A DNA stretch of 64,000 bases from a virus: positions 32,971 to 96,970 of the IMG/VR virus record IMGVR_UViG_3300048777_000091, one strand, 5' to 3'. A model generated the notes under the pieces. The model saw nothing but the letters and a program-made list of their open reading frames with translations. It made no database searches and had not been told where the DNA came from. A program made the translations under genes and the position numbers. Shown here piece after piece: positions 1 to 64,000 of this stretch (the first letter of the stretch is position 1; every line of letters starts with the position of its first letter).

Positions 1-1
1 A

Positions 2-148
2 TTTCCGAACGCAATCTGTGTATGGTGTTCCTTCAATTCTATCTGCCTTCGAGACAACAAGAGGCGCGATGAAACTTTAGTCAAGATCGGTCCCGCAGCA
101 AAAGAGGATGACTGGCTTACCGAATTAGAAGCCGGGGAGGAAGAATAA
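2..148 (+). CDS. C-terminal fragment of a gene cut by the window edge, possible Cas4/RecB-type nuclease tail
   Basis: An open frame runs from the window edge to a TAA at 146-148 and gives about 48 residues ending in an acidic tail. It holds a C-x2-C-x5-C cluster (CVWCSFNSIC), the spacing of the C-terminal Fe-S cysteines of Cas4/AddB-type PD-(D/E)XK nucleases. The catalytic part would lie upstream, outside the window, so this is inference from a single motif. The stop codon overlaps the next start as TAATG. Confidence 0.45.
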   Translation, partial: FPNAICVWCSFNSICLRDNKRRDETLVKIGPAAKEDDWLTELEAGEEE

Positions 149-468
149 TGTTCACACGACTCAGAAACGCTTGGGCAGTTCTCCGGAGCAAAACGGTTAT
201 GCCACAAAGCATCTATGTCTACCCCGCCGAGCATAACCCGAACAACCCCTTTCTGCCCGACCCAGAGTTCGACAAACGCTTTTGGGCGGCCTGGCCGCGC
301 TGGCATTTTATCAACTGTTGGAAAAGCTACCAAGGACTCCGTAGCTTTAGCTTATTGGGGGTGTGGCGGGCTAAAGGAGGTTCTTTCGGCCTGAACCTGT
401 TTAATTTTGCGGTCGAGTTTAACCCTCACCACAAGGAGAACCGAAAGGATTTCAAAACATGCGCGTAG
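148..468 (+). CDS. Hypothetical protein, 106 aa, Trp/Phe-rich
   Basis: ATG at 148 overlaps the previous stop (TAATG), and the 3' end overlaps the next gene by 10 bases. The protein is rich in Trp, Phe and Pro, with no signal peptide and no recognised motif. The tight overlaps on both sides argue that it is a real member of the early operon. Function unknown. Confidence 0.6.
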   Translation: MFTRLRNAWAVLRSKTVMPQSIYVYPAEHNPNNPFLPDPEFDKRFWAAWPRWHFINCWKSYQGLRSFSLLGVWRAKGGSFGLNLFNFAVEFNPHHKENRKDFKTCA

Positions 469-1226
469 TTCTCATAAGCGACACGCACGGCCAGCACCGG
501 AAATTTGCAATCCCGGAGGGAGACGTTTTGATCCACGCAGGGGACTTCATGTACTCCGGACGATACATGATGGAGATCAGTGACTTCAACGATTGGCTGG
601 GCTCCCTCCCACACAAGCATAAAGTTGTGGTGGCAGGAAATCACGACATCCTGTTTGAAACGCAGCACGGTTCTCGGGCTCTGTTGACCAACGCAACCTA
701 CTTGGAAAACTCCGGGGCGGTGATTGAGGGGCTCAAATTTTGGGGTTCCCCCGTCCAACCGGAGTTTAACGACTGGGCATTCAACGTAAAAAGAGGGCAG
801 GACATTAAGAAATACTGGGATATGATCCCCGACGACACCGACGTTCTGATTACGCACGGTCCTCCGTGGGGACTGCTAGATCAGATTCGTCCGGGACGGG
901 AAGTTGAGCATCTGGGTTGCGGGGAGTTGCTCAAAGCTGTCCGCCGAATCAAACCAAAGCTGCATGTCTTCGGGCACATCCACGGGGGGTATGGGACGTT
1001 CAAAGAAGGACCCACCCAATTTGTAAATGCTTCTCTCTTGAATGAAGCATACAAGCCGGTGAATGCTCCAATTGTAGTAGACTTTCAAAGCGAGAAAGAC
1101 TTGGTAGCCAAACTCCCCGCGTTTCCCCTCCCCCGGCAGAAAGAACTTACGGATCGGGAGCTTGCGCTGTTGGTTGACATGCTGACCGAAGAACCGAAAA
1201 TTGTGGGCGGGAAGTTGTCCGAATAG
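459..1226 (+). CDS. Calcineurin-like metallophosphoesterase, 255 aa
   Basis: The metallophosphoesterase signature is complete: DTH (about residue 8), GDF (about 28), GNHD (about 60), an ITHGPPWG block (about 131) and GHIHGG (about 173). The order and length fit the MPPED-like branch of calcineurin-type phosphoesterases, which use two metal ions to cleave phosphomono- or diesters. The substrate cannot be told from sequence. It is followed directly by a second, shorter phosphoesterase. Its TAG stop overlaps that gene's GTG start inside a degenerate copy of the 15-bp repeat (1219-1233). Confidence 0.88.
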   Translation: MRVVLISDTHGQHRKFAIPEGDVLIHAGDFMYSGRYMMEISDFNDWLGSLPHKHKVVVAGNHDILFETQHGSRALLTNATYLENSGAVIEGLKFWGSPVQPEFNDWAFNVKRGQDIKKYWDMIPDDTDVLITHGPPWGLLDQIRPGREVEHLGCGELLKAVRRIKPKLHVFGHIHGGYGTFKEGPTQFVNASLLNEAYKPVNAPIVVDFQSEKDLVAKLPAFPLPRQKELTDRELALLVDMLTEEPKIVGGKLSE

Positions 1227-1732
1227 TGGCAAACATATTCTTCATCTCGGATACCCATTTCGGACATGCGGGGATTCTTTCCTTCAAGAAAGAGGATGGT
1301 TCTCCCCTTCGGCACTTTGCTTCTGTCCAGGAAATGGACCAACACACCATCGACCGATGGAACTCCGTCGTGCGCCCGCAGGACCATGTCTACCATTTGG
1401 GCGATGTGGCAATGAAGAAGTCATGTTTGGAGACGATCTCCCGCTGCAACGGACATCTACGCCTGGTGAGGGGAAACCACGACATATTCCCTACCAAAGA
1501 ATATCTGAAGTTCTTCGACGAAATCTACGGGGTGCGCGTGCTCGACGGCATGATTTTCACCCACATACCGATCCATCCCGAGAGCCTGGGACGGTTCAAG
1601 GCCAACGTACACGGCCATACCCACGGATCGCCTTACGGAAAGTTCGGGCCCCGGTACATCCATGTCAGCGTCGAGGCCGTGGACTACGTTCCGGTTTCGC
1701 TGGAAGATTTGAAACTGAGGTTGTCCGAATAA
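1226..1732 (+). CDS. Metallophosphoesterase, 168 aa, GTG start
   Basis: A compact calcineurin-like phosphoesterase: DTHFGH near the N-terminus, GDV (about 59), RGNHD (about 82), THIPIHP and GHTHG (about 130). This is the small form common in phages. The GTG start at 1226 overlaps the preceding TAG. The gene contains one 15-bp repeat (1325-1339, read as VQEMD), and its own stop codon lies inside another (1723-1737). Probable cytoplasmic phosphatase or nuclease-like enzyme, substrate unknown. Confidence 0.85.
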   Translation: MANIFFISDTHFGHAGILSFKKEDGSPLRHFASVQEMDQHTIDRWNSVVRPQDHVYHLGDVAMKKSCLETISRCNGHLRLVRGNHDIFPTKEYLKFFDEIYGVRVLDGMIFTHIPIHPESLGRFKANVHGHTHGSPYGKFGPRYIHVSVEAVDYVPVSLEDLKLRLSE

Positions 1733-1747
1733 TGGACAGGAGAACAG

Positions 1748-2149
1748 ATGCCAGCCAGAGTAGTTGATGGAGACGCAATCTACCTCTCCGGAAAAGTCAA
1801 AGCCTTGAAGCCAGAACACCGGGCAGAGTATTCGTACCTGATCCCCCTGGCCGAGGCTAATGGTGTGTTCGAAGCAGACCCTAACAGAATCTGGGCCAAG
1901 GCTTACGCATACCTGCGGGATGGGATTGATCCGGGATGGGTCCGGGACTTGCTTGAAGACTTTAAGAGTGTTGATTTGCTCCGCACATGGGAAGAAAATG
2001 GAAAGATTTGGGGGTGGTGGACCGGGATTGACAAGACAGGGAGGCTCCCTTCCAAGAAACATTTGGACCGATACAAGAACCTACCGCCAAGTGCCCCCCT
2101 TTCAGTAACTTCCGACTGTCCGGGAGAGTCCGGGACTGGTCCGGAGTAG
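1748..2149 (+). CDS. Phage/prophage protein of replication-module type, 133 aa
   Basis: The protein has a helical N-terminal part around YLIPLAEANGVFE and a conserved-looking centre (GIDKTGRLPSKKHL). Similar small proteins occur in phage replication modules, where they resemble replisome organisers, but no DNA-binding motif can be proved here. The start follows AGGAG at 1738-1742, which abuts the 15-bp repeat at 1723. The C-terminus is Ser/Gly/Pro-rich and probably disordered. Confidence 0.65.
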   Translation: MPARVVDGDAIYLSGKVKALKPEHRAEYSYLIPLAEANGVFEADPNRIWAKAYAYLRDGIDPGWVRDLLEDFKSVDLLRTWEENGKIWGWWTGIDKTGRLPSKKHLDRYKNLPPSAPLSVTSDCPGESGTGPE

Positions 2150-2200
2150 TCCCGCTAGGATTGGTATTGGTTTGGTATAGGATTGGTAAGGATAGGAACG
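2110..2200 (+). repeat. Low-complexity stretch with GTCCGG and GGATTGGTA-like short repeats
   Basis: The end of the preceding gene and its 3' flank hold several GTCCGG/GTCCGGG words, followed by degenerate tandem units around GGATTGGTAT / TGGTTTGGTAT / GGATTGGTAA (about 2156-2196). No gene is seen here. It may be a slippage-prone spacer or a protein-binding region. Confidence 0.4.
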
Positions 2201-2222
2201 GAGCCTGCGGCGCTCTTTTTCA
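2201..2222 (+). terminator. Possible weak intrinsic terminator
   Basis: A short stem GAGC...GCTC (2201-2215) is followed by a run of five T. It lies in the only sizeable early gap (2150-2252) and would separate the phosphoesterase group from the replication genes. The stem is only four to five base pairs, so this is a weak call. Confidence 0.3.
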
Positions 2223-2252
2223 AAAACTTTTTAAGACGGACAAGGAGAAGAA

Positions 2253-2882
2253 ATGAAAATCAAGAAAGAACTTCAAGCAGTGTGTGCAGGATTTGGGGTT
2301 AAGGCCGGGGGCTACCAATCGACCTGGGAGGAGATTCAAACGCTGGCGACCGTCCACTCGGTCGGGGCTGTTGTCAGAGACTTCGAGGATTGGATGCAGG
2401 AGTACCGGGGTGACGATTTCCCGCAGGGGGCCGTCTCGAAGTACCTCCACGTCGCTGCGGAGCGCCTGGGGGCCGATTCTTCCCCCGCAGCAGCCTCTCT
2501 GAAGTCCCCAGAGGTAGTTTCCCTTGTCCGGGAGCTTGTCTACGCAGCAGACGGCCAACTGAGCTTCATAGACAAGCAAAAGATTCGACTAGCGGAAGTC
2601 CTGAAAGAGTTCTCGCAGGAAGAAGTGGTCTCCGTCTTCAAGACCTGGCTCAAGGACCAAGACCTGACCGACGCCAAAAACCTATCGTTTGCCCCGGGGA
2701 AGTTCGTCCAGGTAGTGGACAGCTTCGCCTACTGTGCCCGAAGGCGGAGGGAAGAAGCCAAGCGGACGGCGGTTCTTCGAGAAGCGGCAGTTGCCCAACT
2801 CCAGGCCCAGGCCGAAGAAGAGAGAGCGGAGTCCGAGAAGAAGAAAATGGCGGAAGACTCTCAGTTTGACCCTTTGGCTTGA
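2253..2882 (+). CDS. Hypothetical helical protein, 209 aa, charged C-terminal coiled coil
   Basis: ATG preceded by AAGGAG. The protein is mostly helical, and residues about 150-200 are Arg/Glu/Lys/Gln-rich, as in a coiled coil. It sits just upstream of the primase-helicase group, so a replication or recombination accessory role is possible, but no family motif is recognised. Confidence 0.65.
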   Translation: MKIKKELQAVCAGFGVKAGGYQSTWEEIQTLATVHSVGAVVRDFEDWMQEYRGDDFPQGAVSKYLHVAAERLGADSSPAAASLKSPEVVSLVRELVYAADGQLSFIDKQKIRLAEVLKEFSQEEVVSVFKTWLKDQDLTDAKNLSFAPGKFVQVVDSFAYCARRRREEAKRTAVLREAAVAQLQAQAEEERAESEKKKMAEDSQFDPLA

Positions 2883-2890
2883 AAATAGTT

Positions 2891-2919
2891 GTCCGGGTAA
2901 TGGATTTCTGTGGTATAAT
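2891..2919 (+). promoter_or_regulatory. Putative promoter overlapped by the 15-bp repeat
   Basis: The motif GTCCGGGTAATGGAT (2891-2905) is followed by an extended -10, TGTGGTATAAT, with TATAAT at 2914-2919. With a 17-bp spacer the -35 position falls on the repeat itself, so a protein bound there would block sigma contact. The predicted transcript serves the gene at 2940, which has a GGAGG ribosome binding site. This is the clearest case of the repeat overlapping a promoter. Confidence 0.55.
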
Positions 2920-2939
2920 GAGTTTTGTAGGAGGTAACC

Positions 2940-3155
2940 ATGAAATACGAAAACGTGAAACAAGCGATCATCGAGGCACACACCTTCATAGACAAGGCCA
3001 CCGACCTTCTTATCTTGACGGACAAAGAGGGCCTGAACAACCTTGACACCGTGGTCCAGGGGTCCGGCGCGGCCTCAACCCGAAGGGCCTCCCTCGAACT
3101 TACTAAAGCTCTCGCACGGATGCGAGCTTCGGACTGGGTGGAGGTGGGGGCATGA
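2940..3155 (+). CDS. Hypothetical small protein, 71 aa
   Basis: Good ribosome binding site (GGAGG, 2930-2934) behind the putative promoter at 2914. Small helical protein with no motif recognised. Its TGA stop overlaps the ATG of the next small gene (ATGA), which indicates translational coupling. Confidence 0.6.
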   Translation: MKYENVKQAIIEAHTFIDKATDLLILTDKEGLNNLDTVVQGSGAASTRRASLELTKALARMRASDWVEVGA

Positions 3156-3325
3156 GCGGATTCGACAAGAAGTCCAACGCAAATTTCATCAACGACGTTG
3201 TGAACCAGGACCTCCTGGACACAGCCGTTGTCTGGATCGGGGACAACCTCCAACCGGAAGATGTGTTTTCCCAGAGAGAGCTTGAAGACTGGGCGTTCGC
3301 CGACGGATTTAGGAAATTCGAGTAG
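3152..3325 (+). CDS. Hypothetical acidic protein, 57 aa
   Basis: ATG at 3152 overlaps the stop of the preceding gene (ATGA), and the frame runs to TAG at 3323-3325. The sequence (MSGFDKKSN... ending ...DWAFADGFRKFE) is acidic and protein-like, with a QRELEDWA helix. The position between two coupled genes and the AGGAGG that follows it support a real small gene. Function unknown. Confidence 0.6.
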   Translation: MSGFDKKSNANFINDVVNQDLLDTAVVWIGDNLQPEDVFSQRELEDWAFADGFRKFE

Positions 3326-3334
3326 GAGGAAGAG

Positions 3335-3646
3335 ATGAATCAGCAAGATTGGGTCGAAAAGTTCAAAGCAATTCGCGCTCTCAGCCCCCTCGATACGGGA
3401 TTGTTTATGCGGAACGACGGAAGTTGGTATTTTCTCCAACACGGTGTCGAACGCAAAGAAGGCGGGTGCTCAAGCAGTGGATATGAGGCCGGGAGTTGCC
3501 CAGAACAAGCGACACACCAACGGTGGGCCTGGCTTACCAATCCGAAGTATTACCTTGTCCTTAATTCCTCTCGGGAAAACCGCAGGGCCGTCCGGTGGAA
3601 CAGTTTCATGTGGGAAGATGTTGTAGAGGAGAAGCGGGTTGACTGA
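3335..3646 (+). CDS. Hypothetical protein, 103 aa
   Basis: The ATG at 3335 has AGGAGG just upstream. The protein has a WVEKFKAI helix followed by an aromatic-rich beta-like region. It overlaps the TTG start of the primase-helicase by 8 bases. No family recognised. Confidence 0.55.
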   Translation: MNQQDWVEKFKAIRALSPLDTGLFMRNDGSWYFLQHGVERKEGGCSSSGYEAGSCPEQATHQRWAWLTNPKYYLVLNSSRENRRAVRWNSFMWEDVVEEKRVD

Positions 3647-5513
3647 GGACCTCGATGCCCTAAAATCCGACCCCGGAGTTCTCCGGATATACGGGCAACT
3701 TGTTCCCGGTCTGAAGAAGGCAGGGAACAAGTACGTCGGCTGCTGTCCATTACCCGGACACAACGACAAAACACCCAGTTTCACGATCTTCCAGGACATG
3801 CGGTGCTCCTGCTTCGGTTGCGGGGAAAACCTCAACATTTTCCAACTCATCCAAAAAGTGGAAAACTGCGATTTTGCAACGGCGGTCGAGCGCGTGAAGA
3901 AAGAACTGGGACAGTCCGATTGGGAAGCTACTAAGCAGAAAGTGGAGTCTACTTTCAAGCCCGTTGCCGAGCCTAAGACCTACCGGACACTACCCCTATC
4001 TTCCTGGACCAAGCTGGAAACTGCTCTGGCCAACTCCAAGGATGCTGTCCATTATCTGGACAAAGAGCGCGGAATAACACTTGCGACTGCGCAGCAGCTT
4101 AGACTTGGGTTTGTGCAGAACATTGGTAACCTGACAGGAGAGCAGGGAGCCGACATCGCCGACCAAGGCTGGTTGGCCTTCCCTTGCATAGAGGGCAACC
4201 AGATCGTCTCTGTCAAATACCGCAGCCTGCAAAGGAAAAAGCCTGGTGGGTTTGCCCGGCAGCCAGGAATGGCGACTGCTCTGTGGAACACGGAAGCCAT
4301 CGACTGTTTTGAACCTGTCTACCTCGTAGAAGGAGAATTTGATTGTGCTATCTTAGCGCAGGCCGGGTACAACGCTGTTTCTGTTCCAAGCGCCGGGACA
4401 AAACTAACCCCAGCCCAGAAAGACCAACTGATGCAAGCCTCGATGGTTATCCTATCCGGGGACACCGACCAGACGGGCTCTTCTTATATGTCGAAACTTT
4501 GGCAAGAGCTTGGGACGAAATGCTATCTGCTTTCCTGGCCTTCGCCAATGAAAGACGCGAACCAGACGTTTCTTGAGCACTGCGGACGAGACTTAGACAA
4601 GTTCCGGGCCCTGGTCGAGGAACTGACGAGCAAGGCTAAGTCACAGCCGATGCCCGACATCTATTCCATTCAGGAAGTCATGCAACACGGAGAAGACACT
4701 AGCCTCGTGGACCGAGCCGACCGGCTGCGATTTCCTTGGAAAGCGGTGGACGAAATGGCGGTGCTGCTTCCGGGCTCCGTACTGGGTTTGATGAGCACCA
4801 GCACCGGCCAAGGCAAGACTTGCTATTCTTTGCAATTTAGTTTATTTGGGTCTAGGAAATACAACGAAGTTGTGATAAATTGGCAATGCGAATTGTCCCC
4901 GTCTGAACTCGCCGTAATGGTAGCGGCTCAGGTTCTACATAAGAACAGGAATTTCCTATCCAAAGCAGATTTGAAACAGGCGGCGGATCAACTCAGTGAC
5001 GCTCAATACTACGTGGGCAATAATTCAACCATCAACAACATCATGGACGTTCTGGATTTGATGGAGGCTGCTGTTCGGCGCACCGGGGCTACAGTTTGTG
5101 TACTGGATAACTTGACCTTTTACACAACGGGAGTGGATGACGAGGTTCGAGTTCAAGCAGCAGCAATGAAGCGCATCAAGCAAATGGCCATTCAATATGG
5201 ATTGAAATTTATTGTCGTAAGTCAGCCAAGGAAGGCTTCGGCTCAGTCCAAAGGAAAGAAAACACATATCTCTGACGCAAAAGGATCAGCCAGTCTTGGA
5301 GACACGTGCGACAGCTTCATGGCCCTTCATCGGGAATTGTCCAAGGATACGGACGGGACTGGTGTCAATGATCCGTATGAAGAGAAAACGCTAATCGAGA
5401 TGCTGAAGACGAGGTCTAAAGGTTTGGGAAAGTCCAGCACGACTCTCCAGTTCTTCGGAGAGTTCGCAGAATTTCAAGCCATCGAGAATAATTACGAAGG
5501 AGCACCAGAATGA
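3639..5513 (+). CDS. Bifunctional DNA primase-helicase (T7 gp4-like), 624 aa
   Basis: It combines primer synthesis with 5'-3' fork unwinding. Three domains are visible. An N-terminal zinc-binding module (about 25-75) has C-P-L-P-G-H and C-x2-C ligands. A TOPRIM domain (about 225-300) has the acid motif LVEGEFDCA and a later GDTDQTG. A RecA/DnaB-like ATPase follows, with Walker A GQGKT (about 390) and Walker B VCVLDN (about 487). The length fits T7 gp4 and relatives. TTG start with AGGAGA upstream. Two copies of the 15-bp repeat lie in the gene (3745 and 4047), one of them encoding part of the zinc motif itself. Confidence 0.88.
   Translation: MTEDLDALKSDPGVLRIYGQLVPGLKKAGNKYVGCCPLPGHNDKTPSFTIFQDMRCSCFGCGENLNIFQLIQKVENCDFATAVERVKKELGQSDWEATKQKVESTFKPVAEPKTYRTLPLSSWTKLETALANSKDAVHYLDKERGITLATAQQLRLGFVQNIGNLTGEQGADIADQGWLAFPCIEGNQIVSVKYRSLQRKKPGGFARQPGMATALWNTEAIDCFEPVYLVEGEFDCAILAQAGYNAVSVPSAGTKLTPAQKDQLMQASMVILSGDTDQTGSSYMSKLWQELGTKCYLLSWPSPMKDANQTFLEHCGRDLDKFRALVEELTSKAKSQPMPDIYSIQEVMQHGEDTSLVDRADRLRFPWKAVDEMAVLLPGSVLGLMSTSTGQGKTCYSLQFSLFGSRKYNEVVINWQCELSPSELAVMVAAQVLHKNRNFLSKADLKQAADQLSDAQYYVGNNSTINNIMDVLDLMEAAVRRTGATVCVLDNLTFYTTGVDDEVRVQAAAMKRIKQMAIQYGLKFIVVSQPRKASAQSKGKKTHISDAKGSASLGDTCDSFMALHRELSKDTDGTGVNDPYEEKTLIEMLKTRSKGLGKSSTTLQFFGEFAEFQAIENNYEGAPE
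3745..3759. repeat. 15-bp repeat inside the primase zinc motif
   Basis: GTCCATTACCCGGAC encodes the C-P-L-P-G-H part of the zinc-binding module, so a protein-critical motif and the DNA motif share the same bases. Confidence 0.85.
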
Positions 5514-5520
5514 GTGACAC

Positions 5521-6024
5521 TTGGTGAAACCCGGGGAGTTGCCCGCCAATTGGGGTTTGTACGTCGCGCAGAAGACCAAACTGAAGTGCGTAGCTCCCTG
5601 CCCGAAGATGGAACCCTTACCGATGGACCGAGGAATGCTGACAGCCCTGCTTTACGCCGTGCAGACGAAGCACTTAAAATTGGACGCTTCTGTCCTCACC
5701 AAAGCTCGGAACGACGGCTACGCAGAAGGAGTTGCTCGGACTCAAGAGGGAACCTACGAGAAAGCATATCGAGAACTTCAGGAGAGAGTCGAAGCCTTTG
5801 ATAAAGCGTCGGGGATTGATGTTCAATATGGTTGGAAAGTAGAAAAAATAGGAGAGGCTGTTCGTGTTATAATGAGTGGAGACTCGGAGATAAAGAGACT
5901 TTTATCCCAAGCCAAGTACGGGGTGCAGTCGGCGGAGAGACTAAAGACGGAACTACAGAACCACGCCGACATTTTGGAATCTGTGCTCTCTAAGCTACCC
6001 CAAGAAAAGGATGAAGAAGAATGA
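5521..6024 (+). CDS. Hypothetical protein, 167 aa, C-terminal coiled coil
   Basis: The frame is closed by TGA at 5515, so the start is TTG 5521 or GTG 5524. The N-terminus (VKPGELPANWGLYVA) looks like a small beta domain, and residues about 85-165 are helical with heptad-like charge. It overlaps the sliding clamp start by 4 bases (ATGA). The position between primase-helicase and clamp suggests a replication accessory role, which is inference. Confidence 0.6.
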   Translation: MVKPGELPANWGLYVAQKTKLKCVAPCPKMEPLPMDRGMLTALLYAVQTKHLKLDASVLTKARNDGYAEGVARTQEGTYEKAYRELQERVEAFDKASGIDVQYGWKVEKIGEAVRVIMSGDSEIKRLLSQAKYGVQSAERLKTELQNHADILESVLSKLPQEKDEEE

Positions 6025-7091
6025 ACATCGCCGCCACCGACCTCAAACATGCCCTCAAGCGCCTATCCGGCGTGAAGACGGAGACCTACCAAGTCAGCGA
6101 GACCTCGGTCTCCGCACAAGACAGTGATGCCTGGGTTGTCGTCGATTGTCCATTATCCGGACTTGGTTCGGCCTTCAACATCGCGGGCAAGAAGTTATCG
6201 TCCGTGGTCAACAGGATGTCGGGCCAAATCGAGATTCTACGCGAAGACAAGAAGCTGACACTCCGTTCTGCCAAGGCGAGGATCGAGCTTGAAATCCAAC
6301 CGGCAAAAACACCGGCAACCCCGAGCCAACCGGACAAGGTGCTGTCCCTGCCTGCCGCAGAATTCAAACAGGCTCTGGCCCTCGCTTTTGCCTCCGCATC
6401 TCCCGCCAAATCAGCGCCGTTCGGGGGCTGTGTCCAGCTTCAAAGCTTGGGTTTGGGTCTTGAGGAGGAAGGACCGAAGGGCTACCGGATCACCGGCACA
6501 GATGGTATCATTCTGACCACGGTCAACGCCAAAGTGGAACTTCCCTTCGAGTTCCGGATGCTCCTGAACCTGACTGCGGCATCCATTGTCCAACTAATGG
6601 ATGGGGCCCAAATCGAAGTGGGTGAAACCAATACCCACCTGAAGATAACCTCCGGCGGCACAACGGTCTACGCCTCGAAGCCAATCCAGACGTACCCAAA
6701 TTATGACAGCTTGCTGTCCGCCGTTCCTCACACAAAACTGAGCTTTCTCGCGGAAGACCTGCTGTCCGTCCTGCGCACGGTCGAGCCTATGGTTGATGAA
6801 TCAGTAGACCAAGGGGCTGTCGCTTTACATTTCAAAGACGGTGTGGTACAATGTCTTAGTGGGGGAGTGGGGAGCGCGGCCCAGGACGAAACGGTTTACG
6901 AGCAGATTGACCCCGACCCGATCTTCGAACCCCGAGAAGTCCGCTTGAAGCTGAACGTCAAGTACCTGTCCAGTTTCCTTTCCAAGACTAAAGGACCGGC
7001 GGTTTTGAGCATTACGAACAAGCCCGTCTTTCTGGAGTCCGGAAACATGCTGGTACTGACCATGCCGATGCTTACCAAGGAGAAGAAATGA
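6021..7091 (+). CDS. dnaN-like: DNA polymerase sliding clamp (DnaN-like), 356 aa
   Basis: The length and the pattern of three similar alpha/beta lobes fit the bacterial beta clamp. The C-terminal strand LVLTMPM resembles the conserved end of DnaN (VxMPMR). The middle lobe carries YPNYDSLL, matching the conserved FPNYxxVI segment of DnaN. The clamp would encircle DNA and tether the polymerase. Two copies of the 15-bp repeat lie inside (6148 exact, 6588 with one changed end base). A clamp together with a T7-like primase-helicase is not typical of T7-like phages. Confidence 0.78.
   Translation: MNIAATDLKHALKRLSGVKTETYQVSETSVSAQDSDAWVVVDCPLSGLGSAFNIAGKKLSSVVNRMSGQIEILREDKKLTLRSAKARIELEIQPAKTPATPSQPDKVLSLPAAEFKQALALAFASASPAKSAPFGGCVQLQSLGLGLEEEGPKGYRITGTDGIILTTVNAKVELPFEFRMLLNLTAASIVQLMDGAQIEVGETNTHLKITSGGTTVYASKPIQTYPNYDSLLSAVPHTKLSFLAEDLLSVLRTVEPMVDESVDQGAVALHFKDGVVQCLSGGVGSAAQDETVYEQIDPDPIFEPREVRLKLNVKYLSSFLSKTKGPAVLSITNKPVFLESGNMLVLTMPMLTKEKK
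6824..6852 (+). promoter_or_regulatory. Candidate internal sigma70-like promoter
   Basis: TTTACA (6824-6829), a 17-bp spacer and TACAAT (6847-6852), with the GTGTGG stretch before the -10 also seen at other candidate promoters in this phage. It lies inside the clamp gene and would serve the genes from 7088 on. This is a pattern match only. Confidence 0.35.
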
Positions 7092-7447
7092 AGCGCATAA
7101 TCCTGTTTCTCACTTTACTGTTGGCTCCTGCGCTGTACGCGCAGACGGTTAAGCCTGCACTACCAACCACGGCGACGGACAATGCTGCTATCAAGCCAGC
7201 ACTACCGACTATTACAGTACCTCCGGCAAGTTTGCTGCATTCTGACAACCTCGTCGATTTTTCTACTATTGCGTCGTTTGTTGTTCCGTTGTGCGGGTGG
7301 CAGGGTCGCGAGCGAGACGATGGCCAGTGCGAGATTACAATAACTGCTCCACCTGATTACGAAAACTTCAAATGCACAGTCCATCAACATAAGCAGGGTG
7401 AACTGTACGTCATCACCTGCACATGGAAACCGAAGGCCAAGCCATGA
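7088..7447 (+). CDS. Secreted or periplasmic hypothetical protein, 119 aa
   Basis: Clear signal peptide: MKR, a hydrophobic core of Ile/Leu/Phe, and the cleavage site ALYA-Q near residue 19. The mature part starts with two imperfect repeats (VKPALPTTAT and IKPALPTITV) and has three cysteines that could form disulfides. ATG overlaps the clamp stop (ATGA). An early secreted protein may alter the host envelope, for example in superinfection exclusion, but this is inference. Confidence 0.7.
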   Translation: MKRIILFLTLLLAPALYAQTVKPALPTTATDNAAIKPALPTITVPPASLLHSDNLVDFSTIASFVVPLCGWQGRERDDGQCEITITAPPDYENFKCTVHQHKQGELYVITCTWKPKAKP

Positions 7448-8151
7448 CCGATCTTGAAATTCTTCCCCCGGTCAACTCAGAAGCGGCGCAGCAGAAACAG
7501 ACAGAGATCGACGGGCTTCTCGAACAAATCTCTGCCCACGAGCTACGCCTGGCCAAACACTTCGCTCGCCTCTCCCGCTTGGTCCGGGAAGTGAAGGTCG
7601 AGCAGTATTGGATTCCCTTGGGGTATGACCGCTTCACCTCCTACTTGGAAGTAATCCGAAAGAAGATAGGGAGGGAACGCAGCCAGATGTACGCCGTGCT
7701 CTCCGTGTCAGAAGTTTTACACCCTTTTCTGACAGACGAGGAGCTTGAGACCGTCGGAATCACAAAGGCGCACGAACTCAAGCGCCTGGTCAAACAAGGA
7801 GGCAGGGTAGACGCGGAGGTTCCCGGGCTTTTGAGCCCCGTCCGGATAATGGACTTTGCTGCTGATCCAAAGACAACAGCTTTAATGCTCCGCGCCAAAG
7901 TCAGCGAGTTGCTACACGTCCACGAAGCTCCGAAGGGGTTGTGGTACGAGTTTGACCCTCCCGGGTTCTACGCCACCGCAGACGAACGGAAAGAGATCGC
8001 GGAGTTTTGGGAACTCGGAAAACTGATTTTGCAGGATACGTTCGAGTCCGAGCACGAAGAAAAGAAGCAGGTGTTCTTGGCCGCAGCCCGGGAATCCACA
8101 TCAACTTGGAGAGGGGAGTTGGCGAATGCCGAGCAAACTCGTCCGCGTTGA
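7444..8151 (+). CDS. DNA-binding-like protein with DUF3102/ParB-like HTH segment, 235 aa
   Basis: ATG 7444 overlaps the upstream TGA (ATGA), and I prefer it to an upstream in-frame start at 7423. Residues about 40-90 read like the segment found in phage and plasmid DUF3102-type proteins (GYDRFTSYLEVIRKKIGRER, then SQMY), a helix-turn-helix. The C-terminal half is of unknown fold. It holds a 15-bp repeat read as VRIMD (7840-7854). It is a candidate, among others, for a DNA-binding regulator of the phage. Confidence 0.6.
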   Translation: MTDLEILPPVNSEAAQQKQTEIDGLLEQISAHELRLAKHFARLSRLVREVKVEQYWIPLGYDRFTSYLEVIRKKIGRERSQMYAVLSVSEVLHPFLTDEELETVGITKAHELKRLVKQGGRVDAEVPGLLSPVRIMDFAADPKTTALMLRAKVSELLHVHEAPKGLWYEFDPPGFYATADERKEIAEFWELGKLILQDTFESEHEEKKQVFLAAARESTSTWRGELANAEQTRPR

Positions 8152-8536
8152 ACTCGGGGATGAAGGACGCCCAATCCGAATTTTCAGGGACAAGTCCTGG
8201 CTGACGTGCGAGAACCCCGTCCAGTTAATGGACAGAGCTAGGGCTGTTCTCTCGATTAGAGAGCAGGTGTTTTGGCGGGCGAGAGACTTCAAGAATATGC
8301 GCCCCGTATTTTGTATCGAAGCCTACGCCTGTGAACGCTGCGGACGACGAATAACCTGGGAGACCTTTGAAATGAACGAAATCCGGCCCAAGGGGGCCGG
8401 GGGAGGTAAGACCGGCGGAGAAGTTTCCCTCGAAAATTGTGAGGCATTGTGCCACCAATGCCACCAGGGTAGTCCAGATTCCGCTCACGGGAATCGGCGG
8501 TGGCAAACAGCAAAACTCGATCCCGAAGGATCATAA
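8126..8536 (+). CDS. HNH-type nuclease domain protein, 136 aa
   Basis: The C-terminal half has the zinc pair CERC, then EMNEI with a Gly-rich loop, ENCEALCHQCH and a final H, the layout of the HNH_5-like fold. The first catalytic position is usually His in an E-M-H context and here reads Asn, so activity is uncertain. It overlaps the upstream gene by 26 bases and abuts the sigma-like gene. One 15-bp repeat is read as VQLMD (8219-8233). Confidence 0.65.
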   Translation: MPSKLVRVELGDEGRPIRIFRDKSWLTCENPVQLMDRARAVLSIREQVFWRARDFKNMRPVFCIEAYACERCGRRITWETFEMNEIRPKGAGGGKTGGEVSLENCEALCHQCHQGSPDSAHGNRRWQTAKLDPEGS

Positions 8537-9055
8537 ATGGACGCTCTCAAATACCAACCCGTAATCAAAGATGTCATGGCCAAACTGAAGGTGCGTAAAA
8601 ACCAGCAGGAGGATATGACACAAGAATGCTACTTGGCTCTGCTTGCCGGAGAAGATAAGCTGAAAGCAGCAGACGACGACATGGGGTACGCAGCTACAAT
8701 CTGCCGGAACAGAATTCGACAGTGTTGGTCGAAGGAGCGATTCGGGATTCCAAATTTCAACCAGATAAAAGACGACCCGCCCCAGATCAGATTCGATTCC
8801 TTGTCTGAGCCTAAGATACAGAGGAAGGCGGCCAAGGTTGCTTCTCTTTCTCCGGCCCCGGACGCTGGGCTTTTATTCATGGACCTGCGGGCGGCTGTTT
8901 CCAAGCTCTCGGAGGAGGAACAAGACGTGGTTCAAAGGATTCTTGGGGGCGAGTCCCGGGAGCAGATAGCAGCCGCTTTGGGGCTTAGTCGGAGAGCAGT
9001 GGGCAGGCGGTACAAAGCCGCTGTCGAGAAACTGAAGAAAGTGCTGGGGGTTTGA
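8537..9055 (+). CDS. Sigma-70 family-like RNA polymerase sigma factor, 172 aa
   Basis: The N-terminal half has a region 2-like pattern (QEDMTQECYLALL, then YAATICRNRIRQCW). The C-terminal part has a region 4 helix-turn-helix (LSEEEQDVVQRILGG then REQIAAALGLSRRAVGRR). The size and two-domain build fit ECF-type or phage sigma factors. It could direct host RNA polymerase to phage promoters such as the GTGTGG-TATAAT sites, which is inference. Confidence 0.75.
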   Translation: MDALKYQPVIKDVMAKLKVRKNQQEDMTQECYLALLAGEDKLKAADDDMGYAATICRNRIRQCWSKERFGIPNFNQIKDDPPQIRFDSLSEPKIQRKAAKVASLSPAPDAGLLFMDLRAAVSKLSEEEQDVVQRILGGESREQIAAALGLSRRAVGRRYKAAVEKLKKVLGV

Positions 9056-9056
9056 A

Positions 9057-9455
9057 ATGGGCGTATCGAAAACAGTAACGGTTATTTGCGATTATTCCAA
9101 ATGTTTGGGCAACAAAACCGGCCCGGCTGTGGTACAATGGAATGAGACGGATGTCTCGTCTGGAAAAGCCGAACTTCCGGAAGAAGCAAAGTACCTGGTC
9201 CTCATCACGCACAACAACATTCAAAAAGCCTTTTGCTGTCAACTACACGCGGCGGAATACTTCCTTCCCCCCGGGTACGAAGCGAAGCAGAAACAAGTGA
9301 TTGAGTTTCCAACCCCGAAGGAAGAGCCGGGACCTTGCCCGCCGATGCGTGCTTGGGTGGATGAACCGCTTCGGTCAGAAGAAAGTCCGGATAATGGACA
9401 ATCCGGTTTTGTCTACGGCGAGAAGAACAACGGACCGGGAGGAATCAACGAATGA
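9057..9455 (+). CDS. Hypothetical Cys-containing protein, 132 aa
   Basis: It starts two bases after the sigma gene. Paired cysteines (ICDYSKC near 11-17 and FCCQLH near 60) suggest a small zinc site. The C-terminal tail is Pro/Gly-rich and contains the 15-bp repeat (9385-9399) read as SPDNG, in a probable linker. It overlaps the next gene by ATGA. Confidence 0.55.
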   Translation: MGVSKTVTVICDYSKCLGNKTGPAVVQWNETDVSSGKAELPEEAKYLVLITHNNIQKAFCCQLHAAEYFLPPGYEAKQKQVIEFPTPKEEPGPCPPMRAWVDEPLRSEESPDNGQSGFVYGEKNNGPGGINE

Positions 9456-9817
9456 TTACTACTTCCGACTACTCCAATGCCACCATAGCCACCGCTTGCT
9501 GGCGGGCGGCCCGGGGGGAGCTACACTCGGTCATGCTGTCTGTCTGCATGGTCTTCAAGAACCGGGCGGACGCTGGGTGGTTCGAACACGACCTTTATCA
9601 GAACTGCGTTCAGTGGCTGATCGAAAACCCCGGGGAGTTTCCGGACACACGCGACCCAGAGTTCCGACAAATGCTGGCCAGGCTTGACTCCGTAACCTCG
9701 GGGTTGGTGCCTGACCGAACAGGTGGGGCTATGTACTTCTGCCCCAAGTCTCAACTGCCCGAAAAGATCGAGGGGCAAATAACCACAACGATTGGTGGTG
9801 TTGTGTTCATCCGGTGA
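9452..9817 (+). CDS. SleB-like cell wall hydrolase candidate, 121 aa
   Basis: The N-terminal helix IATACWRAARGE and the following VFKNRAD, then GGAMYF near residue 92, match the pattern of the SleB/hydrolase_2 fold (catalytic Glu after ARG, later A-x-Y-F). Such enzymes cleave peptidoglycan. No other endolysin candidate is evident in the window, but there is no signal peptide. A membrane peptide gene follows immediately, which fits a lysis pair. Confidence 0.45.
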   Translation: MITTSDYSNATIATACWRAARGELHSVMLSVCMVFKNRADAGWFEHDLYQNCVQWLIENPGEFPDTRDPEFRQMLARLDSVTSGLVPDRTGGAMYFCPKSQLPEKIEGQITTTIGGVVFIR

Positions 9818-9822
9818 GGGAT

Positions 9823-9921
9823 ATGGACGAGAAATTTCAGTGGTGGGAGTTCCTGGCCGGGGTCTGCATTGGGGCCTGCCTCATGTTCCTTGGCCTGTTC
9901 CTCGCTGCCTTTTTCGAATAG
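9823..9921 (+). CDS. Small single-pass membrane protein, 32 aa
   Basis: ATG 9823 to TAG 9919-9921. A short charged start (MDEKFQWWEF) is followed by one hydrophobic segment of about 20 residues. It lies directly after the hydrolase candidate and could be a holin-like or antiholin-like peptide, though nothing beyond size and topology supports this. Confidence 0.5.
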   Translation: MDEKFQWWEFLAGVCIGACLMFLGLFLAAFFE

Positions 9922-9927
9922 GAGATT

Positions 9928-10092
9928 ATGCCGATTCAAACGTTTACTTGTACGAACTGCGGGCACAAGTTCGAGGAAATCGTCAGGCAGGGTGCGCCGC
10001 CTCTTCCCTGCCCGAAGTGCGGAGAGCCCACTGTTCAGGTGTGGAGTGTACCAGCCGTCGCTTTTTGGAAATGTTCGAGAGGGAGCTTGTGA
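9928..10092 (+). CDS. Zinc-ribbon protein (FmdB/regulatory type), 54 aa
   Basis: ATG 9928 follows GGAG. Two CxxC pairs (CTNCG near 8-12, CPKCG near 28-32) about 20 residues apart form a typical zinc ribbon, as in FmdB-type putative regulatory proteins. Its TGA overlaps the next start (TGATG). Confidence 0.65.
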   Translation: MPIQTFTCTNCGHKFEEIVRQGAPPLPCPKCGEPTVQVWSVPAVAFWKCSRGSL

Positions 10093-10595
10093 TGGGAATA
10101 TCAAAGCACGGCGGAAACCCGAACTATAAACCGCCAACGAAGAAAGCCAAGACGCAAGCGCAACTCGACCGCGCCACAGACCTTCGGCTGCAAAAAGCGT
10201 ACAACATCACCTTAGCCGACTATGAAAAAATGGAGAAGACCCACGGGGGCAAGTGTTGGATAAGCGGAAGACCTCCAGGTTCAAGGCGGTTGCACGTCGA
10301 TCACGACCATAGCTGGAAGAAGGTAAAAATCACCACCAGCAAACTTTCCGAAACGGGCAATTGGGTGGCAACAGCGAATTACCTTCACACGGACTACACG
10401 GGGTACGGAGCCAAGAAGTCTTTGGCTGTTCGAGAAGTCAAACGTAAACTGCTTCGTGCTTCGGTTCGGGGGCTGCTCACATACTCCATCAATGCGGGGT
10501 TGCAGAAATTTTCAGACGACCCAAAACTTCTTAGAGTGGCGGCGGACTACCTTGAGAAACACCAAGGTCCATTAACTGGACAGGAGACAACATGA
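10092..10595 (+). CDS. Recombination endonuclease VII-like protein, 167 aa, zinc cysteines lost
   Basis: The T4 endonuclease VII (Holliday junction resolvase) core is recognisable: LADYEKM, the catalytic HVDHDH block near residue 72, and a distal RGLL...N-x-GL helix with a DDP. The family normally has two CxxC zinc pairs. Here they read CWIS and TYSI, so only one cysteine remains, and an extra segment of about 35 residues separates the histidine block from RGLL. The 15-bp repeat at 10567-10581 encodes part of the C-terminus. Confidence 0.68.
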   Translation: MGISKHGGNPNYKPPTKKAKTQAQLDRATDLRLQKAYNITLADYEKMEKTHGGKCWISGRPPGSRRLHVDHDHSWKKVKITTSKLSETGNWVATANYLHTDYTGYGAKKSLAVREVKRKLLRASVRGLLTYSINAGLQKFSDDPKLLRVAADYLEKHQGPLTGQETT

Positions 10596-10801
10596 CCGAA
10601 CCCATTCCAGATTTCGCAACACCTCGCAAGTGTGGTATCTGCCAAGAGCCCGCTAACTGCTGGCACTTCCGTCCAAACAGATCGCGGCGGAATCTCCCGT
10701 CGCATCCGTCCGCGAAGAAGCTCGCCGTTTGGTGCGGGTTACGGGTGAGCGCGTGGAGTTTGTCGATCACATGGTCGCCTGCCCACGGTGCGACGGAATG
10801 A
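10592..10801 (+). CDS. Hypothetical Cys-containing ORF, possibly 5' part of a frameshifted gene
   Basis: ATG overlaps the previous stop (ATGA) and AGGAG lies upstream. The first 30 residues (CGICQEPANCWHF) look like a real zinc site, while the remainder looks random. An overlapping frame is open from 10657 and continues convincingly to 11076. A single -1 shift between about 10660 and 10790 would join the two into one protein. A real frameshift, a sequencing error or two overlapping genes remain possible. Confidence 0.35.
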   Translation: MTEPIPDFATPRKCGICQEPANCWHFRPNRSRRNLPSHPSAKKLAVWCGLRVSAWSLSITWSPAHGATE

Positions 10802-11076
10802 ATCTCTCTTGCGAGTTCTGTGATGGAAGAGGACATGTATTATCCTCGCAGGCGCGGGAGTACCGGCGGCAGTTCAACGTTGACGAGCTGATCCGCCACG
10901 ATGAATCACGCACTGACGAAAAGCTCTTACATGCAATTGCAGCGGCGGACGCGGAGGCGGACCGTGATGACGGCAGAGAGCCTGGCGACACTAGAGACGA
11001 GGAATCTCTGGAAGATCACAACATTCAAGGACTCGGAGCCTTTCGGGACGTGTTCGATGCGGGCGGTGAGCAATGA
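10729..11076 (+). CDS. Zinc-finger-like protein, 115 aa, 5' end uncertain
   Basis: The protein carries two CxxC pairs (CPRCDG and CEFCDGRG), resembling the DnaJ-type zinc repeat, then a charged helical region. The start is uncertain (TTG 10729, GTG 10732, or an upstream frame open from 10657 without ATG). The 3' end overlaps the next gene by ATGA. It may be the 3' part of the gene starting at 10592. Confidence 0.5.
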   Translation: MVRVTGERVEFVDHMVACPRCDGMNLSCEFCDGRGHVLSSQAREYRRQFNVDELIRHDESRTDEKLLHAIAAADAEADRDDGREPGDTRDEESLEDHNIQGLGAFRDVFDAGGEQ

Positions 11077-11381
11077 GCGATGACGAAATGGTTGTCAAGT
11101 CGGTTTGGAAGAGCGCCCATGCTGTGCGGGATTGGCCGGGAATGGTAACGATCCGCCGCTTTAGCCCGTTCAAGAATGAACAAGTTGAGGGCCAAGGCGC
11201 AACGGAAGCGGATGCTTGGAAGAACGTGGCCGACAAAATTCGCGCTATTGGGAAGCCTGAGTGGACTGTCGATGTTATTACGTCAGAGCAACAGGCGATT
11301 GCCGATGAAGCCGACTGGCAGGCAATGGTTGACGAAAAGGAAAAAGAAAGACGACGTGCGAATCGAAAGGCGGACCGATAA
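11073..11381 (+). CDS. Hypothetical protein, 102 aa
   Basis: ATGA overlap at the 5' end and a one-base overlap (TAATG) at the 3' end. A beta-rich start is followed by a charged helical tail (EKEKERRRANRKADR). It is part of a coupled group of three (10729-11764) with no recognised family. Confidence 0.55.
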   Translation: MSDDEMVVKSVWKSAHAVRDWPGMVTIRRFSPFKNEQVEGQGATEADAWKNVADKIRAIGKPEWTVDVITSEQQAIADEADWQAMVDEKEKERRRANRKADR

Positions 11382-11764
11382 TGAAGCCCATCGACAGAAT
11401 GTGCCCAGCTTGCAAGGTTCCTCCTGGCGTTGGTTGCCTACCGTTTGGCGTTAAACCTGGCTGTGGGTATCCGATGAAAGGGTTCCACTGGGAACGGCGC
11501 ACGCGGACGGAAAGCATTAGCGCCGGTCCTATTGAGGGCCCAGGGCGGTGCGACATCGAGATTCGCTGGAATGCGCAGGCTAGAGCGTTCTTTGTGGACT
11601 ATGGCAATGTGCACTTTTCGGTGACGCGGTTAGGCGCGATTCTCCTCGGAGACGCTTTGCGCGAAGCTGTAAGGACTCTAACGGTTGCTCAGTATACCGG
11701 ACATGACGACGACGATCTTATGACGAAACGGTGGTACGCGGCAGGTTGCCGCAAGGAGGATTGA
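11381..11764 (+). CDS. Hypothetical Cys-containing protein, 127 aa
   Basis: The N-terminus has CPAC and two further cysteines (GCLPFGVKPGC), a plausible small zinc module. The rest is alpha/beta. TAATG overlap with the preceding gene. No family recognised. Confidence 0.55.
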   Translation: MKPIDRMCPACKVPPGVGCLPFGVKPGCGYPMKGFHWERRTRTESISAGPIEGPGRCDIEIRWNAQARAFFVDYGNVHFSVTRLGAILLGDALREAVRTLTVAQYTGHDDDDLMTKRWYAAGCRKED

Positions 11765-11825
11765 CAATCGCACCAAACCACAGTACAAATCAACACAGCG
11801 GTAATCAACCGCACAAGGAGCAGCA

Positions 11826-11999
11826 ATGAAACTGCCTGACTCAGTGGTTGAAGGTTTGAGAAAGATAGCGGGCCGCCCCCTGTTGGACTACACCTTCGCC
11901 TTCGGGGAAGACCGCGACATCTACGAAGCGGGAGTCCTGGACGGGGGAGCAAGCTTGGCGCAGTATGTTCTGGACGGTCTTGAAAAGGAGTCCGAATAA
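11826..11999 (+). CDS. Hypothetical protein, 57 aa
   Basis: ATG 11826 with AGGAG upstream, running to TAA at 11997-11999. Small acidic protein. The stop and the next ATG overlap as TAATG inside an exact 15-bp repeat (11990-12004), so the repeat itself forms the stop/start junction. Confidence 0.6.
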   Translation: MKLPDSVVEGLRKIAGRPLLDYTFAFGEDRDIYEAGVLDGGASLAQYVLDGLEKESE

Positions 12000-12004
12000 T
12001 GGAC
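11990..12004. repeat. 15-bp repeat forming a stop/start junction
   Basis: GTCCGAATAATGGAC contains the TAA of one gene and the ATG of the next (TAATG). The same use is seen in degenerate form at 1219 and 45179. Confidence 0.85.
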
Positions 12005-12184
12005 AAAACTGATGAAGAATTGGTGGAGTTGACCCTGGCGGGGATGACTCCCGAGGAAGCAAAAGAAGTAGTCAAGGAGATAAGCTATCGGGCGGCCCTC
12101 CTTCTCGGTTTGCCTGTTCAATACCCTTGGTTAACAGATATGTTTAAGAAAACTCTCAAGAAAGAGGAGGTCTCGAATGCCTAA
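11999..12184 (+). CDS. Hypothetical helical protein, 61 aa
   Basis: Translationally coupled to the gene upstream through TAATG in the 15-bp repeat, and overlapping the next gene by 8 bases. Acidic helical protein (MDKTDEELVELTLAG). Function unknown. Confidence 0.6.
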   Translation: MDKTDEELVELTLAGMTPEEAKEVVKEISYRAALLLGLPVQYPWLTDMFKKTLKKEEVSNA

Positions 12185-13655
12185 GACAACCCCCGTACCC
12201 GAATACCTGAAGAAGTCAGTCCACCAGATTCATTCCTTGCATCCCGAAACATCGGCGCGGACGATTGCCAAGCAAATAGGTCTTCATCACAAGACCGTTT
12301 CGAGAATACTCAAACAGCAGGAAGTGGACGAGATTGTGCAGGGGATTCAAGCGGACGATCAGGAGCCCGTCCAGTTACTGGACGAGACAGCGAATGAAGT
12401 TCCCAACGGACAGTGGGTGGAGGGGAAGTCCTACGTCTACAACGGAACAAGTGACAGCTATGTTACAGTCCTCAAGTGCCGCCCGAAACCCCTGGTAATG
12501 ACGGGAACCAAATTCCGAGCCATGAAAAAGGCGTACAGCAACTGGGACGGAAACCCGGCGACGATCAACGAAATATGCCGTAGATTTGCTGTTCCCCGGG
12601 ATCAGTTCATCGAACTAAAAGCCATTCATGGTTGGACCCACGAGCAGGAGCCATATACCCGGGAAGAGGTGATGTCTCGTGAAGTTGACGACCTCGCCGA
12701 CGACGCTTTCCAGCAACGCAGGCAGTCTATCTGGGAAGGGTTTGAGAAGAAAAAGTGGCACCAGACCAAGGAGGACGCTCAGAAGTGGAACAACTTGGAG
12801 CAGAACTTCATGCTCCCCTTGCAAGATCAACTGTCCACTTTGATTCCTTCTTATGAGCCTCCTCGCTTGAACTTAAAGACTTCTCGTAATCCTTTTGCGG
12901 TTGTGACCAGCGCGGGAGAACTTCACTACGGGGGGAGCGGCTGGGTTCTGGAAACTGGGGAAGAGTTTAACCGAGCAGATGCGGAAGAGCGTCTGATTTA
13001 TGCCCGAACCAGGATGCTAGAAGAAGTGGCGGACAAGGGGAGGCCCGAGAAGTTCTTCTATTGTGTGGGCCATGACTTCTTAACAGTTGACACCGATTTC
13101 GGAACCACGACCAAGGGAACTCCGCAGGAAATGGACGGAACCGCCGCTCAGATTCTGGCGGAAGGCTTCGATCTGGCTGTTCGAGACATTGACGCTCTCC
13201 GAAGCGTATCTCGAATTCAGATTCTGTCAATTCCCGGGAACCACGACAGACTTTTGACTGTGGCCTTGCTCAAATTCCTCCAAGCCTGGTACAGAAACCA
13301 GGACGACGTGGAAATCGAATTCAGCGCCAAGTCTCGGTCGTATGCTGCCTATGGAGACACGCTGCTTGGGTTTGCACACGGGGATGGGGCCTTAAAACCC
13401 AAGGACTACATGGCGACAATGGCCAAGGAGGCTCCTGGGTTGTGGGCAAACACGATCTATCGGGCCTTCTTTACAGGGCACCTGCATTCGGAAGTTGTCC
13501 GCGAGTTGGTGGGGGGCACCCACTATCAGATGCCGTCTCTCAGAGGACGCGACCGATTCCACGAACGTCAAGCCTACCTGTCTGAAGCAGCTTTGGCGAG
13601 TTATGTAGTAGACCGAGCAAAAGGGATCACTAGCACGATCTACACGCGAGTCTGA
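12177..13655 (+). CDS. HTH plus metallophosphoesterase protein, 492 aa
   Basis: The N-terminal 50 residues form a helix-turn-helix (SARTIAKQIGLHHKTVSRIL), as in transposase- or terminase-type DNA-binding domains. A second HTH-like part follows near residues 130-150 (NEICRRFAVPRDQF). The C-terminal half is a calcineurin-like phosphoesterase with GHDF (near 300), PGNHD (about 357) and GHLHSE (about 437). The fusion of DNA binding with a phosphoesterase suggests a DNA-directed nuclease or phosphatase. One 15-bp repeat (12369-12383) lies in the linker after the first HTH. Confidence 0.72.
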   Translation: MPKTTPVPEYLKKSVHQIHSLHPETSARTIAKQIGLHHKTVSRILKQQEVDEIVQGIQADDQEPVQLLDETANEVPNGQWVEGKSYVYNGTSDSYVTVLKCRPKPLVMTGTKFRAMKKAYSNWDGNPATINEICRRFAVPRDQFIELKAIHGWTHEQEPYTREEVMSREVDDLADDAFQQRRQSIWEGFEKKKWHQTKEDAQKWNNLEQNFMLPLQDQLSTLIPSYEPPRLNLKTSRNPFAVVTSAGELHYGGSGWVLETGEEFNRADAEERLIYARTRMLEEVADKGRPEKFFYCVGHDFLTVDTDFGTTTKGTPQEMDGTAAQILAEGFDLAVRDIDALRSVSRIQILSIPGNHDRLLTVALLKFLQAWYRNQDDVEIEFSAKSRSYAAYGDTLLGFAHGDGALKPKDYMATMAKEAPGLWANTIYRAFFTGHLHSEVVRELVGGTHYQMPSLRGRDRFHERQAYLSEAALASYVVDRAKGITSTIYTRV

Positions 13656-13657
13656 CA

Positions 13658-14314
13658 ATGATCGAGTCCATAAAAACTAAGATTTGTGCGGGTTGTCGAT
13701 CTTTACTGGAGGCCGACAACTTTCACAAAAACCAAAACTCTCCAGACGGGCTTTGCCGACTGTGTAAGGGCTGCACGAGAGAGTATCAAAAAAGATGGAG
13801 AGCAGACAACAAGGAGTCTATAAAAACTCGTTTTCAAAACAGACCGAAGGCTCGGAAAGAGAGGGACAACGCCCGAACAAGGGCCTGGACGGCGGAGCAT
13901 CCCGAAGAAAAGAAAGCAATGGATGCCCAATATCGAAGTCTCCACAAGGACGAGAAGAAGAAACGACACGACCTCCGGATGGGAAATGATGTTCAGTACA
14001 AGTTAGCGTGCGACTTGCGTTGGAGAATGAATCGGGCTATTCGTCTCTGTTCTAAGTCTGGATCGGCTGTCAAGGATTTGGGGTGCTCAATTGAAGAACT
14101 CAAGAAGCACCTCGAATCAAAATTTCAACCGGGAATGACTTGGGACAATTGGGGGTTTGGGGAAGGTTGTTGGCATATCGACCATGTTCGTCCTCTAATA
14201 TCCTTCAACTTGGAAGATCGAACGCAGTTTCTAATCGCTTGTAACTTTCGTAATCTTCAACCCTTATGGGCGAAAGAAAACATTTCAAAGGGCGGAAAAT
14301 TTACGCGAGTTTAG
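13658..14314 (+). CDS. HNH homing-type endonuclease, 218 aa
   Basis: An N-terminal zinc pair set (CAGCRSLL, CRLCKGC) is followed by a Lys/Arg-rich helix and a C-terminal HNH core (WHIDHVRPL, then NFRNLQPLWAKEN). The same build, including SKFQ-G-M-W-D-N, appears in the HNH gene at 38637-39386, so the two are paralogous mobile endonucleases. The gene is inserted between ordinary early genes. The exact 15-bp repeat at 14314-14328 begins at its last base. Confidence 0.8.
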   Translation: MIESIKTKICAGCRSLLEADNFHKNQNSPDGLCRLCKGCTREYQKRWRADNKESIKTRFQNRPKARKERDNARTRAWTAEHPEEKKAMDAQYRSLHKDEKKKRHDLRMGNDVQYKLACDLRWRMNRAIRLCSKSGSAVKDLGCSIEELKKHLESKFQPGMTWDNWGFGEGCWHIDHVRPLISFNLEDRTQFLIACNFRNLQPLWAKENISKGGKFTRV

Positions 14315-14338
14315 TCCGGATAATGGACAGGAGGAATC

Positions 14339-14551
14339 ATGTCAGACGGTTTGAAGATGAAGTATTTCGTGCTGAAACCCGAGGGGACGGACGACTACGC
14401 TCGGGCTTCGAGAGCCGCGATGATGACGTATGCGGATTTTATCGTCACAAAGAACCCGGAGCTTACAGAAGAACTTCGGGCCTGGGCTGGCCGAGAATTC
14501 ATCAATGCTCTTGAAACTGGGGAGAAGGAACGAGAGGCGGCAAGACAGTAA
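14339..14551 (+). CDS. Hypothetical protein, 70 aa
   Basis: It starts behind the 15-bp repeat and GGAGG, and a one-base TAATG overlap joins it to the next gene. Small alpha/beta protein (KYFVLKPEGTDDYARASRAA). No function assigned. Confidence 0.6.
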   Translation: MSDGLKMKYFVLKPEGTDDYARASRAAMMTYADFIVTKNPELTEELRAWAGREFINALETGEKEREAARQ

Positions 14552-14937
14552 TGGCCTACCAGAAAACCATTTGTGTCGATTTCGATGGCACCATAGTAGA
14601 CCACGAGTTCCCAAAGATCGGTGCGCTCAAACCCGGGGCCCGGTCTGCGCTCCAGGCTTTCCGTCGGATGGGATTCCGCATCATTGTTTGGTCCTGCCGA
14701 ACTTGTAAGTGGCAGGAAGACACCTTCGGGAGTTGGGACTGCCCGACTTTGGAACGGCCTCTAGTCCGGGAGATGATTGAGTTCTTGGACAAAGAAGGTG
14801 TTCCCTACGACGAGATTGACGACGGGGAAAAGGGTAAACCCTTGGCTGATCTTTACCTCGACGACAAAGCTCTCCGGGTCGAGGATAACTGGGGAGACGT
14901 AGCGCAATGGGTGCGTGAGAACGGGGGGCGGCTTTGA
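14551..14937 (+). CDS. HAD-superfamily phosphatase-like protein, 128 aa
   Basis: Motif I is DFDGTIVD near residue 9, and a YLDDKALR segment near 108 fits motif IV of the haloacid dehalogenase superfamily. The small size and cap-less build resemble the phosphatase-like proteins of phage nucleotide or polynucleotide processing. Substrate unknown. It overlaps the next gene (TTGA). Confidence 0.75.
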   Translation: MAYQKTICVDFDGTIVDHEFPKIGALKPGARSALQAFRRMGFRIIVWSCRTCKWQEDTFGSWDCPTLERPLVREMIEFLDKEGVPYDEIDDGEKGKPLADLYLDDKALRVEDNWGDVAQWVRENGGRL

Positions 14938-15254
14938 GCTTACTGCCGAGCGGAGCAAAAAAGCGGAAGGAAACCCCAATAGCCACAGGAGTCCTCGACT
15001 ACTTCCCCAAGTCTATGGCCGAGATTTCACGTGTGTCTCTGGCGGGCAACAGGCAGCATTTTCCTCCTGGGACTCCTTTGCACTGGGACCGGGATAAGTC
15101 CGTGGACGACGCGGATGCCCTTATTCGACATTTCATCGAGAGAGGGACAGTAGACGAGAACGGAATCAGGGCCACCGCCCGCATGGCTTGGAGAGCTTTG
15201 GCTGTTTTGGAGCGGGAACTGGACGCCGTCGAAGTTACCGTTCAGGAATCTTAA
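14934..15254 (+). CDS. dATP/dGTP diphosphohydrolase-like protein, 106 aa
   Basis: TTG start coupled to the HAD gene. The sequence (LDYFPKSMAEISRVSLAGN, HWDRDKSVDDADALIRH, then ARMAWRALAVLERELD) matches the phage family annotated as dATP/dGTP diphosphohydrolase N-terminal domain. These are all-alpha nucleotide-cleaving proteins in the MazG neighbourhood. Relatives take part in purine dNTP handling, in some phages alongside diaminopurine (Z) synthesis. No PurZ, DatZ or Z-specific polymerase is visible here, so a Z genome cannot be claimed. Confidence 0.6.
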   Translation: MSLLPSGAKKRKETPIATGVLDYFPKSMAEISRVSLAGNRQHFPPGTPLHWDRDKSVDDADALIRHFIERGTVDENGIRATARMAWRALAVLERELDAVEVTVQES

Positions 15255-15317
15255 CGCAATACCGGCTTAGGACCAGAATAATGTTCCCGAGCGGGAAGTC
15301 CATTAACCGGACAGACT

Positions 15318-15824
15318 ATGTACAAAGAAGCAGTTATTAGCGACGACGAGGTTTATCGCTATTCTCTTTACCGAGAGTGGTCGGAGGACCTGTTTGATGT
15401 TCGGATTCTAAACTTCGTTATGTTGAACCCCAGTACCGCCGACGCCGACAAGGACGATCCGACTATACGAAAATGCGTGGGGTTAGCAAAACTTGGGAAC
15501 TTTAATGCAATCCGGGTAGTCAATTTATTTGCCTTCAGAGCAACTAAGCCCGGAGACATGCAGTGGTCACATATCAATGGTGGGGACATAGTAGGGCCAA
15601 ACAACGATTCCTATGTCCAGGAAATTCCTCCCAAAGAGACTGTAGTAGCTGCCTGGGGAGCAACCTTCAAGAACGAATACTTCTGGAAAAGACGAGTTAG
15701 TAAAACCATAGAACTTCTTAATCGGAGTTTGTGGTGCCTGAAGAAAACCAAAGATGGAAATCCGTGGCATCCTTTGTATGTGCCCTACGGACCGCTGATT
15801 GAGTTTCAAAACGTCAACACTTAA
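15318..15824 (+). CDS. DUF1643 family protein, 168 aa
   Basis: The DUF1643 hallmarks are present: MLNPSTADA, DDPTIRKC, VVNLFAFRAT, GPNND and VVAAWG. The biochemical role of the family is unknown, and it occurs in bacteria and phages. The start lies six bases after an exact 15-bp repeat (15298-15312), and there is no strong AGGAGG, so the repeat occupies the leader. Confidence 0.82.
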   Translation: MYKEAVISDDEVYRYSLYREWSEDLFDVRILNFVMLNPSTADADKDDPTIRKCVGLAKLGNFNAIRVVNLFAFRATKPGDMQWSHINGGDIVGPNNDSYVQEIPPKETVVAAWGATFKNEYFWKRRVSKTIELLNRSLWCLKKTKDGNPWHPLYVPYGPLIEFQNVNT

Positions 15825-15845
15825 CCACAAGTAATGAGGAGAAAC

Positions 15846-16172
15846 ATGGAGCACACTCGGGAATTTATAGCCGGATACCGGCAAGCGGTTGGAGAGGCGA
15901 CAGAGCCTTTTCCACTGCTTGAAGTTCCGGGGAAGACCGTCAACAATTTGATGGAAGACCGGCGAAAGAAACTGCTCACCAAGAAGGTAACCCGGTGGCT
16001 GATCGTAATACCGGCTACCGAACAAGGGTGCGTGTCTGACCCGGCCAGGCAGTATGAATACTACTCGTCGGATCGACTTCTTTACGACTCCAAAGAATCC
16101 GCAGAGGCCGCTTCAGTCCGTTATGAAGAAACCTTTGGCATATTCCCCGTCGAAATCGAAGTACCACTTTAG
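15846..16172 (+). CDS. Hypothetical protein, 108 aa
   Basis: I choose ATG 15846 because GAGGAG lies just upstream. An in-frame start at 15834 would place that site inside the gene. Helical start, then a beta-rich part. The stop touches an exact 15-bp repeat (16172-16186). This is the last gene of the rightward block. Confidence 0.6.
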   Translation: MEHTREFIAGYRQAVGEATEPFPLLEVPGKTVNNLMEDRRKKLLTKKVTRWLIVIPATEQGCVSDPARQYEYYSSDRLLYDSKESAEAASVRYEETFGIFPVEIEVPL

Positions 16173-16249
16173 TCCGGGTAATGGACAAGGTTCTCGAAGG
16201 CCGGTGTCGCATCCGCCATCAGTCGGAGCCGGTCTCATAAAGCAAGCCG

Positions 16250-16273
16250 CCTGTCTTGTGAGAAAAACAGGCA
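16250..16273 (+). terminator. Secondary hairpin before the main terminator
   Basis: GCCTGT ... ACAGGC can pair (six base pairs) around a 12-base loop just before the main hairpin. It may assist termination or be accidental. The rest of the 16187-16249 gap shows nothing I can support. Confidence 0.25.
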
Positions 16274-16279
16274 CACAAA

Positions 16280-16304
16280 AAGGCCCTCCGTTTTGGAGGG
16301 CCTT
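16280..16304. terminator. Bidirectional intrinsic terminator between convergent blocks
   Basis: A perfect 10-bp stem AAGGCCCTCC / GGAGGGCCTT with a 5-base loop, flanked on its left by A-run sequence that becomes a U-tract for leftward transcripts. It lies exactly where the rightward early block and the leftward late block meet, so it should end transcription from both sides. Confidence 0.85.
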
Positions 16305-16326
16305 AGTGTTTGTAGCGGGTTGTTAG

Positions 16327-16968
16327 TTATTCTTCTAGTCTGAGCTTCTTCATTTCTTTCGGGTCCTTGTCTGGCATGTTTCCCTCCCCCTTGTATGAGG
16401 GAGTATACACCCTGTCCGGTGTTCCGGTATTGGTCCAGGCGTGTGTTTGTCCCGCGTATTTATCTGCCGCATCTCCGCTAGAAAAGACTCCAAGATGTTC
16501 TTTGGTTTTGACGTAGTGTTTCTTGGCCTCCTCGTACAAAGCGTCGTTAGCCTCCTTGTCTTTTTCGTCCGGTTTCTTTCCGGAGGAGGTCAAGAACTTA
16601 CCGTCGGCTATCTGCGGGATCAGGGCGTACCTCGGGGCGTGGTCGTAATCTTCTTCCGGCCACAGTTCTCCCTTTTCATCGAGGGGGATGGTTGCTGAAT
16701 AAATACTGCTATAGGAGCCATCCTCGTTCCGAATTCCAGGACGGTGGTTGACATCAATATTTCCGGACTGAACCATGCCGGGAACAGGCGTTCCTTGAAG
16801 CGGCCCCACGTCGTAAACAGGAGGGGGAACCGGCTGCGGGTTTGGTTTGGTTGTTCCGGGGGTCGGGACTCCGGAGTCCATCACATACCCAGCCGGAAGA
16901 GCCGCGTCTAATACATACCCCGGGGGAGGGGTTGGTTGTCCGGATAATGGACTTGCTGGGCTACCCAT
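16327..16968 (-). CDS. Proline-rich phage protein, 213 aa, probable virion-associated
   Basis: The N-terminal 60 residues are Pro/Gly-rich with near repeats (PPPGYVLD, PAGYVMD). The central block (DVNHRPGIRNEDGSYSSI) looks conserved and is followed by a Lys/Glu-rich helical tail. Similar short proteins sit beside internal virion genes in podoviruses. Its start overlaps the giant gene by 8 bases. A 15-bp repeat (16938-16952) encodes SPLSG near the N-terminus. Confidence 0.6.
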   Translation of the reverse strand: MGSPASPLSGQPTPPPGYVLDAALPAGYVMDSGVPTPGTTKPNPQPVPPPVYDVGPLQGTPVPGMVQSGNIDVNHRPGIRNEDGSYSSIYSATIPLDEKGELWPEEDYDHAPRYALIPQIADGKFLTSSGKKPDEKDKEANDALYEEAKKHYVKTKEHLGVFSSGDAADKYAGQTHAWTNTGTPDRVYTPSYKGEGNMPDKDPKEMKKLRLEE

Positions 16969-19900
16969 TTATAGGTTCTCCCGTTTGGCGATCAACCCAA
17001 TTGTGCCCGTCATTCGAAGCGACCTGGTGTCCTGTTATCGGATGAGTTGCCGTGTGAAGATACTGTTGGACGCCCGCGTTAAGATGTGCTGCTTCTTGCT
17101 GAACCGCAGGAGGAATAACAGGAGCGGGTGCCGCCGATGCTTGCGGGATTCCCCCTGGGTGCATCATGTTCAGAATCCTCTGGAGCACCGGGTCCTTGGC
17201 TCTTTCAGAGGGAGTCATGTCCTTCATGGCCTTGGCTGTGTACCGTTTCATCACCGACTGAGTTAAGGGGATGAGCGCGGTTTTCTCGCTGTTGTTCATT
17301 GTATCGAACAGCTTGAAAAACTCAGCAGCGGGCAGCCTAGATGCTCTCGTGTACAACGAGGCCATCGTGGAGTCCATGCCTTTTGTCTTGGTCAGGTTGA
17401 GTTGGATTTTCTTCAGTTCGGACTCTTTGAGTTGGTCTGTGTTATAAGCCAACTTGACCAACTCCGGCCACGAAGTTTCCCCGGACCTTACCTGATCTTC
17501 CAGGTCCATGATTCTCCGGTGCCTGTCCATTTGAGCCTTGTCTATCGGGCCGTCTTCGTTGTGATTTGCGGCAAGCTCGGCTGCCATCTTCTGTGCAGGA
17601 GTAGCGTACACTTGGGCGGTTCCGCCCCCCGCTTTCCAAACCTGGCCCACGGTTCCAACTTGGGGCCCGGTTCCGGTGACAGCCTGTCCGATAGCCTGTC
17701 CAGGGATAGGCATCATGTTGTGGAACACGTCAGCCCACAGGTCTTCCGGACCTAGCTTACGCCCGAAGGAGTCGCGCTGCGTCAGTAGTTCTTGTCCGGC
17801 ATGAATTGTGGGCGACAACCGGCCCTTGATGAAGCCCACAGGGTCTGTAGCAGCGTGAAGAAGGTCAGTCGGCAACGTCCTCATCCCGAAGATGATTTCC
17901 TTGCCTTCCTTGTTCTTGACAGCCAAGCCGAAGGGGGCTTCCAAGTGCGGACTTCCCGTGGACAAGGTGTTGAGGACTCTTGCGATTCCCCACATTCCCA
18001 GGGTCATCATCACGACCTGTTTGCGGCCTATGTTACCTTCTTCTCGGTTGAAGAGTCGGGCCCCACTTCTCATTTCCGATTCTAACCAGTCCGGGGCCAG
18101 AAGCATTAAGCGGCCCCAGTCCTGCGTAGTTGTGGAGCGCCCCATCGCTCTCCAATTGATACCGCCAAAACTTTCGTTTGCGTGCAGAGCCGCAGCTTTG
18201 GCCACGCGGTCATTGGACCACTCTGGGTGAGACGCTCGGTACTGGTCAAACAAGTGCTCGCCCGCCGTCGCTTTCATGGCAGGAATGTAACGTTTGAACA
18301 AGAAGTCCTGATACCAGTTCATGGAGTTGGCAATTGTGTTTCCAATTCCTGGAATCCTGCGCAAGGCATCACCCCCCGTGGACAAGCCTTCGGACATCTG
18401 TTGTTGGCCCCGGAAGTCCGTTCCAGTGGTGTAGCCCTGGCGAACCATTGCCAGGAGCTTCGTTTCTGAATGTGGATTAGATGGGTCGATCTTAGCCCCA
18501 TCCAAAAGGTCAGGTCCGTGGAGAGTAAACGGGTTGATCCCAGTCATCACACCACGGAGCCCAATCTGGACCATGTGGAATGGAGACAGAGACAGCAGGA
18601 CATGCTTAGCCGCAGACCCCGCGCCCAACAACGCTTTGCCTATGGGGTTTTTGGCGATTCCAGACTCTTCCAAGCCCAGCCTGTTCTTCAGGTACTGAGC
18701 AAATTCGGGGTGGGCCTTGATGTCGGCATCAACTAGGATACCGTGCCCGGCGGAGTCGTTGGTCACAAAGTTCCAGCCGCGCATAGCGTTGTGATCCAGC
18801 GTGACGTAGTCCTGCGGGTCCCAGGCATAGACGGGCTTCTGTGCGCCGTTGAACTCGCGCAGGCCCGAGTAGTCTTTGTTCGCCAGCATGGACTTCAGGT
18901 ACATGAGGTCGGTCCGAAGTTTATTGTTTCCCATTTCGTCGTACTGTGCGTTCTTACTCAGAGCCTGCTTTTCCAGACGATCAATTGCCATCCCGATGTT
19001 GTCCGGATGAACGTGGGGCGTTATGTCCTTGATGGTGCCGTCGGCCAGGAAGCGGTCGAAGTACCCCGTCTTCTTCATTTCGTCAATGTTGCTCTGCGCG
19101 ATGTTGATTTTCTGCACGCGGTCCGGGGAGATGAATGTCTTGGGGTCTTCCCCGTCTTGACCAGTTACAACTCTGCCCGATCCCGCGAGAACCACCGCCG
19201 GTCGGCCATCGCTTCCCCGGGAGAAATCGTCTCTCAGGCTACGAATGAACTGCCGGTTGGCTGCGGCCTTGATGATTTCGGCTCTGCCCCTGGCCATGTT
19301 GTTCACTATGTCGAACTTCAACTGCTTGGGGGATTTCAACAGCCCGGTCAAGGTTGAGTCATATACGCGGCGGCGTGCCATCGTTACGTTGGTGGCAAAC
19401 TTTCCGTTCTTGGCATCAGAGGATATAACTCGACCTTCCGGGTTGGAGTTATCCCATGTCCGCTGGAAGTAGTCGTCGATGTAGTGTTGCAATATGTCGT
19501 TTGTCGAGCCTATTTCGAAGCTGCGGTCGTGCTCGTTCCTGATGAAGTCCATTGCGGATTTCATCTGGGGGTCAGGCGCGGTGGTTGCCGCTTTCCTATG
19601 CACACTCATCACCAAGTCCCGGTATTCCTTGGGCTTGTCTTTGAAGACGTTATTCTGGATCATGTCGTCGATGTTCGGCGGGAGATGTCCATTATCCGGA
19701 CTTTCTCTTGAGAACAGCGGCTGACCTTGATGCAGGACAGACTCACGCATGGAATCTGTGATGGGGAAGTAGGGAACAGCAGAAGTTTTGACTTCCTTTT
19801 GGATATTTAACTTTCCGCCGATTTTTTCTGCGTAGGCTTCCGATCCAAAATCCCGTACAGCTTCTGCAAAAGGAATCCGGCTATAACGCACTTCATAAGC

Positions 19901-22900
19901 AACAGCCCGGGCTTGCCCCTCAAGTTGAGTTCCTTCTGCTTCCGAAGCTATTTTGTCTAGGTCCGCTGTCGATAGGGTCGGTCCCTCATATATTCTTGTT
20001 TTAGACCCGTCAGATACCTTGATCTTCGTCTCCCCAACCTTAGCCCCAAACTGTTTTCCAAGTTTGTTGGCAACCTGCGGGGTGATCTGATCGTAGTAGC
20101 TTTCGAATCCTTCCTTCCGGGGCATGCTCGCTCCGGTTGGCTCTGTCTGCATCCGATCCCAGAGTTTCTTGGTGACAGCGTCTACCTTCTCACGACCAGC
20201 AATATGCAGGACCCGGTGTACAATTGCTCTCAGGTCGGCTTGGGACTTTACTTGTCCTCCACTTTTGTTGAGCAATCCCCGGCGCGTAGCTTCGCCTTCT
20301 AGATCAACCCCTCCGGCATTTCCGCCGTGCTGATATGTTCCAGCAACCGTCCATTTTCCGTCTTCGGTCTTTTCCCAATCGAAGCGTTCCGACCCCCACC
20401 GGTTGAAGTGTTCAACTCCCGGGGTCCACGAGATTCCATCATATCCGTTTTCGGCGGCGTATCGGATCATTCTCTTGAAGAATAATCCGGTCCATTCGTC
20501 TGTCTTCTTGAAGGGGGCGTCGGGGACTCCAGAATGGACAGTCTCTTTGCTGATTTCGTTCAGACGAGCCTGTAGCTCCGGATGAACGTCTCCGGCGTCC
20601 GGTCTTGTTGAGTGGGTCCGGTCGTATTCTCGGGGGTCTAGTTCTCCCGTTTCCGGGTCTATCGCATGAACCTTGACACTCCAAACACGATCCCATCCCT
20701 TTCCGTTGGGGTCTGCGGGATGGAAAGAGATTACCTTGTCTTTTCCTCCGTAGCTGTTTACAATATTTCCTGGCTTGAAGTAGTTCGCAAGTTCTTCGTC
20801 GGTTACCGGGTCCTTCAGTCTTTCGCGGAGATCGGACGCTTCCTTACGGAGACTCTCAATTCTTGCTGGGTCGAGATTGTACCCCTGTGTCCTTCCTTTC
20901 TGGTGCCAATCAGATTGCAGTTCTTCCAGGTGCAGCAGCTTCTCGCCGTTGGGGCCTGTGCGGTCGTTGAAGCGGACATGGCCTACTACGTTGGGTTCGT
21001 CCCAGTGAGCGGAGCGGAAGTCCTCGTTATAATCGAATACATTCTTCGATTGCCCGTAGTTTGGAAGCGTCATCAACAACTCTCGGTACGAACCTGGTTC
21101 TGCTCCGGGGAGGGTGTATGTGCCGAATTTGGCGGGGTCAAATTTTTCTCCGGCATCCCACCTGTTTACCGCACTATCAACGACCTCTCTTTGGTCTTCA
21201 GAAAGACCACCATAATCTCTTCCATAAAGCTGTCTGGAAATCCTATCCGGCGGGGGAGTGTTTTCCTGTTTCGTAACCTCTTGTACCTGCAAGTTATTCG
21301 CCGCCAGGTAGTCCTTGACTTCTTCCGGACGCACGGGGGCGCTTCCCTTCTCGCGGAGGAAGTCAGAGAGACCTGTGTATTTTAGCTCGTCCGGTTTTAC
21401 GCCGTTGTTCTCCAGCATTTTGAGAACGGTGTCGGCGGGCATGGGTCCTTGCATCCGGCTATCAACTAGCTGGTTGGACTTCAAGTACCAGACGGGAGCG
21501 CGGTTATCCTTCTCTTTGGAAAACAGTCCATTATCCGGACCGAATTCTGTGTCAAATAATGAAGCTCCTGATTTCCGAGCAAGGTGTGAGGCTATCCGCG
21601 AGTCTCTGCGGGCGGCTTCGAGTCTACCAGCCGCGTTAAGAAGTTCAGGACTAGAGCCCGCAGCTTCTCCGGTGGAAGGTTTTCTTGGGACGTAGGTTTC
21701 GAGTTTTGTGTCGAGGGCATTGAGGTCTCCTCCAAGTTTCTTGATTACGCCCCTGATTTCGGGGTTGGTTTTGAGCATGTCCGCAAAGTCAGCAGAGTGT
21801 TGGGCCACAAGTTCGGGTGTTAGCAGTCCTTGCTTGATAATTTCTTGCGGGGGTATCCAGCGGTCGTTCCCCCAACCAGACAGTTCGGCCAGAGATTTGA
21901 TGAAGCACCAGATTGCGGCCTGCGCCTGGCGAGGCTCGACGCCCTCCGCCTTGGCCGCTTCGCGGACCTTGGCAGACATGGCGTCATAAACTGCTGGTTT
22001 GTTAATCCGATTCGGGTCGTGATCTCCGAAGACCGCCATCCAGGTGTCGTTTGTGACCCGGCTTGAATCCTTGCCCAGGTTCTTTGTGAAAGAAGATACC
22101 TTGGGGCCGGATAGAGGCTCTCCCTGTAAGGCGTGAATAGCGTTGCCCATTCTTGCAGGCAGGTCTACGCCTTGTGTTTCTCCACGACCGGCGAGAACTC
22201 TGTAGAGAGAAGCGTTCTTGCTGGCGACCTTCCCGTCTTTCCAGGTTACGTCCTGGGGGCGGCCCGCCTTGTCCCACTTGGCCCAGAGGTTGAGGGCCAT
22301 GCGCAGGTTGGCTTGAACCGGCTGAACCGGGGATAGAGCGGCGGTAAAGTTCAGGAACTTGTCTTTGTCCGCTTTCCCCAGCCACGGAATTCCAGAGTCG
22401 ATCAGAGCGTCGAAGGCCCGGGTCGATCTTTCATACCACAACTGTCCGGCTTTGCCCGCACGAATAGCAGCCGTCCACTCTTCGTGGTCGGGCATGGAGT
22501 TGAAGGCGGCGGTGAGCAGGTTCTGCTTTTCGGGTGTGTCGTGCTTCTGAACTTCCTCTGGGGTAAGGTGGGACTTGATGTCTTCCCACTCTGCGGGTTT
22601 TTCTCGGGAAGCCAGTCCGGATAATGGACTGATTGGTTCTCCGCGAAGAGCAGCTTTTTGAACGGCTTCCCCGCCTTGGTATGAGTCTACCCGTACCCCT
22701 TGTCCGGGTTCGTAAGGTCCTTTGTACGTTGGGTCATACGCCATGAACACAACGTCGGGATGGCCACCGTTGTACTGCTTCATTTTGTCGTAGTTCCAAC
22801 CTTCGGGGGCATATGCGTCATTCCACGGAAGACGAGCCACGACCTTCATTCCCTCCCGAGCGTTTATTGCCGGAAGGTAGGTATCGAATCCGTCGGACCG

Positions 22901-25900
22901 ACGCCCTCCATTTTCAATAGCAACGCGCATCAAATTGGCATTAGCTCTTGGGGTATCAGTAGGATGAGAGAACTTCGACACAATAAGGTCTCCATCCAGA
23001 GCGATTCCGGTCTTTCCGTCCGGGCTCATAAAGGTTTTCATTCCTTTATACTCTTCTGGAGAGTAGACAGAAAGCTGCTGATCCGCTCCGGAGGACTCGT
23101 GCGCTTTCTTGACTTGGGAAATAGCAGAGTGGAACTTCTCCGCCGACGTTGGCACTATGCCATAGTCACGGAAAACTTTGACAGGTTCGAAGGATTTGAC
23201 TACGTTTTGGGCTCTGTACCCGGAGAAGCCTTTTTGCTGAAGCAGCTTTTCGAGGTTATATTCAATCGGATCGCCATTTTTGCGAGTTAATTTGCGGGCC
23301 TGGTCTACAAGACTGAGCGGGTCTTTCGCCCTGTCGTAGATTTTGTTGTAGTCAAGGTTCGCAAAATACTTCTTGGAGTTTCCCTGGACAGCGGGTTCTC
23401 TGTAGGATTCTTCTCCGAAGTACGTTCCTGGAACCTGTAAACGATCCCGTTCGGCCCCGCGCACACCTGTTCCTGCCAACTCCGGGTTGGTTTCCGTGAA
23501 GTCTGGTTTTCTGCTCCAATGGTAGACGCGGCGAAGGTCCTTGTTTTCGTCCAGTTCCCGGACGCGGGAAGCTAGACCTTGCTGTTTTCCTTTAGTAGGC
23601 TCAAATCGAACTTCAGCCTGAGTGCCCTCAGATTCTGCTGCTTTGGTAGCTTCTTCGTGGGTTGGGAAAGAATCTAGGAGATGGCCTTCCCCGTCGTAGA
23701 CGTACCATTCTCCTTCAGCACCTTGGCCAGCCCCGCCTTCCCCTCCTTCTTCCAGGCGTCGTACACTTCCAGCGCCCGTTCCTTGCTCGGCCAACCCACT
23801 TGCTCTTGCTTCTGCTGCTTGTCTTTCGGCATAAATGTCCTCCACGTGTTGTCTTGCAATTTCGTTGATGCGGGCAAATTTCTCCCGCGCTTGGGGTCCG
23901 TGCTTGGCTTCAAGTTCCTTGAAATACTCATCTAGGAAATTGATTCTCTCTGTTTTTGATGCGCCCGTGTCCACGCCCGCCTGATATTTAGCAGCGGTCT
24001 CGGCCACACGAACAACCGGGTTTTGGTCATAATCCAGCGAATCAAAATATGAATGAGTCACTGTTGGTATTATACCATGTAAACGGTCCCAGGGGGAACC
24101 CGGTTCCACTTTAATTTCTCCGCTTGGAAGCCTTGTGGCCCCGTCTAGGAGGTTGTATACCTCCCCGTTTTGGGAGAGCCATCTTTGCTCGGCGTGTTGA
24201 GCTTCTTCTTGTGCAACTAGAATTGAAAACTCAGGATTCTCCCCCGGGGTTTTGAGGACAGATGTAGGTCCGGCGAGTTGACGGGCCTTGGAAATCAACT
24301 GTCCGATTGAACTCTCTGGATTGAAACGACTTAGGAGGATGTCCGCTTCCCTCGGAGAGTAGTTTACGCCCGTGCCCGGAGCTTGAGCAATCGTTTGAAA
24401 GTCGCCGTAATCTTCTGGACTGAGCCAAACAACAGGCCGACCATCTGAGCCTACACGCACTTCTCCCGAAGAGGTAGTAGCAACGGACTTGGTTCCTGCT
24501 CTCGGCGGGGCTTCGTTGTCGGCTAGAGGGGTTCCCAGCGGGGCCGGTATGGGCTGGTACTCTCCACCACCTTGGGCTTCAACCAAAACGTTATGTAGTA
24601 CCCGCGCCTTTTCCGGGTCGGTTTCTGTCGCTATACGGGTTTGGCATTCGGCGAGGCGCTCGGTATTGAAGGCTTTATCCTCTTTGGACAAACCGAGAAC
24701 TGGGTGTGCTTTTCGGAGACCTAGCAGGTCGAAGGCTGTGTTGTACTTGTTGACAGCGTCCTGCTCAGCGACCGCGTGGGCGGCCTCCCTGTCCTTGTTG
24801 ACTCTCTCTATTGCCAACCAGCGGTCGGACAGCCTGGGAACGTCTGTGGAGCCTAGCAGGGGGTTAAACAACTCGCCCGCCGAGCGCAAAGCGTGCGGGG
24901 CCCCCAAAGCTCCCATAGCCCCGGAGGCGAACATTTCTGTTCCATATTCCCAAGCGTGATCGGCGTCCCCTTCTTTCAGGGCGTCGAAGAACCGGGGCGA
25001 CATCTGAGCCGCTGTTTCCAACTGTTGGTAGGTGAATCCCCAGTTCATCACAGTGTTCGCCGTGTCGGCGGCCTTGGTCAGGGCCCCAAAAGACACATCG
25101 GGCGCTGCTTTGTGCAGAATCTGGAAGGCTCCTCTTTGGAGAAGGTTTCCTCCCAGAAGGTCCTTGGTCACGTCCAGTTTTTTATCGGACAGTATGGCAG
25201 TTGCTTTTTTCCAATTGTCTACGTTGTACCCGGCGTCACGAACCGCGTCAGCCAGGGGGAGGAAACCGGACTTGGCTTTGGCTACCGTATCGCCCGTATC
25301 CGACAGAGCCTTCAGTTCGTCGGTGGAAAACCCGGGCATCTTTGTGTTCGCCGTGGCGATAGCAGACCTTTCCGCTTCGGAAAGTGTTCCTTCCTTTAGG
25401 GCAGTCCTCTGTGCTTCGCTCAAGCCTACTTCAGACAGGTTCTTCTGAAGTTCTTCCGAGGCTAGTTCTGCGTCCCTGTTGATGGGGAAGGTTAGAGCCC
25501 GGGCTCGTTCCAACAAACCCAGGTCGTGTCCGCCCGCTTTCAGGGCACCAGAGATGACCGGCTCAATATCGGGCATACTCTTGGCGGTCTTCAGCGCGAT
25601 TTTTGACGCACTTATGGCGTCGGCGATCTGAGCGGCGGTAAATTCCCCAGACTCTTTGAGCGCAGTTTCGCCCGCTCCGGCGATAAATCCTCCGGAGCCG
25701 AAAGTTGCGGCAGCTAGAGCCAGCGAAAGTGGACTCGTGAGACCCGCCGCGATGTGCTCCACACCGCGCCCAAACCCGCCCATTCCCAAATCTTCGGGAA
25801 GACCAAAGACAGAGGAGTCGAGCAGGGGGGTGTTCGCCCAATCCCAAGCGCGAGAGTACCAGCTTTGACTTGGGTCTTGGTACAAGTGCTGAGGAGGAGT

Positions 25901-26092
25901 GGCGGGGCCAACAGATTGTTGTCCATTACCCGGACTAGAAGCGGAAGAACCCCCAAATAATAGGCCAAACGCAGAAGACCCAGAACCCCCAACAGCCGGG
26001 GCCGCTGCGCCAACGGCGGCCTCTCCTGTCGAAGGAGTCTGGGTTTCTTTGTTTTCCGAAGAGAAAAGCAGGGAGTAAGCTGAATCGGGCAT
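16961..26092 (-). CDS. Giant polyvalent protein, 3043 aa, probable ejected internal virion protein
   Basis: At 9.1 kb it is the longest gene here. Recognisable parts: a Gly/Ala/Pro-rich start (1-120); an ADP-ribosyltransferase-like or polyvalent-type domain with VYHWS...PGTYFGEE (about 855-1000); a helical part around WYERSTRAFDALIDSGIPW (about 1220); a typical large-polyvalent-protein segment (HWDEPNVVGHVRFNDRT, EELQSDWHQKGRTQGYN, then MIRYAAENGYDGISW, about 1700-1900); and an LPD38-like C-terminal region (LSPFHMVQIGLRG near 2500, DWLESEMRSGARLFN near 2670). Such proteins are packaged and injected with the DNA. Four 15-bp repeats occur, mostly in linker-like spots read as SPGNG, SPLSG, GPDNG and SPDNG. 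Domain names beyond the polyvalent type are tentative. Confidence 0.78.
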   Translation of the reverse strand: MPDSAYSLLFSSENKETQTPSTGEAAVGAAAPAVGGSGSSAFGLLFGGSSASSPGNGQQSVGPATPPQHLYQDPSQSWYSRAWDWANTPLLDSSVFGLPEDLGMGGFGRGVEHIAAGLTSPLSLALAAATFGSGGFIAGAGETALKESGEFTAAQIADAISASKIALKTAKSMPDIEPVISGALKAGGHDLGLLERARALTFPINRDAELASEELQKNLSEVGLSEAQRTALKEGTLSEAERSAIATANTKMPGFSTDELKALSDTGDTVAKAKSGFLPLADAVRDAGYNVDNWKKATAILSDKKLDVTKDLLGGNLLQRGAFQILHKAAPDVSFGALTKAADTANTVMNWGFTYQQLETAAQMSPRFFDALKEGDADHAWEYGTEMFASGAMGALGAPHALRSAGELFNPLLGSTDVPRLSDRWLAIERVNKDREAAHAVAEQDAVNKYNTAFDLLGLRKAHPVLGLSKEDKAFNTERLAECQTRIATETDPEKARVLHNVLVEAQGGGEYQPIPAPLGTPLADNEAPPRAGTKSVATTSSGEVRVGSDGRPVVWLSPEDYGDFQTIAQAPGTGVNYSPREADILLSRFNPESSIGQLISKARQLAGPTSVLKTPGENPEFSILVAQEEAQHAEQRWLSQNGEVYNLLDGATRLPSGEIKVEPGSPWDRLHGIIPTVTHSYFDSLDYDQNPVVRVAETAAKYQAGVDTGASKTERINFLDEYFKELEAKHGPQAREKFARINEIARQHVEDIYAERQAAEARASGLAEQGTGAGSVRRLEEGGEGGAGQGAEGEWYVYDGEGHLLDSFPTHEEATKAAESEGTQAEVRFEPTKGKQQGLASRVRELDENKDLRRVYHWSRKPDFTETNPELAGTGVRGAERDRLQVPGTYFGEESYREPAVQGNSKKYFANLDYNKIYDRAKDPLSLVDQARKLTRKNGDPIEYNLEKLLQQKGFSGYRAQNVVKSFEPVKVFRDYGIVPTSAEKFHSAISQVKKAHESSGADQQLSVYSPEEYKGMKTFMSPDGKTGIALDGDLIVSKFSHPTDTPRANANLMRVAIENGGRRSDGFDTYLPAINAREGMKVVARLPWNDAYAPEGWNYDKMKQYNGGHPDVVFMAYDPTYKGPYEPGQGVRVDSYQGGEAVQKAALRGEPISPLSGLASREKPAEWEDIKSHLTPEEVQKHDTPEKQNLLTAAFNSMPDHEEWTAAIRAGKAGQLWYERSTRAFDALIDSGIPWLGKADKDKFLNFTAALSPVQPVQANLRMALNLWAKWDKAGRPQDVTWKDGKVASKNASLYRVLAGRGETQGVDLPARMGNAIHALQGEPLSGPKVSSFTKNLGKDSSRVTNDTWMAVFGDHDPNRINKPAVYDAMSAKVREAAKAEGVEPRQAQAAIWCFIKSLAELSGWGNDRWIPPQEIIKQGLLTPELVAQHSADFADMLKTNPEIRGVIKKLGGDLNALDTKLETYVPRKPSTGEAAGSSPELLNAAGRLEAARRDSRIASHLARKSGASLFDTEFGPDNGLFSKEKDNRAPVWYLKSNQLVDSRMQGPMPADTVLKMLENNGVKPDELKYTGLSDFLREKGSAPVRPEEVKDYLAANNLQVQEVTKQENTPPPDRISRQLYGRDYGGLSEDQREVVDSAVNRWDAGEKFDPAKFGTYTLPGAEPGSYRELLMTLPNYGQSKNVFDYNEDFRSAHWDEPNVVGHVRFNDRTGPNGEKLLHLEELQSDWHQKGRTQGYNLDPARIESLRKEASDLRERLKDPVTDEELANYFKPGNIVNSYGGKDKVISFHPADPNGKGWDRVWSVKVHAIDPETGELDPREYDRTHSTRPDAGDVHPELQARLNEISKETVHSGVPDAPFKKTDEWTGLFFKRMIRYAAENGYDGISWTPGVEHFNRWGSERFDWEKTEDGKWTVAGTYQHGGNAGGVDLEGEATRRGLLNKSGGQVKSQADLRAIVHRVLHIAGREKVDAVTKKLWDRMQTEPTGASMPRKEGFESYYDQITPQVANKLGKQFGAKVGETKIKVSDGSKTRIYEGPTLSTADLDKIASEAEGTQLEGQARAVAYEVRYSRIPFAEAVRDFGSEAYAEKIGGKLNIQKEVKTSAVPYFPITDSMRESVLHQGQPLFSRESPDNGHLPPNIDDMIQNNVFKDKPKEYRDLVMSVHRKAATTAPDPQMKSAMDFIRNEHDRSFEIGSTNDILQHYIDDYFQRTWDNSNPEGRVISSDAKNGKFATNVTMARRRVYDSTLTGLLKSPKQLKFDIVNNMARGRAEIIKAAANRQFIRSLRDDFSRGSDGRPAVVLAGSGRVVTGQDGEDPKTFISPDRVQKINIAQSNIDEMKKTGYFDRFLADGTIKDITPHVHPDNIGMAIDRLEKQALSKNAQYDEMGNNKLRTDLMYLKSMLANKDYSGLREFNGAQKPVYAWDPQDYVTLDHNAMRGWNFVTNDSAGHGILVDADIKAHPEFAQYLKNRLGLEESGIAKNPIGKALLGAGSAAKHVLLSLSPFHMVQIGLRGVMTGINPFTLHGPDLLDGAKIDPSNPHSETKLLAMVRQGYTTGTDFRGQQQMSEGLSTGGDALRRIPGIGNTIANSMNWYQDFLFKRYIPAMKATAGEHLFDQYRASHPEWSNDRVAKAAALHANESFGGINWRAMGRSTTTQDWGRLMLLAPDWLESEMRSGARLFNREEGNIGRKQVVMMTLGMWGIARVLNTLSTGSPHLEAPFGLAVKNKEGKEIIFGMRTLPTDLLHAATDPVGFIKGRLSPTIHAGQELLTQRDSFGRKLGPEDLWADVFHNMMPIPGQAIGQAVTGTGPQVGTVGQVWKAGGGTAQVYATPAQKMAAELAANHNEDGPIDKAQMDRHRRIMDLEDQVRSGETSWPELVKLAYNTDQLKESELKKIQLNLTKTKGMDSTMASLYTRASRLPAAEFFKLFDTMNNSEKTALIPLTQSVMKRYTAKAMKDMTPSERAKDPVLQRILNMMHPGGIPQASAAPAPVIPPAVQQEAAHLNAGVQQYLHTATHPITGHQVASNDGHNWVDRQTGEPING

Positions 26093-26104
26093 GTTGTCCT
26101 ATAT

Positions 26105-27925
26105 TTACCGAGAGGCGCTGGTTGTTACGTTCGAAGAATTCAAATTGGGATAGGGAGACATTACGCGGCCATCGGTTGGGCGGGGGGCAACAGTGATCCC
26201 CTTCTCCTGCGCCTGTTGAATTACTTTCCGAAGAGCAGCTTCTCGGGACATGGGGGTCTTAGCTATCAATTGATCGGCGGCTTCCGTGGCTCTTATCCAA
26301 GGCATCGGAGTTTTGGAATCCCGCAGCGCGGCTTGTTGGTCCTCTGGTTTGAGATTAGAAGACGTGATATACCTGTAAGCGTCCGGGGTTCCTGGCTGAA
26401 TTTTATCATCCTGTTGCATCTTACCCAAGAGCAGGGATGAAGGCGCATCGGGCGGAGGTGGCGGGTTAACTATGTCTTCTTTCTTCTTCTTGGTTCCGGG
26501 ATGTAGCTCGTGGTACTTGTCCACGACAGCTTTCCAACCGTCGTCCATTTGCGTCTGAAGAGCTTTGTAATTTGGGTCTGTTGGTTGCAATTCTTTCTGT
26601 TGCTTCAAAAGCTCGTCGTTCTGTGCCTTAGTTAGGTCGAACAAGTCCTTGTATTCCCTCTCCCCCTGCTCTCTGCTTGCGTTAGTATTCGCACGGTTCA
26701 TATTTTGTTGCGCTCTAAATTGATTTCCCAACCCAATAACTCGGTCAAGAGACATGTTGACAGTGCCTTCGGGATTCGGGAACACCGTTTCTCCCGCGAG
26801 TTTGTTTACCTGCGCCTTGTCCATAGGGAACAACTTAGTCATAGAATCTACCGGAACGTCGTAAATTCGAACGTTGGTATTCGCGGTCTTGTCCATTGGC
26901 TTGCCCGTGGTTTGATCCGTCCAAGCGTTTTGGTCTGGGTCCCATTTCTCTTGGTCCCCAGTAATCGTGTCCACGAAAATGCGATGTGAGTTTTGTTCTG
27001 TCGGATCATTATCCGGGTGTAGCGCAGCCCCTTTAGTCTCCACGACTTTGTCTCGAAGAGCATAGAAATTCATAATCGGGGGCAAGTCTTTAGGGTCTTG
27101 GGCCCCCCGCGCCTCTAGCGTGTCCATTATGACTCTTGTCGAATCATTGATCTTGTCAATACGACCCTGATCCTCAAAGTCCATTGTGTGCTGGGACTCT
27201 ATGATGTTGTGCTGATACATTTTTATTTGGGCTTGTGACACCAGCTTTTGTTGGTAAGCAGTATCAGCCTTCTGTGCATCTTCAGTCGCCTGCCGCTGGT
27301 TCTGCCATTGTTCTTGTGCTTGGTCGTGGGCCCGCGCTCTTGCTTTGTCTTGCATTTCGGTTGCGGCGTTCCAGCCCATACCAGCACCAGCAACACCGTG
27401 CCCCGCTCCGGAGGCGGCCCCGGCCAAAACCCCGGCCAGGAGATTGCGGAAGAAGAAGCCAGGAGAGTTTTGTTTTGGCTGATTGACCGGAGCCCCTGTA
27501 GGATTTCCATCCGCGTCTACCGGCTGAACATATTGGTCGCTCTTGCCTTCGATGGCTTGCATGATCTTTGAATGAAGAAAACCGTGCTGCACGACGGGGT
27601 CCGATAGAGTGGTATGAAACGGCTTTCCAACATCGGACATCGGCACAAACCCGACGGTCTTCCGAACAGCAGGAGCCGCCCCCTCAGCAGGGGTTCCGCC
27701 TGCCCTCGAAGCGGGGGCCGTCGTGGTTTGAGCCGGAGCTTGAGTAGGCGCAGGAGTTCCCGGGGTCGTGTTCGCCGCCGCAGCGGGGGGAACAGAAGAC
27801 ACGGTAGGCGGCACCTGGGCTGCTGCGGCGTCCCCGTTAGGCGACGGGGAAAAGCCCGACATATTGGAAGTTGCTGCGGGGGAGGGGGTTGCCATTGCGT
27901 TTGGGGAGTCGGTTGGTCCTGGCAT
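26105..27925 (-). CDS. Ala/Pro-rich internal virion protein candidate, 606 aa
   Basis: Residues 1-90 are a low-complexity Ala/Pro/Thr region. About 155-185 is a Gly/Ala-rich hydrophobic segment (NLLAGVLAGAASGAG) able to cross a membrane, and the rest is mostly helical with Gln/Asp-rich coiled-coil stretches. It lies between the giant polyvalent gene and another small virion gene, as expected for ejection proteins. TAATG overlap with the gene at 27925-28320. No catalytic motif seen. Confidence 0.6.
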   Translation of the reverse strand: MPGPTDSPNAMATPSPAATSNMSGFSPSPNGDAAAAQVPPTVSSVPPAAAANTTPGTPAPTQAPAQTTTAPASRAGGTPAEGAAPAVRKTVGFVPMSDVGKPFHTTLSDPVVQHGFLHSKIMQAIEGKSDQYVQPVDADGNPTGAPVNQPKQNSPGFFFRNLLAGVLAGAASGAGHGVAGAGMGWNAATEMQDKARARAHDQAQEQWQNQRQATEDAQKADTAYQQKLVSQAQIKMYQHNIIESQHTMDFEDQGRIDKINDSTRVIMDTLEARGAQDPKDLPPIMNFYALRDKVVETKGAALHPDNDPTEQNSHRIFVDTITGDQEKWDPDQNAWTDQTTGKPMDKTANTNVRIYDVPVDSMTKLFPMDKAQVNKLAGETVFPNPEGTVNMSLDRVIGLGNQFRAQQNMNRANTNASREQGEREYKDLFDLTKAQNDELLKQQKELQPTDPNYKALQTQMDDGWKAVVDKYHELHPGTKKKKEDIVNPPPPPDAPSSLLLGKMQQDDKIQPGTPDAYRYITSSNLKPEDQQAALRDSKTPMPWIRATEAADQLIAKTPMSREAALRKVIQQAQEKGITVAPRPTDGRVMSPYPNLNSSNVTTSASR

Positions 27926-28320
27926 TATTTGTTCTCCAAGAAGTAGCTAAGTGGTGTGGTCCGGGAAATGGACGTGTCTTTCAGGGCCCTCTTCAGGAAC
28001 TTCAAAATCTGATCTTGTCCAAGTTTTTCATTGAATCCCAAGACCCTCATAAGGTTTTCGAGTTTGTCGTCCTTTTTAATACCGGCGCGAGACTCCCCTT
28101 TGATCTTGATCTCCAGGTCAAAGCAAGAAGCACGATACCCGGCGAGCCACGACGTAAACAACCTCATGCCTTTTTCATCTATCGAGTTTTTGCCCGGGCG
28201 ACTGAAGTTCAAGACTCCAATTGGATTACGAGCCTGGTAGAGGTCTCCATCGGGGTTTGTGGTTGCCCCTTTGAGGTGCGCCAAAGCATCAACTAGGGCT
28301 TCTACGCGATTAACGGACAT
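27925..28320 (-). CDS. Conserved-type virion-associated protein, 131 aa
   Basis: The compact sequence includes NPIGVLNFSRPGKNSIDEKG, SWLAGYRASCFDLEIKIKGE and FLKRALKD. It reads like a small protein I associate with internal virion gene clusters of podoviruses, but I cannot name its function. GAGAAGG precedes the ATG. A 15-bp repeat variant (27959-27973) lies near the 3' end. Confidence 0.6.
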   Translation of the reverse strand: MSVNRVEALVDALAHLKGATTNPDGDLYQARNPIGVLNFSRPGKNSIDEKGMRLFTSWLAGYRASCFDLEIKIKGESRAGIKKDDKLENLMRVLGFNEKLGQDQILKFLKRALKDTSISRTTPLSYFLENK

Positions 28321-28374
28321 GGCGTACCTTCTCTCTGTGCTTTTGCTTTTGCGAGTAAGTATTCAAACATCAGG

Positions 28375-29088
28375 CTATCCTCCCGACATCACTTTAGCGG
28401 CCCCGCCCATAGCTCCGGTAGCCAGACCCATGATGTTGTTCATCTCTTCTTGGTTGGCAGCCTGAACGGCGTTGGCCTCGGAGTTGGCGGAGTTGCTCAT
28501 GCCCGTGGCGGCGTTGGCCATACCCGTAGCGTTTTGCTGACCGGCCACACTTAGTTCTCCGGATAAGGCGTTGTTGTAGTTCTGATAGCCTTGGTTGTAG
28601 CTGGCTTGCAGGTTTTGGGTCAGGCCGGATTGGGTTTCGTTTGCGGCGGCGGTTGCGAGGGTGGCCGCTTGCTGCGAAGCTACGCCGGAGGGCAGCATGG
28701 AGTTTCCTCCACCTTGGGCGGCTTGGTTTTCTTGCAGAGTCTTTTTCGCCGAGGCGTACTGCTGTCCAGTATTCTGAATCACCGAGGAGTTCAGGGTGTT
28801 CATTTCCTGCGTGTTGTAGCCCTGCTGGTTCGAACCCGCAGCGATTACAGAAGCGAACGTCGTGTTCAAAGACCCCAGGATGCTTTGGTTCGCCGCAAAC
28901 TGTGTGTTTACGTCGTCAAGATAAGTCTTTTGCGCGGCAAGCTCGGCGTCCTGAGCTTGTGTTTGGGCTGCCGAAGCACCTTTCAGGAGAGCAAAGGGGC
29001 CCGTCCGGGTAATGGACTTTTCATAGAGCAGGATATAGCGGGATTGGCGCTCGCTCCAAACATAGACTGCTTTTGTAGTGACCTTCAT
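28375..29088 (-). CDS. Internal virion protein candidate, 237 aa, Ala/Gln/Asn-rich
   Basis: The first 40 residues are ordered (VYVWSERQSRYILLYEK). The rest is a long Ala/Gln/Asn-rich helical region with coiled-coil character, ending in a short Gly/Ala-rich, weakly hydrophobic tail. Such proteins often belong to the internal core or DNA-ejection apparatus of podoviruses. A 15-bp repeat (29003-29017) is present. Confidence 0.6.
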   Translation of the reverse strand: MKVTTKAVYVWSERQSRYILLYEKSITRTGPFALLKGASAAQTQAQDAELAAQKTYLDDVNTQFAANQSILGSLNTTFASVIAAGSNQQGYNTQEMNTLNSSVIQNTGQQYASAKKTLQENQAAQGGGNSMLPSGVASQQAATLATAAANETQSGLTQNLQASYNQGYQNYNNALSGELSVAGQQNATGMANAATGMSNSANSEANAVQAANQEEMNNIMGLATGAMGGAAKVMSGG

Positions 29089-29499
29089 TTAGCCCTCTAA
29101 TTCTCTGATCTTAACGCGGTAAACGGACCAAGGCAGCTTCTCAAAGACTTCCTGGTTCGTTGTCATGTGGTTCGTTCCGTCCTGTGTCCCCAGGAAATAA
29201 ATCTCACCCACGCCCTTGAGGTGGGCTTGCGTAACCGTCTCCTGAAATAATTCTTTCATCGCGGTTGCAATTTGAAGCTTGGTGGCTCCCGGGCGGGCGG
29301 CGAAGCTGTCCATTATGAACGCTTGCTGAATCGGTTGGTAGGCCAAGGCCCCGTCTTTGTCGTAGGCGCAGAGCACGAACGTAGACGGGTATTTGACAAC
29401 CTCCGGGTCGAACTCGTTGTCCGGGGTCTCCAGGGACCAGTCTACAAATTTCTTCGTATCGTCAGGTTTTGCAGGCCGCACGAAAACAAGATTGTGCAT
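29089..29499 (-). CDS. Possible GNAT-fold protein, 136 aa
   Basis: ATG at 29499 is chosen because AAGGAG lies directly upstream, while an upstream in-frame start lacks one. The order of segments (VRPAKPDDTKKFVDW ... STFVLCAYDKDGALAYQP ... LQIATAMKELFQETVTQAHLKGVGEIYF) resembles small GNAT-like proteins found beside internal virion genes. The acetyl-CoA loop is not clear, so catalysis is doubtful. Confidence 0.5.
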   Translation of the reverse strand: MHNLVFVRPAKPDDTKKFVDWSLETPDNEFDPEVVKYPSTFVLCAYDKDGALAYQPIQQAFIMDSFAARPGATKLQIATAMKELFQETVTQAHLKGVGEIYFLGTQDGTNHMTTNQEVFEKLPWSVYRVKIRELEG

Positions 29500-29513
29500 T
29501 GTTTCTCCTTTAA

Positions 29514-29900
29514 CTATTTCCAAAAATGCCCTACGGCGTACATTATGGCGGCTAAGAACAAGGGCCAAAACTTTTCCAGCAAGCTCTTCTCACCGGACGA
29601 AGAGTCACGACTTGCCCGCAGGTCGTCTATCTCCTCGCAAAGCCGCTGATGCTCCCGGTCGTACACCTCTCGCTTGACAAAGTCCGCCCGGTCTTCGGCG
29701 AGTTGTTCCTTTGTCCTGTTTAGGTGTACCAAGTGAATATCAGTTGCTGCCTTCGCCAAATCAAGAGCTTTGGCTTCCAGCCGATGGGTCTCCGGGTGCT
29801 GATCCTGCCACTTCTCAACCACCGCCAGGCGAACAAAGATCGACGGAAGAGCGGCGTGAACCTTCTCGAATTCTTTTGAAAGGTGATCTATGTCGGTCAT
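29514..29900 (-). CDS. Coiled-coil protein with C-terminal membrane anchor, 128 aa
   Basis: Residues 1-95 are charged and helical. Residues about 105-127 (LLEKFWPLFLAAIMYAVGHFW) form one membrane segment. Next to a gene of opposite layout (membrane segment first, coiled coil after), it may belong to a lysis or envelope complex. No named family. Confidence 0.55.
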   Translation of the reverse strand: MTDIDHLSKEFEKVHAALPSIFVRLAVVEKWQDQHPETHRLEAKALDLAKAATDIHLVHLNRTKEQLAEDRADFVKREVYDREHQRLCEEIDDLRASRDSSSGEKSLLEKFWPLFLAAIMYAVGHFWK

Positions 29901-30269
29901 CTACGGCATCCTTGAGAGTAAGATGTTGATGCTGTCGCTTAAACGAGAAAACCCGTCTCGTAGGTCTTCTCGCAAGCCGTATAAAGCGTCGTTGGTCTTG
30001 TCCAGCTTATCGTTGGTCTTTTCCTGCTCGGCTTGAATGTGCGCTAAATGGTTGTCTTTGATTTGGACAAGGTCGCCGCTGGCGGTATCAAGCTTATCCC
30101 CGTATTTTTCAAACTTACGGGCGACAGAATACAGCCGCTGAAGAAATAGCAGGAGCGCAGCCCAGCCCGCAACATACTGCCAGTTTTGAGAGAGCCACAC
30201 ACCGGGGTTCCAAGGAGAATTAAACATTTGTCGGCCTAAAGCAAGGGATGAGTCTCTAACGTAGTCCAT
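29901..30269 (-). CDS. Membrane-anchored coiled-coil protein, 122 aa
   Basis: One hydrophobic segment near residues 28-46 (QYVAGWAALLLFLQRLYSV) is followed by a long coiled coil with regular Asp/Lys/Leu spacing. The layout resembles holin-like or spanin-like accessory proteins. It starts next to an exact 15-bp repeat (30264-30278). Confidence 0.55.
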   Translation of the reverse strand: MDYVRDSSLALGRQMFNSPWNPGVWLSQNWQYVAGWAALLLFLQRLYSVARKFEKYGDKLDTASGDLVQIKDNHLAHIQAEQEKTNDKLDKTNDALYGLREDLRDGFSRLSDSINILLSRMP

Positions 30270-30277
30270 TATCCGGA

Positions 30278-30781
30278 CTAATTTACTGCAATAATGCTGA
30301 AAGTCCCCCCGGCGGTTGCGGGGTGTGTCACGGTAATCTGCCCGTTGTTGGACTTCCCCGAAATATATACACCCGTCATGGCAGCGGCTGTCGCGTTGGT
30401 CGGGGTGAGCGTTACCGAACTGTTGGAAGTCACCCCCACGATTGTGACTATGTCCGAAGTTGAAGCTGTAGTAGTTAGCGTGCCAGTTAAAGACTTAGCC
30501 GGAGCGAGTGCCGGGGCTAACGTCGGAACAACAGCAGCGGGACTAGCAGTTAAAGCAGCGGCGGGGGTAAGCCTGTACTGCGGAATTTGCCCTCCGGTCT
30601 GATATTGACGAAGGCCATCAGGCGTTGAAGCCGTGGGCATGATCGGCAAGGGGCAGCGCAGAATCGGGCTCACTCCCGAGGTGGGCAAAGGAGGATGTGG
30701 TAGACTCCGGGGGGGAATTGGTCCTGCCCCCACAGCACCGGAGCGTGGTTCGGAATCGAGTCTGGAGGCTATGCTTGGCAT
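30278..30781 (-). CDS. Structural protein with Thr/Ser-rich beta domain, 167 aa
   Basis: ATG 30781 overlaps the stop of the large tail gene (TAATG); an internal ATG at 30643 is an alternative start. The C-terminal 85 residues (TTTASTSDIVTIVGVTSNS ... YISGKSNNGQITVTHPATAGGTFSI) are related to the C-terminal domain of the gene at 38122-38637. Both probably form a virion surface or decoration domain. Confidence 0.6.
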   Translation of the reverse strand: MPSIASRLDSEPRSGAVGAGPIPPRSLPHPPLPTSGVSPILRCPLPIMPTASTPDGLRQYQTGGQIPQYRLTPAAALTASPAAVVPTLAPALAPAKSLTGTLTTTASTSDIVTIVGVTSNSSVTLTPTNATAAAMTGVYISGKSNNGQITVTHPATAGGTFSIIAVN

Positions 30782-33700
30782 TACAATTCCTGTTCCCAGT
30801 CCCCGAACAAGGACAAGCTAAGTAGCTCATTCTTAACCACATCAGACCCAAAATTGACTTGTACCTGAAGGTGACGGCAGAGCGCGGGTTCTTCAGTTTG
30901 AGACAGCCAGAATCTTTGTGCTTCTACCGAGAGACTGGGAGACAACTGCGGGGGGTCTGTTGTGTAGACCGTCAGGGGTTCGAAATACCCGGAGGACACA
31001 GGAGCTATCTCGTCCAACTGTACAGCCAGAGTAAGGGGGGTTCCGACCTTGACCGAGTCCGTGGTGAAAAATGCGGTGTGTGCAGTTTGGCCGGGCTGTG
31101 CCAAAACCAAACTGCCCAATATGGCCCAGGCCGGGTAAGGAGCCCCGTCGTCCTCGTAAACAGCGGAATCCCGCTTCAGAATGGGTCCGCCTGCGGCTGG
31201 GGGGCCTATCAGAAGGGCATGAACCCCAGAAGAAGTCTCGACGGACTGCACCGCCGAAAAACCGGAAACGATTTGAGCTTTAGGGCTCCACACAGTTCCG
31301 GTCTCGGGCGAGGGGGTGGGACACATCCTCCACCACGTATCGGCATAATCGGAGACGTACAGACCTTTGTCCGCCGACCCCGAAACGTGCCAAGTCAACT
31401 GAGTTTGCAGAGCGGTAAAGGTTGAGGTCGGGAACTGATCTCCAATTGGAAAGCCGATTTCGGACAGACCCGAACTGGGGTCCAGGGTTAAAATCTGATT
31501 GTCCGAGGAATACAGGAACACGATGCTTCCGTTGACGGCAAAAGCGTCGTAGGAAGACAGCCCGATCCCGGTCATAAATGGAGTAGAGAAAAAGGAGCTA
31601 GACGAAGTCCCAAGCCCCTGAATGAGGTAGATGTCTGCTGTTGTGAAGACATACAAACCACTCGTGGTGGGGAACATCCGAATTACTGTGTCGGGGAAGA
31701 CAAAGACATTGGCCGGAGGCCAAGCTTCATTTCCGCTCCCAACCAAAGCATCAGGACCGGCGGAGAAATAAACAGAGGTATTGACCGCGCCCCAGATTCT
31801 TCCCAAGTGATAAACCAAGGCGGATATTCCAACAGGCGGAGGGTCGTTCGAGTTGTCTACCGGAGCTTCAATAAGTTCGTCTAGGTTCGTGTCCGCTGTT
31901 GTGTCCGTGTAAATCCAGGTTTTTCCCCCGCCGGGGTTTGGAATTTCATCCAAGTAAAAGAGAGTGGAACCCCCTTGAACTGTGCGCCAAATGTAGATTT
32001 CATTAACCTGCGGGTCGGCTGATCCTAAACCCTGCACCACGGCGAGGTTTCCAGCAGATACAACTATCGGAGCACTTTGAGGATCAGAAGTGCTGACTGT
32101 GTCCGTCAAAGTGTTGACGTAGCTGAAGGCATATATCCACGCGCCCGTGTTGGCGGCTGTATACGGTCCGGTGTTTAGCCAAGTTTGCGTGTTATCATAA
32201 GTATAAGCTCCTGTGGTTGTGCTCCATCCTCCGGTAGGAACTGCCCCCGCTCCAGTTTCTCCGAACGCTTGTACTTGCTGTAAATTTCCGTTGGAGTCAA
32301 GAATCTGTGTAGCCAAACTTAGATTTTGACTAGCTCCCGGCCAGGTGGAAGAGGAAGCTCCCCGGTTAGTCCAGGACACCCCCGTGGTCTCGGTTACGGT
32401 TGTGCCGAGCCCATTAGTCCACTGCGGAGCCGAAGTCCCAGTTGTTCCCGCAACAGTGCATTGGAAAACACCCTCGGCGCTAACAAGCTGTTGGACATTG
32501 ACTGTGGTGTAGGAGTAGTGGCCCGGGATCGACCCATTAGCCGGAATCCATGTTGTTACAGTTTGCGGGACAGTGATGTAATAAAAGATGAGAGCTTCTA
32601 TTACGTCCCCAACTGTGTAGGGAGTTGCGGCGACCCAAGCGGGGGTGCCAAGGCAAGTCCATTGTGCTGGGGTGGCTGGGGACCCGTGGTTGTCAATAGT
32701 AACGTGTCCTGTGTGTGTGTCCCAAGTAGGAGCCGAAGTCCCAGTTGTTCCGGCAGAAGTTAGCTGAAACAGATAGAGATTGCTCCCGACCGTGACTTCA
32801 ATAACGAACGACGGAGCGTACCATGTGTTCTGTGCCCAGGATGAAGACAACGGAGCGGGAGCCTGTGTTACGAGAGGCGCGGAAACCGGAGTTGCTATTC
32901 CCCAATTCTCGGTCTGAAGCCCCGCGTTTTCCCACTGAGCCCCGCCATCTTGTGTTATTGCTCCAAACGTAGTGGCCCAGGTGGGTTGAGATGGTCCGGC
33001 TCCGCTCACTCCTGTTCCTGTGGTGGCGGTTCCGGTTTCTGCACGAGTACTTTGCGTCAGGGCGGAAGCGAATTGGACCTGTTGTCCGTTCACAACAGAA
33101 GTAACAGTTTGAGTAGTGCCGTTGAGAGCGGGAACCGAGGTTAGCCCGGTCAAATATAGCTTTGTACCAACAGGAATGGACAACTGAGTCGAAGGATCGA
33201 AAAACAGCGTGGCCGTGCCCGACCCAATCGAAATGTTGGTGATGGTCGCTGTCTGGCTGCCAATAACAACTTGTAGGTATCCGTTCGAGTCTACAATGAA
33301 GTTGCCTTGGTCATAGGAAGTCGAAGCCGTCCAGGACAGCAGGCTTCCGACAATCTTTTGCACATCCACGCCGTCCGAAAAATACAGCGTGTTGCCCACA
33401 CTCAGGAACGAGGATTTTCCAGCCCCCGCAGATTTAGTAAAGACCGGAGTTGGGCTCGCGTTTCCCGAGCCTGCGGGCGGAACATCGTAGACAGCATTCG
33501 CCGTATCCGCCAGAACTTTTATCTTCTCGGTATTGGAATTGAATAAGTGCCAGGAGTACCAGCGGTCAACGGCGGGGAAGGTGTCGGGAGTTCCTGTCTG
33601 ATAGGGAGACGATCCTGGGCGACGGACAAGAGTTAGCTTGGTGCTGATCTCGGTGTTTAGGCCGTCGATCAGACATTCGGTTCTCTCGCCATAGAACTCA

Positions 33701-33837
33701 GCCTCAATATGCGCGGCGTTAGAACGAAGTGGGTTTCTTTGAGTTACGATACCGTCATAGAAGGAGTTGTTCCAGAGAACTCCGAACTTCGGCGGGCGGC
33801 TAGGCTGTGATCCCTTTTTCGCTAACTCGTTTGGCAC
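30781..33837 (-). CDS. Large tail protein, nozzle/tail-tube B-like, 1018 aa
   Basis: GTG start at 33837 with CGGAG upstream. The N-terminus (GVLWNNSFYDGIVTQRNPLR) and the later TDTVSTSDPQSAPIVVSAG ... IYIWRTVQGGSTLFYLDEI with NDPPPVG look like phage tail-tube or nozzle proteins. The middle holds several beta repeats (AGTTGTSAPTWDTHTG, AGTTGTSAPQWTNG, QPTWATTFGAITQDGGAQW) resembling carbohydrate-binding or Ig-like inserts. It lies between adaptor-like and internal virion genes, which fits a short tail nozzle. Confidence 0.65.
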   Translation of the reverse strand: MPNELAKKGSQPSRPPKFGVLWNNSFYDGIVTQRNPLRSNAAHIEAEFYGERTECLIDGLNTEISTKLTLVRRPGSSPYQTGTPDTFPAVDRWYSWHLFNSNTEKIKVLADTANAVYDVPPAGSGNASPTPVFTKSAGAGKSSFLSVGNTLYFSDGVDVQKIVGSLLSWTASTSYDQGNFIVDSNGYLQVVIGSQTATITNISIGSGTATLFFDPSTQLSIPVGTKLYLTGLTSVPALNGTTQTVTSVVNGQQVQFASALTQSTRAETGTATTGTGVSGAGPSQPTWATTFGAITQDGGAQWENAGLQTENWGIATPVSAPLVTQAPAPLSSSWAQNTWYAPSFVIEVTVGSNLYLFQLTSAGTTGTSAPTWDTHTGHVTIDNHGSPATPAQWTCLGTPAWVAATPYTVGDVIEALIFYYITVPQTVTTWIPANGSIPGHYSYTTVNVQQLVSAEGVFQCTVAGTTGTSAPQWTNGLGTTVTETTGVSWTNRGASSSTWPGASQNLSLATQILDSNGNLQQVQAFGETGAGAVPTGGWSTTTGAYTYDNTQTWLNTGPYTAANTGAWIYAFSYVNTLTDTVSTSDPQSAPIVVSAGNLAVVQGLGSADPQVNEIYIWRTVQGGSTLFYLDEIPNPGGGKTWIYTDTTADTNLDELIEAPVDNSNDPPPVGISALVYHLGRIWGAVNTSVYFSAGPDALVGSGNEAWPPANVFVFPDTVIRMFPTTSGLYVFTTADIYLIQGLGTSSSSFFSTPFMTGIGLSSYDAFAVNGSIVFLYSSDNQILTLDPSSGLSEIGFPIGDQFPTSTFTALQTQLTWHVSGSADKGLYVSDYADTWWRMCPTPSPETGTVWSPKAQIVSGFSAVQSVETSSGVHALLIGPPAAGGPILKRDSAVYEDDGAPYPAWAILGSLVLAQPGQTAHTAFFTTDSVKVGTPLTLAVQLDEIAPVSSGYFEPLTVYTTDPPQLSPSLSVEAQRFWLSQTEEPALCRHLQVQVNFGSDVVKNELLSLSLFGDWEQEL

Positions 33838-33853
33838 TAGAAGTCTCCGAAAA

Positions 33854-33907
33854 GTCCATTATCTGGACAGAAAAGTGTTGACAAAACTTGGGCGGGTGTG
33901 GTACAGT
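33854..33907 (+). promoter_or_regulatory. Predicted plus-strand promoter beside an exact 15-bp repeat
   Basis: The repeat (33854-33868) is followed at 33878 by a consensus -35 TTGACA, 18 bases, and TACAGT (33902-33907) preceded by GTGTGG. This is a good sigma70-like site, but it points right, against the leftward virion genes on both sides, into the antisense of the adaptor gene. It would make an antisense or short regulatory RNA. Pattern-based only. Confidence 0.4.
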
Positions 33908-33935
33908 AATCTTGGAGGACTTATCTTGAGAAGTA

Positions 33936-35030
33936 TCAGAAACCTACGCCCGGACAAGGTCCATAAGGCCAAGCCGCCCCAATGTTTTGAGGAGCGTTCA
34001 TCGCCCCATAGCCGCCGCCCATCAGGCTCTGCTCCGGTGTGAATCTGAAATCTTCTTGTTGACGATCTGCGGCGCGGAGGGCTTTTTGAAGAGTTTCGAG
34101 CCATTCGCCGTACATCTGCATTCCTTGTTGTAGATTGTTTTCTCTATAGAGGGCCGCCCGAACTCCAGCACGAAACAAATAAGACAGCTCAGCGGGAAGC
34201 GGCCAGATTGTCTGCTGCAAGGTATATAGTACGGGAGGCCGTACCTGGTATTGTACAACTGCCCACCACTCCAGCCCATTCAACGCGGGAACGGGGCTCA
34301 TTCTCAAGCACATCCCCAACGGATCGGCGACGGTCCACACAACCGTCCCATCCTGAATCATGGTCCCGGGCGTTGCGTTTGGGGGAGCGAAGGGTTGTGT
34401 GCTTCCCGAAATTCCATAGGGATAAAATCCGGGTGGGGTTAGGGTAGTTCCTGTGTAGCCGGGGGACTCGATGTTCAGCCCCAGATTGGTGGAGTCGATG
34501 TACAGGATGTTCCCGTTTATGTCCATGAATTGCTGAATGGGCGACCGGGGAAGTTGAGCCTGGCCATACCCGCAGCTATACGCAGTATTAGCCTGCCACA
34601 AGCCGAGAGAAGCAAGAGAATTGGGAATGAAGGAGATATTGAAGGGAACCGTCTGCGCGGCTGTCCAAGTCAAATCCCGGACAGTCTCCATCTCACGAAT
34701 TGGCTTCGGCGCTCCGTTGTTGTTGGATGTGGAGTTGTTGATGTCCACGACCCAAGCGTTTTCCAGCCAGCCTATGTCGGTAACTTGCGTGCAATAGTCC
34801 TGCTGTAAGCTCACGGTCAGAAATGGGGGAATGATTTTCCGGTTCCACTTCCAAGGCATGTTTTCTGCCAGAATCCGCGAAAGCACTTCATTGCAAATGG
34901 AAAGGAAAGGTTCTGTGGTGTAACCAGGAGCGCCGCCCAAGACGCTATAGAAATCCGGATTCGCCTTCATCTGCATAACGATGGTTTGCAACGTCGGGCT
35001 TGTGCTCTGGCTTCCTGACAATACTGTCAT
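33936..35030 (-). CDS. Adaptor / tail-tube A-like protein, 364 aa
   Basis: Helical N-terminal part (FLSICNEVLSRILAENMPWKWN), then a beta-rich insert, then a helical end (AELSYLFRAGVRAALYRENN). This alpha-insert-alpha layout is shared with the 39389-40327 protein and is typical of head-tail adaptor or tubular A proteins of short-tailed phages. The leader holds an exact 15-bp repeat (35040-35054) directly before the ribosome binding site. Confidence 0.6.
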   Translation of the reverse strand: MTVLSGSQSTSPTLQTIVMQMKANPDFYSVLGGAPGYTTEPFLSICNEVLSRILAENMPWKWNRKIIPPFLTVSLQQDYCTQVTDIGWLENAWVVDINNSTSNNNGAPKPIREMETVRDLTWTAAQTVPFNISFIPNSLASLGLWQANTAYSCGYGQAQLPRSPIQQFMDINGNILYIDSTNLGLNIESPGYTGTTLTPPGFYPYGISGSTQPFAPPNATPGTMIQDGTVVWTVADPLGMCLRMSPVPALNGLEWWAVVQYQVRPPVLYTLQQTIWPLPAELSYLFRAGVRAALYRENNLQQGMQMYGEWLETLQKALRAADRQQEDFRFTPEQSLMGGGYGAMNAPQNIGAAWPYGPCPGVGF

Positions 35031-35080
35031 ACTATCTCCGTCCGGTTAATGGACTTTTTGTGTCTGTGTTCGGATCGTTT

Positions 35081-35148
35081 CCGATTACTGGATATGCAGC
35101 GCGTCCGTGTTCTGATTTCATGCCCTAGTTTCCGTCGCAGTGATAGAA
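35081..35148. repeat. 68-bp repeat A, copy 1 (pairs with 58540-58607)
   Basis: It is identical to 58540-58607. It covers the last codons of tail spike 1 (FYHCDGN and stop) plus about 44 bases of downstream noncoding DNA, so the identity is not explained by protein conservation alone. Confidence 0.85.
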
Positions 35149-38109
35149 CAGGTTGCCGGTCAGTGCCGGAAAAGTGAATGTCACCGCTGTCTTGCTTTGG
35201 GTGCTGTTATAGACGTTGGTTGCCAGCGTTGTACTGGAATTGGCCGTGCAGAACGCTGCGTTCGTCCAGCCTGAGTTGGCAAAGGTGATGGTGACACTCG
35301 TTGCCGCGCTCAGGCCGGTGATCTTGCCACCTGCATTGGTGGAGTAGGCTGCGATAGTTCCCGCTGAGGTTATGGGCGCTGTTGCTGTGATGTGCTGAGT
35401 GCCATTCAGCCATGTTCCCAGCGTTGTTGTGTTGCCCAGCGTTGTTGTGTTGCTGCCCTCCCCAACTGCTCCGTTGCCAATCACATTTTCATTCGTGTCG
35501 CCGCTGGCATTTGCCTCCGTGTTAACGCCCAAATAGACGCTGTTTGAAGAGGTTGTGTTGGCTGTCGAACCGTCGCTGATAAATTGACCAGCGCTGTACC
35601 CCTGCGCGGTGTTGTTGTTGCCGGTGGTGTTGGAGATGAGGGCCAGATACCCATTCGCGGTGTTGTCGGCGCCGGTGCCAGTCAGGTTTCCCGCTCCCCC
35701 AGAGTAGTAGTTATTGAGTGATGTCTGCGCCTGTAGGGCCGGAACCCCATTTAACAAAACACCGTTTGATCCTATGGTCGTAGGTGTTATAGTGCCAGCC
35801 GCGACGGTGCCTGGAAATGTGCTGACCTGCGAACTTGTGCCAAGCGTGCCAGTCTGTGTTACGCCGGTGATGTTCAGGTTTGCCCCCGCTGCTGTGGTTG
35901 CGCCTGTGCCGCCCGACGCCGGAAGCAATGGCGATCCAAGCGTCTCACTGCCAGCGGCCAAATTTCTGGAGACTAGCACGTCGCCTGTGGTATTAAGGGC
36001 TGGAGGTGTAAAAGACACCACAGATTGTCCAATATCGCTGGATGATGGTAGTGCGTTAGAGTTTGGACATACACTCGCTCCACTAGCCGAATTCTGCGGA
36101 AGCTGGTGTGCCGTATCAGTTTTAAGGACATCCCAACAAACAACACCATCAATCGAAGGGGGTACGATAGTTATATAGTGCGTAGAATCCAATGTGGCAG
36201 GCCCGCTCACAGTCGCAAAAGCAGATGGCATTGTAATTCCGCCGTTAGCGTCATAGCCTATCACTGCATAAGTGTAAGTTGTTCCGGTACCTCCAGTGGC
36301 TGTGAGTGTCGGCGTCGCCGGATTTGCAATGGCGCTTACTGTCACCTTTCCTGTACTAGCGATCCCCGATGTTGGAATGAGTTCGCCTGCATAAAATGGA
36401 GCACCCCCATAACGACCGTAAATCGAAGTTTGTAGCCCTTGATAGGATAAGCTCAAACCGCCATTGTTCAATTGCAGTAGATTGCTAACATCGTACCCAT
36501 TGCTGTACATGAACTTTGAACCAAAATAGATGCCTGTCCTTAAGCCGATGGTCGGTGTGGTAGCATCAGGCCCCCAAACGAAGTTAGTGCCGTATCCTCC
36601 GCAAGGTGCCCACGCACCACCGCCGTAGGACATCGGGCCTAGTATAAGATTGTCGGTCCCGCCAAGAACGTCACACCCGTTAGCCTCTTCATAAGGACTG
36701 ATGATTGAGTCGCCATAATCGTTAAGGTTAATTCCGTGCAGACTAGCACCTTCGATATCTGGATGAATGAAGGTATTTTTCGCTCCACCAGAGAGATACA
36801 GTCCCGTAGCTCCCCACCACGTACCACCGTAAAAGCTGTTTGAGTTGACTCCTGAAGGGTAACCACTGCTGTTTTTTGTGTACAGTCCGTAGGTAGCTCC
36901 ATTGGAATCAACATCATGAAAACTGTTGTAGCAGGTGCACCCTCCGGGGCCGTCCATATAAGTTCCAGTATCAAACGCATTGATGGTCAACCTCTCAATG
37001 CGAGTGCCTAGTACATTGCTTCCATTACCACCTACCATAAGCCCGATAGAACCACTCGCAGGAGTGACCCCAAATACAGACTGAATACTAAAATCGGCAA
37101 GCTGTGCCCCCTGTAAACCAGCGAAGGTACTTCCACTCTCGTTATAGTTTTGCACACACACGCTAGTTGTTGATGTAGCGCAATAGATGATCGAACCACT
37201 ACCAGCAGGCTGTCCGTAGTAGTTATAAGTTCCGAACATGCCCACGCCTAAGATTTGAGCGTGAGAGCGGTAAACCATATTCGTCCCTGCGGCAAACGAT
37301 ACTGACGCGGCAGGAAGCAGGAGCGTTACGGAGAGTGCTCCATTACCTACTGTTACCGTGCTAGACGAGGACTGGAGGCCAACGAAGTTCCGTGCATCAC
37401 AAGTGCCTCCCCCTGCCACCACTACGGCTGCGAGACAAGCGTTTACTTTCGCGCCCCAGTCCGCCCCCGGAAACTGATCCGCCTGAAAGGGTGCACCGAT
37501 CTGCTTTCCAGTTACCGAAGTGGCCGCCGCAACGGTGCCTGGGAAAGTGGCCGTACCACTAGCCCCGATGGCCCCTGTCTGCGTTGCGCCAAGGTTGACT
37601 TGAGCGCCGATACTCGCTGGCACTTCCACGCTGATGTTGCTGCCGCTGTGCTTCCACGTTCCGAGCGTGTAGCCCGCGTCTGCCGTTGGCGTTGTGCTGT
37701 CCAGGTTGGGGCTGGATACTACCGTGCCGTCCACGCTGAGAGTGCCGCCTCCGCCCGAGCCTCCAGAACAAATATTGGGCATATTTTGAATCCCTTGGCC
37801 CGGGAACGAAACGGACTCCGTGACGCAGTAGCTTAGCGGTATGTAGTAGCTATAGTTGCCCGAGGCGTCTGCATGTACAACGGGGGGAGAAATCAGAGCA
37901 GTCAAAAGAGGATCAGAATAGATAGTTGCCGCTAGGCCGGTGGTGGTGCTAGTTACCGAAACCGTTGCATAGGGAACCACGTTCGCCGCAACCCCTTGGG
38001 GGGCGCGGGCGATAACCTGAGACAAACGATGGTAGCCCGTAGTGGACTGTCCGGATAATGGACAAATCGACAGGGCGGCGAGCACGACGGCGAGCAGAAA
38101 CTTTTTCAT
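35125..38109 (-). CDS. Tail spike/fibre 1 with signal peptide and beta-helix module, 994 aa
   Basis: It begins with a signal-peptide-like stretch (MKKFLLAVVLAALSICPLSGQ). Residues about 23-120 are a domain shared with the 38122-38637 protein. A beta-helix (pectate-lyase-like) region runs about 215-530 (repeated GLYL, NTFIHPDIEG, NLILGPMSYGG), followed by FN3-like TYTYAVIGYDANGG, head-domain-like repeats (GNNNTAQGYSAG, STANTTSSNSVYLG) and a C-terminal domain (FANSGWTNAAFC ... FYHCDGN) shared with tail spike 2. It probably binds or cuts host surface glycan. A 15-bp repeat encodes CPLSG in the signal peptide. Confidence 0.72.
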   Translation of the reverse strand: MKKFLLAVVLAALSICPLSGQSTTGYHRLSQVIARAPQGVAANVVPYATVSVTSTTTGLAATIYSDPLLTALISPPVVHADASGNYSYYIPLSYCVTESVSFPGQGIQNMPNICSGGSGGGGTLSVDGTVVSSPNLDSTTPTADAGYTLGTWKHSGSNISVEVPASIGAQVNLGATQTGAIGASGTATFPGTVAAATSVTGKQIGAPFQADQFPGADWGAKVNACLAAVVVAGGGTCDARNFVGLQSSSSTVTVGNGALSVTLLLPAASVSFAAGTNMVYRSHAQILGVGMFGTYNYYGQPAGSGSIIYCATSTTSVCVQNYNESGSTFAGLQGAQLADFSIQSVFGVTPASGSIGLMVGGNGSNVLGTRIERLTINAFDTGTYMDGPGGCTCYNSFHDVDSNGATYGLYTKNSSGYPSGVNSNSFYGGTWWGATGLYLSGGAKNTFIHPDIEGASLHGINLNDYGDSIISPYEEANGCDVLGGTDNLILGPMSYGGGAWAPCGGYGTNFVWGPDATTPTIGLRTGIYFGSKFMYSNGYDVSNLLQLNNGGLSLSYQGLQTSIYGRYGGAPFYAGELIPTSGIASTGKVTVSAIANPATPTLTATGGTGTTYTYAVIGYDANGGITMPSAFATVSGPATLDSTHYITIVPPSIDGVVCWDVLKTDTAHQLPQNSASGASVCPNSNALPSSSDIGQSVVSFTPPALNTTGDVLVSRNLAAGSETLGSPLLPASGGTGATTAAGANLNITGVTQTGTLGTSSQVSTFPGTVAAGTITPTTIGSNGVLLNGVPALQAQTSLNNYYSGGAGNLTGTGADNTANGYLALISNTTGNNNTAQGYSAGQFISDGSTANTTSSNSVYLGVNTEANASGDTNENVIGNGAVGEGSNTTTLGNTTTLGTWLNGTQHITATAPITSAGTIAAYSTNAGGKITGLSAATSVTITFANSGWTNAAFCTANSSTTLATNVYNSTQSKTAVTFTFPALTGNLFYHCDGN
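35903..35955. repeat. 53-bp repeat B, copy 1 (pairs with 59758-59810)
   Basis: Identical to 59758-59810. It encodes the AAGSETLGSPLLPASGGTG segment present in both tail spikes and lies just after the beta-helix/FN3 module of spike 1. Confidence 0.85.
37538..37621. repeat. 84-bp repeat C, copy 1 (pairs with 59821-59904)
   Basis: Identical to 59821-59904. It encodes the ASIGAQVNLGATQTGAIGAS region just before the beta-helix module. In spike 2 the B and C blocks are only 10 bp apart, whereas here 1.58 kb separates them. Confidence 0.85.
38049..38063. repeat. 15-bp repeat in the signal peptide of tail spike 1
   Basis: Read on the minus strand as C-P-L-S-G. The second spike has a copy at a similar place (60144-60158) read in a different frame (S-I-T-W-T). 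Confidence 0.85.
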
Positions 38110-38121
38110 CTTTCCTCTTGA

Positions 38122-38637
38122 TTAGTAGGGGGTAACGATTATGTCGAAGGTTGCTGCCGCTGTTGCGGGGTGCGTTACCACAAAACTTCCAGCAGACTTG
38201 GACGAAATATAGGTGGAGGTGAGCATTGTTGCAGCCGCCGCGTTGGTGGGTTGTACAGAAAAATGGCTAGTGCTTAAAGCTCCTGCGAGGATGACCGTGT
38301 CCGTTGTGTTTGCGGTTGTAGTCAGAGAAGCAACTAGAGGGCCATTCTGCACAACATTCACAAGCGTCAGCAAAGCTCCGCTCGGGGAGGAAATGGTTTC
38401 GGTAACTGAGTAGTTCAGGGGGATATAGTAGTCATAAGCTCCTGTTACATCGGCTACCACCAAGGACCCAATGATAGAAATGGACAGCCCTGGGTCGGAA
38501 TAAATGATTGCCGCATCCCCGGTAGAAGTCAAGGTAACATAGATCGAAGCACCAGGGACAACCTGTTGCTCTATTCCTGCCTGTGCCCGGGCCGTAACAG
38601 AGCCAAAGCGGTGGTATCCGGTTGTGACAACTCCCAT
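38122..38637 (-). CDS. Small tail/decoration protein sharing domains with tail proteins, 171 aa
   Basis: The N-terminal half (GYHRFGSVTARAQAGIEQQVVPG ... YDYYIPLNYSVTETIS) is homologous to residues 23-120 of tail spike 1. The C-terminal half (TTTANTTDTVILAGALSTSHF ... SFVVTHPATAAATFDI) is homologous to the end of the 30278-30781 protein. It therefore links the two and may be a connector of the tail. Its ATG overlaps the HNH gene stop (TAATG). Confidence 0.65.
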   Translation of the reverse strand: MGVVTTGYHRFGSVTARAQAGIEQQVVPGASIYVTLTSTGDAAIIYSDPGLSISIIGSLVVADVTGAYDYYIPLNYSVTETISSPSGALLTLVNVVQNGPLVASLTTTANTTDTVILAGALSTSHFSVQPTNAAAATMLTSTYISSKSAGSFVVTHPATAAATFDIIVTPY

Positions 38638-39386
38638 TATGAATCTCCTGTGATTAAAATCTTAGCGCCTTTTGAGAAGTTTTCTTTCTGCCAGAGAGGC
38701 TGGAGGTTTGTATAGTGGCAGACGTGAAGAACGTCTTCTCTCTTAGTGAGGTCATGCACCGCGAAAGGAATAATGTGGTCTATGTTCCATTTGTCATCGC
38801 CCGCACCATAGTTGTCCCAGGACATCCCCGATTGAAATTTAGATTCTAGGTATACTTTTAGTTCCGCAGCGGTACACCCCAAATCTCGTACAGCGTGGCC
38901 CGTTTTATACCCTTGTTTAAGGAGCTTTTTTAGGCGAACGCGAAGGTTAGTGGCAATTCTTACCTGAGGGTTGTTAGTCCTTCTTTGCCTCACATAAAGG
39001 TTTCGCTCTTCTTGATATTCCGGACCCTGTGCTTTTACCCACGCCCTTTGACTAATTCTTTTTCGCTCTCGCTGCTCTTCGGTGGGTTCCTCAAATTTTC
39101 TTATCGTTGCCCAATAGATAGCGTTTCTTACGGACTGCTCTTTCGCATGAGTTTTTCTGTACTCAGCCAATTCTTCCGCATGTTCTTTGCGATAAATCGT
39201 ATGATAGGATTTTATTTCTTCTTCGTGTTGTTTGGCGTGTTTGGCGGAGTATGCTGCTCTTTCTGGTTTATGTTCTTCATAATACTTTTTGCTGTCTTCG
39301 GACCTACAGGGCTTACATCGAACCTTTCCGGGAGAAAAGCACGAAATATCTTTTTCAACCCCACACTTAGCGCAAACCTTAGTCAT
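38637..39386 (-). CDS. HNH homing-type endonuclease, 249 aa
   Basis: N-terminal zinc pairs (CAKCG, CKPC), a very long charged helical region with EHA/KH repeats, then an HNH core (WNIDHIIPF, HYTNLQPLWQKENFSKG). Paralog of the early HNH gene at 13658. ATG 39386 is used here, with a TTG at 39392 as an alternative. It sits between two virion genes with overlaps on both sides, as expected of an inserted mobile gene. Confidence 0.8.
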   Translation of the reverse strand: MTKVCAKCGVEKDISCFSPGKVRCKPCRSEDSKKYYEEHKPERAAYSAKHAKQHEEEIKSYHTIYRKEHAEELAEYRKTHAKEQSVRNAIYWATIRKFEEPTEEQRERKRISQRAWVKAQGPEYQEERNLYVRQRRTNNPQVRIATNLRVRLKKLLKQGYKTGHAVRDLGCTAAELKVYLESKFQSGMSWDNYGAGDDKWNIDHIIPFAVHDLTKREDVLHVCHYTNLQPLWQKENFSKGAKILITGDS

Positions 39387-39388
39387 CG

Positions 39389-40327
39389 TCAACCGCGCCC
39401 TTGCTGAACTTGCATCGTTTGGCGCATAGAGGCTAACTTACTGTCCAGCCACAGGTTACGTTGTGTAATGTTTAATCCTTCGGACACTCCTACTAAATCT
39501 GTGAGGAAAAGCTGCAAGGCTCCCTGAGAGCGGGGGTCACCGCAATACTCGGCGCACTTCGCCAACATTCCCTCGTTGTAGATATACGATAGGTAGTCTG
39601 GTACGGGGGACCACGTTTGCGTGAGCGCGGAGAATTGAGGAGCAGATTTCTGGTACTCGACAACAATGTTGTAAATCTTGTCCGGGGCCGGGGTAAGGCG
39701 GAAGGTTATGTTGTCGGATGTGTCTCTGTATTGCGCCGCAATCCTGGTCATTTGGTTGGGCAGCGTCTCCGCCCCCATAACCAATTCGTTCTGCAACTCG
39801 AAAGCGTAGTATCCGCTGCTCGGGTCGTAGGCCACAGCTTTTTCGATCCATCCGAAAGAGGGTAGATTGACTTTGTAGTCTGTATTCCCGATTATAGTGG
39901 GAAAAGTTGGAACAGAAGGCGAGGCCCCCGCTCGGTTCCAAGACCAGGCGAAGGGGGGAGCAAGAATAGTCTGCATCACCCAGTCTGCGTTCGAGAAGGC
40001 GGGGTCAGAAGACGTGGAGGTGTTGACCTTCAAGCCGGACCCGGTCCCCCCTGTAGTGACAACTCCGGTGGCTCCGTTGATGTACCCAGCCCCGCCGGTA
40101 AGAACGTTTAGTCCGGTTACTGGACCTGTTGCTCCACCCCCACTGATATTGGTTACTTGCGCGGTTCCGCCCGAGCCCCCAGCCACCGTAACAACATCCC
40201 CAACGGTGTACGCAGTTCCACCCGCGCTGACCGTCAGGCTAAATAGCGCGGAGAAAGTCAGCGGGCGGTTGTACAGGTATTGCTGGGCCAATCCAATGGT
40301 CCTAGACAGTTGTATGGTGCTTGCCAT
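39389..40327 (-). CDS. Adaptor / tail-tube A-like protein with inserted beta domain, 312 aa
   Basis: Helical start (TIQLSRTIGLAQQYLYNRPL) with a Gly/Thr-rich insertion at about 30-100 (TAYTVGDVVTVAGG ... GGTGSGLKV), a beta segment common in phage tail proteins, and a helical end (YLSYIYNEGMLAKCAEYCGD). The layout parallels the 33936-35030 protein, so both may belong to the head-tail interface. A 15-bp repeat (40111-40125) lies inside the inserted domain. Confidence 0.6.
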   Translation of the reverse strand: MASTIQLSRTIGLAQQYLYNRPLTFSALFSLTVSAGGTAYTVGDVVTVAGGSGGTAQVTNISGGGATGPVTGLNVLTGGAGYINGATGVVTTGGTGSGLKVNTSTSSDPAFSNADWVMQTILAPPFAWSWNRAGASPSVPTFPTIIGNTDYKVNLPSFGWIEKAVAYDPSSGYYAFELQNELVMGAETLPNQMTRIAAQYRDTSDNITFRLTPAPDKIYNIVVEYQKSAPQFSALTQTWSPVPDYLSYIYNEGMLAKCAEYCGDPRSQGALQLFLTDLVGVSEGLNITQRNLWLDSKLASMRQTMQVQQGRG

Positions 40328-40733
40328 TCTTTGGCCTCGGGGGAATGAGTTTCTTGGGGAGGGTTTTGCGGATGACCATCGTTATCTTTTGCGTTTGGTT
40401 TTCGAGGGTTCCCATGAACAACGGGGTCGTTGTCAGGGACAGATGCGGGTGCATCCAATCCTGAAACGGGTCAACAAAGATATGGACCATCTCATGCACG
40501 ACTGCCGTGATTAAATGGTCCATTTCTCCCGCTTCAAAATCTAACCGGGACTGCCTATAAAACGTCAGGGTGGAGTACATATACAAGGAGTTGATGTCGT
40601 TCTCCGCATACGTGCCTATTTTGTCTTCCGCCTCGGAAAACTCGACAAGGATCGTCCACCCGGACAGATTAAAGTAGTCCGAGAGATTCTCTACGAAACC
40701 AACAACCCAGCTTTCGTAAGCTGATCTCTTCAT
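40302..40733 (-). CDS. Zincin-type metallopeptidase-like protein, 143 aa
   Basis: An HExxH motif in the helix AVVHEMVHIFVDPF (about residue 80) is typical of zinc metallopeptidases. Earlier strands (WTILVEFSEAE, SLYMYSTLTFY) fit the small zincin fold. The third zinc ligand is not certain. Located among head-tail genes, it could process a virion or scaffold protein, or be structural. Overlaps the adaptor gene by 26 bases. Confidence 0.65.
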   Translation of the reverse strand: MKRSAYESWVVGFVENLSDYFNLSGWTILVEFSEAEDKIGTYAENDINSLYMYSTLTFYRQSRLDFEAGEMDHLITAVVHEMVHIFVDPFQDWMHPHLSLTTTPLFMGTLENQTQKITMVIRKTLPKKLIPPRPKNGKHHTTV

Positions 40734-40748
40734 GTTTACCCTTCGGAA

Positions 40749-41399
40749 CTAGCTATCGCGCAGAACTGATTTATCCAGAGCGTCCGCGTAGTTCAACACA
40801 GTGCGCTGGCCCGCAGAAGACATCTTGCCAAACTGCGGCTTTCTCCGCCACTCCATGTACCTCGGATTGTCGGGCAGAAGGATGTCCTGGCAGATGCTGC
40901 AAACGCCGACTTCTACGCCGACATCGTTGCGGTGCCACTGGTAGGACGTTCGTCCTTGAAGGTCCTTGAAACCCTCGCCGATCTTGTTACTGCCCGCGAT
41001 GTGCTCGCAGATACCGTGGAGATACTCGTCGTTGCGTTTCTTCGTGCGCTCCAAAGCAATCTGACGGTCCTGGAACAGCTTCTCGTTTTCTTCGTCAGCG
41101 ACCTGCTTGCGGGACTTGAGCGGAGCTTTGGGTGTCGCCAGGTCCTTGATGGCTCCGGCCAGTTCGGCGGTGGCAGATTGGGACGCCAGCAACTGCTTCT
41201 GCATCGAAGCAATAATGGTGAGCAAATCAGTTTGCGTCAAGGCAGGTAAAGTTTCGGGTTCGGCCTGGGTTTCCACAACTTCGTTTTCAACGGCTGTTGA
41301 ATCAACGGATTCGGGTGAAACTGGGTTCTTGCGGGGTCTTCCTGCGGGCATAGCGGTCTCCTCGGGCAAATCCGGCCCGGCGGGTTGGGTTGTGTCCAT
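40749..41399 (-). CDS. Hypothetical protein with coiled coil and zinc-like CxxC, 216 aa
   Basis: Disordered Pro/Glu-rich start, coiled coil (about 65-135, LLTIIASMQKQLLASQ ... ENEKLFQDRQIALERTKKR) and a C-terminal part with VCSICQDILLPDNP and nearby HxxC-type residues. Preceded by an exact 15-bp repeat (41394-41408) that overlaps its start region. Function unknown. Confidence 0.55.
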   Translation of the reverse strand: MDTTQPAGPDLPEETAMPAGRPRKNPVSPESVDSTAVENEVVETQAEPETLPALTQTDLLTIIASMQKQLLASQSATAELAGAIKDLATPKAPLKSRKQVADEENEKLFQDRQIALERTKKRNDEYLHGICEHIAGSNKIGEGFKDLQGRTSYQWHRNDVGVEVGVCSICQDILLPDNPRYMEWRRKPQFGKMSSAGQRTVLNYADALDKSVLRDS

Positions 41400-41411
41400 T
41401 AGCTGGACTGA

Positions 41412-42083
41412 TTAGTTTTGATTGCGGTACTGACGGAGTTTCTTGTACCAAATGGAGTTCTCTCCGCCGGACGGGGGTCCGAATTCGGCGAGAACCTGGG
41501 CTTCGGTCAAAATCTTCTTCTCGATGAAACGCAGAAGAATAGACCGCCAGCCTATATGAGAAGCTCTAAGCATAATATCGCGGGCCCGGTCGAACTCGTA
41601 CTTCGAGAATTCGGGCATGACACCGAGAGTAGCATACCCGGCGTAAGCGAAAGTGTTGCCGCCCCATTCGGGTTTGGCTGTGCCGGACGTGGCGTAGAGG
41701 GCTATGTCCCCAAGGATTCCGCCTTGCGTAATATAGAGGGCTGTGTACAGGTGATGGAGCTTCTGGAGGAATAACGAGCAGTCCATCGGGCGGCCTGTGC
41801 GGTCTTGGTGGAAGAACTCTTGATCTTCGTGTCTTTGGCGACGAGTTCCGGCAGAGTTATAGTTCATCTCCTGGAGACGGGCCGTGTGTTCTTTGAGGCT
41901 GAGCCGGGGTTGGGCGAGGCACCAAGAGCACTGGTACTTGCGTCCGCCCTCGCAAGAGGAGTCTCGGTCGAAGAAATTCCAGGTCAGGAGACGGAAGCAA
42001 GAACTACACTCGCGGCCCCGGACCTCGTTATCTACCCCGGCTTCGTAGTTTATAACGTCGTAGTCGGATTGAATTAGTCCCAT
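41412..42083 (-). CDS. Hypothetical zinc-binding protein, 223 aa
   Basis: ATG 42083 overlaps the GroES stop (TAATG). The N-terminal third has two CxxC pairs (CSSCFRLL and CSWCLAQ) and resembles small recruitment-type zinc domains seen in HNH proteins, but no nuclease core follows. The rest is helical (HLYTALYITQGG). Unknown function. Confidence 0.55.
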   Translation of the reverse strand: MGLIQSDYDVINYEAGVDNEVRGRECSSCFRLLTWNFFDRDSSCEGGRKYQCSWCLAQPRLSLKEHTARLQEMNYNSAGTRRQRHEDQEFFHQDRTGRPMDCSLFLQKLHHLYTALYITQGGILGDIALYATSGTAKPEWGGNTFAYAGYATLGVMPEFSKYEFDRARDIMLRASHIGWRSILLRFIEKKILTEAQVLAEFGPPSGGENSIWYKKLRQYRNQN

Positions 42084-42364
42084 TAGAGAACCCCGAGTAT
42101 TTCTTCCTCGCGGAGAATAAGCAAGTCCTCTCCGTCGATCTTGACCTCGGTTCCAGAATACTTTCCAAACAGAACCCGGTCCTTGACAGAAACATCGACG
42201 GGCCACAACTTTCCATCACTTCTCCAAACGCCTTTTCCTATTGCAAGAACTTCCCCTTCTAAAGGCTTTTCTTTGGCTACGTCTGGTATATAAAGTCCGC
42301 TCTGAGTCTTCTCTTCGACTTCGACGACTTTAACTACTACTCGGTCGCGCAAGGGCTTAAACAT
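42083..42364 (-). CDS. groES-like: Co-chaperonin GroES-like protein, 93 aa
   Basis: The start [27 protein letters not shown], the [13 protein letters not shown] strand, [19 protein letters not shown] and the final [12 protein letters not shown] match GroES along its full length, including the mobile loop region. ATG 42364 is chosen because AGGAG precedes it and the length becomes canonical. Phage co-chaperonins such as T4 gp31 replace host GroES to fold the capsid protein, and the gene lies within the virion block not far from the capsid gene. Confidence 0.9.
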
Positions 42365-42393
42365 ACAAACTCCTCTGTCCATTTCTCGGGCGG

Positions 42394-42654
42394 TTAGTTG
42401 GGGAGCCAGAGCTTTGGCTCAGGTTCTTTGTTCGGGTCGGGGAAAGCCTCGTTCAGCTTGGCCTCAATTTCCTTGACCGTTGCTTCTGCGAGTTGGTTGT
42501 CCTCCGCAGAGTCGGCGTTGACAGCAATGTCTCGCTCAAGAGTAATCGAGCCGTCTTCACCTTTTACAACAAGGGCAAGGACGTGGCCTATGACCCCATC
42601 ATAGTATTTGGTGTGGTCTATATCCGACGTTTCTACACCTATCGTGATTGCCAT
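42394..42654 (-). CDS. Hypothetical protein, 86 aa
   Basis: A good ribosome binding site (GAGG) precedes ATG 42654, and an exact 15-bp repeat (42668-42682) lies just upstream. Acidic alpha/beta protein ([20 protein letters not shown]). No family recognised. Confidence 0.55.
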
Positions 42655-42770
42655 TTTACCTCACTTAGTCCATTAACCGGACAAACTTCTTGTCTTGGAA
42701 ATACTAATGATTCCCAGATACGGAGGCCCAGCCGTTTGCCAGCGGGCTTCCGTATCGTGGGCGTGTGCCA

Positions 42771-43508
42771 TTAGATAGTCGAAAGCGTGAACTCCAGAGG
42801 AGTCACCTTGACCACAGCACCTGCAACGGTTGTGTACGTCAGCGTTGCGAAGAAGTTCAACGCTGTGTAGGCAACTACCGAGGCTCCCGCTGTGTAAGCA
42901 CGGGTGGCGTAGGTGGGTGTGGAGCCGTAAGCTGGGCCGTAGTGTACCCCGAAGTATTCACCACCCAGAATCTGCGTGGTAGAATCCCAGAAGAACGAAG
43001 CGCCTGCCAAGAAGTTGTAGGTTCCAGTCGCCGCTGTTGTGGTTCCGGCTACCGAGAAGAGAGCAGCCGAAGCGGAAACGAGGGCGGCGTTTCCACCTGT
43101 ACCAGCAGCCAGCGCGGTTGCCATAGTAGCCGCAGAACACTGATATACGTTGATAGTTGGGGCCACAGAGCAAGCACCAACCGACACCACATACCGGCCT
43201 TGAATCTCTAACGCGAGGGGGTGACCGTCGAAGCTGGACGAACTAAAGAATGGAGACGCCCCGCGATCCTCGCCGGTACGACCAAAGTTGTTCTTCAGCG
43301 CCGCCGCGTTCCGGTTAATGTCAAGCGGAGTTTTGGTTCCGATTACCGAAGTCTGAAGAGGGACGCTGGCAAAGTACGGAAGGTTAGTTCCGGAGTCGGT
43401 CTGAACCTGGAACAGACCAGTAGAGGCCGAACCTGAAGTTGCTGTCACGGTTGCGAAAGTGTTGCGTGTTGTGCCGAATCCGGCAGAAGAGAAGGAATCA
43501 GAGTTCAT
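42771..43508 (-). CDS. Probable capsid decoration/structural protein, 245 aa
   Basis: Ala/Thr/Ser-rich beta protein. Segments FDGHPLALEIQGRY, TINVYQC, FFWDSTTQILGGEY and LNFFATLTYT align by eye with FDGHLFEVVLAFTA, LLVNLYNAK, QFLWDSLTKILSWA and LNFIPSFTLA of the 61096-61728 protein. The two are therefore paralogs, probably surface or decoration proteins made in high copy number. RBS AAGGACAC. Confidence 0.6.
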   Translation of the reverse strand: MNSDSFSSAGFGTTRNTFATVTATSGSASTGLFQVQTDSGTNLPYFASVPLQTSVIGTKTPLDINRNAAALKNNFGRTGEDRGASPFFSSSSFDGHPLALEIQGRYVVSVGACSVAPTINVYQCSAATMATALAAGTGGNAALVSASAALFSVAGTTTAATGTYNFLAGASFFWDSTTQILGGEYFGVHYGPAYGSTPTYATRAYTAGASVVAYTALNFFATLTYTTVAGAVVKVTPLEFTLSTI

Positions 43509-43574
43509 TTTGTGTCCTTTGTTGGTTGGTTGCCTTGTTCGGCTGTTGAGGTCATTTCGGCCATAAGCCCGAAA

Positions 43575-44210
43575 TTATGTTATTGTCTCCGCGTGGGAAC
43601 CCGGAGCCTTCAGGGGTTTGAAGATAGCCTCGGCGTCGAGCTTGGACCCGTTGAAGAAAATTGCAACCGCTCCGCCAGGCTCCACTAGAAGGGCGGTATG
43701 CTTCCCTTTTAGTAGCGTTCCTATTTCATGGATGATTGACGAGTGCGCAACAATTAACGGGGGAACCCCGCACTTAGAAAACAACTCTACTGCTTCTTGC
43801 AGGCACGGGCCAATTCTTTGCTTGAAATCGTTCAGAGATTCTCCGCCCGGAATAGGGGTATCGGGGTCATCCAAGTATGTTTGAAGGTTGGCTTCGGACT
43901 CGGGAGTGCGCTTCTGACCCGAAAATTCTCCTACGTCGAGGGCCTGCAAAGCCGCAGATGTGTGTACTTGGGCGTGCTCGACTTCGGCTATGATGTCGGC
44001 TGTCTGAGTTGCTCTTTGTTTATCGGAGCAAAAGATGTGGGAGATTTCTATTGGCGCAAAAAGCTCGGCCAGTTCCCGCGCCTCTTTTACGCCCACCGAA
44101 TCGAGGGGAGGGTTTGCTTGCCCTCGGAACGAATTTGAGGCGTTCAAGGCTGTTCTGCCATGTCTGGCAACGAAGCAGACCGCAGTTCCTTTAGGGATTT
44201 TCAGTGGCAT
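43575..44210 (-). CDS. Histidine phosphatase (phosphoglycerate mutase-like), 211 aa
   Basis: The catalytic ARHGRTALN motif near residue 15, the SDKQRATQTADII block (about 60), E-F-S-G-Q and the second histidine in IVAHSSIIHE (about 155) define the histidine phosphatase superfamily. ATG 44210 is used. An unusual enzyme in a virion gene block; it might act on nucleotides, sugars or phosphoproteins. Confidence 0.85.
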   Translation of the reverse strand: MPLKIPKGTAVCFVARHGRTALNASNSFRGQANPPLDSVGVKEARELAELFAPIEISHIFCSDKQRATQTADIIAEVEHAQVHTSAALQALDVGEFSGQKRTPESEANLQTYLDDPDTPIPGGESLNDFKQRIGPCLQEAVELFSKCGVPPLIVAHSSIIHEIGTLLKGKHTALLVEPGGAVAIFFNGSKLDAEAIFKPLKAPGSHAETIT

Positions 44211-44502
44211 TCGGTTCTCCGAATAAGTTTTTGGTGGTAAACCCGGCCACCATCGGCCCGGGGCCCGGCTCGGGCGCAGGATAATCAAACTGAAGTTCTC
44301 CCATTTCGGCTTCTAGTTCCCGGACAAACTCTCTCAGGTCTTCGTGTTCGGCGTAGGGGGATTTTCTTGCGAGAAGCAGTTCGACCGCGAACTTCCGGTA
44401 GTCGTGGGGGGCACTGTCGTTACGGGCCACATCCCGGAGGATCGAATCAGTAAGATGTTGCAGGTGGGAGTAGTGGTCGTCGAGCGGGTCTGCTAGGATC
44501 AT
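44191..44502 (-). CDS. Hypothetical protein, 103 aa
   Basis: ATG 44502 with AAGGAA upstream, overlapping the upstream small ORF by ATGA. The centre (HDYRKFAVELLLARKSPYAEHEDLREFVRELEAEM) is helical and acidic. The 3' end overlaps the phosphatase start. Confidence 0.55.
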   Translation of the reverse strand: MILADPLDDHYSHLQHLTDSILRDVARNDSAPHDYRKFAVELLLARKSPYAEHEDLREFVRELEAEMGELQFDYPAPEPGPGPMVAGFTTKNLFGEPNATENP

Positions 44503-44735
44503 AGGTTTCCTTGGTCTTGGGTAACGGACGAGAAATAATGTAAAAAGTGCGGGCCGATGAACTCTCGGTTTTGGACCGACGTTGCCCGGTTCGGCTTCTG
44601 AGCGGACAAGCAGGGAGATCGTCCGTTGCTTAACCAACTCGTCGTCCTTACCTGCCGGAACAATCTTGCCTCCGCTCTAGGGCTAGTAGAGAAGCGGTTT
44701 GACCCCTGCTGAACAAAGGCCCGCTGGAAGTCCAT
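44499..44735 (-). CDS. Doubtful small ORF, 78 aa, starting inside a 15-bp repeat
   Basis: The ATG at 44735 lies in the 15-bp repeat (44730-44744), and the stop overlaps the next start (ATGA), which is how coupled genes look here. The product (MDFQRAFVQQGSNRFSTSPR...) is basic and low in clear structure, and a competing frame is also open. Weak call; it fills an otherwise gene-free 335-base gap (44503-44837). Confidence 0.3.
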   Translation of the reverse strand: MDFQRAFVQQGSNRFSTSPRAEARLFRQVRTTSWLSNGRSPCLSAQKPNRATSVQNREFIGPHFLHYFSSVTQDQGNL

Positions 44736-44759
44736 TAACTGGACTAAACTTGAAGGAGC

Positions 44760-44791
44760 GGGGGTCGGAGAAAGGAGAGAAGCCGACCCCC
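44760..44791. other. GC-rich 9-bp hairpin
   Basis: GGGGGTCGG pairs with CCGACCCCC around a 14-base purine-rich loop. No T-run follows on either strand, so it may be an RNA processing or attenuation structure rather than a classical terminator. Confidence 0.4.
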
Positions 44792-44837
44792 GGGACCGCC
44801 GCGAAAAGGAGGAGTATGCGCGACGGTCGATCTTGAT

Positions 44838-45059
44838 TTAACTTACTCTAGTAATTTCGTGCCCACCCTTTACAAAGACCTGGTGGAAGAATTTTCCGTG
44901 GCTGTCCGCTTCTCCAAACGCTATGGCCTTGTCTTGATCGACATTCTGGACAGCGAAGGTTCCGTCGTTGAGCTTGACGGTCAAGCGTTGGGCTCTCGGG
45001 TCGTACCGGGCCTCATGTACGTTCGTGCTCGGCTTCAAGCGCATGGGGATGTCGGCCAT
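44838..45059 (-). CDS. KTSC-like small protein, 73 aa
   Basis: The pattern VHEARYDPRAQRLTVKLNDG followed by EADSHGKFFHQVF resembles the KTSC domain, a short beta-rich module of unknown function found in phages and bacteria. TAATG overlap with the preceding 41-residue gene. Confidence 0.5.
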   Translation of the reverse strand: MADIPMRLKPSTNVHEARYDPRAQRLTVKLNDGTFAVQNVDQDKAIAFGEADSHGKFFHQVFVKGGHEITRVS

Positions 45060-45184
45060 TACTTCTCTGCCTTCTTGTCCACTTTTCGGGCAACGAGTCG
45101 TCCATCAGGAAGTCGTAAAGCAATACCCACGTGTTTGGGAAGGGGCCGGAAATCGGGAAGAAATAGAACGTAGTGCTCGTCCAT
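45059..45184 (-). CDS. Small hypothetical protein, 41 aa
   Basis: ATG 45184 lies inside a variant 15-bp repeat (45179-45193) and overlaps the upstream stop (TAATG). Its own stop overlaps the KTSC-like gene in the same way. Basic beta-like peptide (HVGIALRLPDGRLVARK). Another in-frame start at 45241 would overlap the upstream gene more. Confidence 0.5.
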   Translation of the reverse strand: MDEHYVLFLPDFRPLPKHVGIALRLPDGRLVARKVDKKAEK

Positions 45185-45276
45185 TAGTTGGGCTCCTTTA
45201 TGTTGGCCCCAAAGGCCAGGTAGGTCAGAAACCCGAAGCAAGCCGCCAACCCGAGTATGGTTAGGAAGAGGAGCAT
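45184..45276 (-). CDS. Small single-pass membrane peptide, 30 aa
   Basis: ATG 45276 overlaps the previous stop (TAATG) and the frame ends at the next TAATG (45184). One hydrophobic segment (LLFLTILGLAACFGFLTYLA) makes up most of it. It could act in lysis or be membrane-associated. Supported by the coupled stop/start chain only. Confidence 0.45.
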   Translation of the reverse strand: MLLFLTILGLAACFGFLTYLAFGANIKEPN

Positions 45277-45389
45277 TACTTTTTCTTCGGCTTCTTCTTG
45301 GTCTTCGGTCTGGGTTTGGTTCCGTAGTAGACAGCGGTCGTGCTGGGAAGTGCGGCGGACGTTACTGCTGAGGCGGGGCTGGCGGGCAT
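45276..45389 (-). CDS. Small Lys-rich protein, 37 aa
   Basis: ATG 45389 to the TAATG at 45276. Short Ala/Ser/Pro start and very basic tail (KPRPKTKKKPKKK), suggesting nucleic-acid contact. Part of a chain of five coupled small genes (44838-45529). Weak. Confidence 0.4.
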   Translation of the reverse strand: MPASPASAVTSAALPSTTAVYYGTKPRPKTKKKPKKK

Positions 45390-45529
45390 GTGGGCTCCAA
45401 AAGTTTTTCTGCTTCTTCGAGATATTCTTCGCACTGAGAACAAGTACAACCGCAATCTTCGTCGAGCCAAAGGTGGACAAGGAACCGAAATCTCTCGCAG
45501 GCTGACTTGTATTTTTCTAGGTCGGTCAT
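45362..45529 (-). CDS. Small Cys-rich acidic protein, 55 aa
   Basis: ATG 45529 with GGAGA upstream. The C-G-C-T-C-S-Q-C cluster near the middle suggests a zinc-binding knuckle within an acidic helix. It overlaps the GIY-YIG gene end by 4 bases (ATGA). Confidence 0.5.
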   Translation of the reverse strand: MTDLEKYKSACERFRFLVHLWLDEDCGCTCSQCEEYLEEAEKLLEPTCPPAPPQQ

Positions 45530-46332
45530 GGGGTCTCCACGTTCTTGACTCGAATTTCTTGTTCGGGGCCGAAGCCTACGCGGTTTGATAGCTGGTAGCC
45601 CAAAGCGACCGGGGGTTGCTGGAAGGAATCGAGAGGGAAAGTTGCTCTTCGGCGATCCCAAGCTCTCTCCATACTGGCTTTAATCTTAGCCTTGGTCTCT
45701 TCCGTCTGTTTTGTTCCCAGTTTGTGGTTTCCGGTGTGGTTCTTGGCGATGTTCGCTCGTCCTTCGGGAGTATGATGCTTTCCCGTATTAGCGGCGGACA
45801 TGCGGGCCGCGTACTCGGGGTCTTTCCATCTTTCTTTGCATTTGTCCCCGATTAACTTCTTAATTTCATCCGTGTGGGGTTGACCCAGGTCGTGGCGACC
45901 AAACATCGGGTTGCGCTCCCCGACTAAAAGACCTTTACGGGATTCTGAAGCTCGCTTCTTGTTCTCGGGGTTCTGCCACCACTCTTTGCTCTTCTTTGAA
46001 ATCTTAACTTTGTTCTCTGGGAGGTGTCTACCAGCCCGACCACCCAACATTCTGTTATATCCAACAGAGGGGTCGGTGGCATTAAAATGAGCGATGTAGA
46101 AGGTTTCGAGTTCGTTGCCCTCTTCTCGACTGGGCGCCTCGTCTATTTTCTCAATAACGAAGGAGTCTTTTCCGTGGTCTCGAATTGCTTGGTGAAAATC
46201 TTGTGGGGCCTTCTTAACGAGGGCGTCGTACAAATGACGACTCCAACGCCTCCGCAGAATCTGTACCGTCTGCCCGACGTAGATAATACCGTTAGTCGAG
46301 TCTGTGACTTTGTAAATGCTTACTGTTTCCAT
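45526..46332 (-). CDS. GIY-YIG homing-type endonuclease with NUMOD3-like repeats, 268 aa
   Basis: The N-terminal GIY-YIG module reads SIYKVTDSTNGIIYVGQT, with the conserved Arg in RRRWSRH and a later Glu (NELETFYI). The C-terminal half has several NUMOD3-type DNA-binding repeats (NPMFGRHD, AANTGKHHTPEGRANIAK, GNHKLGTKQTEETKAKI). It starts 51 bases after the last capsid exon and behind its own promoter-like site in intron 5, so it probably homes into or near the capsid gene. Confidence 0.85.
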   Translation of the reverse strand: METVSIYKVTDSTNGIIYVGQTVQILRRRWSRHLYDALVKKAPQDFHQAIRDHGKDSFVIEKIDEAPSREEGNELETFYIAHFNATDPSVGYNRMLGGRAGRHLPENKVKISKKSKEWWQNPENKKRASESRKGLLVGERNPMFGRHDLGQPHTDEIKKLIGDKCKERWKDPEYAARMSAANTGKHHTPEGRANIAKNHTGNHKLGTKQTEETKAKIKASMERAWDRRRATFPLDSFQQPPVALGYQLSNRVGFGPEQEIRVKNVETP

Positions 46333-46383
46333 TTTGTCCTCATCTTGCCATGAGGGTTTGGGGCCGAGGGCAAGCTCGACCCC

Positions 46384-49114
46384 TTACCGTCTGATTCGAA
46401 TCTACTTGTATTATACCACACTTTCATGCTTCTGCAACAAGTATTTTCGAACTATTTTCGTCCTAGCTGGACGATGTCTGCGCCTGAATACGCTGTCTGT
46501 TACCCGTTTAGAATCAACGGACTGACTCATTTCTGGTCAGTTCATACGGTTTTCTTTCCCGTATGGTCGGACTATTGCATGTCCTTTCGGACCCACTTCG
46601 CTTAGTCTCTCAGCCTGCTTTCGCTTGGCCCTCCTTGGCATTTCAGCGTCGGAGTCAATCAGAAGGGGTTTATCCTGCGCCGTTGTGTTAACGCAGTGTC
46701 ATTGTAGAACCCGGCGGCTCTGTTACCTCGTCCAGGTAATGGACGCGGGCAAGTCGTTTCTGTTCCGCTTGCCTCATACGGTTCGTTTCCCGTATGCCCA
46801 GACTGTTGCATACCCTTTCGGGTCTTCTTCGCTCAGTCGTTCACGGTCTCTTTCGAGTTCCGCCTCGTTGGCATTTCAGCGTTCGAGTCAATCAGAAGAA
46901 GTTTTACCTGCGCCGATGTTTTAACGCAGTGTGTTGGTGTAGCGAACGTTGTAGCTCACCCACGGAGACTACTTACATCAACTTTGTTGTCGGAGGCTGG
47001 GTTTGGTCACCACCGATTTGCCGAGCGGGGTCAGAACTGGAACCCTGCTCAGGTGCGCTCTGGATAAACAGCTTGTAGTTCTTGCTGTTATCATTCGGGT
47101 TTTTGCCCAGGAAAACGCTGAAGATCGCGTCTTCACCGAAAATATAAGTGTTATAAACTCTCTGTTAACTGCTGTGTTATCAGCAAGATACGTCATTTCT
47201 GCGTATCTCTCATACTTCATTTCGTATGAGAACGGACTATCGCATCGTCCATTACCTGGACGCCCCATCGTTTAGTCTCTCACGGTCCCTTTCGGGTTCC
47301 GCCTTGTTGGCTTCTCAGCTTCCAAGTCGATTAGACGGGGTTCTCATTCGAGGGTTTCACCTCGATGACGCCTACATTATTGACGTGTTGCCACTTATAG
47401 TCACGGTCGGAGCAGTTGTGGTTTGTTTGAACGTTACGCCAGCGAACGAGATAACATCCTCGTTCTTCGGCAGTTCAAACAGCATGGAACGCATGGAGTC
47501 GTCGCGCTTGATGATGTCGGACAATCCGTTGAAGGACGTGTCGTTCAGGATGTCGCGGACCACTGACGGGTGAATGATTCCGCCAAATTTGTTGTCCACG
47601 AGCGGACGTGCGTTCACGGCTACCAGGGACTGAGCGGCGGAACGAACGTTGTTGGCCGTCAGGTAGGAACCGTTTGCGAGTTGAATGTTGACCAGGTTGT
47701 CAATCGCAACAGCCGAGTCAGCGGTAAGCTGGACAAGGGTGTTGAGGGTGAGGGCCAAGCGGTAGTTCAACTCATTTGCGAGATTCTGGAGTAGACCGGG
47801 GTCGTCGATTGCGACATCAAGTGCGAGGTCGCTAGAATTTATAAAATCGGCGTATTGCCCAATTGTGGCCAAAATCTTGTTGCTGGATTCAGAGATCGGA
47901 CTTCCGACAGTGCCTTCTGCGGACTGGTTCAGGTTAGCGGAAAGCAGTGCGTAGGTGTAGACTTTATGTGTTTAGGCCGTCAGCATCTCTGCTGGGGCGC
48001 TCTCGTCGTCGCCGACGAGAACAGGCTGTGTCTTCGGATTATTGAGAAAACGAATTGCATCGCACAACTTCTTACGAAGCTCCCTATTTGGAGTTCTTGG
48101 AAGACGGACAAGCTCTAGAGCTATCTTGGCTTGCGGCCTCTTTGTTCTCAGGTAGGGTAGCACTTGGAGTAGAAAACTTTTGCGGTTCTCTTTTCCGGTG
48201 AGTTCCCAAGTGTAGAACTCTCTGGTGTTTCCTTTGGCTTCTTGCGTGTGAAACCACCCGCCGTACAACCGCAGAAACAACTGGATAAGAGGGGCATAAT
48301 TGTTGCCCATTCTAATTCGTAGCATCGGTTTACCGTCAGGAGTAAAAGCTGCTGATATGCAACCTTCGCCGTCCATGATTCCGGCCACGTATGCGTGCGT
48401 TAGTTTGTCTTCAACAAACCCGTCTAGCGTGTCAGTCGTTACGCATTCCCTGTTTTTCATCCCCCGGATTTTGTCCATCAACTCTTTGCGTTTCGATGGG
48501 TTCTGCTGATCGCCGAGGTCGTAGAACTCCTGAAGTACCAGAGCCTCTTCCTTTTTGATTCGCAGATACGGAAGGATATAAGAGAGAAATTGTGGGGCGG
48601 CATTCCTGCCGTTGATGTTCCACTGATACCAAACTTGGCCGCGTGCTGGCGTGTGCTTGGTGTAGAAGCCCCCAAAAGTTTCGACTAGCCCCTTTACCAG
48701 GGACAGTTCAACGCTGCTCATAACGATTCTAGGTTGGTAAGGAGTTGCTTTTCCGCCTTCTTTTACAGTCGGCTTGTATATCGAAAAGCACCCTTCCGCG
48801 TCCATCAAACCAGCGGCGTAGGCTTTTGTTCTTTCTCTCATAGGGTCTTTGCTCGGCATTGTCTGCTCCAATTATTATACTACCACACCGATAGTATTTT
48901 GTCAAGCAGATTTTCACCGATTTAGCTAGATTTTAATTCAGCACCATAGATACTGAATCTGGTTGCCTTGGCGCAACGGCAGCGGACGCTGCTTGGTCAT
49001 GCTAAGGAATGGAGTGTTTGCCTTCAGGTTAGGAATTGCTTCCCGCTCGTAGTGAATTGCTACCAAGTTGGGGAGAGCGCCCGAGGTGACTATACTGGCT
49101 GGTGAATAACTCAT
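46384..49114 (-). CDS. Major capsid protein (N4-gp56 type), six exons, 326 aa after splicing
   Basis: Exons on the minus strand: 49114-48943, 47961-47383, 47157-47009, 46962-46924, 46714-46691, 46401-46384. Joined they keep one frame and give 326 residues with features of the N4-gp56 capsid family (FYTYALLSANLNQSAEGTVG, GGIIHPSVVRDILND, FKQTTTAPTVTISGNT, FYNTYIFGEDAIFSVFLGK, DPARQIGGWVSYN, ending RIRR). Every 5' junction follows T and every 3' junction follows G, as in group I introns. Exon 5 is only 24 nt (PGSTMTLR) and exon 6 encodes five residues. Without splicing the longest intact part is 193 residues. It lies downstream of scaffold and portal, as expected. Confidence 0.82.
46410..46437 (-). 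promoter_or_regulatory. Promoter-like site at the end of intron 5, for the GIY-YIG gene
   Basis: On the minus strand TTGCAG, 16 bases, TATAAT (46410-46415), with GTGTGG before the -10. It is placed about 75 bases before the GIY-YIG start, so the endonuclease could be expressed independently of the capsid transcript. Confidence 0.5.
46460..46472. repeat. Deleted variant of the 15-bp repeat in capsid intron 5
   Basis: GTCCTAGCTGGAC: both arms are kept and two core bases are missing compared with the 41394 copy. It suggests decay of a former site. Confidence 0.55.
46715..46923 (-). ncRNA. Group I intron 4 in the capsid gene, 209 nt
   Basis: Same P1 as intron 5 (CTGCGT with GCGCAG, U-G at the site). 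P7 has a compensatory change relative to its neighbours (GACTG/CAGTC instead of GACTA/TAGTC), strong evidence for a real helix. The 3' domain contains an exact 15-bp repeat (46730-46744) in a peripheral stem. The intron ends in G. No ORF. Confidence 0.78.
46730..46744. repeat. 15-bp repeat in the 3' domain of capsid intron 4
   Basis: GTCCAGGTAATGGAC on the plus strand, in a peripheral stem 3' of P7. It occupies a different structural place from the copy in intron 2. Confidence 0.85.
46963..47008 (-). other. 46-nt intervening gap in the capsid gene (intron 3 position)
   Basis: The conserved capsid text reads DPARQIGG before and WVSYN after this stretch. Reading through it meets a stop (TAA) and its length is not a multiple of three. 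Its borders follow the T...G rule of the other introns, but 46 nt cannot hold a group I core. It contains a small CAAC/GTTG hairpin. It could be an intron remnant, a bypassed segment or an assembly deletion. Confidence 0.65.
47158..47382 (-). ncRNA. Group I intron 2 in the capsid gene, 225 nt
   Basis: P1 pairs exon ACGT with GCGT (U-G at the splice site). R element CCGTGAGAGACTAAAC and S element GCGATAGTCC give P7 (GACTA/TAGTC). The P8 position between them holds an exact 15-bp repeat (47247-47261) whose GTCC/GGAC arms can close the helix. Ends in G. No ORF. Confidence 0.78.
47247..47261. repeat. 15-bp repeat in the P8 loop of capsid intron 2
   Basis: GTCCATTACCTGGAC on the plus strand, between the R and S elements of the intron. 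Its arms can form a 4-bp RNA stem. It shows the element tolerated in, or selected into, a ribozyme loop. Confidence 0.85.
47972..48859 (-). CDS. LAGLIDADG homing endonuclease, 295 aa
   Basis: Two LAGLIDADG helices mark a single-chain enzyme: AYAAGLMDAEGCFSIY near the N-terminus and AYVAGIMDGEGCISAAF near residue 150. Each is followed by the usual beta-sheet DNA-binding half. ATG 48859 is chosen for the GGAG just upstream, and a TTG at 48871 is less likely. Encoded inside the first intervening element of the capsid gene; expected to cut capsid genes lacking the element and so spread it. Confidence 0.88.
   Translation of the reverse strand: MPSKDPMRERTKAYAAGLMDAEGCFSIYKPTVKEGGKATPYQPRIVMSSVELSLVKGLVETFGGFYTKHTPARGQVWYQWNINGRNAAPQFLSYILPYLRIKKEEALVLQEFYDLGDQQNPSKRKELMDKIRGMKNRECVTTDTLDGFVEDKLTHAYVAGIMDGEGCISAAFTPDGKPMLRIRMGNNYAPLIQLFLRLYGGWFHTQEAKGNTREFYTWELTGKENRKSFLLQVLPYLRTKRPQAKIALELVRLPRTPNRELRKKLCDAIRFLNNPKTQPVLVGDDESAPAEMLTA
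48877..48905 (-). promoter_or_regulatory. Promoter-like site for the LAGLIDADG gene
   Basis: On the minus strand TTGACA (48900-48905), 17 bases, TAGTAT, overlapping a TATAAT shifted by three bases. The spacer ends in GTGTGG as at the other candidates. The predicted start lies about 10 bases before the GGAG-ATG, giving a very short leader. Confidence 0.5.
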
Positions 49115-49132
49115 TTGAGTTACTCCTTTGTG

Positions 49133-50272
49133 TTAGATAGAGCGCCGACTTTTTGCAATGTGCATCTGAGTTGCCCGCCACAATGCTTGGTGGGCTTCGT
49201 CTGACATATTGTTTAAGTCCTCGGCTGAGGGCGCTGTGAGGGTCTCGGGCGGCGCGACGGGTGTTACGTCGTTTCTCCCAATTCCCAAAGCCGCTCTCGG
49301 GCGCGTCACCACTTGAACAATCCGTTCGTTGGGGCGCGGCGCAGGCAGTGCCGGTCCGTTTGACGGAACCGCTACCGGCGGAGTGGGTTCGGCCTGTGGT
49401 TCAGGCGGAATTTGTCTTGACCTCGGGGCCGTGAGTAGCAATCCATCGCTGCTCAGGTCCGCAAAAGCCTCTTCAATGTTTGAAACTGTCCATTGTCCGG
49501 CGGAGTGAAGATCGAACATATTCGCGTCGGGTTTGCCGAGCTTGAACTTGCTCAGCCAGCGGACAATGAGGTTGAAATTCTTTCCCTCTCTGTCCGGGTA
49601 ATAGTCGGGGTTCCTTCGAACAAACTCCTCGCCCACGGCCCCGGTTTCGAGGTTGGCGTCCGCGTTCGCTCCCTTTTGCGCCAAGGAGAACACTTCGTCC
49701 ATTGTTACTCCCCGTGTCTTTTGCATCAGAGCATCGAAGGCAGCAGAGGGATCGGATTCCCACATGGTCTTGATCTCGAAGACTTCGTCCGCCGTCAGCT
49801 TCCGGGTAGTGGTCGCCATCTTTGGCGTGGCGGGCTGCGCGGGGGCGGGCGTTCCGAACTTCAGCTTCCCACTCAACTCCCGGATTTTCTTCGTGGCGTT
49901 CAGCTTGCCGGTCAGAACGTTAATCAGAAGCTCGTCTTTGTTCTTGCCCCAGAAGACCTCCGGTTTAGCGCCAGTGCCTGGGTCGAGCACAGCCTTCCAC
50001 TGCCCTTTTTCCTTCGTGCGGGTAACGTAGGCCCCGTCTTCCAACTGAAAGACTTCCGGGCCTTCGGGCTCGGGCTCCACTACGGGAACAACGATCTCTG
50101 GTTCCGGCTGAGGATAGTTTGTAACTATCTCCGGAGTGATTAAGGGGTGCTCGTCCAAAAGGTCGGGGTTGATCTCGTCCAAGTGGGTTGCGCTAAAATC
50201 AACGTTGTTGAAAGGGTCGGGGGTGCCGTCTGAATTGAGGGCCCAGGGATCAATTACTGGTTGGTTTGCCAT
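49133..50272 (-). CDS. Capsid scaffold-like protein, 379 aa
   Basis: Acidic, Pro/Glu-rich and helical, located just before the major capsid gene and after the portal, the usual place of the scaffold. The central region (KLTADEVFEIKTMWESDPSAAFD) is helical, and the C-terminus is Pro-rich and ends in basic residues (IAKSRRSI) suited to bind the capsid. The identification rests on composition and synteny. A degenerate 15-bp repeat is at 49488-49502. Confidence 0.62.
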   Translation of the reverse strand: MANQPVIDPWALNSDGTPDPFNNVDFSATHLDEINPDLLDEHPLITPEIVTNYPQPEPEIVVPVVEPEPEGPEVFQLEDGAYVTRTKEKGQWKAVLDPGTGAKPEVFWGKNKDELLINVLTGKLNATKKIRELSGKLKFGTPAPAQPATPKMATTTRKLTADEVFEIKTMWESDPSAAFDALMQKTRGVTMDEVFSLAQKGANADANLETGAVGEEFVRRNPDYYPDREGKNFNLIVRWLSKFKLGKPDANMFDLHSAGQWTVSNIEEAFADLSSDGLLLTAPRSRQIPPEPQAEPTPPVAVPSNGPALPAPRPNERIVQVVTRPRAALGIGRNDVTPVAPPETLTAPSAEDLNNMSDEAHQALWRATQMHIAKSRRSI

Positions 50273-50331
50273 GTCTTTCCTTCTTCCTGGAATCCCCAGG
50301 AACGCTTAGGTTTGTCCATTATCCGGACGGG

Positions 50332-50565
50332 TTAGTTGTAAGATTGAACTTGAGGGCCTTCGAACGTATTACAGCCGCCCGTCGTGTAAACAGGATTATA
50401 AGGCACCCAAAAAGGAATAGGATCATACGGCGAAGGACAACCCGGCCACGGAGGGTAAGAAGGAACCGGCACCGCGTTTTTGCGTCCACAACAGGGGCAA
50501 TAGCCGCAAGCAGGACATACGTGCTGTTGGCCGCTCTGATAGTTTCCCAAAGGTTCTAAAGTCAT
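50332..50565 (-). CDS. Cys/Pro-rich small protein, 77 aa
   Basis: ATG 50565 overlaps the upstream stop (TAATG). A C-P-A-C-G-Y-C-P-C-C-G cluster is followed by a Pro/Tyr-rich tail. Possibly a metal-binding virion accessory. An exact 15-bp repeat lies just after its stop (50314-50328). Confidence 0.5.
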   Translation of the reverse strand: MTLEPLGNYQSGQQHVCPACGYCPCCGRKNAVPVPSYPPWPGCPSPYDPIPFWVPYNPVYTTGGCNTFEGPQVQSYN

Positions 50566-50924
50566 TATGCCCCCCTCTCTTTCATTAACTGAGCTACATC
50601 CGCTGCTTTGTACGCGCCGGACAACCAAGCGGCCACTTCTTCTGACGGGTGGTTGGCCGCCTCAATAGCCGAGTTGATGTCTTGTTGAAACTTCACAAAC
50701 TGATCGTCCAAGGCAGAGGCCGCAGCGTGTACGGTCGGGACTGTGGGGTCGCCTGGGGGGAGATCGACTAAAGCTTGTACTGCCTTGTCCCTATAGTCCC
50801 GCAAAACCTGAATGACGGTTTCCCACCCGGGGTGTGTGGTGACTATGCGAAGGGCCCGGCCTTTCTCGTACAAGCCGAGTTGGGCTTCTATCTCGGAAGG
50901 TTCGTATCTCTCATCTTCCAACAT
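50565..50924 (-). CDS. Hypothetical helical protein, 119 aa
   Basis: Joined to both neighbours by one-base overlaps. Helical and acidic (YEKGRALRIVTTHPGWETVIQ). Such small proteins are common between portal and capsid genes. Unknown function. Confidence 0.55.
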   Translation of the reverse strand: MLEDERYEPSEIEAQLGLYEKGRALRIVTTHPGWETVIQVLRDYRDKAVQALVDLPPGDPTVPTVHAAASALDDQFVKFQQDINSAIEAANHPSEEVAAWLSGAYKAADVAQLMKERGA

Positions 50925-51142
50925 TACAGTCCCCCGAGGATGTGTTCCAGGTTAACTACTCGTTTAGCGACCGGGGGCGGGGCGGAAGACAAGTTTCCTG
51001 GTCTTCCTGTCTTGACTTGGTGGGCCGCGTTGATGAGTCGCTGCAAATCGGCTTCCGACATGTTATCGAATTCGGTGCCCAGAATTCTGGCATCGGTGCT
51101 AGTATTTACTTGAAAATTGGGTTGGTACGTTGTACTAGACAT
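50924..51142 (-). CDS. Hypothetical protein, 72 aa
   Basis: ATG 51142 (MSSTTYQPNFQV) overlaps the end of the upstream gene by 8 bases. I prefer it to a longer frame that would overlap more. The central helix LQRLINAAHQVK and a basic end are seen. Unknown function. Confidence 0.5.
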   Translation of the reverse strand: MSSTTYQPNFQVNTSTDARILGTEFDNMSEADLQRLINAAHQVKTGRPGNLSSAPPPVAKRVVNLEHILGGL

Positions 51143-51500
51143 TCTCGGCCCCCCGTTTCCAGGGCTTATAGGCGTCCTGACCGGAGCATCCATCCCAACT
51201 AAACCCGCAAGGCGCTCCGCTGCCGTCTCTGTCGGAGACCACTAGATCATACAGCCAGCTATCTTTTGACTTGCTTGGTCGTATCTTAGCCGCGAAGTAT
51301 TTATCCACGAAAGCCGCTGGGTTCTTCTTGGCTTCCCCGTAGGCTGTTCCCGCAAGCAGCAAGGCTGTGATCTGAGAGTCCGAGTATTCTTCTAAAGAAC
51401 TCGGCCTAATCTTTACACCCCGAAATTCAAGCCAGCGGTATTTGAGGCGTAACTTGGCAAGTCTAAGGCGCTTCCAAAGGTCTTCAAACCAATTCTTCAT
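51135..51500 (-). CDS. Hypothetical basic protein, 121 aa
   Basis: Basic amphipathic N-terminal helix (WFEDLWKRLRLAKLRLKYRW), then an alpha/beta part with two cysteines near the C-terminus. It lies directly after the portal gene, separated by a 15-bp repeat variant (51542-51556). Confidence 0.55.
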   Translation of the reverse strand: MKNWFEDLWKRLRLAKLRLKYRWLEFRGVKIRPSSLEEYSDSQITALLLAGTAYGEAKKNPAAFVDKYFAAKIRPSKSKDSWLYDLVVSDRDGSGAPCGFSWDGCSGQDAYKPWKRGAENV

Positions 51501-51559
51501 TCAATTTCCTCTCGGCAATCCGCCGAAACGGGTAGGTTGTTGTCCGGGAAATGGACGGC

Positions 51560-53644
51560 TTACGCCTGACTCCCAAACCCGGTCGTCTGAGTGTCCGGAG
51601 AGCCGGAAAGTTCTTCCGGTTCCACTGCTTTCTTGAAGGTCTCGCGGAGTACGTCACGCGCGGCGCGAGCCGTGTTGTCGGCATCCGCTTGCTGTTGCTG
51701 AGCCGCTGATTTCTGAGCGAGCAGAGCTTGCTGCGCCTGGAACTTTTGTTGCAGAACCCCGCCCTGGCTTTGCTGTTGCTGTCTCTGCAAGTCCTTGGGC
51801 GTCATCGGAACAACAACATCGTTCTGATTTTTCCAGTCGCTGGCTTCAAACCACATGCGAACTATCTCGTTTACGTCAATCTTCTTGCCTTCGACCGCAA
51901 GCTGTTCTACGATGGCGGGGTTGGACAGGAACTGTGATAGCATGGGCAAGCCCTGGGCCATGTTTCGGCGGGTCTGCATTTTGCTTCCAGCCAGTATCGC
52001 AAACTTGACTTTGGCATTCAGGATGTCGATCAAGTCGCCGCCCTGCGTCACATAGTCGTGCTTCAACTCCTCGCTCATAATCCAATCAAGCTGAGAAAGC
52101 GGAAGCATCATCTGGTTCATTTCCTGCATATCATATAGAAACGGAACGATAACCTGGTTGGCAATTTTGTCCACGAATTCGGAGACGGGGGTGCTTGCGC
52201 CTTGCAGCAAGCCTTGGGCTCCGGCAGAGGATCGAGCGAGATTTGAGTGTCCGCTTGCTCCCGATACCCCTTGCCCGCTCATTGAGCTATTTCCCGATAC
52301 CGAGTCTACTCGGCTTTGGGACATGCCCAAGATTTGTCCAGCCTCGGGGACTGGGTCTCCAAATTTGAGGACCTCTAAATCTCCCTTGGTATCCACTTCT
52401 ATCATCTTGGCGGGTCCGATGCGCACGCTCTGCGTCGGGATGCTCTTGCCTCGCACGCGGACAAACGGGGCTTGCAACTTCAAACTTACTGTATCAAGCA
52501 GCAGGTTTGTGGTTCCGGTTTGCAGGCGTTGTTCCGTGCCCACGGTCCGGCCCAAACCCATGCCCCAGAAACTTCCGGGGCTGTCCCACCAGCCAATGCT
52601 GAGGAACGGAATCTTGCCGTAGACGTTCTTGTCGTTGTAGATGACAAGTTTCTTTTGCAGGACGATGATGTAGGTTTTATTGTCCCACCGCTCCAAAACC
52701 TCTAGGGGTTTTTGGAAAGGATCGGCAGTCGTCTCTTCCCACCGGGATTCAGCCCTTGCGTCATACAAGGGATTTCTTCCTTCTTCCTCTTGGATGTTGG
52801 ACTCAACAGGCTCCTGTGGGGGGAAGAACAATTCGAGGAGTTTTTCCCTTGAAGGAATATCATAGCCTTCCCGGTCGCGCAGCTTGTCCAGGTCATCCCA
52901 CGTCATGTAGCGGCGGCGGATAACATACTTCGCTTTGCGAATGTCCGGCACGTTTAGTCCGGGGTCCACCAAGACTTCTTTCAGGTTGACGATGTGCTCG
53001 AAGGTGGGTCGGTCTATGACCTCTTCTATGATGTCTTCTTCTAACTCATCGTCCCCAATCGTAGTATCGGGGGCTCCGGGGATCGCGCTCTTGATTGTTA
53101 CCGAAGGTGTTTTGCGCTTGACTATTTTGCGCTCACGTGTGAACTTTTCCCATCCTTCCTGGAATATGGCCGTGCCAAACAACAGGCAGTTTGCCATTCC
53201 CAAGCGCAGTTCTTCCCTGAAGTTGATGTCTTCCAGTTGGAAACCGAGCAACGCTTTTACTGCTCGGGCACATTGCGAACTTGTTCCCGGTCTTTCCTGA
53301 GCGAGGAATGGTGGGTTCTCGTAGAACAACCCGGCCAGGGCTTGGGGATTTATGCCGTTGACAGCGAGCGCGACCGTGAAGAAATTGACGGAGGCGGCTT
53401 CGAGTTGAGTGCCAGGCCAGTATCGAGCAACGAACTGCGAGTTATACAGATCGCGGGCCGTCGCAAATTGAAGAATCCATTGGCGACGATTTTCTTCCTG
53501 CTCCGCTCTTTCAGTATCCTGAATAACCAGTTTCAAACTGGCATTCTCTTCGGAGGCCCAGGACCCGACAGAAAGGAAGGACTTCGCTTCTTTGAGCGTT
53601 ATGTCTTGGTGCGGATTAGGTACGGGCTCTGGAAGAATGCTCAT
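51560..53644 (-). CDS. Portal protein, podovirus type, 694 aa
   Basis: Size, location between terminase and capsid, and sequence features (N-terminal RDLYNSQFVARYWPG; ELRLGMANCLLFGTAIFQEGW; RWDNKTYIIVLQKKLVIYND; a long helical region; a Gln-rich C-terminal coiled coil) fit portal proteins of short-tailed phages. It would form the dodecameric DNA channel at one capsid vertex. Assigned by context and pattern, as portals have no catalytic motif. Confidence 0.72.
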   Translation of the reverse strand: MSILPEPVPNPHQDITLKEAKSFLSVGSWASEENASLKLVIQDTERAEQEENRRQWILQFATARDLYNSQFVARYWPGTQLEAASVNFFTVALAVNGINPQALAGLFYENPPFLAQERPGTSSQCARAVKALLGFQLEDINFREELRLGMANCLLFGTAIFQEGWEKFTRERKIVKRKTPSVTIKSAIPGAPDTTIGDDELEEDIIEEVIDRPTFEHIVNLKEVLVDPGLNVPDIRKAKYVIRRRYMTWDDLDKLRDREGYDIPSREKLLELFFPPQEPVESNIQEEEGRNPLYDARAESRWEETTADPFQKPLEVLERWDNKTYIIVLQKKLVIYNDKNVYGKIPFLSIGWWDSPGSFWGMGLGRTVGTEQRLQTGTTNLLLDTVSLKLQAPFVRVRGKSIPTQSVRIGPAKMIEVDTKGDLEVLKFGDPVPEAGQILGMSQSRVDSVSGNSSMSGQGVSGASGHSNLARSSAGAQGLLQGASTPVSEFVDKIANQVIVPFLYDMQEMNQMMLPLSQLDWIMSEELKHDYVTQGGDLIDILNAKVKFAILAGSKMQTRRNMAQGLPMLSQFLSNPAIVEQLAVEGKKIDVNEIVRMWFEASDWKNQNDVVVPMTPKDLQRQQQQSQGGVLQQKFQAQQALLAQKSAAQQQQADADNTARAARDVLRETFKKAVEPEELSGSPDTQTTGFGSQA

Positions 53645-53696
53645 CTTTCCCCTTGTCGTTCAATATTCAAGAATATAGAATAGTCCATTAACCGGA

Positions 53697-53966
53697 CTAC
53701 TCGCAGTCGTGGCTTCCGGAAGTTAGGTTCACGGAACAAGCGACTTTCACCGCTGTTCCGGCATCCGCCGAACTTGAGCCAACCTTGAAGTCGGAAGCGG
53801 TCACGTCGTTATTGACGTTCTGTGTCGGGGATTGTTTGACCAACTGGCCTTCGCCAGATGAAGAACCTTCGGCTCCGGTAGGGCCTACGGCAGGATAGTC
53901 AGACGGCTTGGAATCACGAGGATTTTCGAGATTGCCGCCACTTTTTACTAGAGTTCCAACAGCCAT
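53697..53966 (-). CDS. Hypothetical Ser/Gly-rich protein, 89 aa
   Basis: ATG 53966 (MAVGTLVKSGGN) follows AGAGG-like sequence. Low-complexity, probably disordered, with two cysteines near the end. Its stop is next to an exact 15-bp repeat (53683-53697). Possibly a small virion protein. Confidence 0.5.
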   Translation of the reverse strand: MAVGTLVKSGGNLENPRDSKPSDYPAVGPTGAEGSSSGEGQLVKQSPTQNVNNDVTASDFKVGSSSADAGTAVKVACSVNLTSGSHDCE

Positions 53967-53968
53967 TT

Positions 53969-54361
53969 TTAACCTCTTGATGTAGGCGCGAAGCCCAGGG
54001 TTGAGTTGTTCGTTAATTGTGGTGTCGGGGCAGACGCGCCCCACATGCTTATGGGCTTAGCCCCTTGTTGTTTAGGGAGAAGCCCGGGAGGAAAGTTCGG
54101 AGGAAGCGCCGGTCCATTATTCGGACCAGGGGGCGGGGTCGTCCACCCGTTGGGGCGGTCTACTTTGAGATGCGGCTGAAACGTAATTCCGAAGATTTCA
54201 TACGTTCCGTTGTTTTCCACGTCCGAGGCGTTGCGCGGCATTTTGCTTATGAGCCGCTGTCCGATAGGTATGTTCCACCGGCTAGGAGTAGACAGGTGGT
54301 CCGCGTCGTGTGTGTAGAGGACCGTTCCGTCATCATCTTGGATTTCTACGTGGAGTTTCAT
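53969..54361 (-). CDS. Hypothetical Pro-rich protein, 130 aa
   Basis: ATG overlaps the terminase stop (TAATG). The N-terminal half is beta-like (MKLHVEIQDDDGTVLYTHDA), the second half Pro/Gly/Asn-rich. A 15-bp repeat variant (54112-54126) is read as GPNNGP inside the Pro-rich tail. Function unknown. Confidence 0.5.
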   Translation of the reverse strand: MKLHVEIQDDDGTVLYTHDADHLSTPSRWNIPIGQRLISKMPRNASDVENNGTYEIFGITFQPHLKVDRPNGWTTPPPGPNNGPALPPNFPPGLLPKQQGAKPISMWGASAPTPQLTNNSTLGFAPTSRG

Positions 54362-56397
54362 TAACCAAATATACCAGCGCCCAAAATGTTAGGCATTCCG
54401 TGGGGGGTTCCCGACCAAACTTCTGGTTCGGGGGAGAACATATCAGAAACAACAGGTTCCGGCTGAGCACTCACGATGTTCCCGTTTTCGTCCAGGTACG
54501 AGCCTTTCCTTGCCATGTACTCTTCGTCAAACAATTGACCCCAGCCCTGTCGGTCGATATTGAAGAACATCTCCGTGCTGTTTTCGACTATGGCTTGAGT
54601 CGCCCTCGGCGCGTAGCGAGGTTGGTATCCGAGGTTGTCTGGAATATCATCGTGGTGGTGACTGGACATGCAGGCTTGGAATTCTTTGTAAAGAGCGTCC
54701 AGGGTTGGATACTTCGGCTGCATCGCAAAATTAGCGAACTTCAGTCTGCCTTCTTGAATCCAGGGGAGCAAACTGCCCATGCGAATTTTCTTGGCGTCCT
54801 TCTCGTTGCTGGGGGTTACCCAATCTATGTGCGTGCAAACCGCAATAACATAAGGATCGCCTGTCTTTTGCGCCTCGGCGTGGATGGCGGGCTCTAAGTT
54901 CTTGGAGCCGCCCGCGTCTTCTATCCCAAGGATGAAAGGTCGTTCTTCCACGACAAGTTGGACAATGGCTTGGGCCGCCGAGAAAGGGTTGAATCGGTCC
55001 CGAATGACTTTTCGAACATAGCCTACGGTTTTGCGTGCTCCGGTTCTCTTCTCAACAGAGTCAAGTACGTCTTCTTCCCCCCACATTACAGAGCTTCCAA
55101 CGCAGTAGTCGGTGCCTTTCTTTTCGCTGAAGGACAAGTCCCAAAACTGGGATACTGGGCCCTGGCGCGGCAGCATGTGATAAGGAACCGTAGCGCGTAG
55201 AAGGGAAGGCAGGTCGAAGACCACCGAGCTTGCGGTCCTGGGGTTCTGATTTAGCTGCCCCTCGAAGACCCTCTCGTTGTTCGCGTACTCGCCCATCAAC
55301 CAGGGATAGGGTTGCTTTTTGGGAAGCAGGAGTATGCAGCCGTCTTCTCCGGCCTCGATGTAATTTACCGGCTTACCTTCGCGTCGGAGCCGTTCTTCAA
55401 CTTCTGGATTGATCTGACAGGCTTTGCCAATCAGTATTTTAATGGCGTAGGTTTTGTTGTAAGTGAGCGTCCAACCAACTCCGGTCGTGGTTTCGATCTC
55501 GCCGTTGGTTAGGTACTTGTCGAGCAAAATCCCATAATGATCTTCTTCCGCATAGCGGGTTCCCACGTAGTCTTTGTAAAAACCGCCAGGCATCAGCAGC
55601 TTTTCGGAAAGAAACAGCTTCTCCGACACGGTGGAACACTGTTCCGAGGTTTCAGTATTCTTGTCCGAAACGGCGTCGTCTGACTTGATGACTTCGTAGT
55701 GCCACCCGGATTTAGTCTTTCCCACAGAGGAAGCAACAACCGTCGGCTCTTTGCGGCCCGTCTTTTTGGCCTTGTATACCGGGGTTGTAAAAAGGGTTCC
55801 AGCCCCCATATCTTTGGGCAAGCAGCAATGTTCGGGAAAGAATAGATTGAAGAGAGTCGGAGCGTCTTCTCTCAGAGTAAAATACCCTTTCAATTCTCCG
55901 GTAAAGCCCTTGGACAGCGTGGCTTCGGCAGTTTGGTACAGGATTCTAAGTACGGGAAAAGCTATAATCCATTGAAGGGCGTCGATATGGTCATACGACG
56001 ATTTTGCGCCGCCACGCGGCCAGAGCAAAACTCGGGTCTTAACCGGGTCCTGATCCTGAATGGATTTGGTTGGGTCCTTCTTAACGAACAACTCAGCGAA
56101 AATGTCGTACTGCGGGTCGAGGAAGATGTTCTCTGAAATCGGGACTTCGCCCCCGTTGCTCACGGACATGGAGTCCCACAAGAAATACTTTGCCAGCCAC
56201 TTCAGGTCTGCGATGCTGCGCCTGCGAACTTCCTTGCCCAGGTTGGAATTGGGGATGTGGTCCGAGCCCAGCTTGGACATGTTGACCAGGTCCTGCTTGC
56301 CGCCCTGAAGGAGGTCATAGAGCGCGTCATCGGGGATTAGCTCGTACCCACCGTATTGGTCATAGAGCGCGTCTATTTGGTCAGAGAAACTAAGCAT
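54361..56397 (-). CDS. terL-like: Terminase large subunit, 678 aa
   Basis: The packaging ATPase has a Walker A-like LLWPRGGAKSS (about residue 125), a KSDDAVSDKN block for Walker B/coupling (about 240), and the RNase H-like nuclease acids in FWDLSFSEKKGTDY (about 415), LGIEDAGGS (about 485) and HHHDDIPD (about 590). It pumps DNA through the portal and cuts it. The long N-terminus and spacing resemble terminases of podoviruses. A 15-bp repeat (56402-56416) lies in its leader. Confidence 0.85.
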   Translation of the reverse strand: MLSFSDQIDALYDQYGGYELIPDDALYDLLQGGKQDLVNMSKLGSDHIPNSNLGKEVRRRSIADLKWLAKYFLWDSMSVSNGGEVPISENIFLDPQYDIFAELFVKKDPTKSIQDQDPVKTRVLLWPRGGAKSSYDHIDALQWIIAFPVLRILYQTAEATLSKGFTGELKGYFTLREDAPTLFNLFFPEHCCLPKDMGAGTLFTTPVYKAKKTGRKEPTVVASSVGKTKSGWHYEVIKSDDAVSDKNTETSEQCSTVSEKLFLSEKLLMPGGFYKDYVGTRYAEEDHYGILLDKYLTNGEIETTTGVGWTLTYNKTYAIKILIGKACQINPEVEERLRREGKPVNYIEAGEDGCILLLPKKQPYPWLMGEYANNERVFEGQLNQNPRTASSVVFDLPSLLRATVPYHMLPRQGPVSQFWDLSFSEKKGTDYCVGSSVMWGEEDVLDSVEKRTGARKTVGYVRKVIRDRFNPFSAAQAIVQLVVEERPFILGIEDAGGSKNLEPAIHAEAQKTGDPYVIAVCTHIDWVTPSNEKDAKKIRMGSLLPWIQEGRLKFANFAMQPKYPTLDALYKEFQACMSSHHHDDIPDNLGYQPRYAPRATQAIVENSTEMFFNIDRQGWGQLFDEEYMARKGSYLDENGNIVSAQPEPVVSDMFSPEPEVWSGTPHGMPNILGAGIFG

Positions 56398-56415
56398 AGT
56401 TGTCCGGGTAATGGA

Positions 56416-56562
56416 CTATTTCTTCTTGGCTTTCTTGGGGAGCGGGATTTTAGCCCCCTCTTTCCGGGCGTATGAAATTTCAATTGCCCGGGCTTGGGCC
56501 GCGTTTTTGACGATGGGGCCGCCTTTTCCCGAGTGCAGTTTTCCGGCTCTAAAATCCGTCAT
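56416..56562 (-). CDS. Small basic protein, 48 aa (DUF6496-like)
   Basis: ATG 56562 (TAATG overlap) to TAG 56416-56418. The sequence GKLHSGKGGPIVKNAAQARAI with YARKEG resembles the short Lys/Gly-rich proteins annotated DUF6496 in phages and bacteria. Likely nucleic-acid contacting. Just upstream of the terminase gene in the direction of transcription. Confidence 0.6.
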   Translation of the reverse strand: MTDFRAGKLHSGKGGPIVKNAAQARAIEISYARKEGAKIPLPKKAKKK

Positions 56563-56747
56563 TATTTCTTTGGCTGGCATTCGTTCTCCAAGTCTTTGAG
56601 AATAAGATCGGCAAAAGCCGCCTCGTTCTCGTGCTCCAGGGCGACAGCTTTGTATCCGTTTTCTCGGGCGTACACGGCGGCTACTAAAGATTTGTGCCGA
56701 TGTCCAAGAACAAATAGTCTGATTCTTTCCAAAGACTCAGATGTCAT
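56562..56747 (-). CDS. Hypothetical protein, 61 aa
   Basis: Coupled to the next gene by TAATG. Helical protein with an N-terminal LERIRLFVLGHRH and acidic end. A small-terminase role is conceivable from position, but the size is small and no HTH is evident. Confidence 0.5.
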   Translation of the reverse strand: MTSESLERIRLFVLGHRHKSLVAAVYARENGYKAVALEHENEAAFADLILKDLENECQPKK

Positions 56748-56767
56748 ACGCCTCTTGTTAGAGCTTG

Positions 56768-56923
56768 TTAGAGCTTCTTTGCAACCGCAGTTTCGATGCC
56801 CTTCAAGCGGGCTTCAATGGTGGTTTCCAAACTTGCGACAGCGGCGGCCAACTGCTTCGAAAAGTAGTGACCCCCGACGAATCCGACGATAGCCGACAAT
56901 ACTGCTGTGTAAACGTAGTCCAT
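56768..56923 (-). CDS. Small membrane-associated protein, 51 aa
   Basis: ATG 56923 to TAA 56768-56770, with GGAG upstream. A hydrophobic glycine-containing helix (VYTAVLSAIVGFVGGHYF) is followed by an amphipathic coiled-coil-like helix. Together with the two genes that follow (higher coordinates) it looks like part of a lysis/membrane group. Confidence 0.55.
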   Translation of the reverse strand: MDYVYTAVLSAIVGFVGGHYFSKQLAAAVASLETTIEARLKGIETAVAKKL

Positions 56924-56942
56924 TTGTTCTCCTATGGTGCTG

Positions 56943-57269
56943 TTATGGTGCTGGTGTGGTGGGTGGTTGAACTTGCTGGGTTGCGTTCGGTGCCCGGTTG
57001 TTCACGGCGTCCGCGCTGTATTTCAAACCGGCAAGCACTCCGCAAAGCATAGTGGCGAACGTTCCGACCGACCCGACAAAAGTAACGATGTCAGTGACCG
57101 AGATGGCCCCGTGGAGTTTGTAAATCAGGCAGCTAATCCAGGACAGGGCCGCTGTCACCACCATCAAGATACAAACCTTAGTGTTGCTAACCGTCCCGTC
57201 TTTGTCAGACAACTGCGACCGCAGGAACCCCGCCGCCCAGTTGCCGCCTAATGTTGAAGTTCCGTTCAT
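56943..57269 (-). CDS. Holin-like protein with two membrane segments, 108 aa
   Basis: ATG 57269 overlaps the spanin-like gene stop (TAATG). Two transmembrane segments (VCILMVVTAALSWISCLIY and IVTFVGSVGTFATMLCGVLAG) with a short loop, and a polar tail, fit a class II holin. Adjacent to a spanin-like gene. Inferred from topology and context. Confidence 0.6.
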   Translation of the reverse strand: MNGTSTLGGNWAAGFLRSQLSDKDGTVSNTKVCILMVVTAALSWISCLIYKLHGAISVTDIVTFVGSVGTFATMLCGVLAGLKYSADAVNNRAPNATQQVQPPTTPAP

Positions 57270-57901
57270 TACTTTTTCCCAAGGGCATAGGCCGTGCCAC
57301 CCGCGACAACAGCCGTAATCCCGATGATTTTTGCGTCGTGCCGGAACCTCTGCCAAAACGTACCGCCTTTAAGCGCGGTCTTATAGGCATCCCGTTGGGT
57401 AGTAGTTTCTTTCAGTTCGTCCACAGTCGTTGCTTGAGTAAGAGTACACGCTGAGAGTTTCGCGCTGTTTTCTTCGCAGTTAATGGCGTAGTCCTGAAGG
57501 GTCTTCAAATCCACGGCAGGAATCTGAACTACAGGAGCAGACGGAACTTCCGTTGGTTTTCCGTTCACGACTTGTTGCGTCGGAGGAGGAGTAACCACTT
57601 GCAAGGGCTGAGCCAGATTGGGAAACAACTTGGAGGCCGAAATGACAATCTGCTGCGGAGTCGCTGGGAGGCTTCTTGCTGATTCCAAATCGGACAGTCT
57701 TGCCGCCAAGTCTGTTTGAACTTTGGCTGCGTTAGCTTTGTCCGCCTGAATCTGCGTCTGGGCAGTAGCCACCGTTGCCTCGGCCTTGATGCGGGCGTCG
57801 TGCTCTTGTAACCATTCGTAGGCACCAAAGATCAGAACCGCAGCGACGACAGCGGTAACGATCCAGCCCAGCTTCGAACTTGGAACGACGGTGGTTGTCA
57901 T
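57269..57901 (-). CDS. Spanin-like membrane coiled-coil protein, 210 aa
   Basis: N-terminal membrane segment (LGWIVTAVVAAVLIFGAYEWL), then a periplasmic-type coiled coil with Ala/Gln/Lys repeats (about 35-75), a Pro-rich part, a second helix and a C-terminal Gly/Ala hydrophobic segment (IIGITAVVAGGTAYALGKK). Layout resembles an i-spanin or a unimolecular envelope-disrupting protein. No separate lipoprotein partner is visible. Confidence 0.5.
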   Translation of the reverse strand: MTTTVVPSSKLGWIVTAVVAAVLIFGAYEWLQEHDARIKAEATVATAQTQIQADKANAAKVQTDLAARLSDLESARSLPATPQQIVISASKLFPNLAQPLQVVTPPPTQQVVNGKPTEVPSAPVVQIPAVDLKTLQDYAINCEENSAKLSACTLTQATTVDELKETTTQRDAYKTALKGGTFWQRFRHDAKIIGITAVVAGGTAYALGKK

Positions 57902-58276
57902 TTACATTCCTTGCTGCGGCGCGGGAGCCGGGGGTCCGCCCGGTCCGGGGGCTGCCGCTCCTGCGGCTGCGGGTCCTGCTTGAGACATATCCGGAGAAGG
58001 AGCGGCCTGCGGAACGGGGGCCTGATCTCCCATGTTGGCATCCATGTGCGAATGCAAGGCTTCGAGGTCTGGGAGGACATGCTCTTCATCCGGCTCGGGA
58101 GCCGTGTCGGGAGAGTTGGGGTCTGCGTCGTGAATATGCTTGGCGATAAAGCCGCCAGACTTACCGCGCCGGATATGAATTTCCTTTGGGTGCTTCTTGG
58201 TCTTCGACTTCTTGGAGGACTTCTTGCTGCCCCCGCTCATTGCGGAATGAGCCCGGGATGTTTTTTCTTCTGCCAT
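57902..58276 (-). CDS. Virion-associated basic/Pro-rich protein, 124 aa
   Basis: Ser/Lys-rich basic start, then a conserved-looking core KKHPKEIHIRRGKSGGFIAKH and DEEHVLPDLEALHSHM, then a Pro/Ala/Gly tail. Short proteins with this core are frequent in phage structural blocks. Ends directly before the spanin-like gene (TAA ATG). Confidence 0.55.
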   Translation of the reverse strand: MAEEKTSRAHSAMSGGSKKSSKKSKTKKHPKEIHIRRGKSGGFIAKHIHDADPNSPDTAPEPDEEHVLPDLEALHSHMDANMGDQAPVPQAAPSPDMSQAGPAAAGAAAPGPGGPPAPAPQQGM

Positions 58277-58327
58277 ATTGGTTTCCTTTGTGCTGTCCGG
58301 GTAATGGACGGGGTTAGAAAAAGTCGG

Positions 58328-58441
58328 TTACTTTTTCTTTGCGATAGCTTTCAAACCTGTGGCTACCTGTTGGGGCGAGCCCTTCAGCTTGATTTTGATC
58401 TTGGCCTCTGGGGCCTTGACTGACGGTTTCTTCGTGGTCAT
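58328..58441 (-). CDS. Very small Lys-rich protein, 37 aa
   Basis: ATG 58441 with AGGAG upstream to TAA 58328-58330. Basic peptide (KIKIKLKGSPQQVATGLKAI). The good ribosome binding site and position support translation. Function unknown. Confidence 0.45.
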   Translation of the reverse strand: MTTKKPSVKAPEAKIKIKLKGSPQQVATGLKAIAKKK

Positions 58442-58539
58442 GTGTTTCTCCTGTTGTACCTCTGGTCTATTGTCGCGTGAAATCTCCTCGGCCAGCATCA
58501 TCTCTCCTGGCCGCTTCCCTGGCCCGTTGTTGCGCCGCC

Positions 58540-58607
58540 CCGATTACTGGATATGCAGCGCGTCCGTGTTCTGATTTCATGCCCTAGTTTCCGTCGCAGT
58601 GATAGAA
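58540..58607. repeat. 68-bp repeat A, copy 2 (pairs with 35081-35148)
   Basis: Identical to the copy at the end of tail spike 1, including downstream noncoding bases. A direct repeat 23.5 kb apart. Confidence 0.85.
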
Positions 58608-60194
58608 AACTACGCCTGTTTCCGCTGCCGTGAATGTGATCGTGAACCCCGTCTTGCTGATGGCGCTGATGTAGGGAATGGCCGTCGCATTATCCGGTGT
58701 CACCACACAGAATGCCGCGTTCGTCCAGCCGGAGTTGGCAAAGGTGATATTCACACTTGTAGCTGCGCTCAGGCCAGTGATCTCTCCGCCCATGTTGCTG
58801 CTGTAAGCGGCTACGCTTCCTGCTGAGGCTGTTGGGGCTGTGGCTGTGAGCGATATTGTGCCCCCACCTTTGATCCTAAAAGCCTCTCCCAGTGTGCCAT
58901 TCAATACAGTTCGGAAAACTAAATCCGCACTCAGAGTTGCTTGACGGTAATCAGTAGTTGTGGCAGAGACTTCTCCTTGTACGGTAGAATTCTGTGTGGA
59001 AGTTGGAAGCATGAAACTAAACCCAGCCTTACTTCCGTTTGCGTTTGCGTCCGCTCCTGCATATGCTTCAACTGGAATCATCAACGAGCTGTTGAAGCCG
59101 CCCGTGGTAGACTGAAAGGTTATGCCATTACCATTACTCTGTATAAGAATGCCAGAGCTACCATTTATCTCAAAACGATTATCGCCGCCCCCAGCTATAC
59201 TTATACTTCCACTATGGGTACTATTATCGGTAACTGAGAATGCTGGTATACCCATATTCAGTGGTACAGTGGAGGCAAAAGTTGTTGCGTTGACATACCC
59301 CGTTGTATTCGCGGTAGGATACGCCCCACCTGCCGGGTAGCTTGCCGCTGCTGTGTAGGTAGTAGCCGCCGCGTTCTGCTGGAAGCTCGTTCCGGTCGCT
59401 ACTGAGTAGTAAGCGAACGATCCGGTATTCTTCATCCAAATGTAGCCCGTCGTGCAGCCACTCGGCAGCGTATAGCTCCAGACGATGTAGCTTGAGCCGC
59501 CGGTTGTAGTGACGTTGGCGGATGCAACGCCGAGCGTTGTGTTTGCTCCGCTAGAATCAATGCACGTTACCGCAGCTTCGTTCGTGGTGCTTGCGCCTAC
59601 AGACTGGCCGGAGTTTGTCGCTACGCCTGTTGGCGCTGCTGCGTTGGCAACTGTGCTCAGCGTCAGGCCGGTCATGGACTGATTCTCTGTAAACGTGTTG
59701 GCAATCCCCGTTCCTGCCGCGCCTAGACTTGTCAATGCCGCCGCAGCCGTAGTTGCACCTGTGCCGCCCGACGCCGGAAGCAATGGCGATCCAAGCGTCT
59801 CACTGCCAGCCGCGATGGTACCTGGGAAAGTGGCCGTACCACTAGCCCCGATGGCCCCTGTCTGCGTTGCGCCAAGGTTGACTTGAGCGCCGATACTCGC
59901 TGGCGTCGCCGAGATCACGCCTGCTGTATTGAGTATCGTAGTCCCATCCGGCATCACGCCGCCCAGTACACTGCTGGTTGCCGTGGGCAGTGAGTAACTT
60001 GTTGCTGCCCAGGTGCCGTTATTGCAAGTATACACAACCCCTGTAGAGATCACAACTTCAATAGGGGGAGAAGCGGGGCACGCTCCCGAGGGGGCGACTG
60101 GGACATAGATAACTTGGTTGTTCACCGGCAGTTGTGCCGAGGCTGTCCAGGTAATGGACAACATGAGCGCGGCGAGAAAAAGGAGTTTCTTCAT
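58584..60194 (-). CDS. Tail spike/fibre 2 with signal peptide, 536 aa
   Basis: Signal-peptide-like start (MKKLLFLAALMLSITWTASA-Q). The body is Ser/Thr/Gly-rich with phage fibre-type repeats (GAIGASGTATFPGTIAAGSETLG) and ends in the same FANSGWTNAAFC ... FYHCDGN domain as tail spike 1, probably a trimerisation or chaperone-like tip. It lacks the beta-helix module. A 15-bp repeat (60144-60158) lies in the signal peptide, in another reading frame than in spike 1. Confidence 0.68.
   Translation of the reverse strand: MKKLLFLAALMLSITWTASAQLPVNNQVIYVPVAPSGACPASPPIEVVISTGVVYTCNNGTWAATSYSLPTATSSVLGGVMPDGTTILNTAGVISATPASIGAQVNLGATQTGAIGASGTATFPGTIAAGSETLGSPLLPASGGTGATTAAAALTSLGAAGTGIANTFTENQSMTGLTLSTVANAAAPTGVATNSGQSVGASTTNEAAVTCIDSSGANTTLGVASANVTTTGGSSYIVWSYTLPSGCTTGYIWMKNTGSFAYYSVATGTSFQQNAAATTYTAAASYPAGGAYPTANTTGYVNATTFASTVPLNMGIPAFSVTDNSTHSGSISIAGGGDNRFEINGSSGILIQSNGNGITFQSTTGGFNSSLMIPVEAYAGADANANGSKAGFSFMLPTSTQNSTVQGEVSATTTDYRQATLSADLVFRTVLNGTLGEAFRIKGGGTISLTATAPTASAGSVAAYSSNMGGEITGLSAATSVNITFANSGWTNAAFCVVTPDNATAIPYISAISKTGFTITFTAAETGVVFYHCDGN
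59758..59810. repeat. 53-bp repeat B, copy 2 (pairs with 35903-35955)
   Basis: Identical block within tail spike 2, only 10 bp from block C. Confidence 0.85.
59821..59904. repeat. 84-bp repeat C, copy 2 (pairs with 37538-37621)
   Basis: Identical block within tail spike 2. The adjacent B and C blocks mark the point where spike 1 carries its extra module. Confidence 0.85.
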
Positions 60195-60198
60195 TTAA

Positions 60199-60543
60199 TT
60201 AGACCGTCCACCAAATCCAGAGTTTTGTTCCCGTTGCCGTCAGTCCCGTTACAGCAAAGTCGCGCCAAGTCAAAGCACCTGTTGTATCAGTCGGGCTGTC
60301 GAGAAACAATTCCGTATTGGCGGCTGTTGAAGCTGCAACTGACATTACGGGATATAGCGGAGCACTATCAGAGGGTGCGGTAATCGCTACCGTTCCTACA
60401 CTGGCCGCGCTCGCCCCGACAATGAGTAGAAGTTTTTGGACCCGGATTCCCGTGGTGTAGCCAGCACCGGAAACAACTGCGCTGTTTCGCCAGGTTGTAA
60501 TGTCAGAATCCAAAATCATTGGTTGTGTTGTAAGTGAGTTCAA
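60199..60543 (-). CDS. Small structural-type beta protein, 114 aa
   Basis: I prefer TTG 60543 because AAGGAG lies seven bases upstream; ATG 60519 is the alternative. Ala/Thr/Ser-rich beta protein (KLLLIVGASAASVGTVAITAP ... TELFLDSPTDTTGALTWRDF) ending in aromatic residues (WIWWTV). Likely a virion decoration or tail component. Confidence 0.55.
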   Translation of the reverse strand: MNSLTTQPMILDSDITTWRNSAVVSGAGYTTGIRVQKLLLIVGASAASVGTVAITAPSDSAPLYPVMSVAASTAANTELFLDSPTDTTGALTWRDFAVTGLTATGTKLWIWWTV

Positions 60544-60821
60544 AGAATTACTCCTTGTACGGAAGAAGCAAGTTTCGCGCCCCGCCCGTTGCTTCCATAT
60601 TTCTCGCGCCGTTTTACCCAAGACGCAGTAACAGCTTCGCTGACGTTGGCTCTATGATTTTCAGACAAAGGCTTGCCCAATTTAGCGATCCGTTGCTTTT
60701 CTTTGGTTTCGGAAGATCGAAACTTGCCTTTGCCTACGTAATACGGAGAACCCTCTTCGCCGTACTCCGAAGATTTAGAACGTAAATAAGCATAGACATA
60801 GTAGCCGGTCTTCTTGCTCAT
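60540..60821 (-). pseudogene. GIY-YIG endonuclease remnant, 93 aa
   Basis: The N-terminus has a GIY-YIG-like motif (YYVYAYLR ... PYYVGKGK), but this is joined almost directly to a NUMOD-like end (KLGKPLSENHRANVSEAV), so the catalytic Arg/Glu region is missing. Its 3' end supplies the ribosome binding site of the next gene. Best read as a deleted homing endonuclease. Confidence 0.6.
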
Positions 60822-60830
60822 TAGGTTCCT

Positions 60831-61049
60831 TTACAACTTGAAGTGTTTTCTGATTAGAACTTTGATAGCAGCAACCTGCGCCTGGTAGTAAACCTTTATT
60901 GATTTTTCTGCGGCGTCTCGGGCAACCAATGAATCGCCCAAGAATTCTTTCAGGTCCTTTTCGATTTCCTTGATCCACAACTGCCGATCAGCAGCGAAAA
61001 TCACCGTCAAGACGAAAACCACAACGAGTACCCAAAGCATGGCTTCCAT
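60831..61049 (-). CDS. Single-pass membrane protein, 72 aa
   Basis: AAGGAG precedes the ATG. The N-terminal hydrophobic helix (LWVLVVVFVLTVIFAA) is followed by a charged helix (KDLKEFLGDSLVARDAAEK). Small membrane protein of unknown role. Confidence 0.6.
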   Translation of the reverse strand: MEAMLWVLVVVFVLTVIFAADRQLWIKEIEKDLKEFLGDSLVARDAAEKSIKVYYQAQVAAIKVLIRKHFKL

Positions 61050-61095
61050 ATTGATCTCCTTGTAGGGGCCCGAAGGCCCCCATAAGTTGTTGATT

Positions 61096-61728
61096 TTATA
61101 TCCGGTTAATGCAAAACTCCTTGAAGTTGATTGTCGTCGTAGCTGCGGACGCCAACGTGAAGGACGGAATGAAGTTCAGGTCGGTAACGGCAACGGAAGT
61201 GGCGTTGGCATTTGCCGCGTTGGAAATCAACACACCGTTCTGATACTGAGAAGTTCCAGCCCAAGACAGAATCTTGGTAAGACTGTCCCACAGGAACTGG
61301 GTCTTCATCACGTAGTTGACAGTAACGCTCGAAGTCAGGTTCGCGGTCGCCGTGCCCGTAACAACCTTGGTACAGCCCGTGCTGAGAGTACCCAGGGTGT
61401 ATCCCGTGGCTGCTGGGCCGCCCGCGAATGTCGATGCCTTGGCATTGTACAGGTTAACCAACAGGTTGGTTGTCGCCGTGCTTGACGCGGTGAAAGCCAG
61501 AACAACCTCGAACAGATGACCGTCGAAAGCGCCGCCCGCGATGTCAGACGAAACACCAACATATACGCCGGACGGGTAGGTCGAAGTCGAAAGCGGAAAT
61601 TCGGGGGAAGGGAAGTAGGGAGATACTCCAGCGGCGGTGGGGGCGAGAAGCGGAGTTTCGGAGGTTACCGCGATCACCTGCGAGTAGTTAAAATTGGGGA
61701 AGCCTGCAACTGTGTCTTGACGAGCCAT
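61096..61728 (-). CDS. Probable capsid decoration/structural protein, 210 aa
   Basis: ATG 61728 with AAGGAC upstream. Beta-rich Ala/Thr/Ser protein, paralogous to the 42771-43508 protein over FDGH, LLVNLYNAK, QFLWDSLTKIL and the C-terminal NFKEF. High Ala/Thr content suggests a high-copy virion protein. A degenerate 15-bp repeat lies near its end (about 61100-61114). Confidence 0.6.
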   Translation of the reverse strand: MARQDTVAGFPNFNYSQVIAVTSETPLLAPTAAGVSPYFPSPEFPLSTSTYPSGVYVGVSSDIAGGAFDGHLFEVVLAFTASSTATTNLLVNLYNAKASTFAGGPAATGYTLGTLSTGCTKVVTGTATANLTSSVTVNYVMKTQFLWDSLTKILSWAGTSQYQNGVLISNAANANATSVAVTDLNFIPSFTLASAATTTINFKEFCINRI

Positions 61729-61747
61729 GATGTTTGTCCTTTGGAGG

Positions 61748-61996
61748 CTAAAGAGCCTCGATTGTGATCTTGAGTTTTCCGATGGAAGGAAGAACGGGAT
61801 GTCCGGGAGGAGTGGTAAAGTGGAGGGAAATAGGATACGGAATTTCTGATTTCCAAATCCCTTCGGCTTTGATCTCCCAAACCTCTTCAGTTTTCTCGTT
61901 CCAATAAGGCAATGCCTTTTTGGGGGGCTTGGGGAATCGGCCAACCACACAACTCTTCACGCGCAGTTCCGCGACGATTTTGGATTCATCTGTCAT
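61748..61996 (-). CDS. Hypothetical protein, 82 aa
   Basis: Beta-rich small protein with Trp residues (YWNEKTEEVWEIKAEGIW) and a Pro-rich segment. No strong ribosome binding site. Lies before the decoration-like gene; it may be a structural accessory. Confidence 0.5.
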   Translation of the reverse strand: MTDESKIVAELRVKSCVVGRFPKPPKKALPYWNEKTEEVWEIKAEGIWKSEIPYPISLHFTTPPGHPVLPSIGKLKITIEAL

Positions 61997-62039
61997 TTTT
62001 GGCTCTCTGGGATTCCGGCGCTCTGGCTCGGATCGGCGA

Positions 62040-62690
62040 TTAGTCCATTACCCGGACTAAAACTTTTTGTTTCTTCTTTGGTCTCCTCGAAGGAGCTTTC
62101 TTTCTGCAATCAATACATTGACCTTGCAGCCCGTTCCAACGAGAAGCATTTCTTTCGAAACTAGAAAGGGAGATAAAACTTTTGTGTGTGCTACACCAGG
62201 AGGTTCCTTCTGGACCCACTTTTCTAATGTTTCTGGGGGCTCTTTTTGGCTTCTCCGGAAGAGGAGGAAGCTCGGCACCTACCATTTGGAAAAGCTCTTG
62301 CCAGACTTCTCTGTCGTACCATTTCTTTCGGGCGGAGAAAATATCCCAGAGTTCGGATAGGGTCAGCGTCGGCTCGTCTTTTTCCAAACGAGAAATGGTT
62401 CTTATTCTGTGGCAATTGGCACAAACTAATTCGCACTTTTTAAGCTCAGAAACCAGAGCCGCAGGAGTGCAGCGCCTGACTATTGAGGCTATATTCATAA
62501 CTTTGTCCCCGTCGATGTGGTCAAAATCCATAGCACAAGAGGGGAATTTTCCCCCACAATCCAGGCAGGGTCTGTTTTTCAAAAGGACCAAAAGGGCTTC
62601 AAAAACCCTTTTATACTGTTTATTCTTTTGTAAATAGTCCTCTTTGTTTTCCTCGTAGTGGGCGCGATGATAGGCGGGGTCAGAGGGCAT
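62040..62690 (-). CDS. HNH homing-type endonuclease, 216 aa
   Basis: ATG 62690 (MPSDPAYHRAHYEENK). Zinc-bound HNH core: PCLDCGGKFP, AMDFDHIDGDK and LVCANCHRIRT, with a second zinc pair further on (WCSTH ... QCIDCRKK). It is unlike the other two HNH genes of the window. It directly follows the tRNA array and ends within an exact 15-bp repeat (62043-62057) that encodes its last residues VRVMD. Confidence 0.8.
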   Translation of the reverse strand: MPSDPAYHRAHYEENKEDYLQKNKQYKRVFEALLVLLKNRPCLDCGGKFPSCAMDFDHIDGDKVMNIASIVRRCTPAALVSELKKCELVCANCHRIRTISRLEKDEPTLTLSELWDIFSARKKWYDREVWQELFQMVGAELPPLPEKPKRAPRNIRKVGPEGTSWCSTHKSFISLSSFERNASRWNGLQGQCIDCRKKAPSRRPKKKQKVLVRVMD

Positions 62691-62702
62691 ACTTCTCCAG
62701 AA

Positions 62703-62784
62703 TGGAGCGGAAGACGGGATTCGAACCCGCATGTCAAAGACAGTTGCTTGGAAGGCAACGGCTCTACCACTGAGCGACTTCCGC
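62703..62784 (-). tRNA. tRNA-Gly(TCC)
   Basis: Acceptor GCGGAAG/CTTCCGC, D-arm GCTCAGTGGTAGAGC, anticodon stem GTTGC/GCAAC with loop CTTCCAA, T-arm GGGTTCGAATCCC, encoded CCA. The variable region can form a small TGTC/GACA hairpin, longer than usual for Gly. Confidence 0.85.
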
Positions 62785-62792
62785 ATGAAACT

Positions 62793-62866
62793 TGGTAGGC
62801 GACTGTGGAATCTAACCACAATGACACCCCTATCGAGGGTGCGTCCTAACATTGGACGAGTCGCCC
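62793..62866 (-). tRNA. tRNA-like, probable tRNA-Ile(GAT), unusual loops
   Basis: Acceptor GGGCGAC/GTCGCCT, D-stem GTCC/GGAC without the usual GG in the loop, anticodon stem CACCC/GGGTG with loop TCGATAG (C instead of the near-universal U33), T-loop TTAGATT instead of TTCGATT, encoded CCA. It folds but deviates at several conserved positions, so function is uncertain. Confidence 0.55.
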
Positions 62867-62871
62867 GTAAA

Positions 62872-62947
62872 TGGTGTGGTCGGCAGGACTCGAACCTGCG
62901 GTGAACTGGGTGTAGGCCAGCCGATTTAGCCGCTAATCTACGACCAC
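62872..62947 (-). tRNA. tRNA-Val(TAC), C at position 33
   Basis: Acceptor GTGGTCG/CGACCAC, U8-A9, D-stem GATT/AATC, anticodon stem GCTGG/CCAGT with loop CCTACAC, T-arm GCAGG/CCTGC with TTCGAGT, encoded CCA. Position 33 is C where T is expected. Confidence 0.7.
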
Positions 62948-62952
62948 AGAAA

Positions 62953-63027
62953 TGGGGCGCGTAGCCGGAATCGAGCCGACATTCTGACCTTCGGAGGGTC
63001 GAGTTCTGTCCGTTGAACTATACGCGC
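62953..63027 (-). tRNA. tRNA-Arg(CCG)
   Basis: Acceptor GCGCGTA/TACGCGC, D-arm GTTCAACGGACAGAAC, anticodon loop CTCCGAA with normal U33, T-arm GTCGG/CCGGC, encoded CCA. Confidence 0.85.
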
Positions 63028-63031
63028 AAAC

Positions 63032-63107
63032 TGGAACCGACCACGGGACTTCAACCCGCATCAACTTCGTTAGGACCGAAGGGCTCTGTGCATTGAGCTA
63101 AGTCGGC
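63032..63107 (-). tRNA. tRNA-Arg(CCT)
   Basis: Acceptor GCCGACT/GGTCGGT with wobble ends, D-arm GCTCAATGCACAGAGC, anticodon stem CTTCG/CGAAG with loop GTCCTAA, T-arm GCGGG/CCCGT, encoded CCA. Confidence 0.85.
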
Positions 63108-63111
63108 GAAA

Positions 63112-63186
63112 TGGAAACCCCATCCGGAGTCAAACCGGAATCTAACGAATAGAAGCCGTTGCTCTCTTCCCTTGAGCTATGGGGTC
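63112..63186 (-). tRNA. tRNA-Arg(TCT)
   Basis: Acceptor GACCCCA/TGGGGTT, D-arm GCTCAAGGGAAGAGAGC, anticodon stem AACGG/TCGTT with loop CTTCTAT, T-arm TCCGG/CCGGA, encoded CCA. Third Arg tRNA in the array. Confidence 0.85.
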
Positions 63187-63192
63187 AAAATT

Positions 63193-63268
63193 TGGTGCCT
63201 CGCCAGGGAATTGAACCCTGTCCAATCGGCTTAAAAGGCCGTTATGCCAGCCATCACACTCACGAGGC
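63193..63268 (-). tRNA. tRNA-Lys(TTT)
   Basis: Acceptor GCCTCGT/GCGAGGC, anticodon loop CTTTTAA, T-arm CAGGG/CCCTG with TTCAATT, discriminator A and encoded CCA. Confidence 0.85.
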
Positions 63269-63316
63269 AACGTTTGTCGTCCTCGGATTTTCGACTTGTC
63301 ATAACGTCCTCCAAAA

Positions 63317-63393
63317 TGGTGGGTCGCCAGGAACTCGAATCCTGCTCTGTCGGGTAAGAACCGACTGCTTCAAACCATCAAAGCTTGCAACCC
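63317..63393 (-). tRNA. tRNA-Lys(CTT)
   Basis: Acceptor GGGTTGC/GCGACCC, anticodon stem GTCGG/CCGAC with loop TTCTTAC, T-arm CAGGA/TCCTG with TTCGAGT, discriminator A and encoded CCA. The 48-base spacer before it (63269-63316) shows no further gene. Confidence 0.85.
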
Positions 63394-63394
63394 G

Positions 63395-63488
63395 TGGTAG
63401 GCGACCAGGGGGTCGAACCCTGCCGTTGCGCTATTCGAGGCGCTCTCCCGGGGATATAAAGCCCAGCCGCACACCGATGCTATCGCCC
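63395..63488 (-). tRNA. Class II tRNA-like gene, isotype undetermined
   Basis: 94 nt including CCA. Acceptor GGGCGAT/GTCGCCT, short D-stem GCA/TGC, T-arm CAGGG/CCCTG with TTCGACC and a long variable arm with GCGC/GCGC stem, as in Leu/Ser/Tyr tRNAs. The anticodon stem CTGGG/CCCGG leaves a nine-base loop CTTTATATC. Centred as seven bases it gives TAT; shifted by one it gives TTA, which would read UAA. Neither fits a class II amino acid. Confidence 0.55.
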
Positions 63489-63854
63489 AAAACTTTTGTC
63501 CATTAACCGGACAATATCCTTCTTCAACTGTGCAACCTTCGCGGGCGGCATGTACAACTCGCCCTTCTTGACCAAGGCTATTCCTCCCTTTTTCACCGTG
63601 CCGCCTTTGTGAAAAGTAGCGGGAGACGCTTTGCTAAAATTGGGAGTCGGCAGGCTCGGGGTGTAGCTGGGGCCCGGGGCTTGCCTTGTATTCGCTTGTA
63701 GATCGTCTGTTGTTGCTGCGCGAGCAGCGGCGTTCTTGGCTTCAGCGGCCTGCATAGCAGAGCCCACGGCCCCGACGGCGGACCCTACTTTCTGCTTAGT
63801 GGTCTGCGGTGTTTTGGAGTCCGGTTTGTCGGTGCCTACCATTGCGTTTGCCAC
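63480..63854 (-). CDS. Phage structural-type protein with KGG motif, 124 aa
   Basis: GTG 63854 with AAGGAG upstream. Ala/Lys-rich helical start, then the block FHKGGTVKKGGIALVKKGELYMPPAK, a pattern widespread in phage head-associated small proteins (KGG-V-x-x-TG-x-ALV-x-x-GE-x-V-x-P). Its last codons overlap the 5' end of the class II tRNA by 9 bases, and an exact 15-bp repeat (63498-63512) encodes part of the C-terminal helix. Confidence 0.6.
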   Translation of the reverse strand: MANAMVGTDKPDSKTPQTTKQKVGSAVGAVGSAMQAAEAKNAAARAATTDDLQANTRQAPGPSYTPSLPTPNFSKASPATFHKGGTVKKGGIALVKKGELYMPPAKVAQLKKDIVRLMDKSFGR

Positions 63855-64000
63855 GTATTCTCCTTGTGTTGTCTTGGTGCCGCACGAGCTAATCGAAAGC
63901 TAACTCCGAAGTCCTTATGAGAGACTCGTCCAACCTTTGGTGCGCGGCTTACGCAAACTGCGTACATTTGTACTCAAAACGAGTACATTCAAAATGGCAG
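63855..64000. other. Right-edge region without gene, with inverted repeats
   Basis: No ORF is supported. GTACTC (63970-63975) and GAGTAC (63981-63986) can pair around five bases, and GTACATTTGTAC (63962-63973) is a near palindrome. If the genome continues here toward the early block, this may be the edge of a divergent promoter/operator region. Confidence 0.35.

Follow-up and report, generated by a model that had tools for sequence, protein, structure and literature searches.

The window, a stretch of 64,000 nucleotides comprising bases 32971 to 96970 of a 97-kb record of a soil virus, carries a capsid gene that starts at position 49114 and runs on the minus strand. Spliced alignment places five insertions in this gene, after codons 54 (990 nt), 247 (225 nt), 297 (46 nt), 310 (209 nt) and 318 (198 nt). 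When aligned to an uninterrupted relative (L004), the joined protein has 327 residues and is followed by a TAG stop. A U before an insertion and a G at its end were rewarded in the alignment but never required; all five 5′ exons of the window end in U and all five inserts end in G. Exon 1 (48952-49114, 163 nt) is followed by intron 1 (47962-48951), a group I-like insertion of 990 nt that is filled by a LAGLIDADG endonuclease gene (47972-48871, 299 aa; PF00961, E 3.7e-08). Further along the same strand lie exon 2 (47383-47961, 579 nt), intron 2 (47158-47382, 225 nt), exon 3 (47009-47157, 149 nt), a mini-intron (46963-47008, 46 nt), exon 4 (46924-46962, 39 nt), intron 4 (46715-46923, 209 nt), exon 5 (46691-46714, 24 nt), intron 5 (46493-46690, 198 nt) and exon 6 with the stop codon (46463-46492, 30 nt). 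Just downstream of the capsid gene, also on the minus strand, is a free-standing gene for a GIY-YIG homing endonuclease (45526-46332; PF01541, E 1.9e-09).

An earlier note had described a capsid gene split by five insertions, and the alignment bears this out with two joins redrawn. Exon 1 had been ended at 48943, which is 9 nt too long: uninterrupted relatives that are 90-93% identical (L002-L005), and by which the true protein was set, read GNQIQ-FYTY across the join, and the residues YLW are intron, so the exon ends at 48952. The last exon had been put at 46401-46384. The C-terminus of the relatives, which end in TLRRLQSETSSS where the window has TLRRIQAQTSSS, places it instead at 46492-46463. 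One of two very short exons, that of 24 nt, stands, and the 18-nt exon was misassigned and is one of 30 nt with a stop. Contigs from three other samples (L014-L016) share both the 46-nt insert and the exon spacing, which argues that the five-insert gene is not an assembly error. Five insertions are not the extreme that they had seemed, since L038 and L212 have nine each, the most in any one capsid gene, and a tally over the spliced alignments gives insertions at about 40 codon positions across the family. Based on these comparisons, we take the five-insert gene with its corrected joins to be real; it comes from a family of phages in which this gene is rich in introns. Expression of a virion gene would then depend on serial splicing.

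The protein had been called N4-gp56-like. Pfam gave no family for the joined sequence, and for the capsid protein of a relative the match is PHROG 1357 (E 3.3e-18), annotated as major head protein. Among PDB sequences there were weak matches to capsid proteins only, with E values of 0.1 and above. An intact second capsid gene had been named as evidence against the split gene; the 97-kb record holds none, and its sole other match is a similarity of 32 residues (E 0.012). Among phage records, Tunturiibacter phage Tunturi_3 comes closest, at 37% identity and with an uninterrupted capsid gene; a word search of the available text on that isolate (PMC11924767) returned neither intron, major head nor mass spectrometry. 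Further relatives lie on genome contigs of a Sulfotelmatobacter MAG (76%), an Acidobacteria MAG (69%) and a Bacteroidetes MAG (35%). The uninterrupted gene on the 2-kb contig L005 proves nothing as a spliced copy because its DNA identity to the other genes in the comparison does not exceed 83%. Likewise, the joined exon sequence at site 297, present in 61 stretches, speaks neither for nor against cDNA.

Group I introns in phage genes are familiar from td, nrdB and sunY of T4, and the earlier note had assigned all five insertions to this class by the U...G rule. For the 225-, 209- and 198-nt inserts the assignment holds through core covariation and a core model. Introns 2, 4 and 5 each contain a group I core, P3-P7 with the P7 pseudoknot, together with P8, and in all three a U precedes the 5′ site and a G stands at the 3′ end. 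In 13 aligned cores, whose structure was written by the analyst, P3 shows both-side changes at seven of seven pairs; P7 is paired in 100% of cells, yet four of its five pairs never vary. The covariance search that had been proposed found no group I match in Rfam to any insert, either at the gathering score or at E values up to 10. A model built from the aligned cores (R1) matches introns 2, 4 and 5 with 116, 107 and 101 bits, all three being among its training sequences, and these are its only matches in the window and in the whole record. Across 46 related loci, which span at most about 13 kb each, R1 made 75 matches at E <=0.05, all of them within the capsid gene and on its strand when their coordinates were checked. 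Of 121 introns in the family, 74 could form both P9.0 pairs, compared with 23.8 in shuffles. These observations support introns 2, 4 and 5 as group I introns, with self-splicing putative. The 990-nt insert is likely one as well, since it has a P1 (AUUCAGU/GCUGAAU, by eye), P3 strands and a P7-like element, although its P7 would contain one A-C mismatch.

The 46-nt insert is too short for a complete intron and does not fit as an ordinary self-splicing one. Its 5′ part nevertheless reads as a group I guide. P1 comprises eight positions with one U-U, and the first bases of exon 4 (UGGGU) pair with ACCCA of the insert as a P10 of 5 bp at zero offset; taken alone, this guide has a shuffle p of 0.018. 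A catalytic core (P3-P8) is absent, with about 27 nt left after the guide and no match to R1. Such inserts recur. In the spliced alignments we found 21 distinct core-less inserts of 32-59 nt at eight sites of the capsid gene, and none of them has room for a core. They follow codons 29 (two), 32 (one), 40 (two), 92 (two), 185 (two), 268 (one), 297 (nine) and 310 (two), and measure 40-59 nt at site 297 and 32-52 nt elsewhere.

Each of the 21 variants has a P1 with U.G, an adjoining P10 and a G as its last base. Among the first 18, P1 is 7-9 positions long, the U.G lies at the cut, and P10 begins at the first base of the 3′ exon at zero offset in every case (18/18), although offsets had been allowed; shuffle p values range from 0.0005 to 0.018. 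Because the rows share ancestry, these values are optimistic. Two alignment artefacts scored alongside them did not pass. When a G facing the U was not required, it was found in 19 of 20 rows. The variants found later also fit P1 and P10: L212 and L196 (p 0.0002 each, the boundary of L196 having been moved by hand before scoring, so that this row is not blind) and L244, which was scored without a shuffle p. At site 297, three sets of covarying helices are seen by eye: UCGGUGGU/GCCUCCGA with UGGGU/ACCCA, GGAGGGU/GCCCUCC with GGGUU/AACCU, and AGGUGGAU/GUCCACCU with GGGUAA/UUACCC. On these features, we class the 46-nt insert as a group I mini-intron that lacks a core; the closest relatives so far described are introns of fungal rDNA. 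As the insert has no catalytic part, the ribozyme of a neighbouring insert is probably needed for its removal.

These counts come from the window and 85 loci, aligned in batches of 23, 41, 8, 11 and 3; some contigs were fetched twice, and identical inserts were counted once. One partial, misaligned locus (L028) was left out. Also not counted were short inserts in L083 (site 302) and in L092 (site 152, an in-frame difference of 27 nt as in L228), pieces of misaligned introns (L083 at 298, L033 at 259), contigs that seemingly begin inside an intron (L112, L148 and L162), and in-frame stretches of 24-30 nt in distant capsids or at a contig end (L220, L224, L226 and L228). Two DNA-pattern scans for minis at site 297, with a pattern blind to variants such as that of L070, yielded 58 and 34 stretches. 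When these 92 matches were rescanned, 21 passed the filter, namely 18 capsid genes, each with one of eight variants already known, and three chance matches. Four loci of the second scan (L118, L130, L155 and L162) stood outside the rescan, and their aligned contigs show no mini at this site.

The 3′ half of the minis tends to pair with exon bases just beyond the partner of P10, as in TGAGTTAA/TTAACTCA of L092 and TCTTTTCTC/GAGAAAAGA of L090. Over the 21 minis this third helix has a mean score of 17.05, compared with 11.06 in shuffles and 12.19 for the top of 200 shuffled means. Row by row, p is below 0.05 in 10 of 18, and the window mini has p 0.49. RNAfold runs on three examples returned P1 in the best fold of all and a clear third helix in two; these two have unusual fold energies (z -2.6 and -2.4), and that of the window is ordinary (z 0.15). 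By ordinary group I anatomy, the third helix would occupy the position of P2 and enclose the 3′ site in its loop; a mini would thus resemble an alternative P1-P2 for the next core.

Sequence behind the mini at site 297 has been conserved as protein. In 36 lineage pairs, 641 differing codons behind it are synonymous and 50 are non-synonymous; the corresponding numbers for the 60 codons before it are 1125 and 204. Such an excess implies that the exons behind the mini are selected as protein, and hence that the insert is removed or skipped. From this conservation, excision of the minis at the RNA level is very probable. A plain frameshift across the 46 nt was rejected by eye, as a stop in the first frame precedes the stop that opens the second.

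We also looked at the position of the minis relative to possible core donors. A longer intron is the next insertion downstream in all 20 minis that have downstream sequence in their contig, and under random order the minis would never be last with a probability of 0.002. The distance to that intron is at most 52 nt in 17 of the 20 and 151-182 nt in the other three. Thirteen of these next introns were found by R1; the remaining seven, ORF-bearing and 642-990 nt long, were missed by R1 and accepted on P7-like motifs. An intron lies upstream within the gene for 8 of the first 18 minis.

At the 3′ ends, the base before the final G is the same as in the next intron in 13 of 17 minis (shuffled p 0.001) and the same as in the upstream intron in 2 of 8. 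In the window, GG in J7/9 of intron 4 can pair with CC before the final G of the mini. Nine of 20 minis can form both P9.0 pairs with the core that comes next downstream, against 5.2 in shuffles (p 0.010), and none of the three minis found later is among them (0/3). A P9.0 pair with the nearest core is absent in 4 of the first 17 (L012, L036, L070 and L083). Some minis fit elsewhere, L012 with the second downstream core and L036 and L244 with an upstream core. Because introns further downstream pair by P9.0 as often (8/15) as the nearest, the nearest core is not singled out; upstream cores pair in 3 of 31. Taken together, downstream cores fit the 3′ ends of the minis and upstream ones mostly do not, and the support for a particular acting core is modest and mixed.

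Based on these observations, we propose that group I introns accumulate in the capsid gene of these phages, and that a mini would be the substrate half of one, consisting of the P1 guide with its U.G, the adjoining P10 strand and the final G. The mini would be excised through the two standard group I steps, carried out on the core of another intron of the same transcript. The lending core, most likely the downstream one (46923-46715 in the window), would dock P1 and P10 of the mini and also, by P9.0 pairing, the bases that precede its final G. We lean slightly towards such group I-type excision by a lent core, with the downstream intron the most likely lender. That the downstream core itself performs the excision we put at an even chance or barely above. 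The arrangement would amount to a natural spliceozyme, in which one group I core excises its own intron and, by way of the guide in the mini, an upstream core-less one, a reading that we hold to be evenly poised. Its further element, that core-less introns arose and lasted at eight sites of one gene, we rate at neither better nor worse than even.

The alternative that survives best, although we think it unlikely, is that a mini is a stand-alone minimal ribozyme that splices itself with the help of flanking exon RNA, as claimed for the 67-nt Phialophora PaSSU intron. In the accessible text on the small putative group I introns of fungal SSU rRNA (PaSSU and its kin in Phialophora, Arthonia and Porpidia; 63-78 nt), these introns share the plan of the phage minis, with a P1 with G.U, a P10, a helix between the intron middle and the 3′ exon, and no P3-P6 or P8, and one of them was spliced in vitro with about 300 nt of flank (PMC3160393). 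Since that plan was read after the same plan had been found in the phage, it becomes more credible and the class less new. The helix between intron middle and 3′ exon, as it was set out for PaSSU, is found in the minis taken as a set. In contrast, the fungal introns lie in rDNA, are considered to have one origin, end in U and reportedly contain a P7 with a guanosine site (PMC3160393, as far as its text was available). The phage minis occupy eight sites of a capsid gene and measure 32-59 nt; all have a final G, most cannot form a P7, and a longer intron comes after them. A hairpin of at least 4 bp outside the third helix can form in 6 of the 21, among them the window mini with one of 4 bp, and in none of the other 15. 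Moreover, a stand-alone ribozyme does not predict a longer intron next downstream in 20 of 20.

Removal by a core or a protein acting in trans, with no tie to the downstream neighbour, is improbable. It would accommodate the P9.0 fits to introns further downstream (8/15), which are as good as those to the nearest (9/20), and degenerate group I introns of lichens are thought, in the accessible part of one report, to need unknown machinery (PMC8527467). The close spacing, with 17 of 20 minis within 52 nt of the next intron, and the few upstream P9.0 fits (3/31) count against it.

We consider it distinctly improbable that the minis are decayed remnants in broken capsid genes. They are without a core, and at four of the eight sites (32, 40, 185 and 310) other relatives carry long introns at the same codon, from which the minis may derive by deletion. 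Decay does not fit the preponderance of synonymous differences behind the mini, the pairings maintained while their bases change, the same insert in several samples, or a record with no other intact capsid gene. Ribosomal bypassing, in which the ribosome hops over an insert as in T4 gene 60, whose bypass element is also about 50 nt in a phage coding gene with a hairpin at its edge, is highly improbable: length, a hairpin at the 5′ edge and a stop codon that the insert brings into the first frame would suit it, and take-off and landing triplets match in L036 and lead from Gly to Gly in five other rows of site 297, but an exact codon match occurs in 1 of 21 minis and is lacking in 20, the Gly-landing rows would lose Trp298, which is invariant in 11 of 11 aligned relatives, and P10 and the final G, part of the group I guide pairing that the minis have instead, go unexplained.

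Excision by a lent core has an engineered counterpart. In spliceozymes and trans-excision-splicing ribozymes, as described in the text available to us, one group I core recognizes two sites on a different RNA by P1, P9.0 and P10 and removes the part between them (PMC4094466). Those are designed ribozymes of Tetrahymena or fungal origin with the guide on the ribozyme; in the phage the guide would be in the intron and the system natural, though putative. A core nearby on the same transcript is present, in that a longer intron lies next downstream in 20 of 20. Among phages, the Jug group has introns of about 200 nt and homing endonucleases, and RNA reads showed splicing of 37 of the 76 introns predicted; the passages on these phages make no mention of mini-introns (PMC12363816). 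What sets the present family apart is a structural gene with as many as nine insertions, together with the core-less minis. Among the matches listed in searches of mainly non-subscription literature on group I introns, mini-introns, degenerate introns and spliceozymes, in the text available, there was no natural phage case of a core-less mini. The new part is therefore the 46-nt mini, which compared with its fungal kin is recurrent and shorter, and has a longer intron following in each testable case.

If excision by a lent core is correct, this would be, to our knowledge, the first natural case of a group I core working for another intron. It could also answer how core-less small group I introns are removed, a puzzle in fungal rDNA, and would provide a group I parallel to spliceosomal introns, which came to rely on shared catalysis in place of their own. 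Such a step towards shared splicing would be found in a small phage system that can be tested on one short transcript. At a practical level, neither kind of insert was detected by Rfam, and gene-finding software would call this capsid gene broken. Within the window, introns 4 and 5 are themselves alike, with 87% identity over 70 nt and 78% over 58 nt.

Comparison of the window's capsid gene with related loci on other contigs showed that certain long introns terminate in A, in contrast to the near-universal G. This was seen after capsid codon 72 (L025, L034, L080 and L097), after codon 185 (L027, L030, L035, L037 and L117) and, in the long intron of L083, after codon 40. The exon reading frame and the P10 helix, the latter identified by eye in L027, support the placement of the boundary in these A-ending introns. 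An in-frame 27-nt difference at codon 152 (L092, 5153-5179; L228, 2628-2654) was scored as an intron by the alignment but shows no guide pairing.

Within the window, introns 4 and 5 (46555-46932) look, from their sequences, like diverged copies of each other, and ACACTGCGT forms the last exon bases ahead of both. In intron 1 (48951-47962), the candidate P7 strands are GACUG and CAGCC, which would pair with one A-C mismatch; the S strand of this candidate is also present in L007 and L036. A promoter-like TTGACA...TATAAT was noted by eye between P3 and the endonuclease ORF of this intron.

Directly behind the capsid gene lies a free-standing GIY-YIG endonuclease gene (46332-45526), which is possibly a homing partner. 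Further downstream, at about 45290-45385 (minus strand), lies the N-terminus of another ORF (PASPASAVTSAALPSTT...), which is similar to that of the capsid protein (E 0.012). A cluster of eight tRNA genes occupies 62703-63393 on the minus strand, six of which were detected by Rfam at gathering score.
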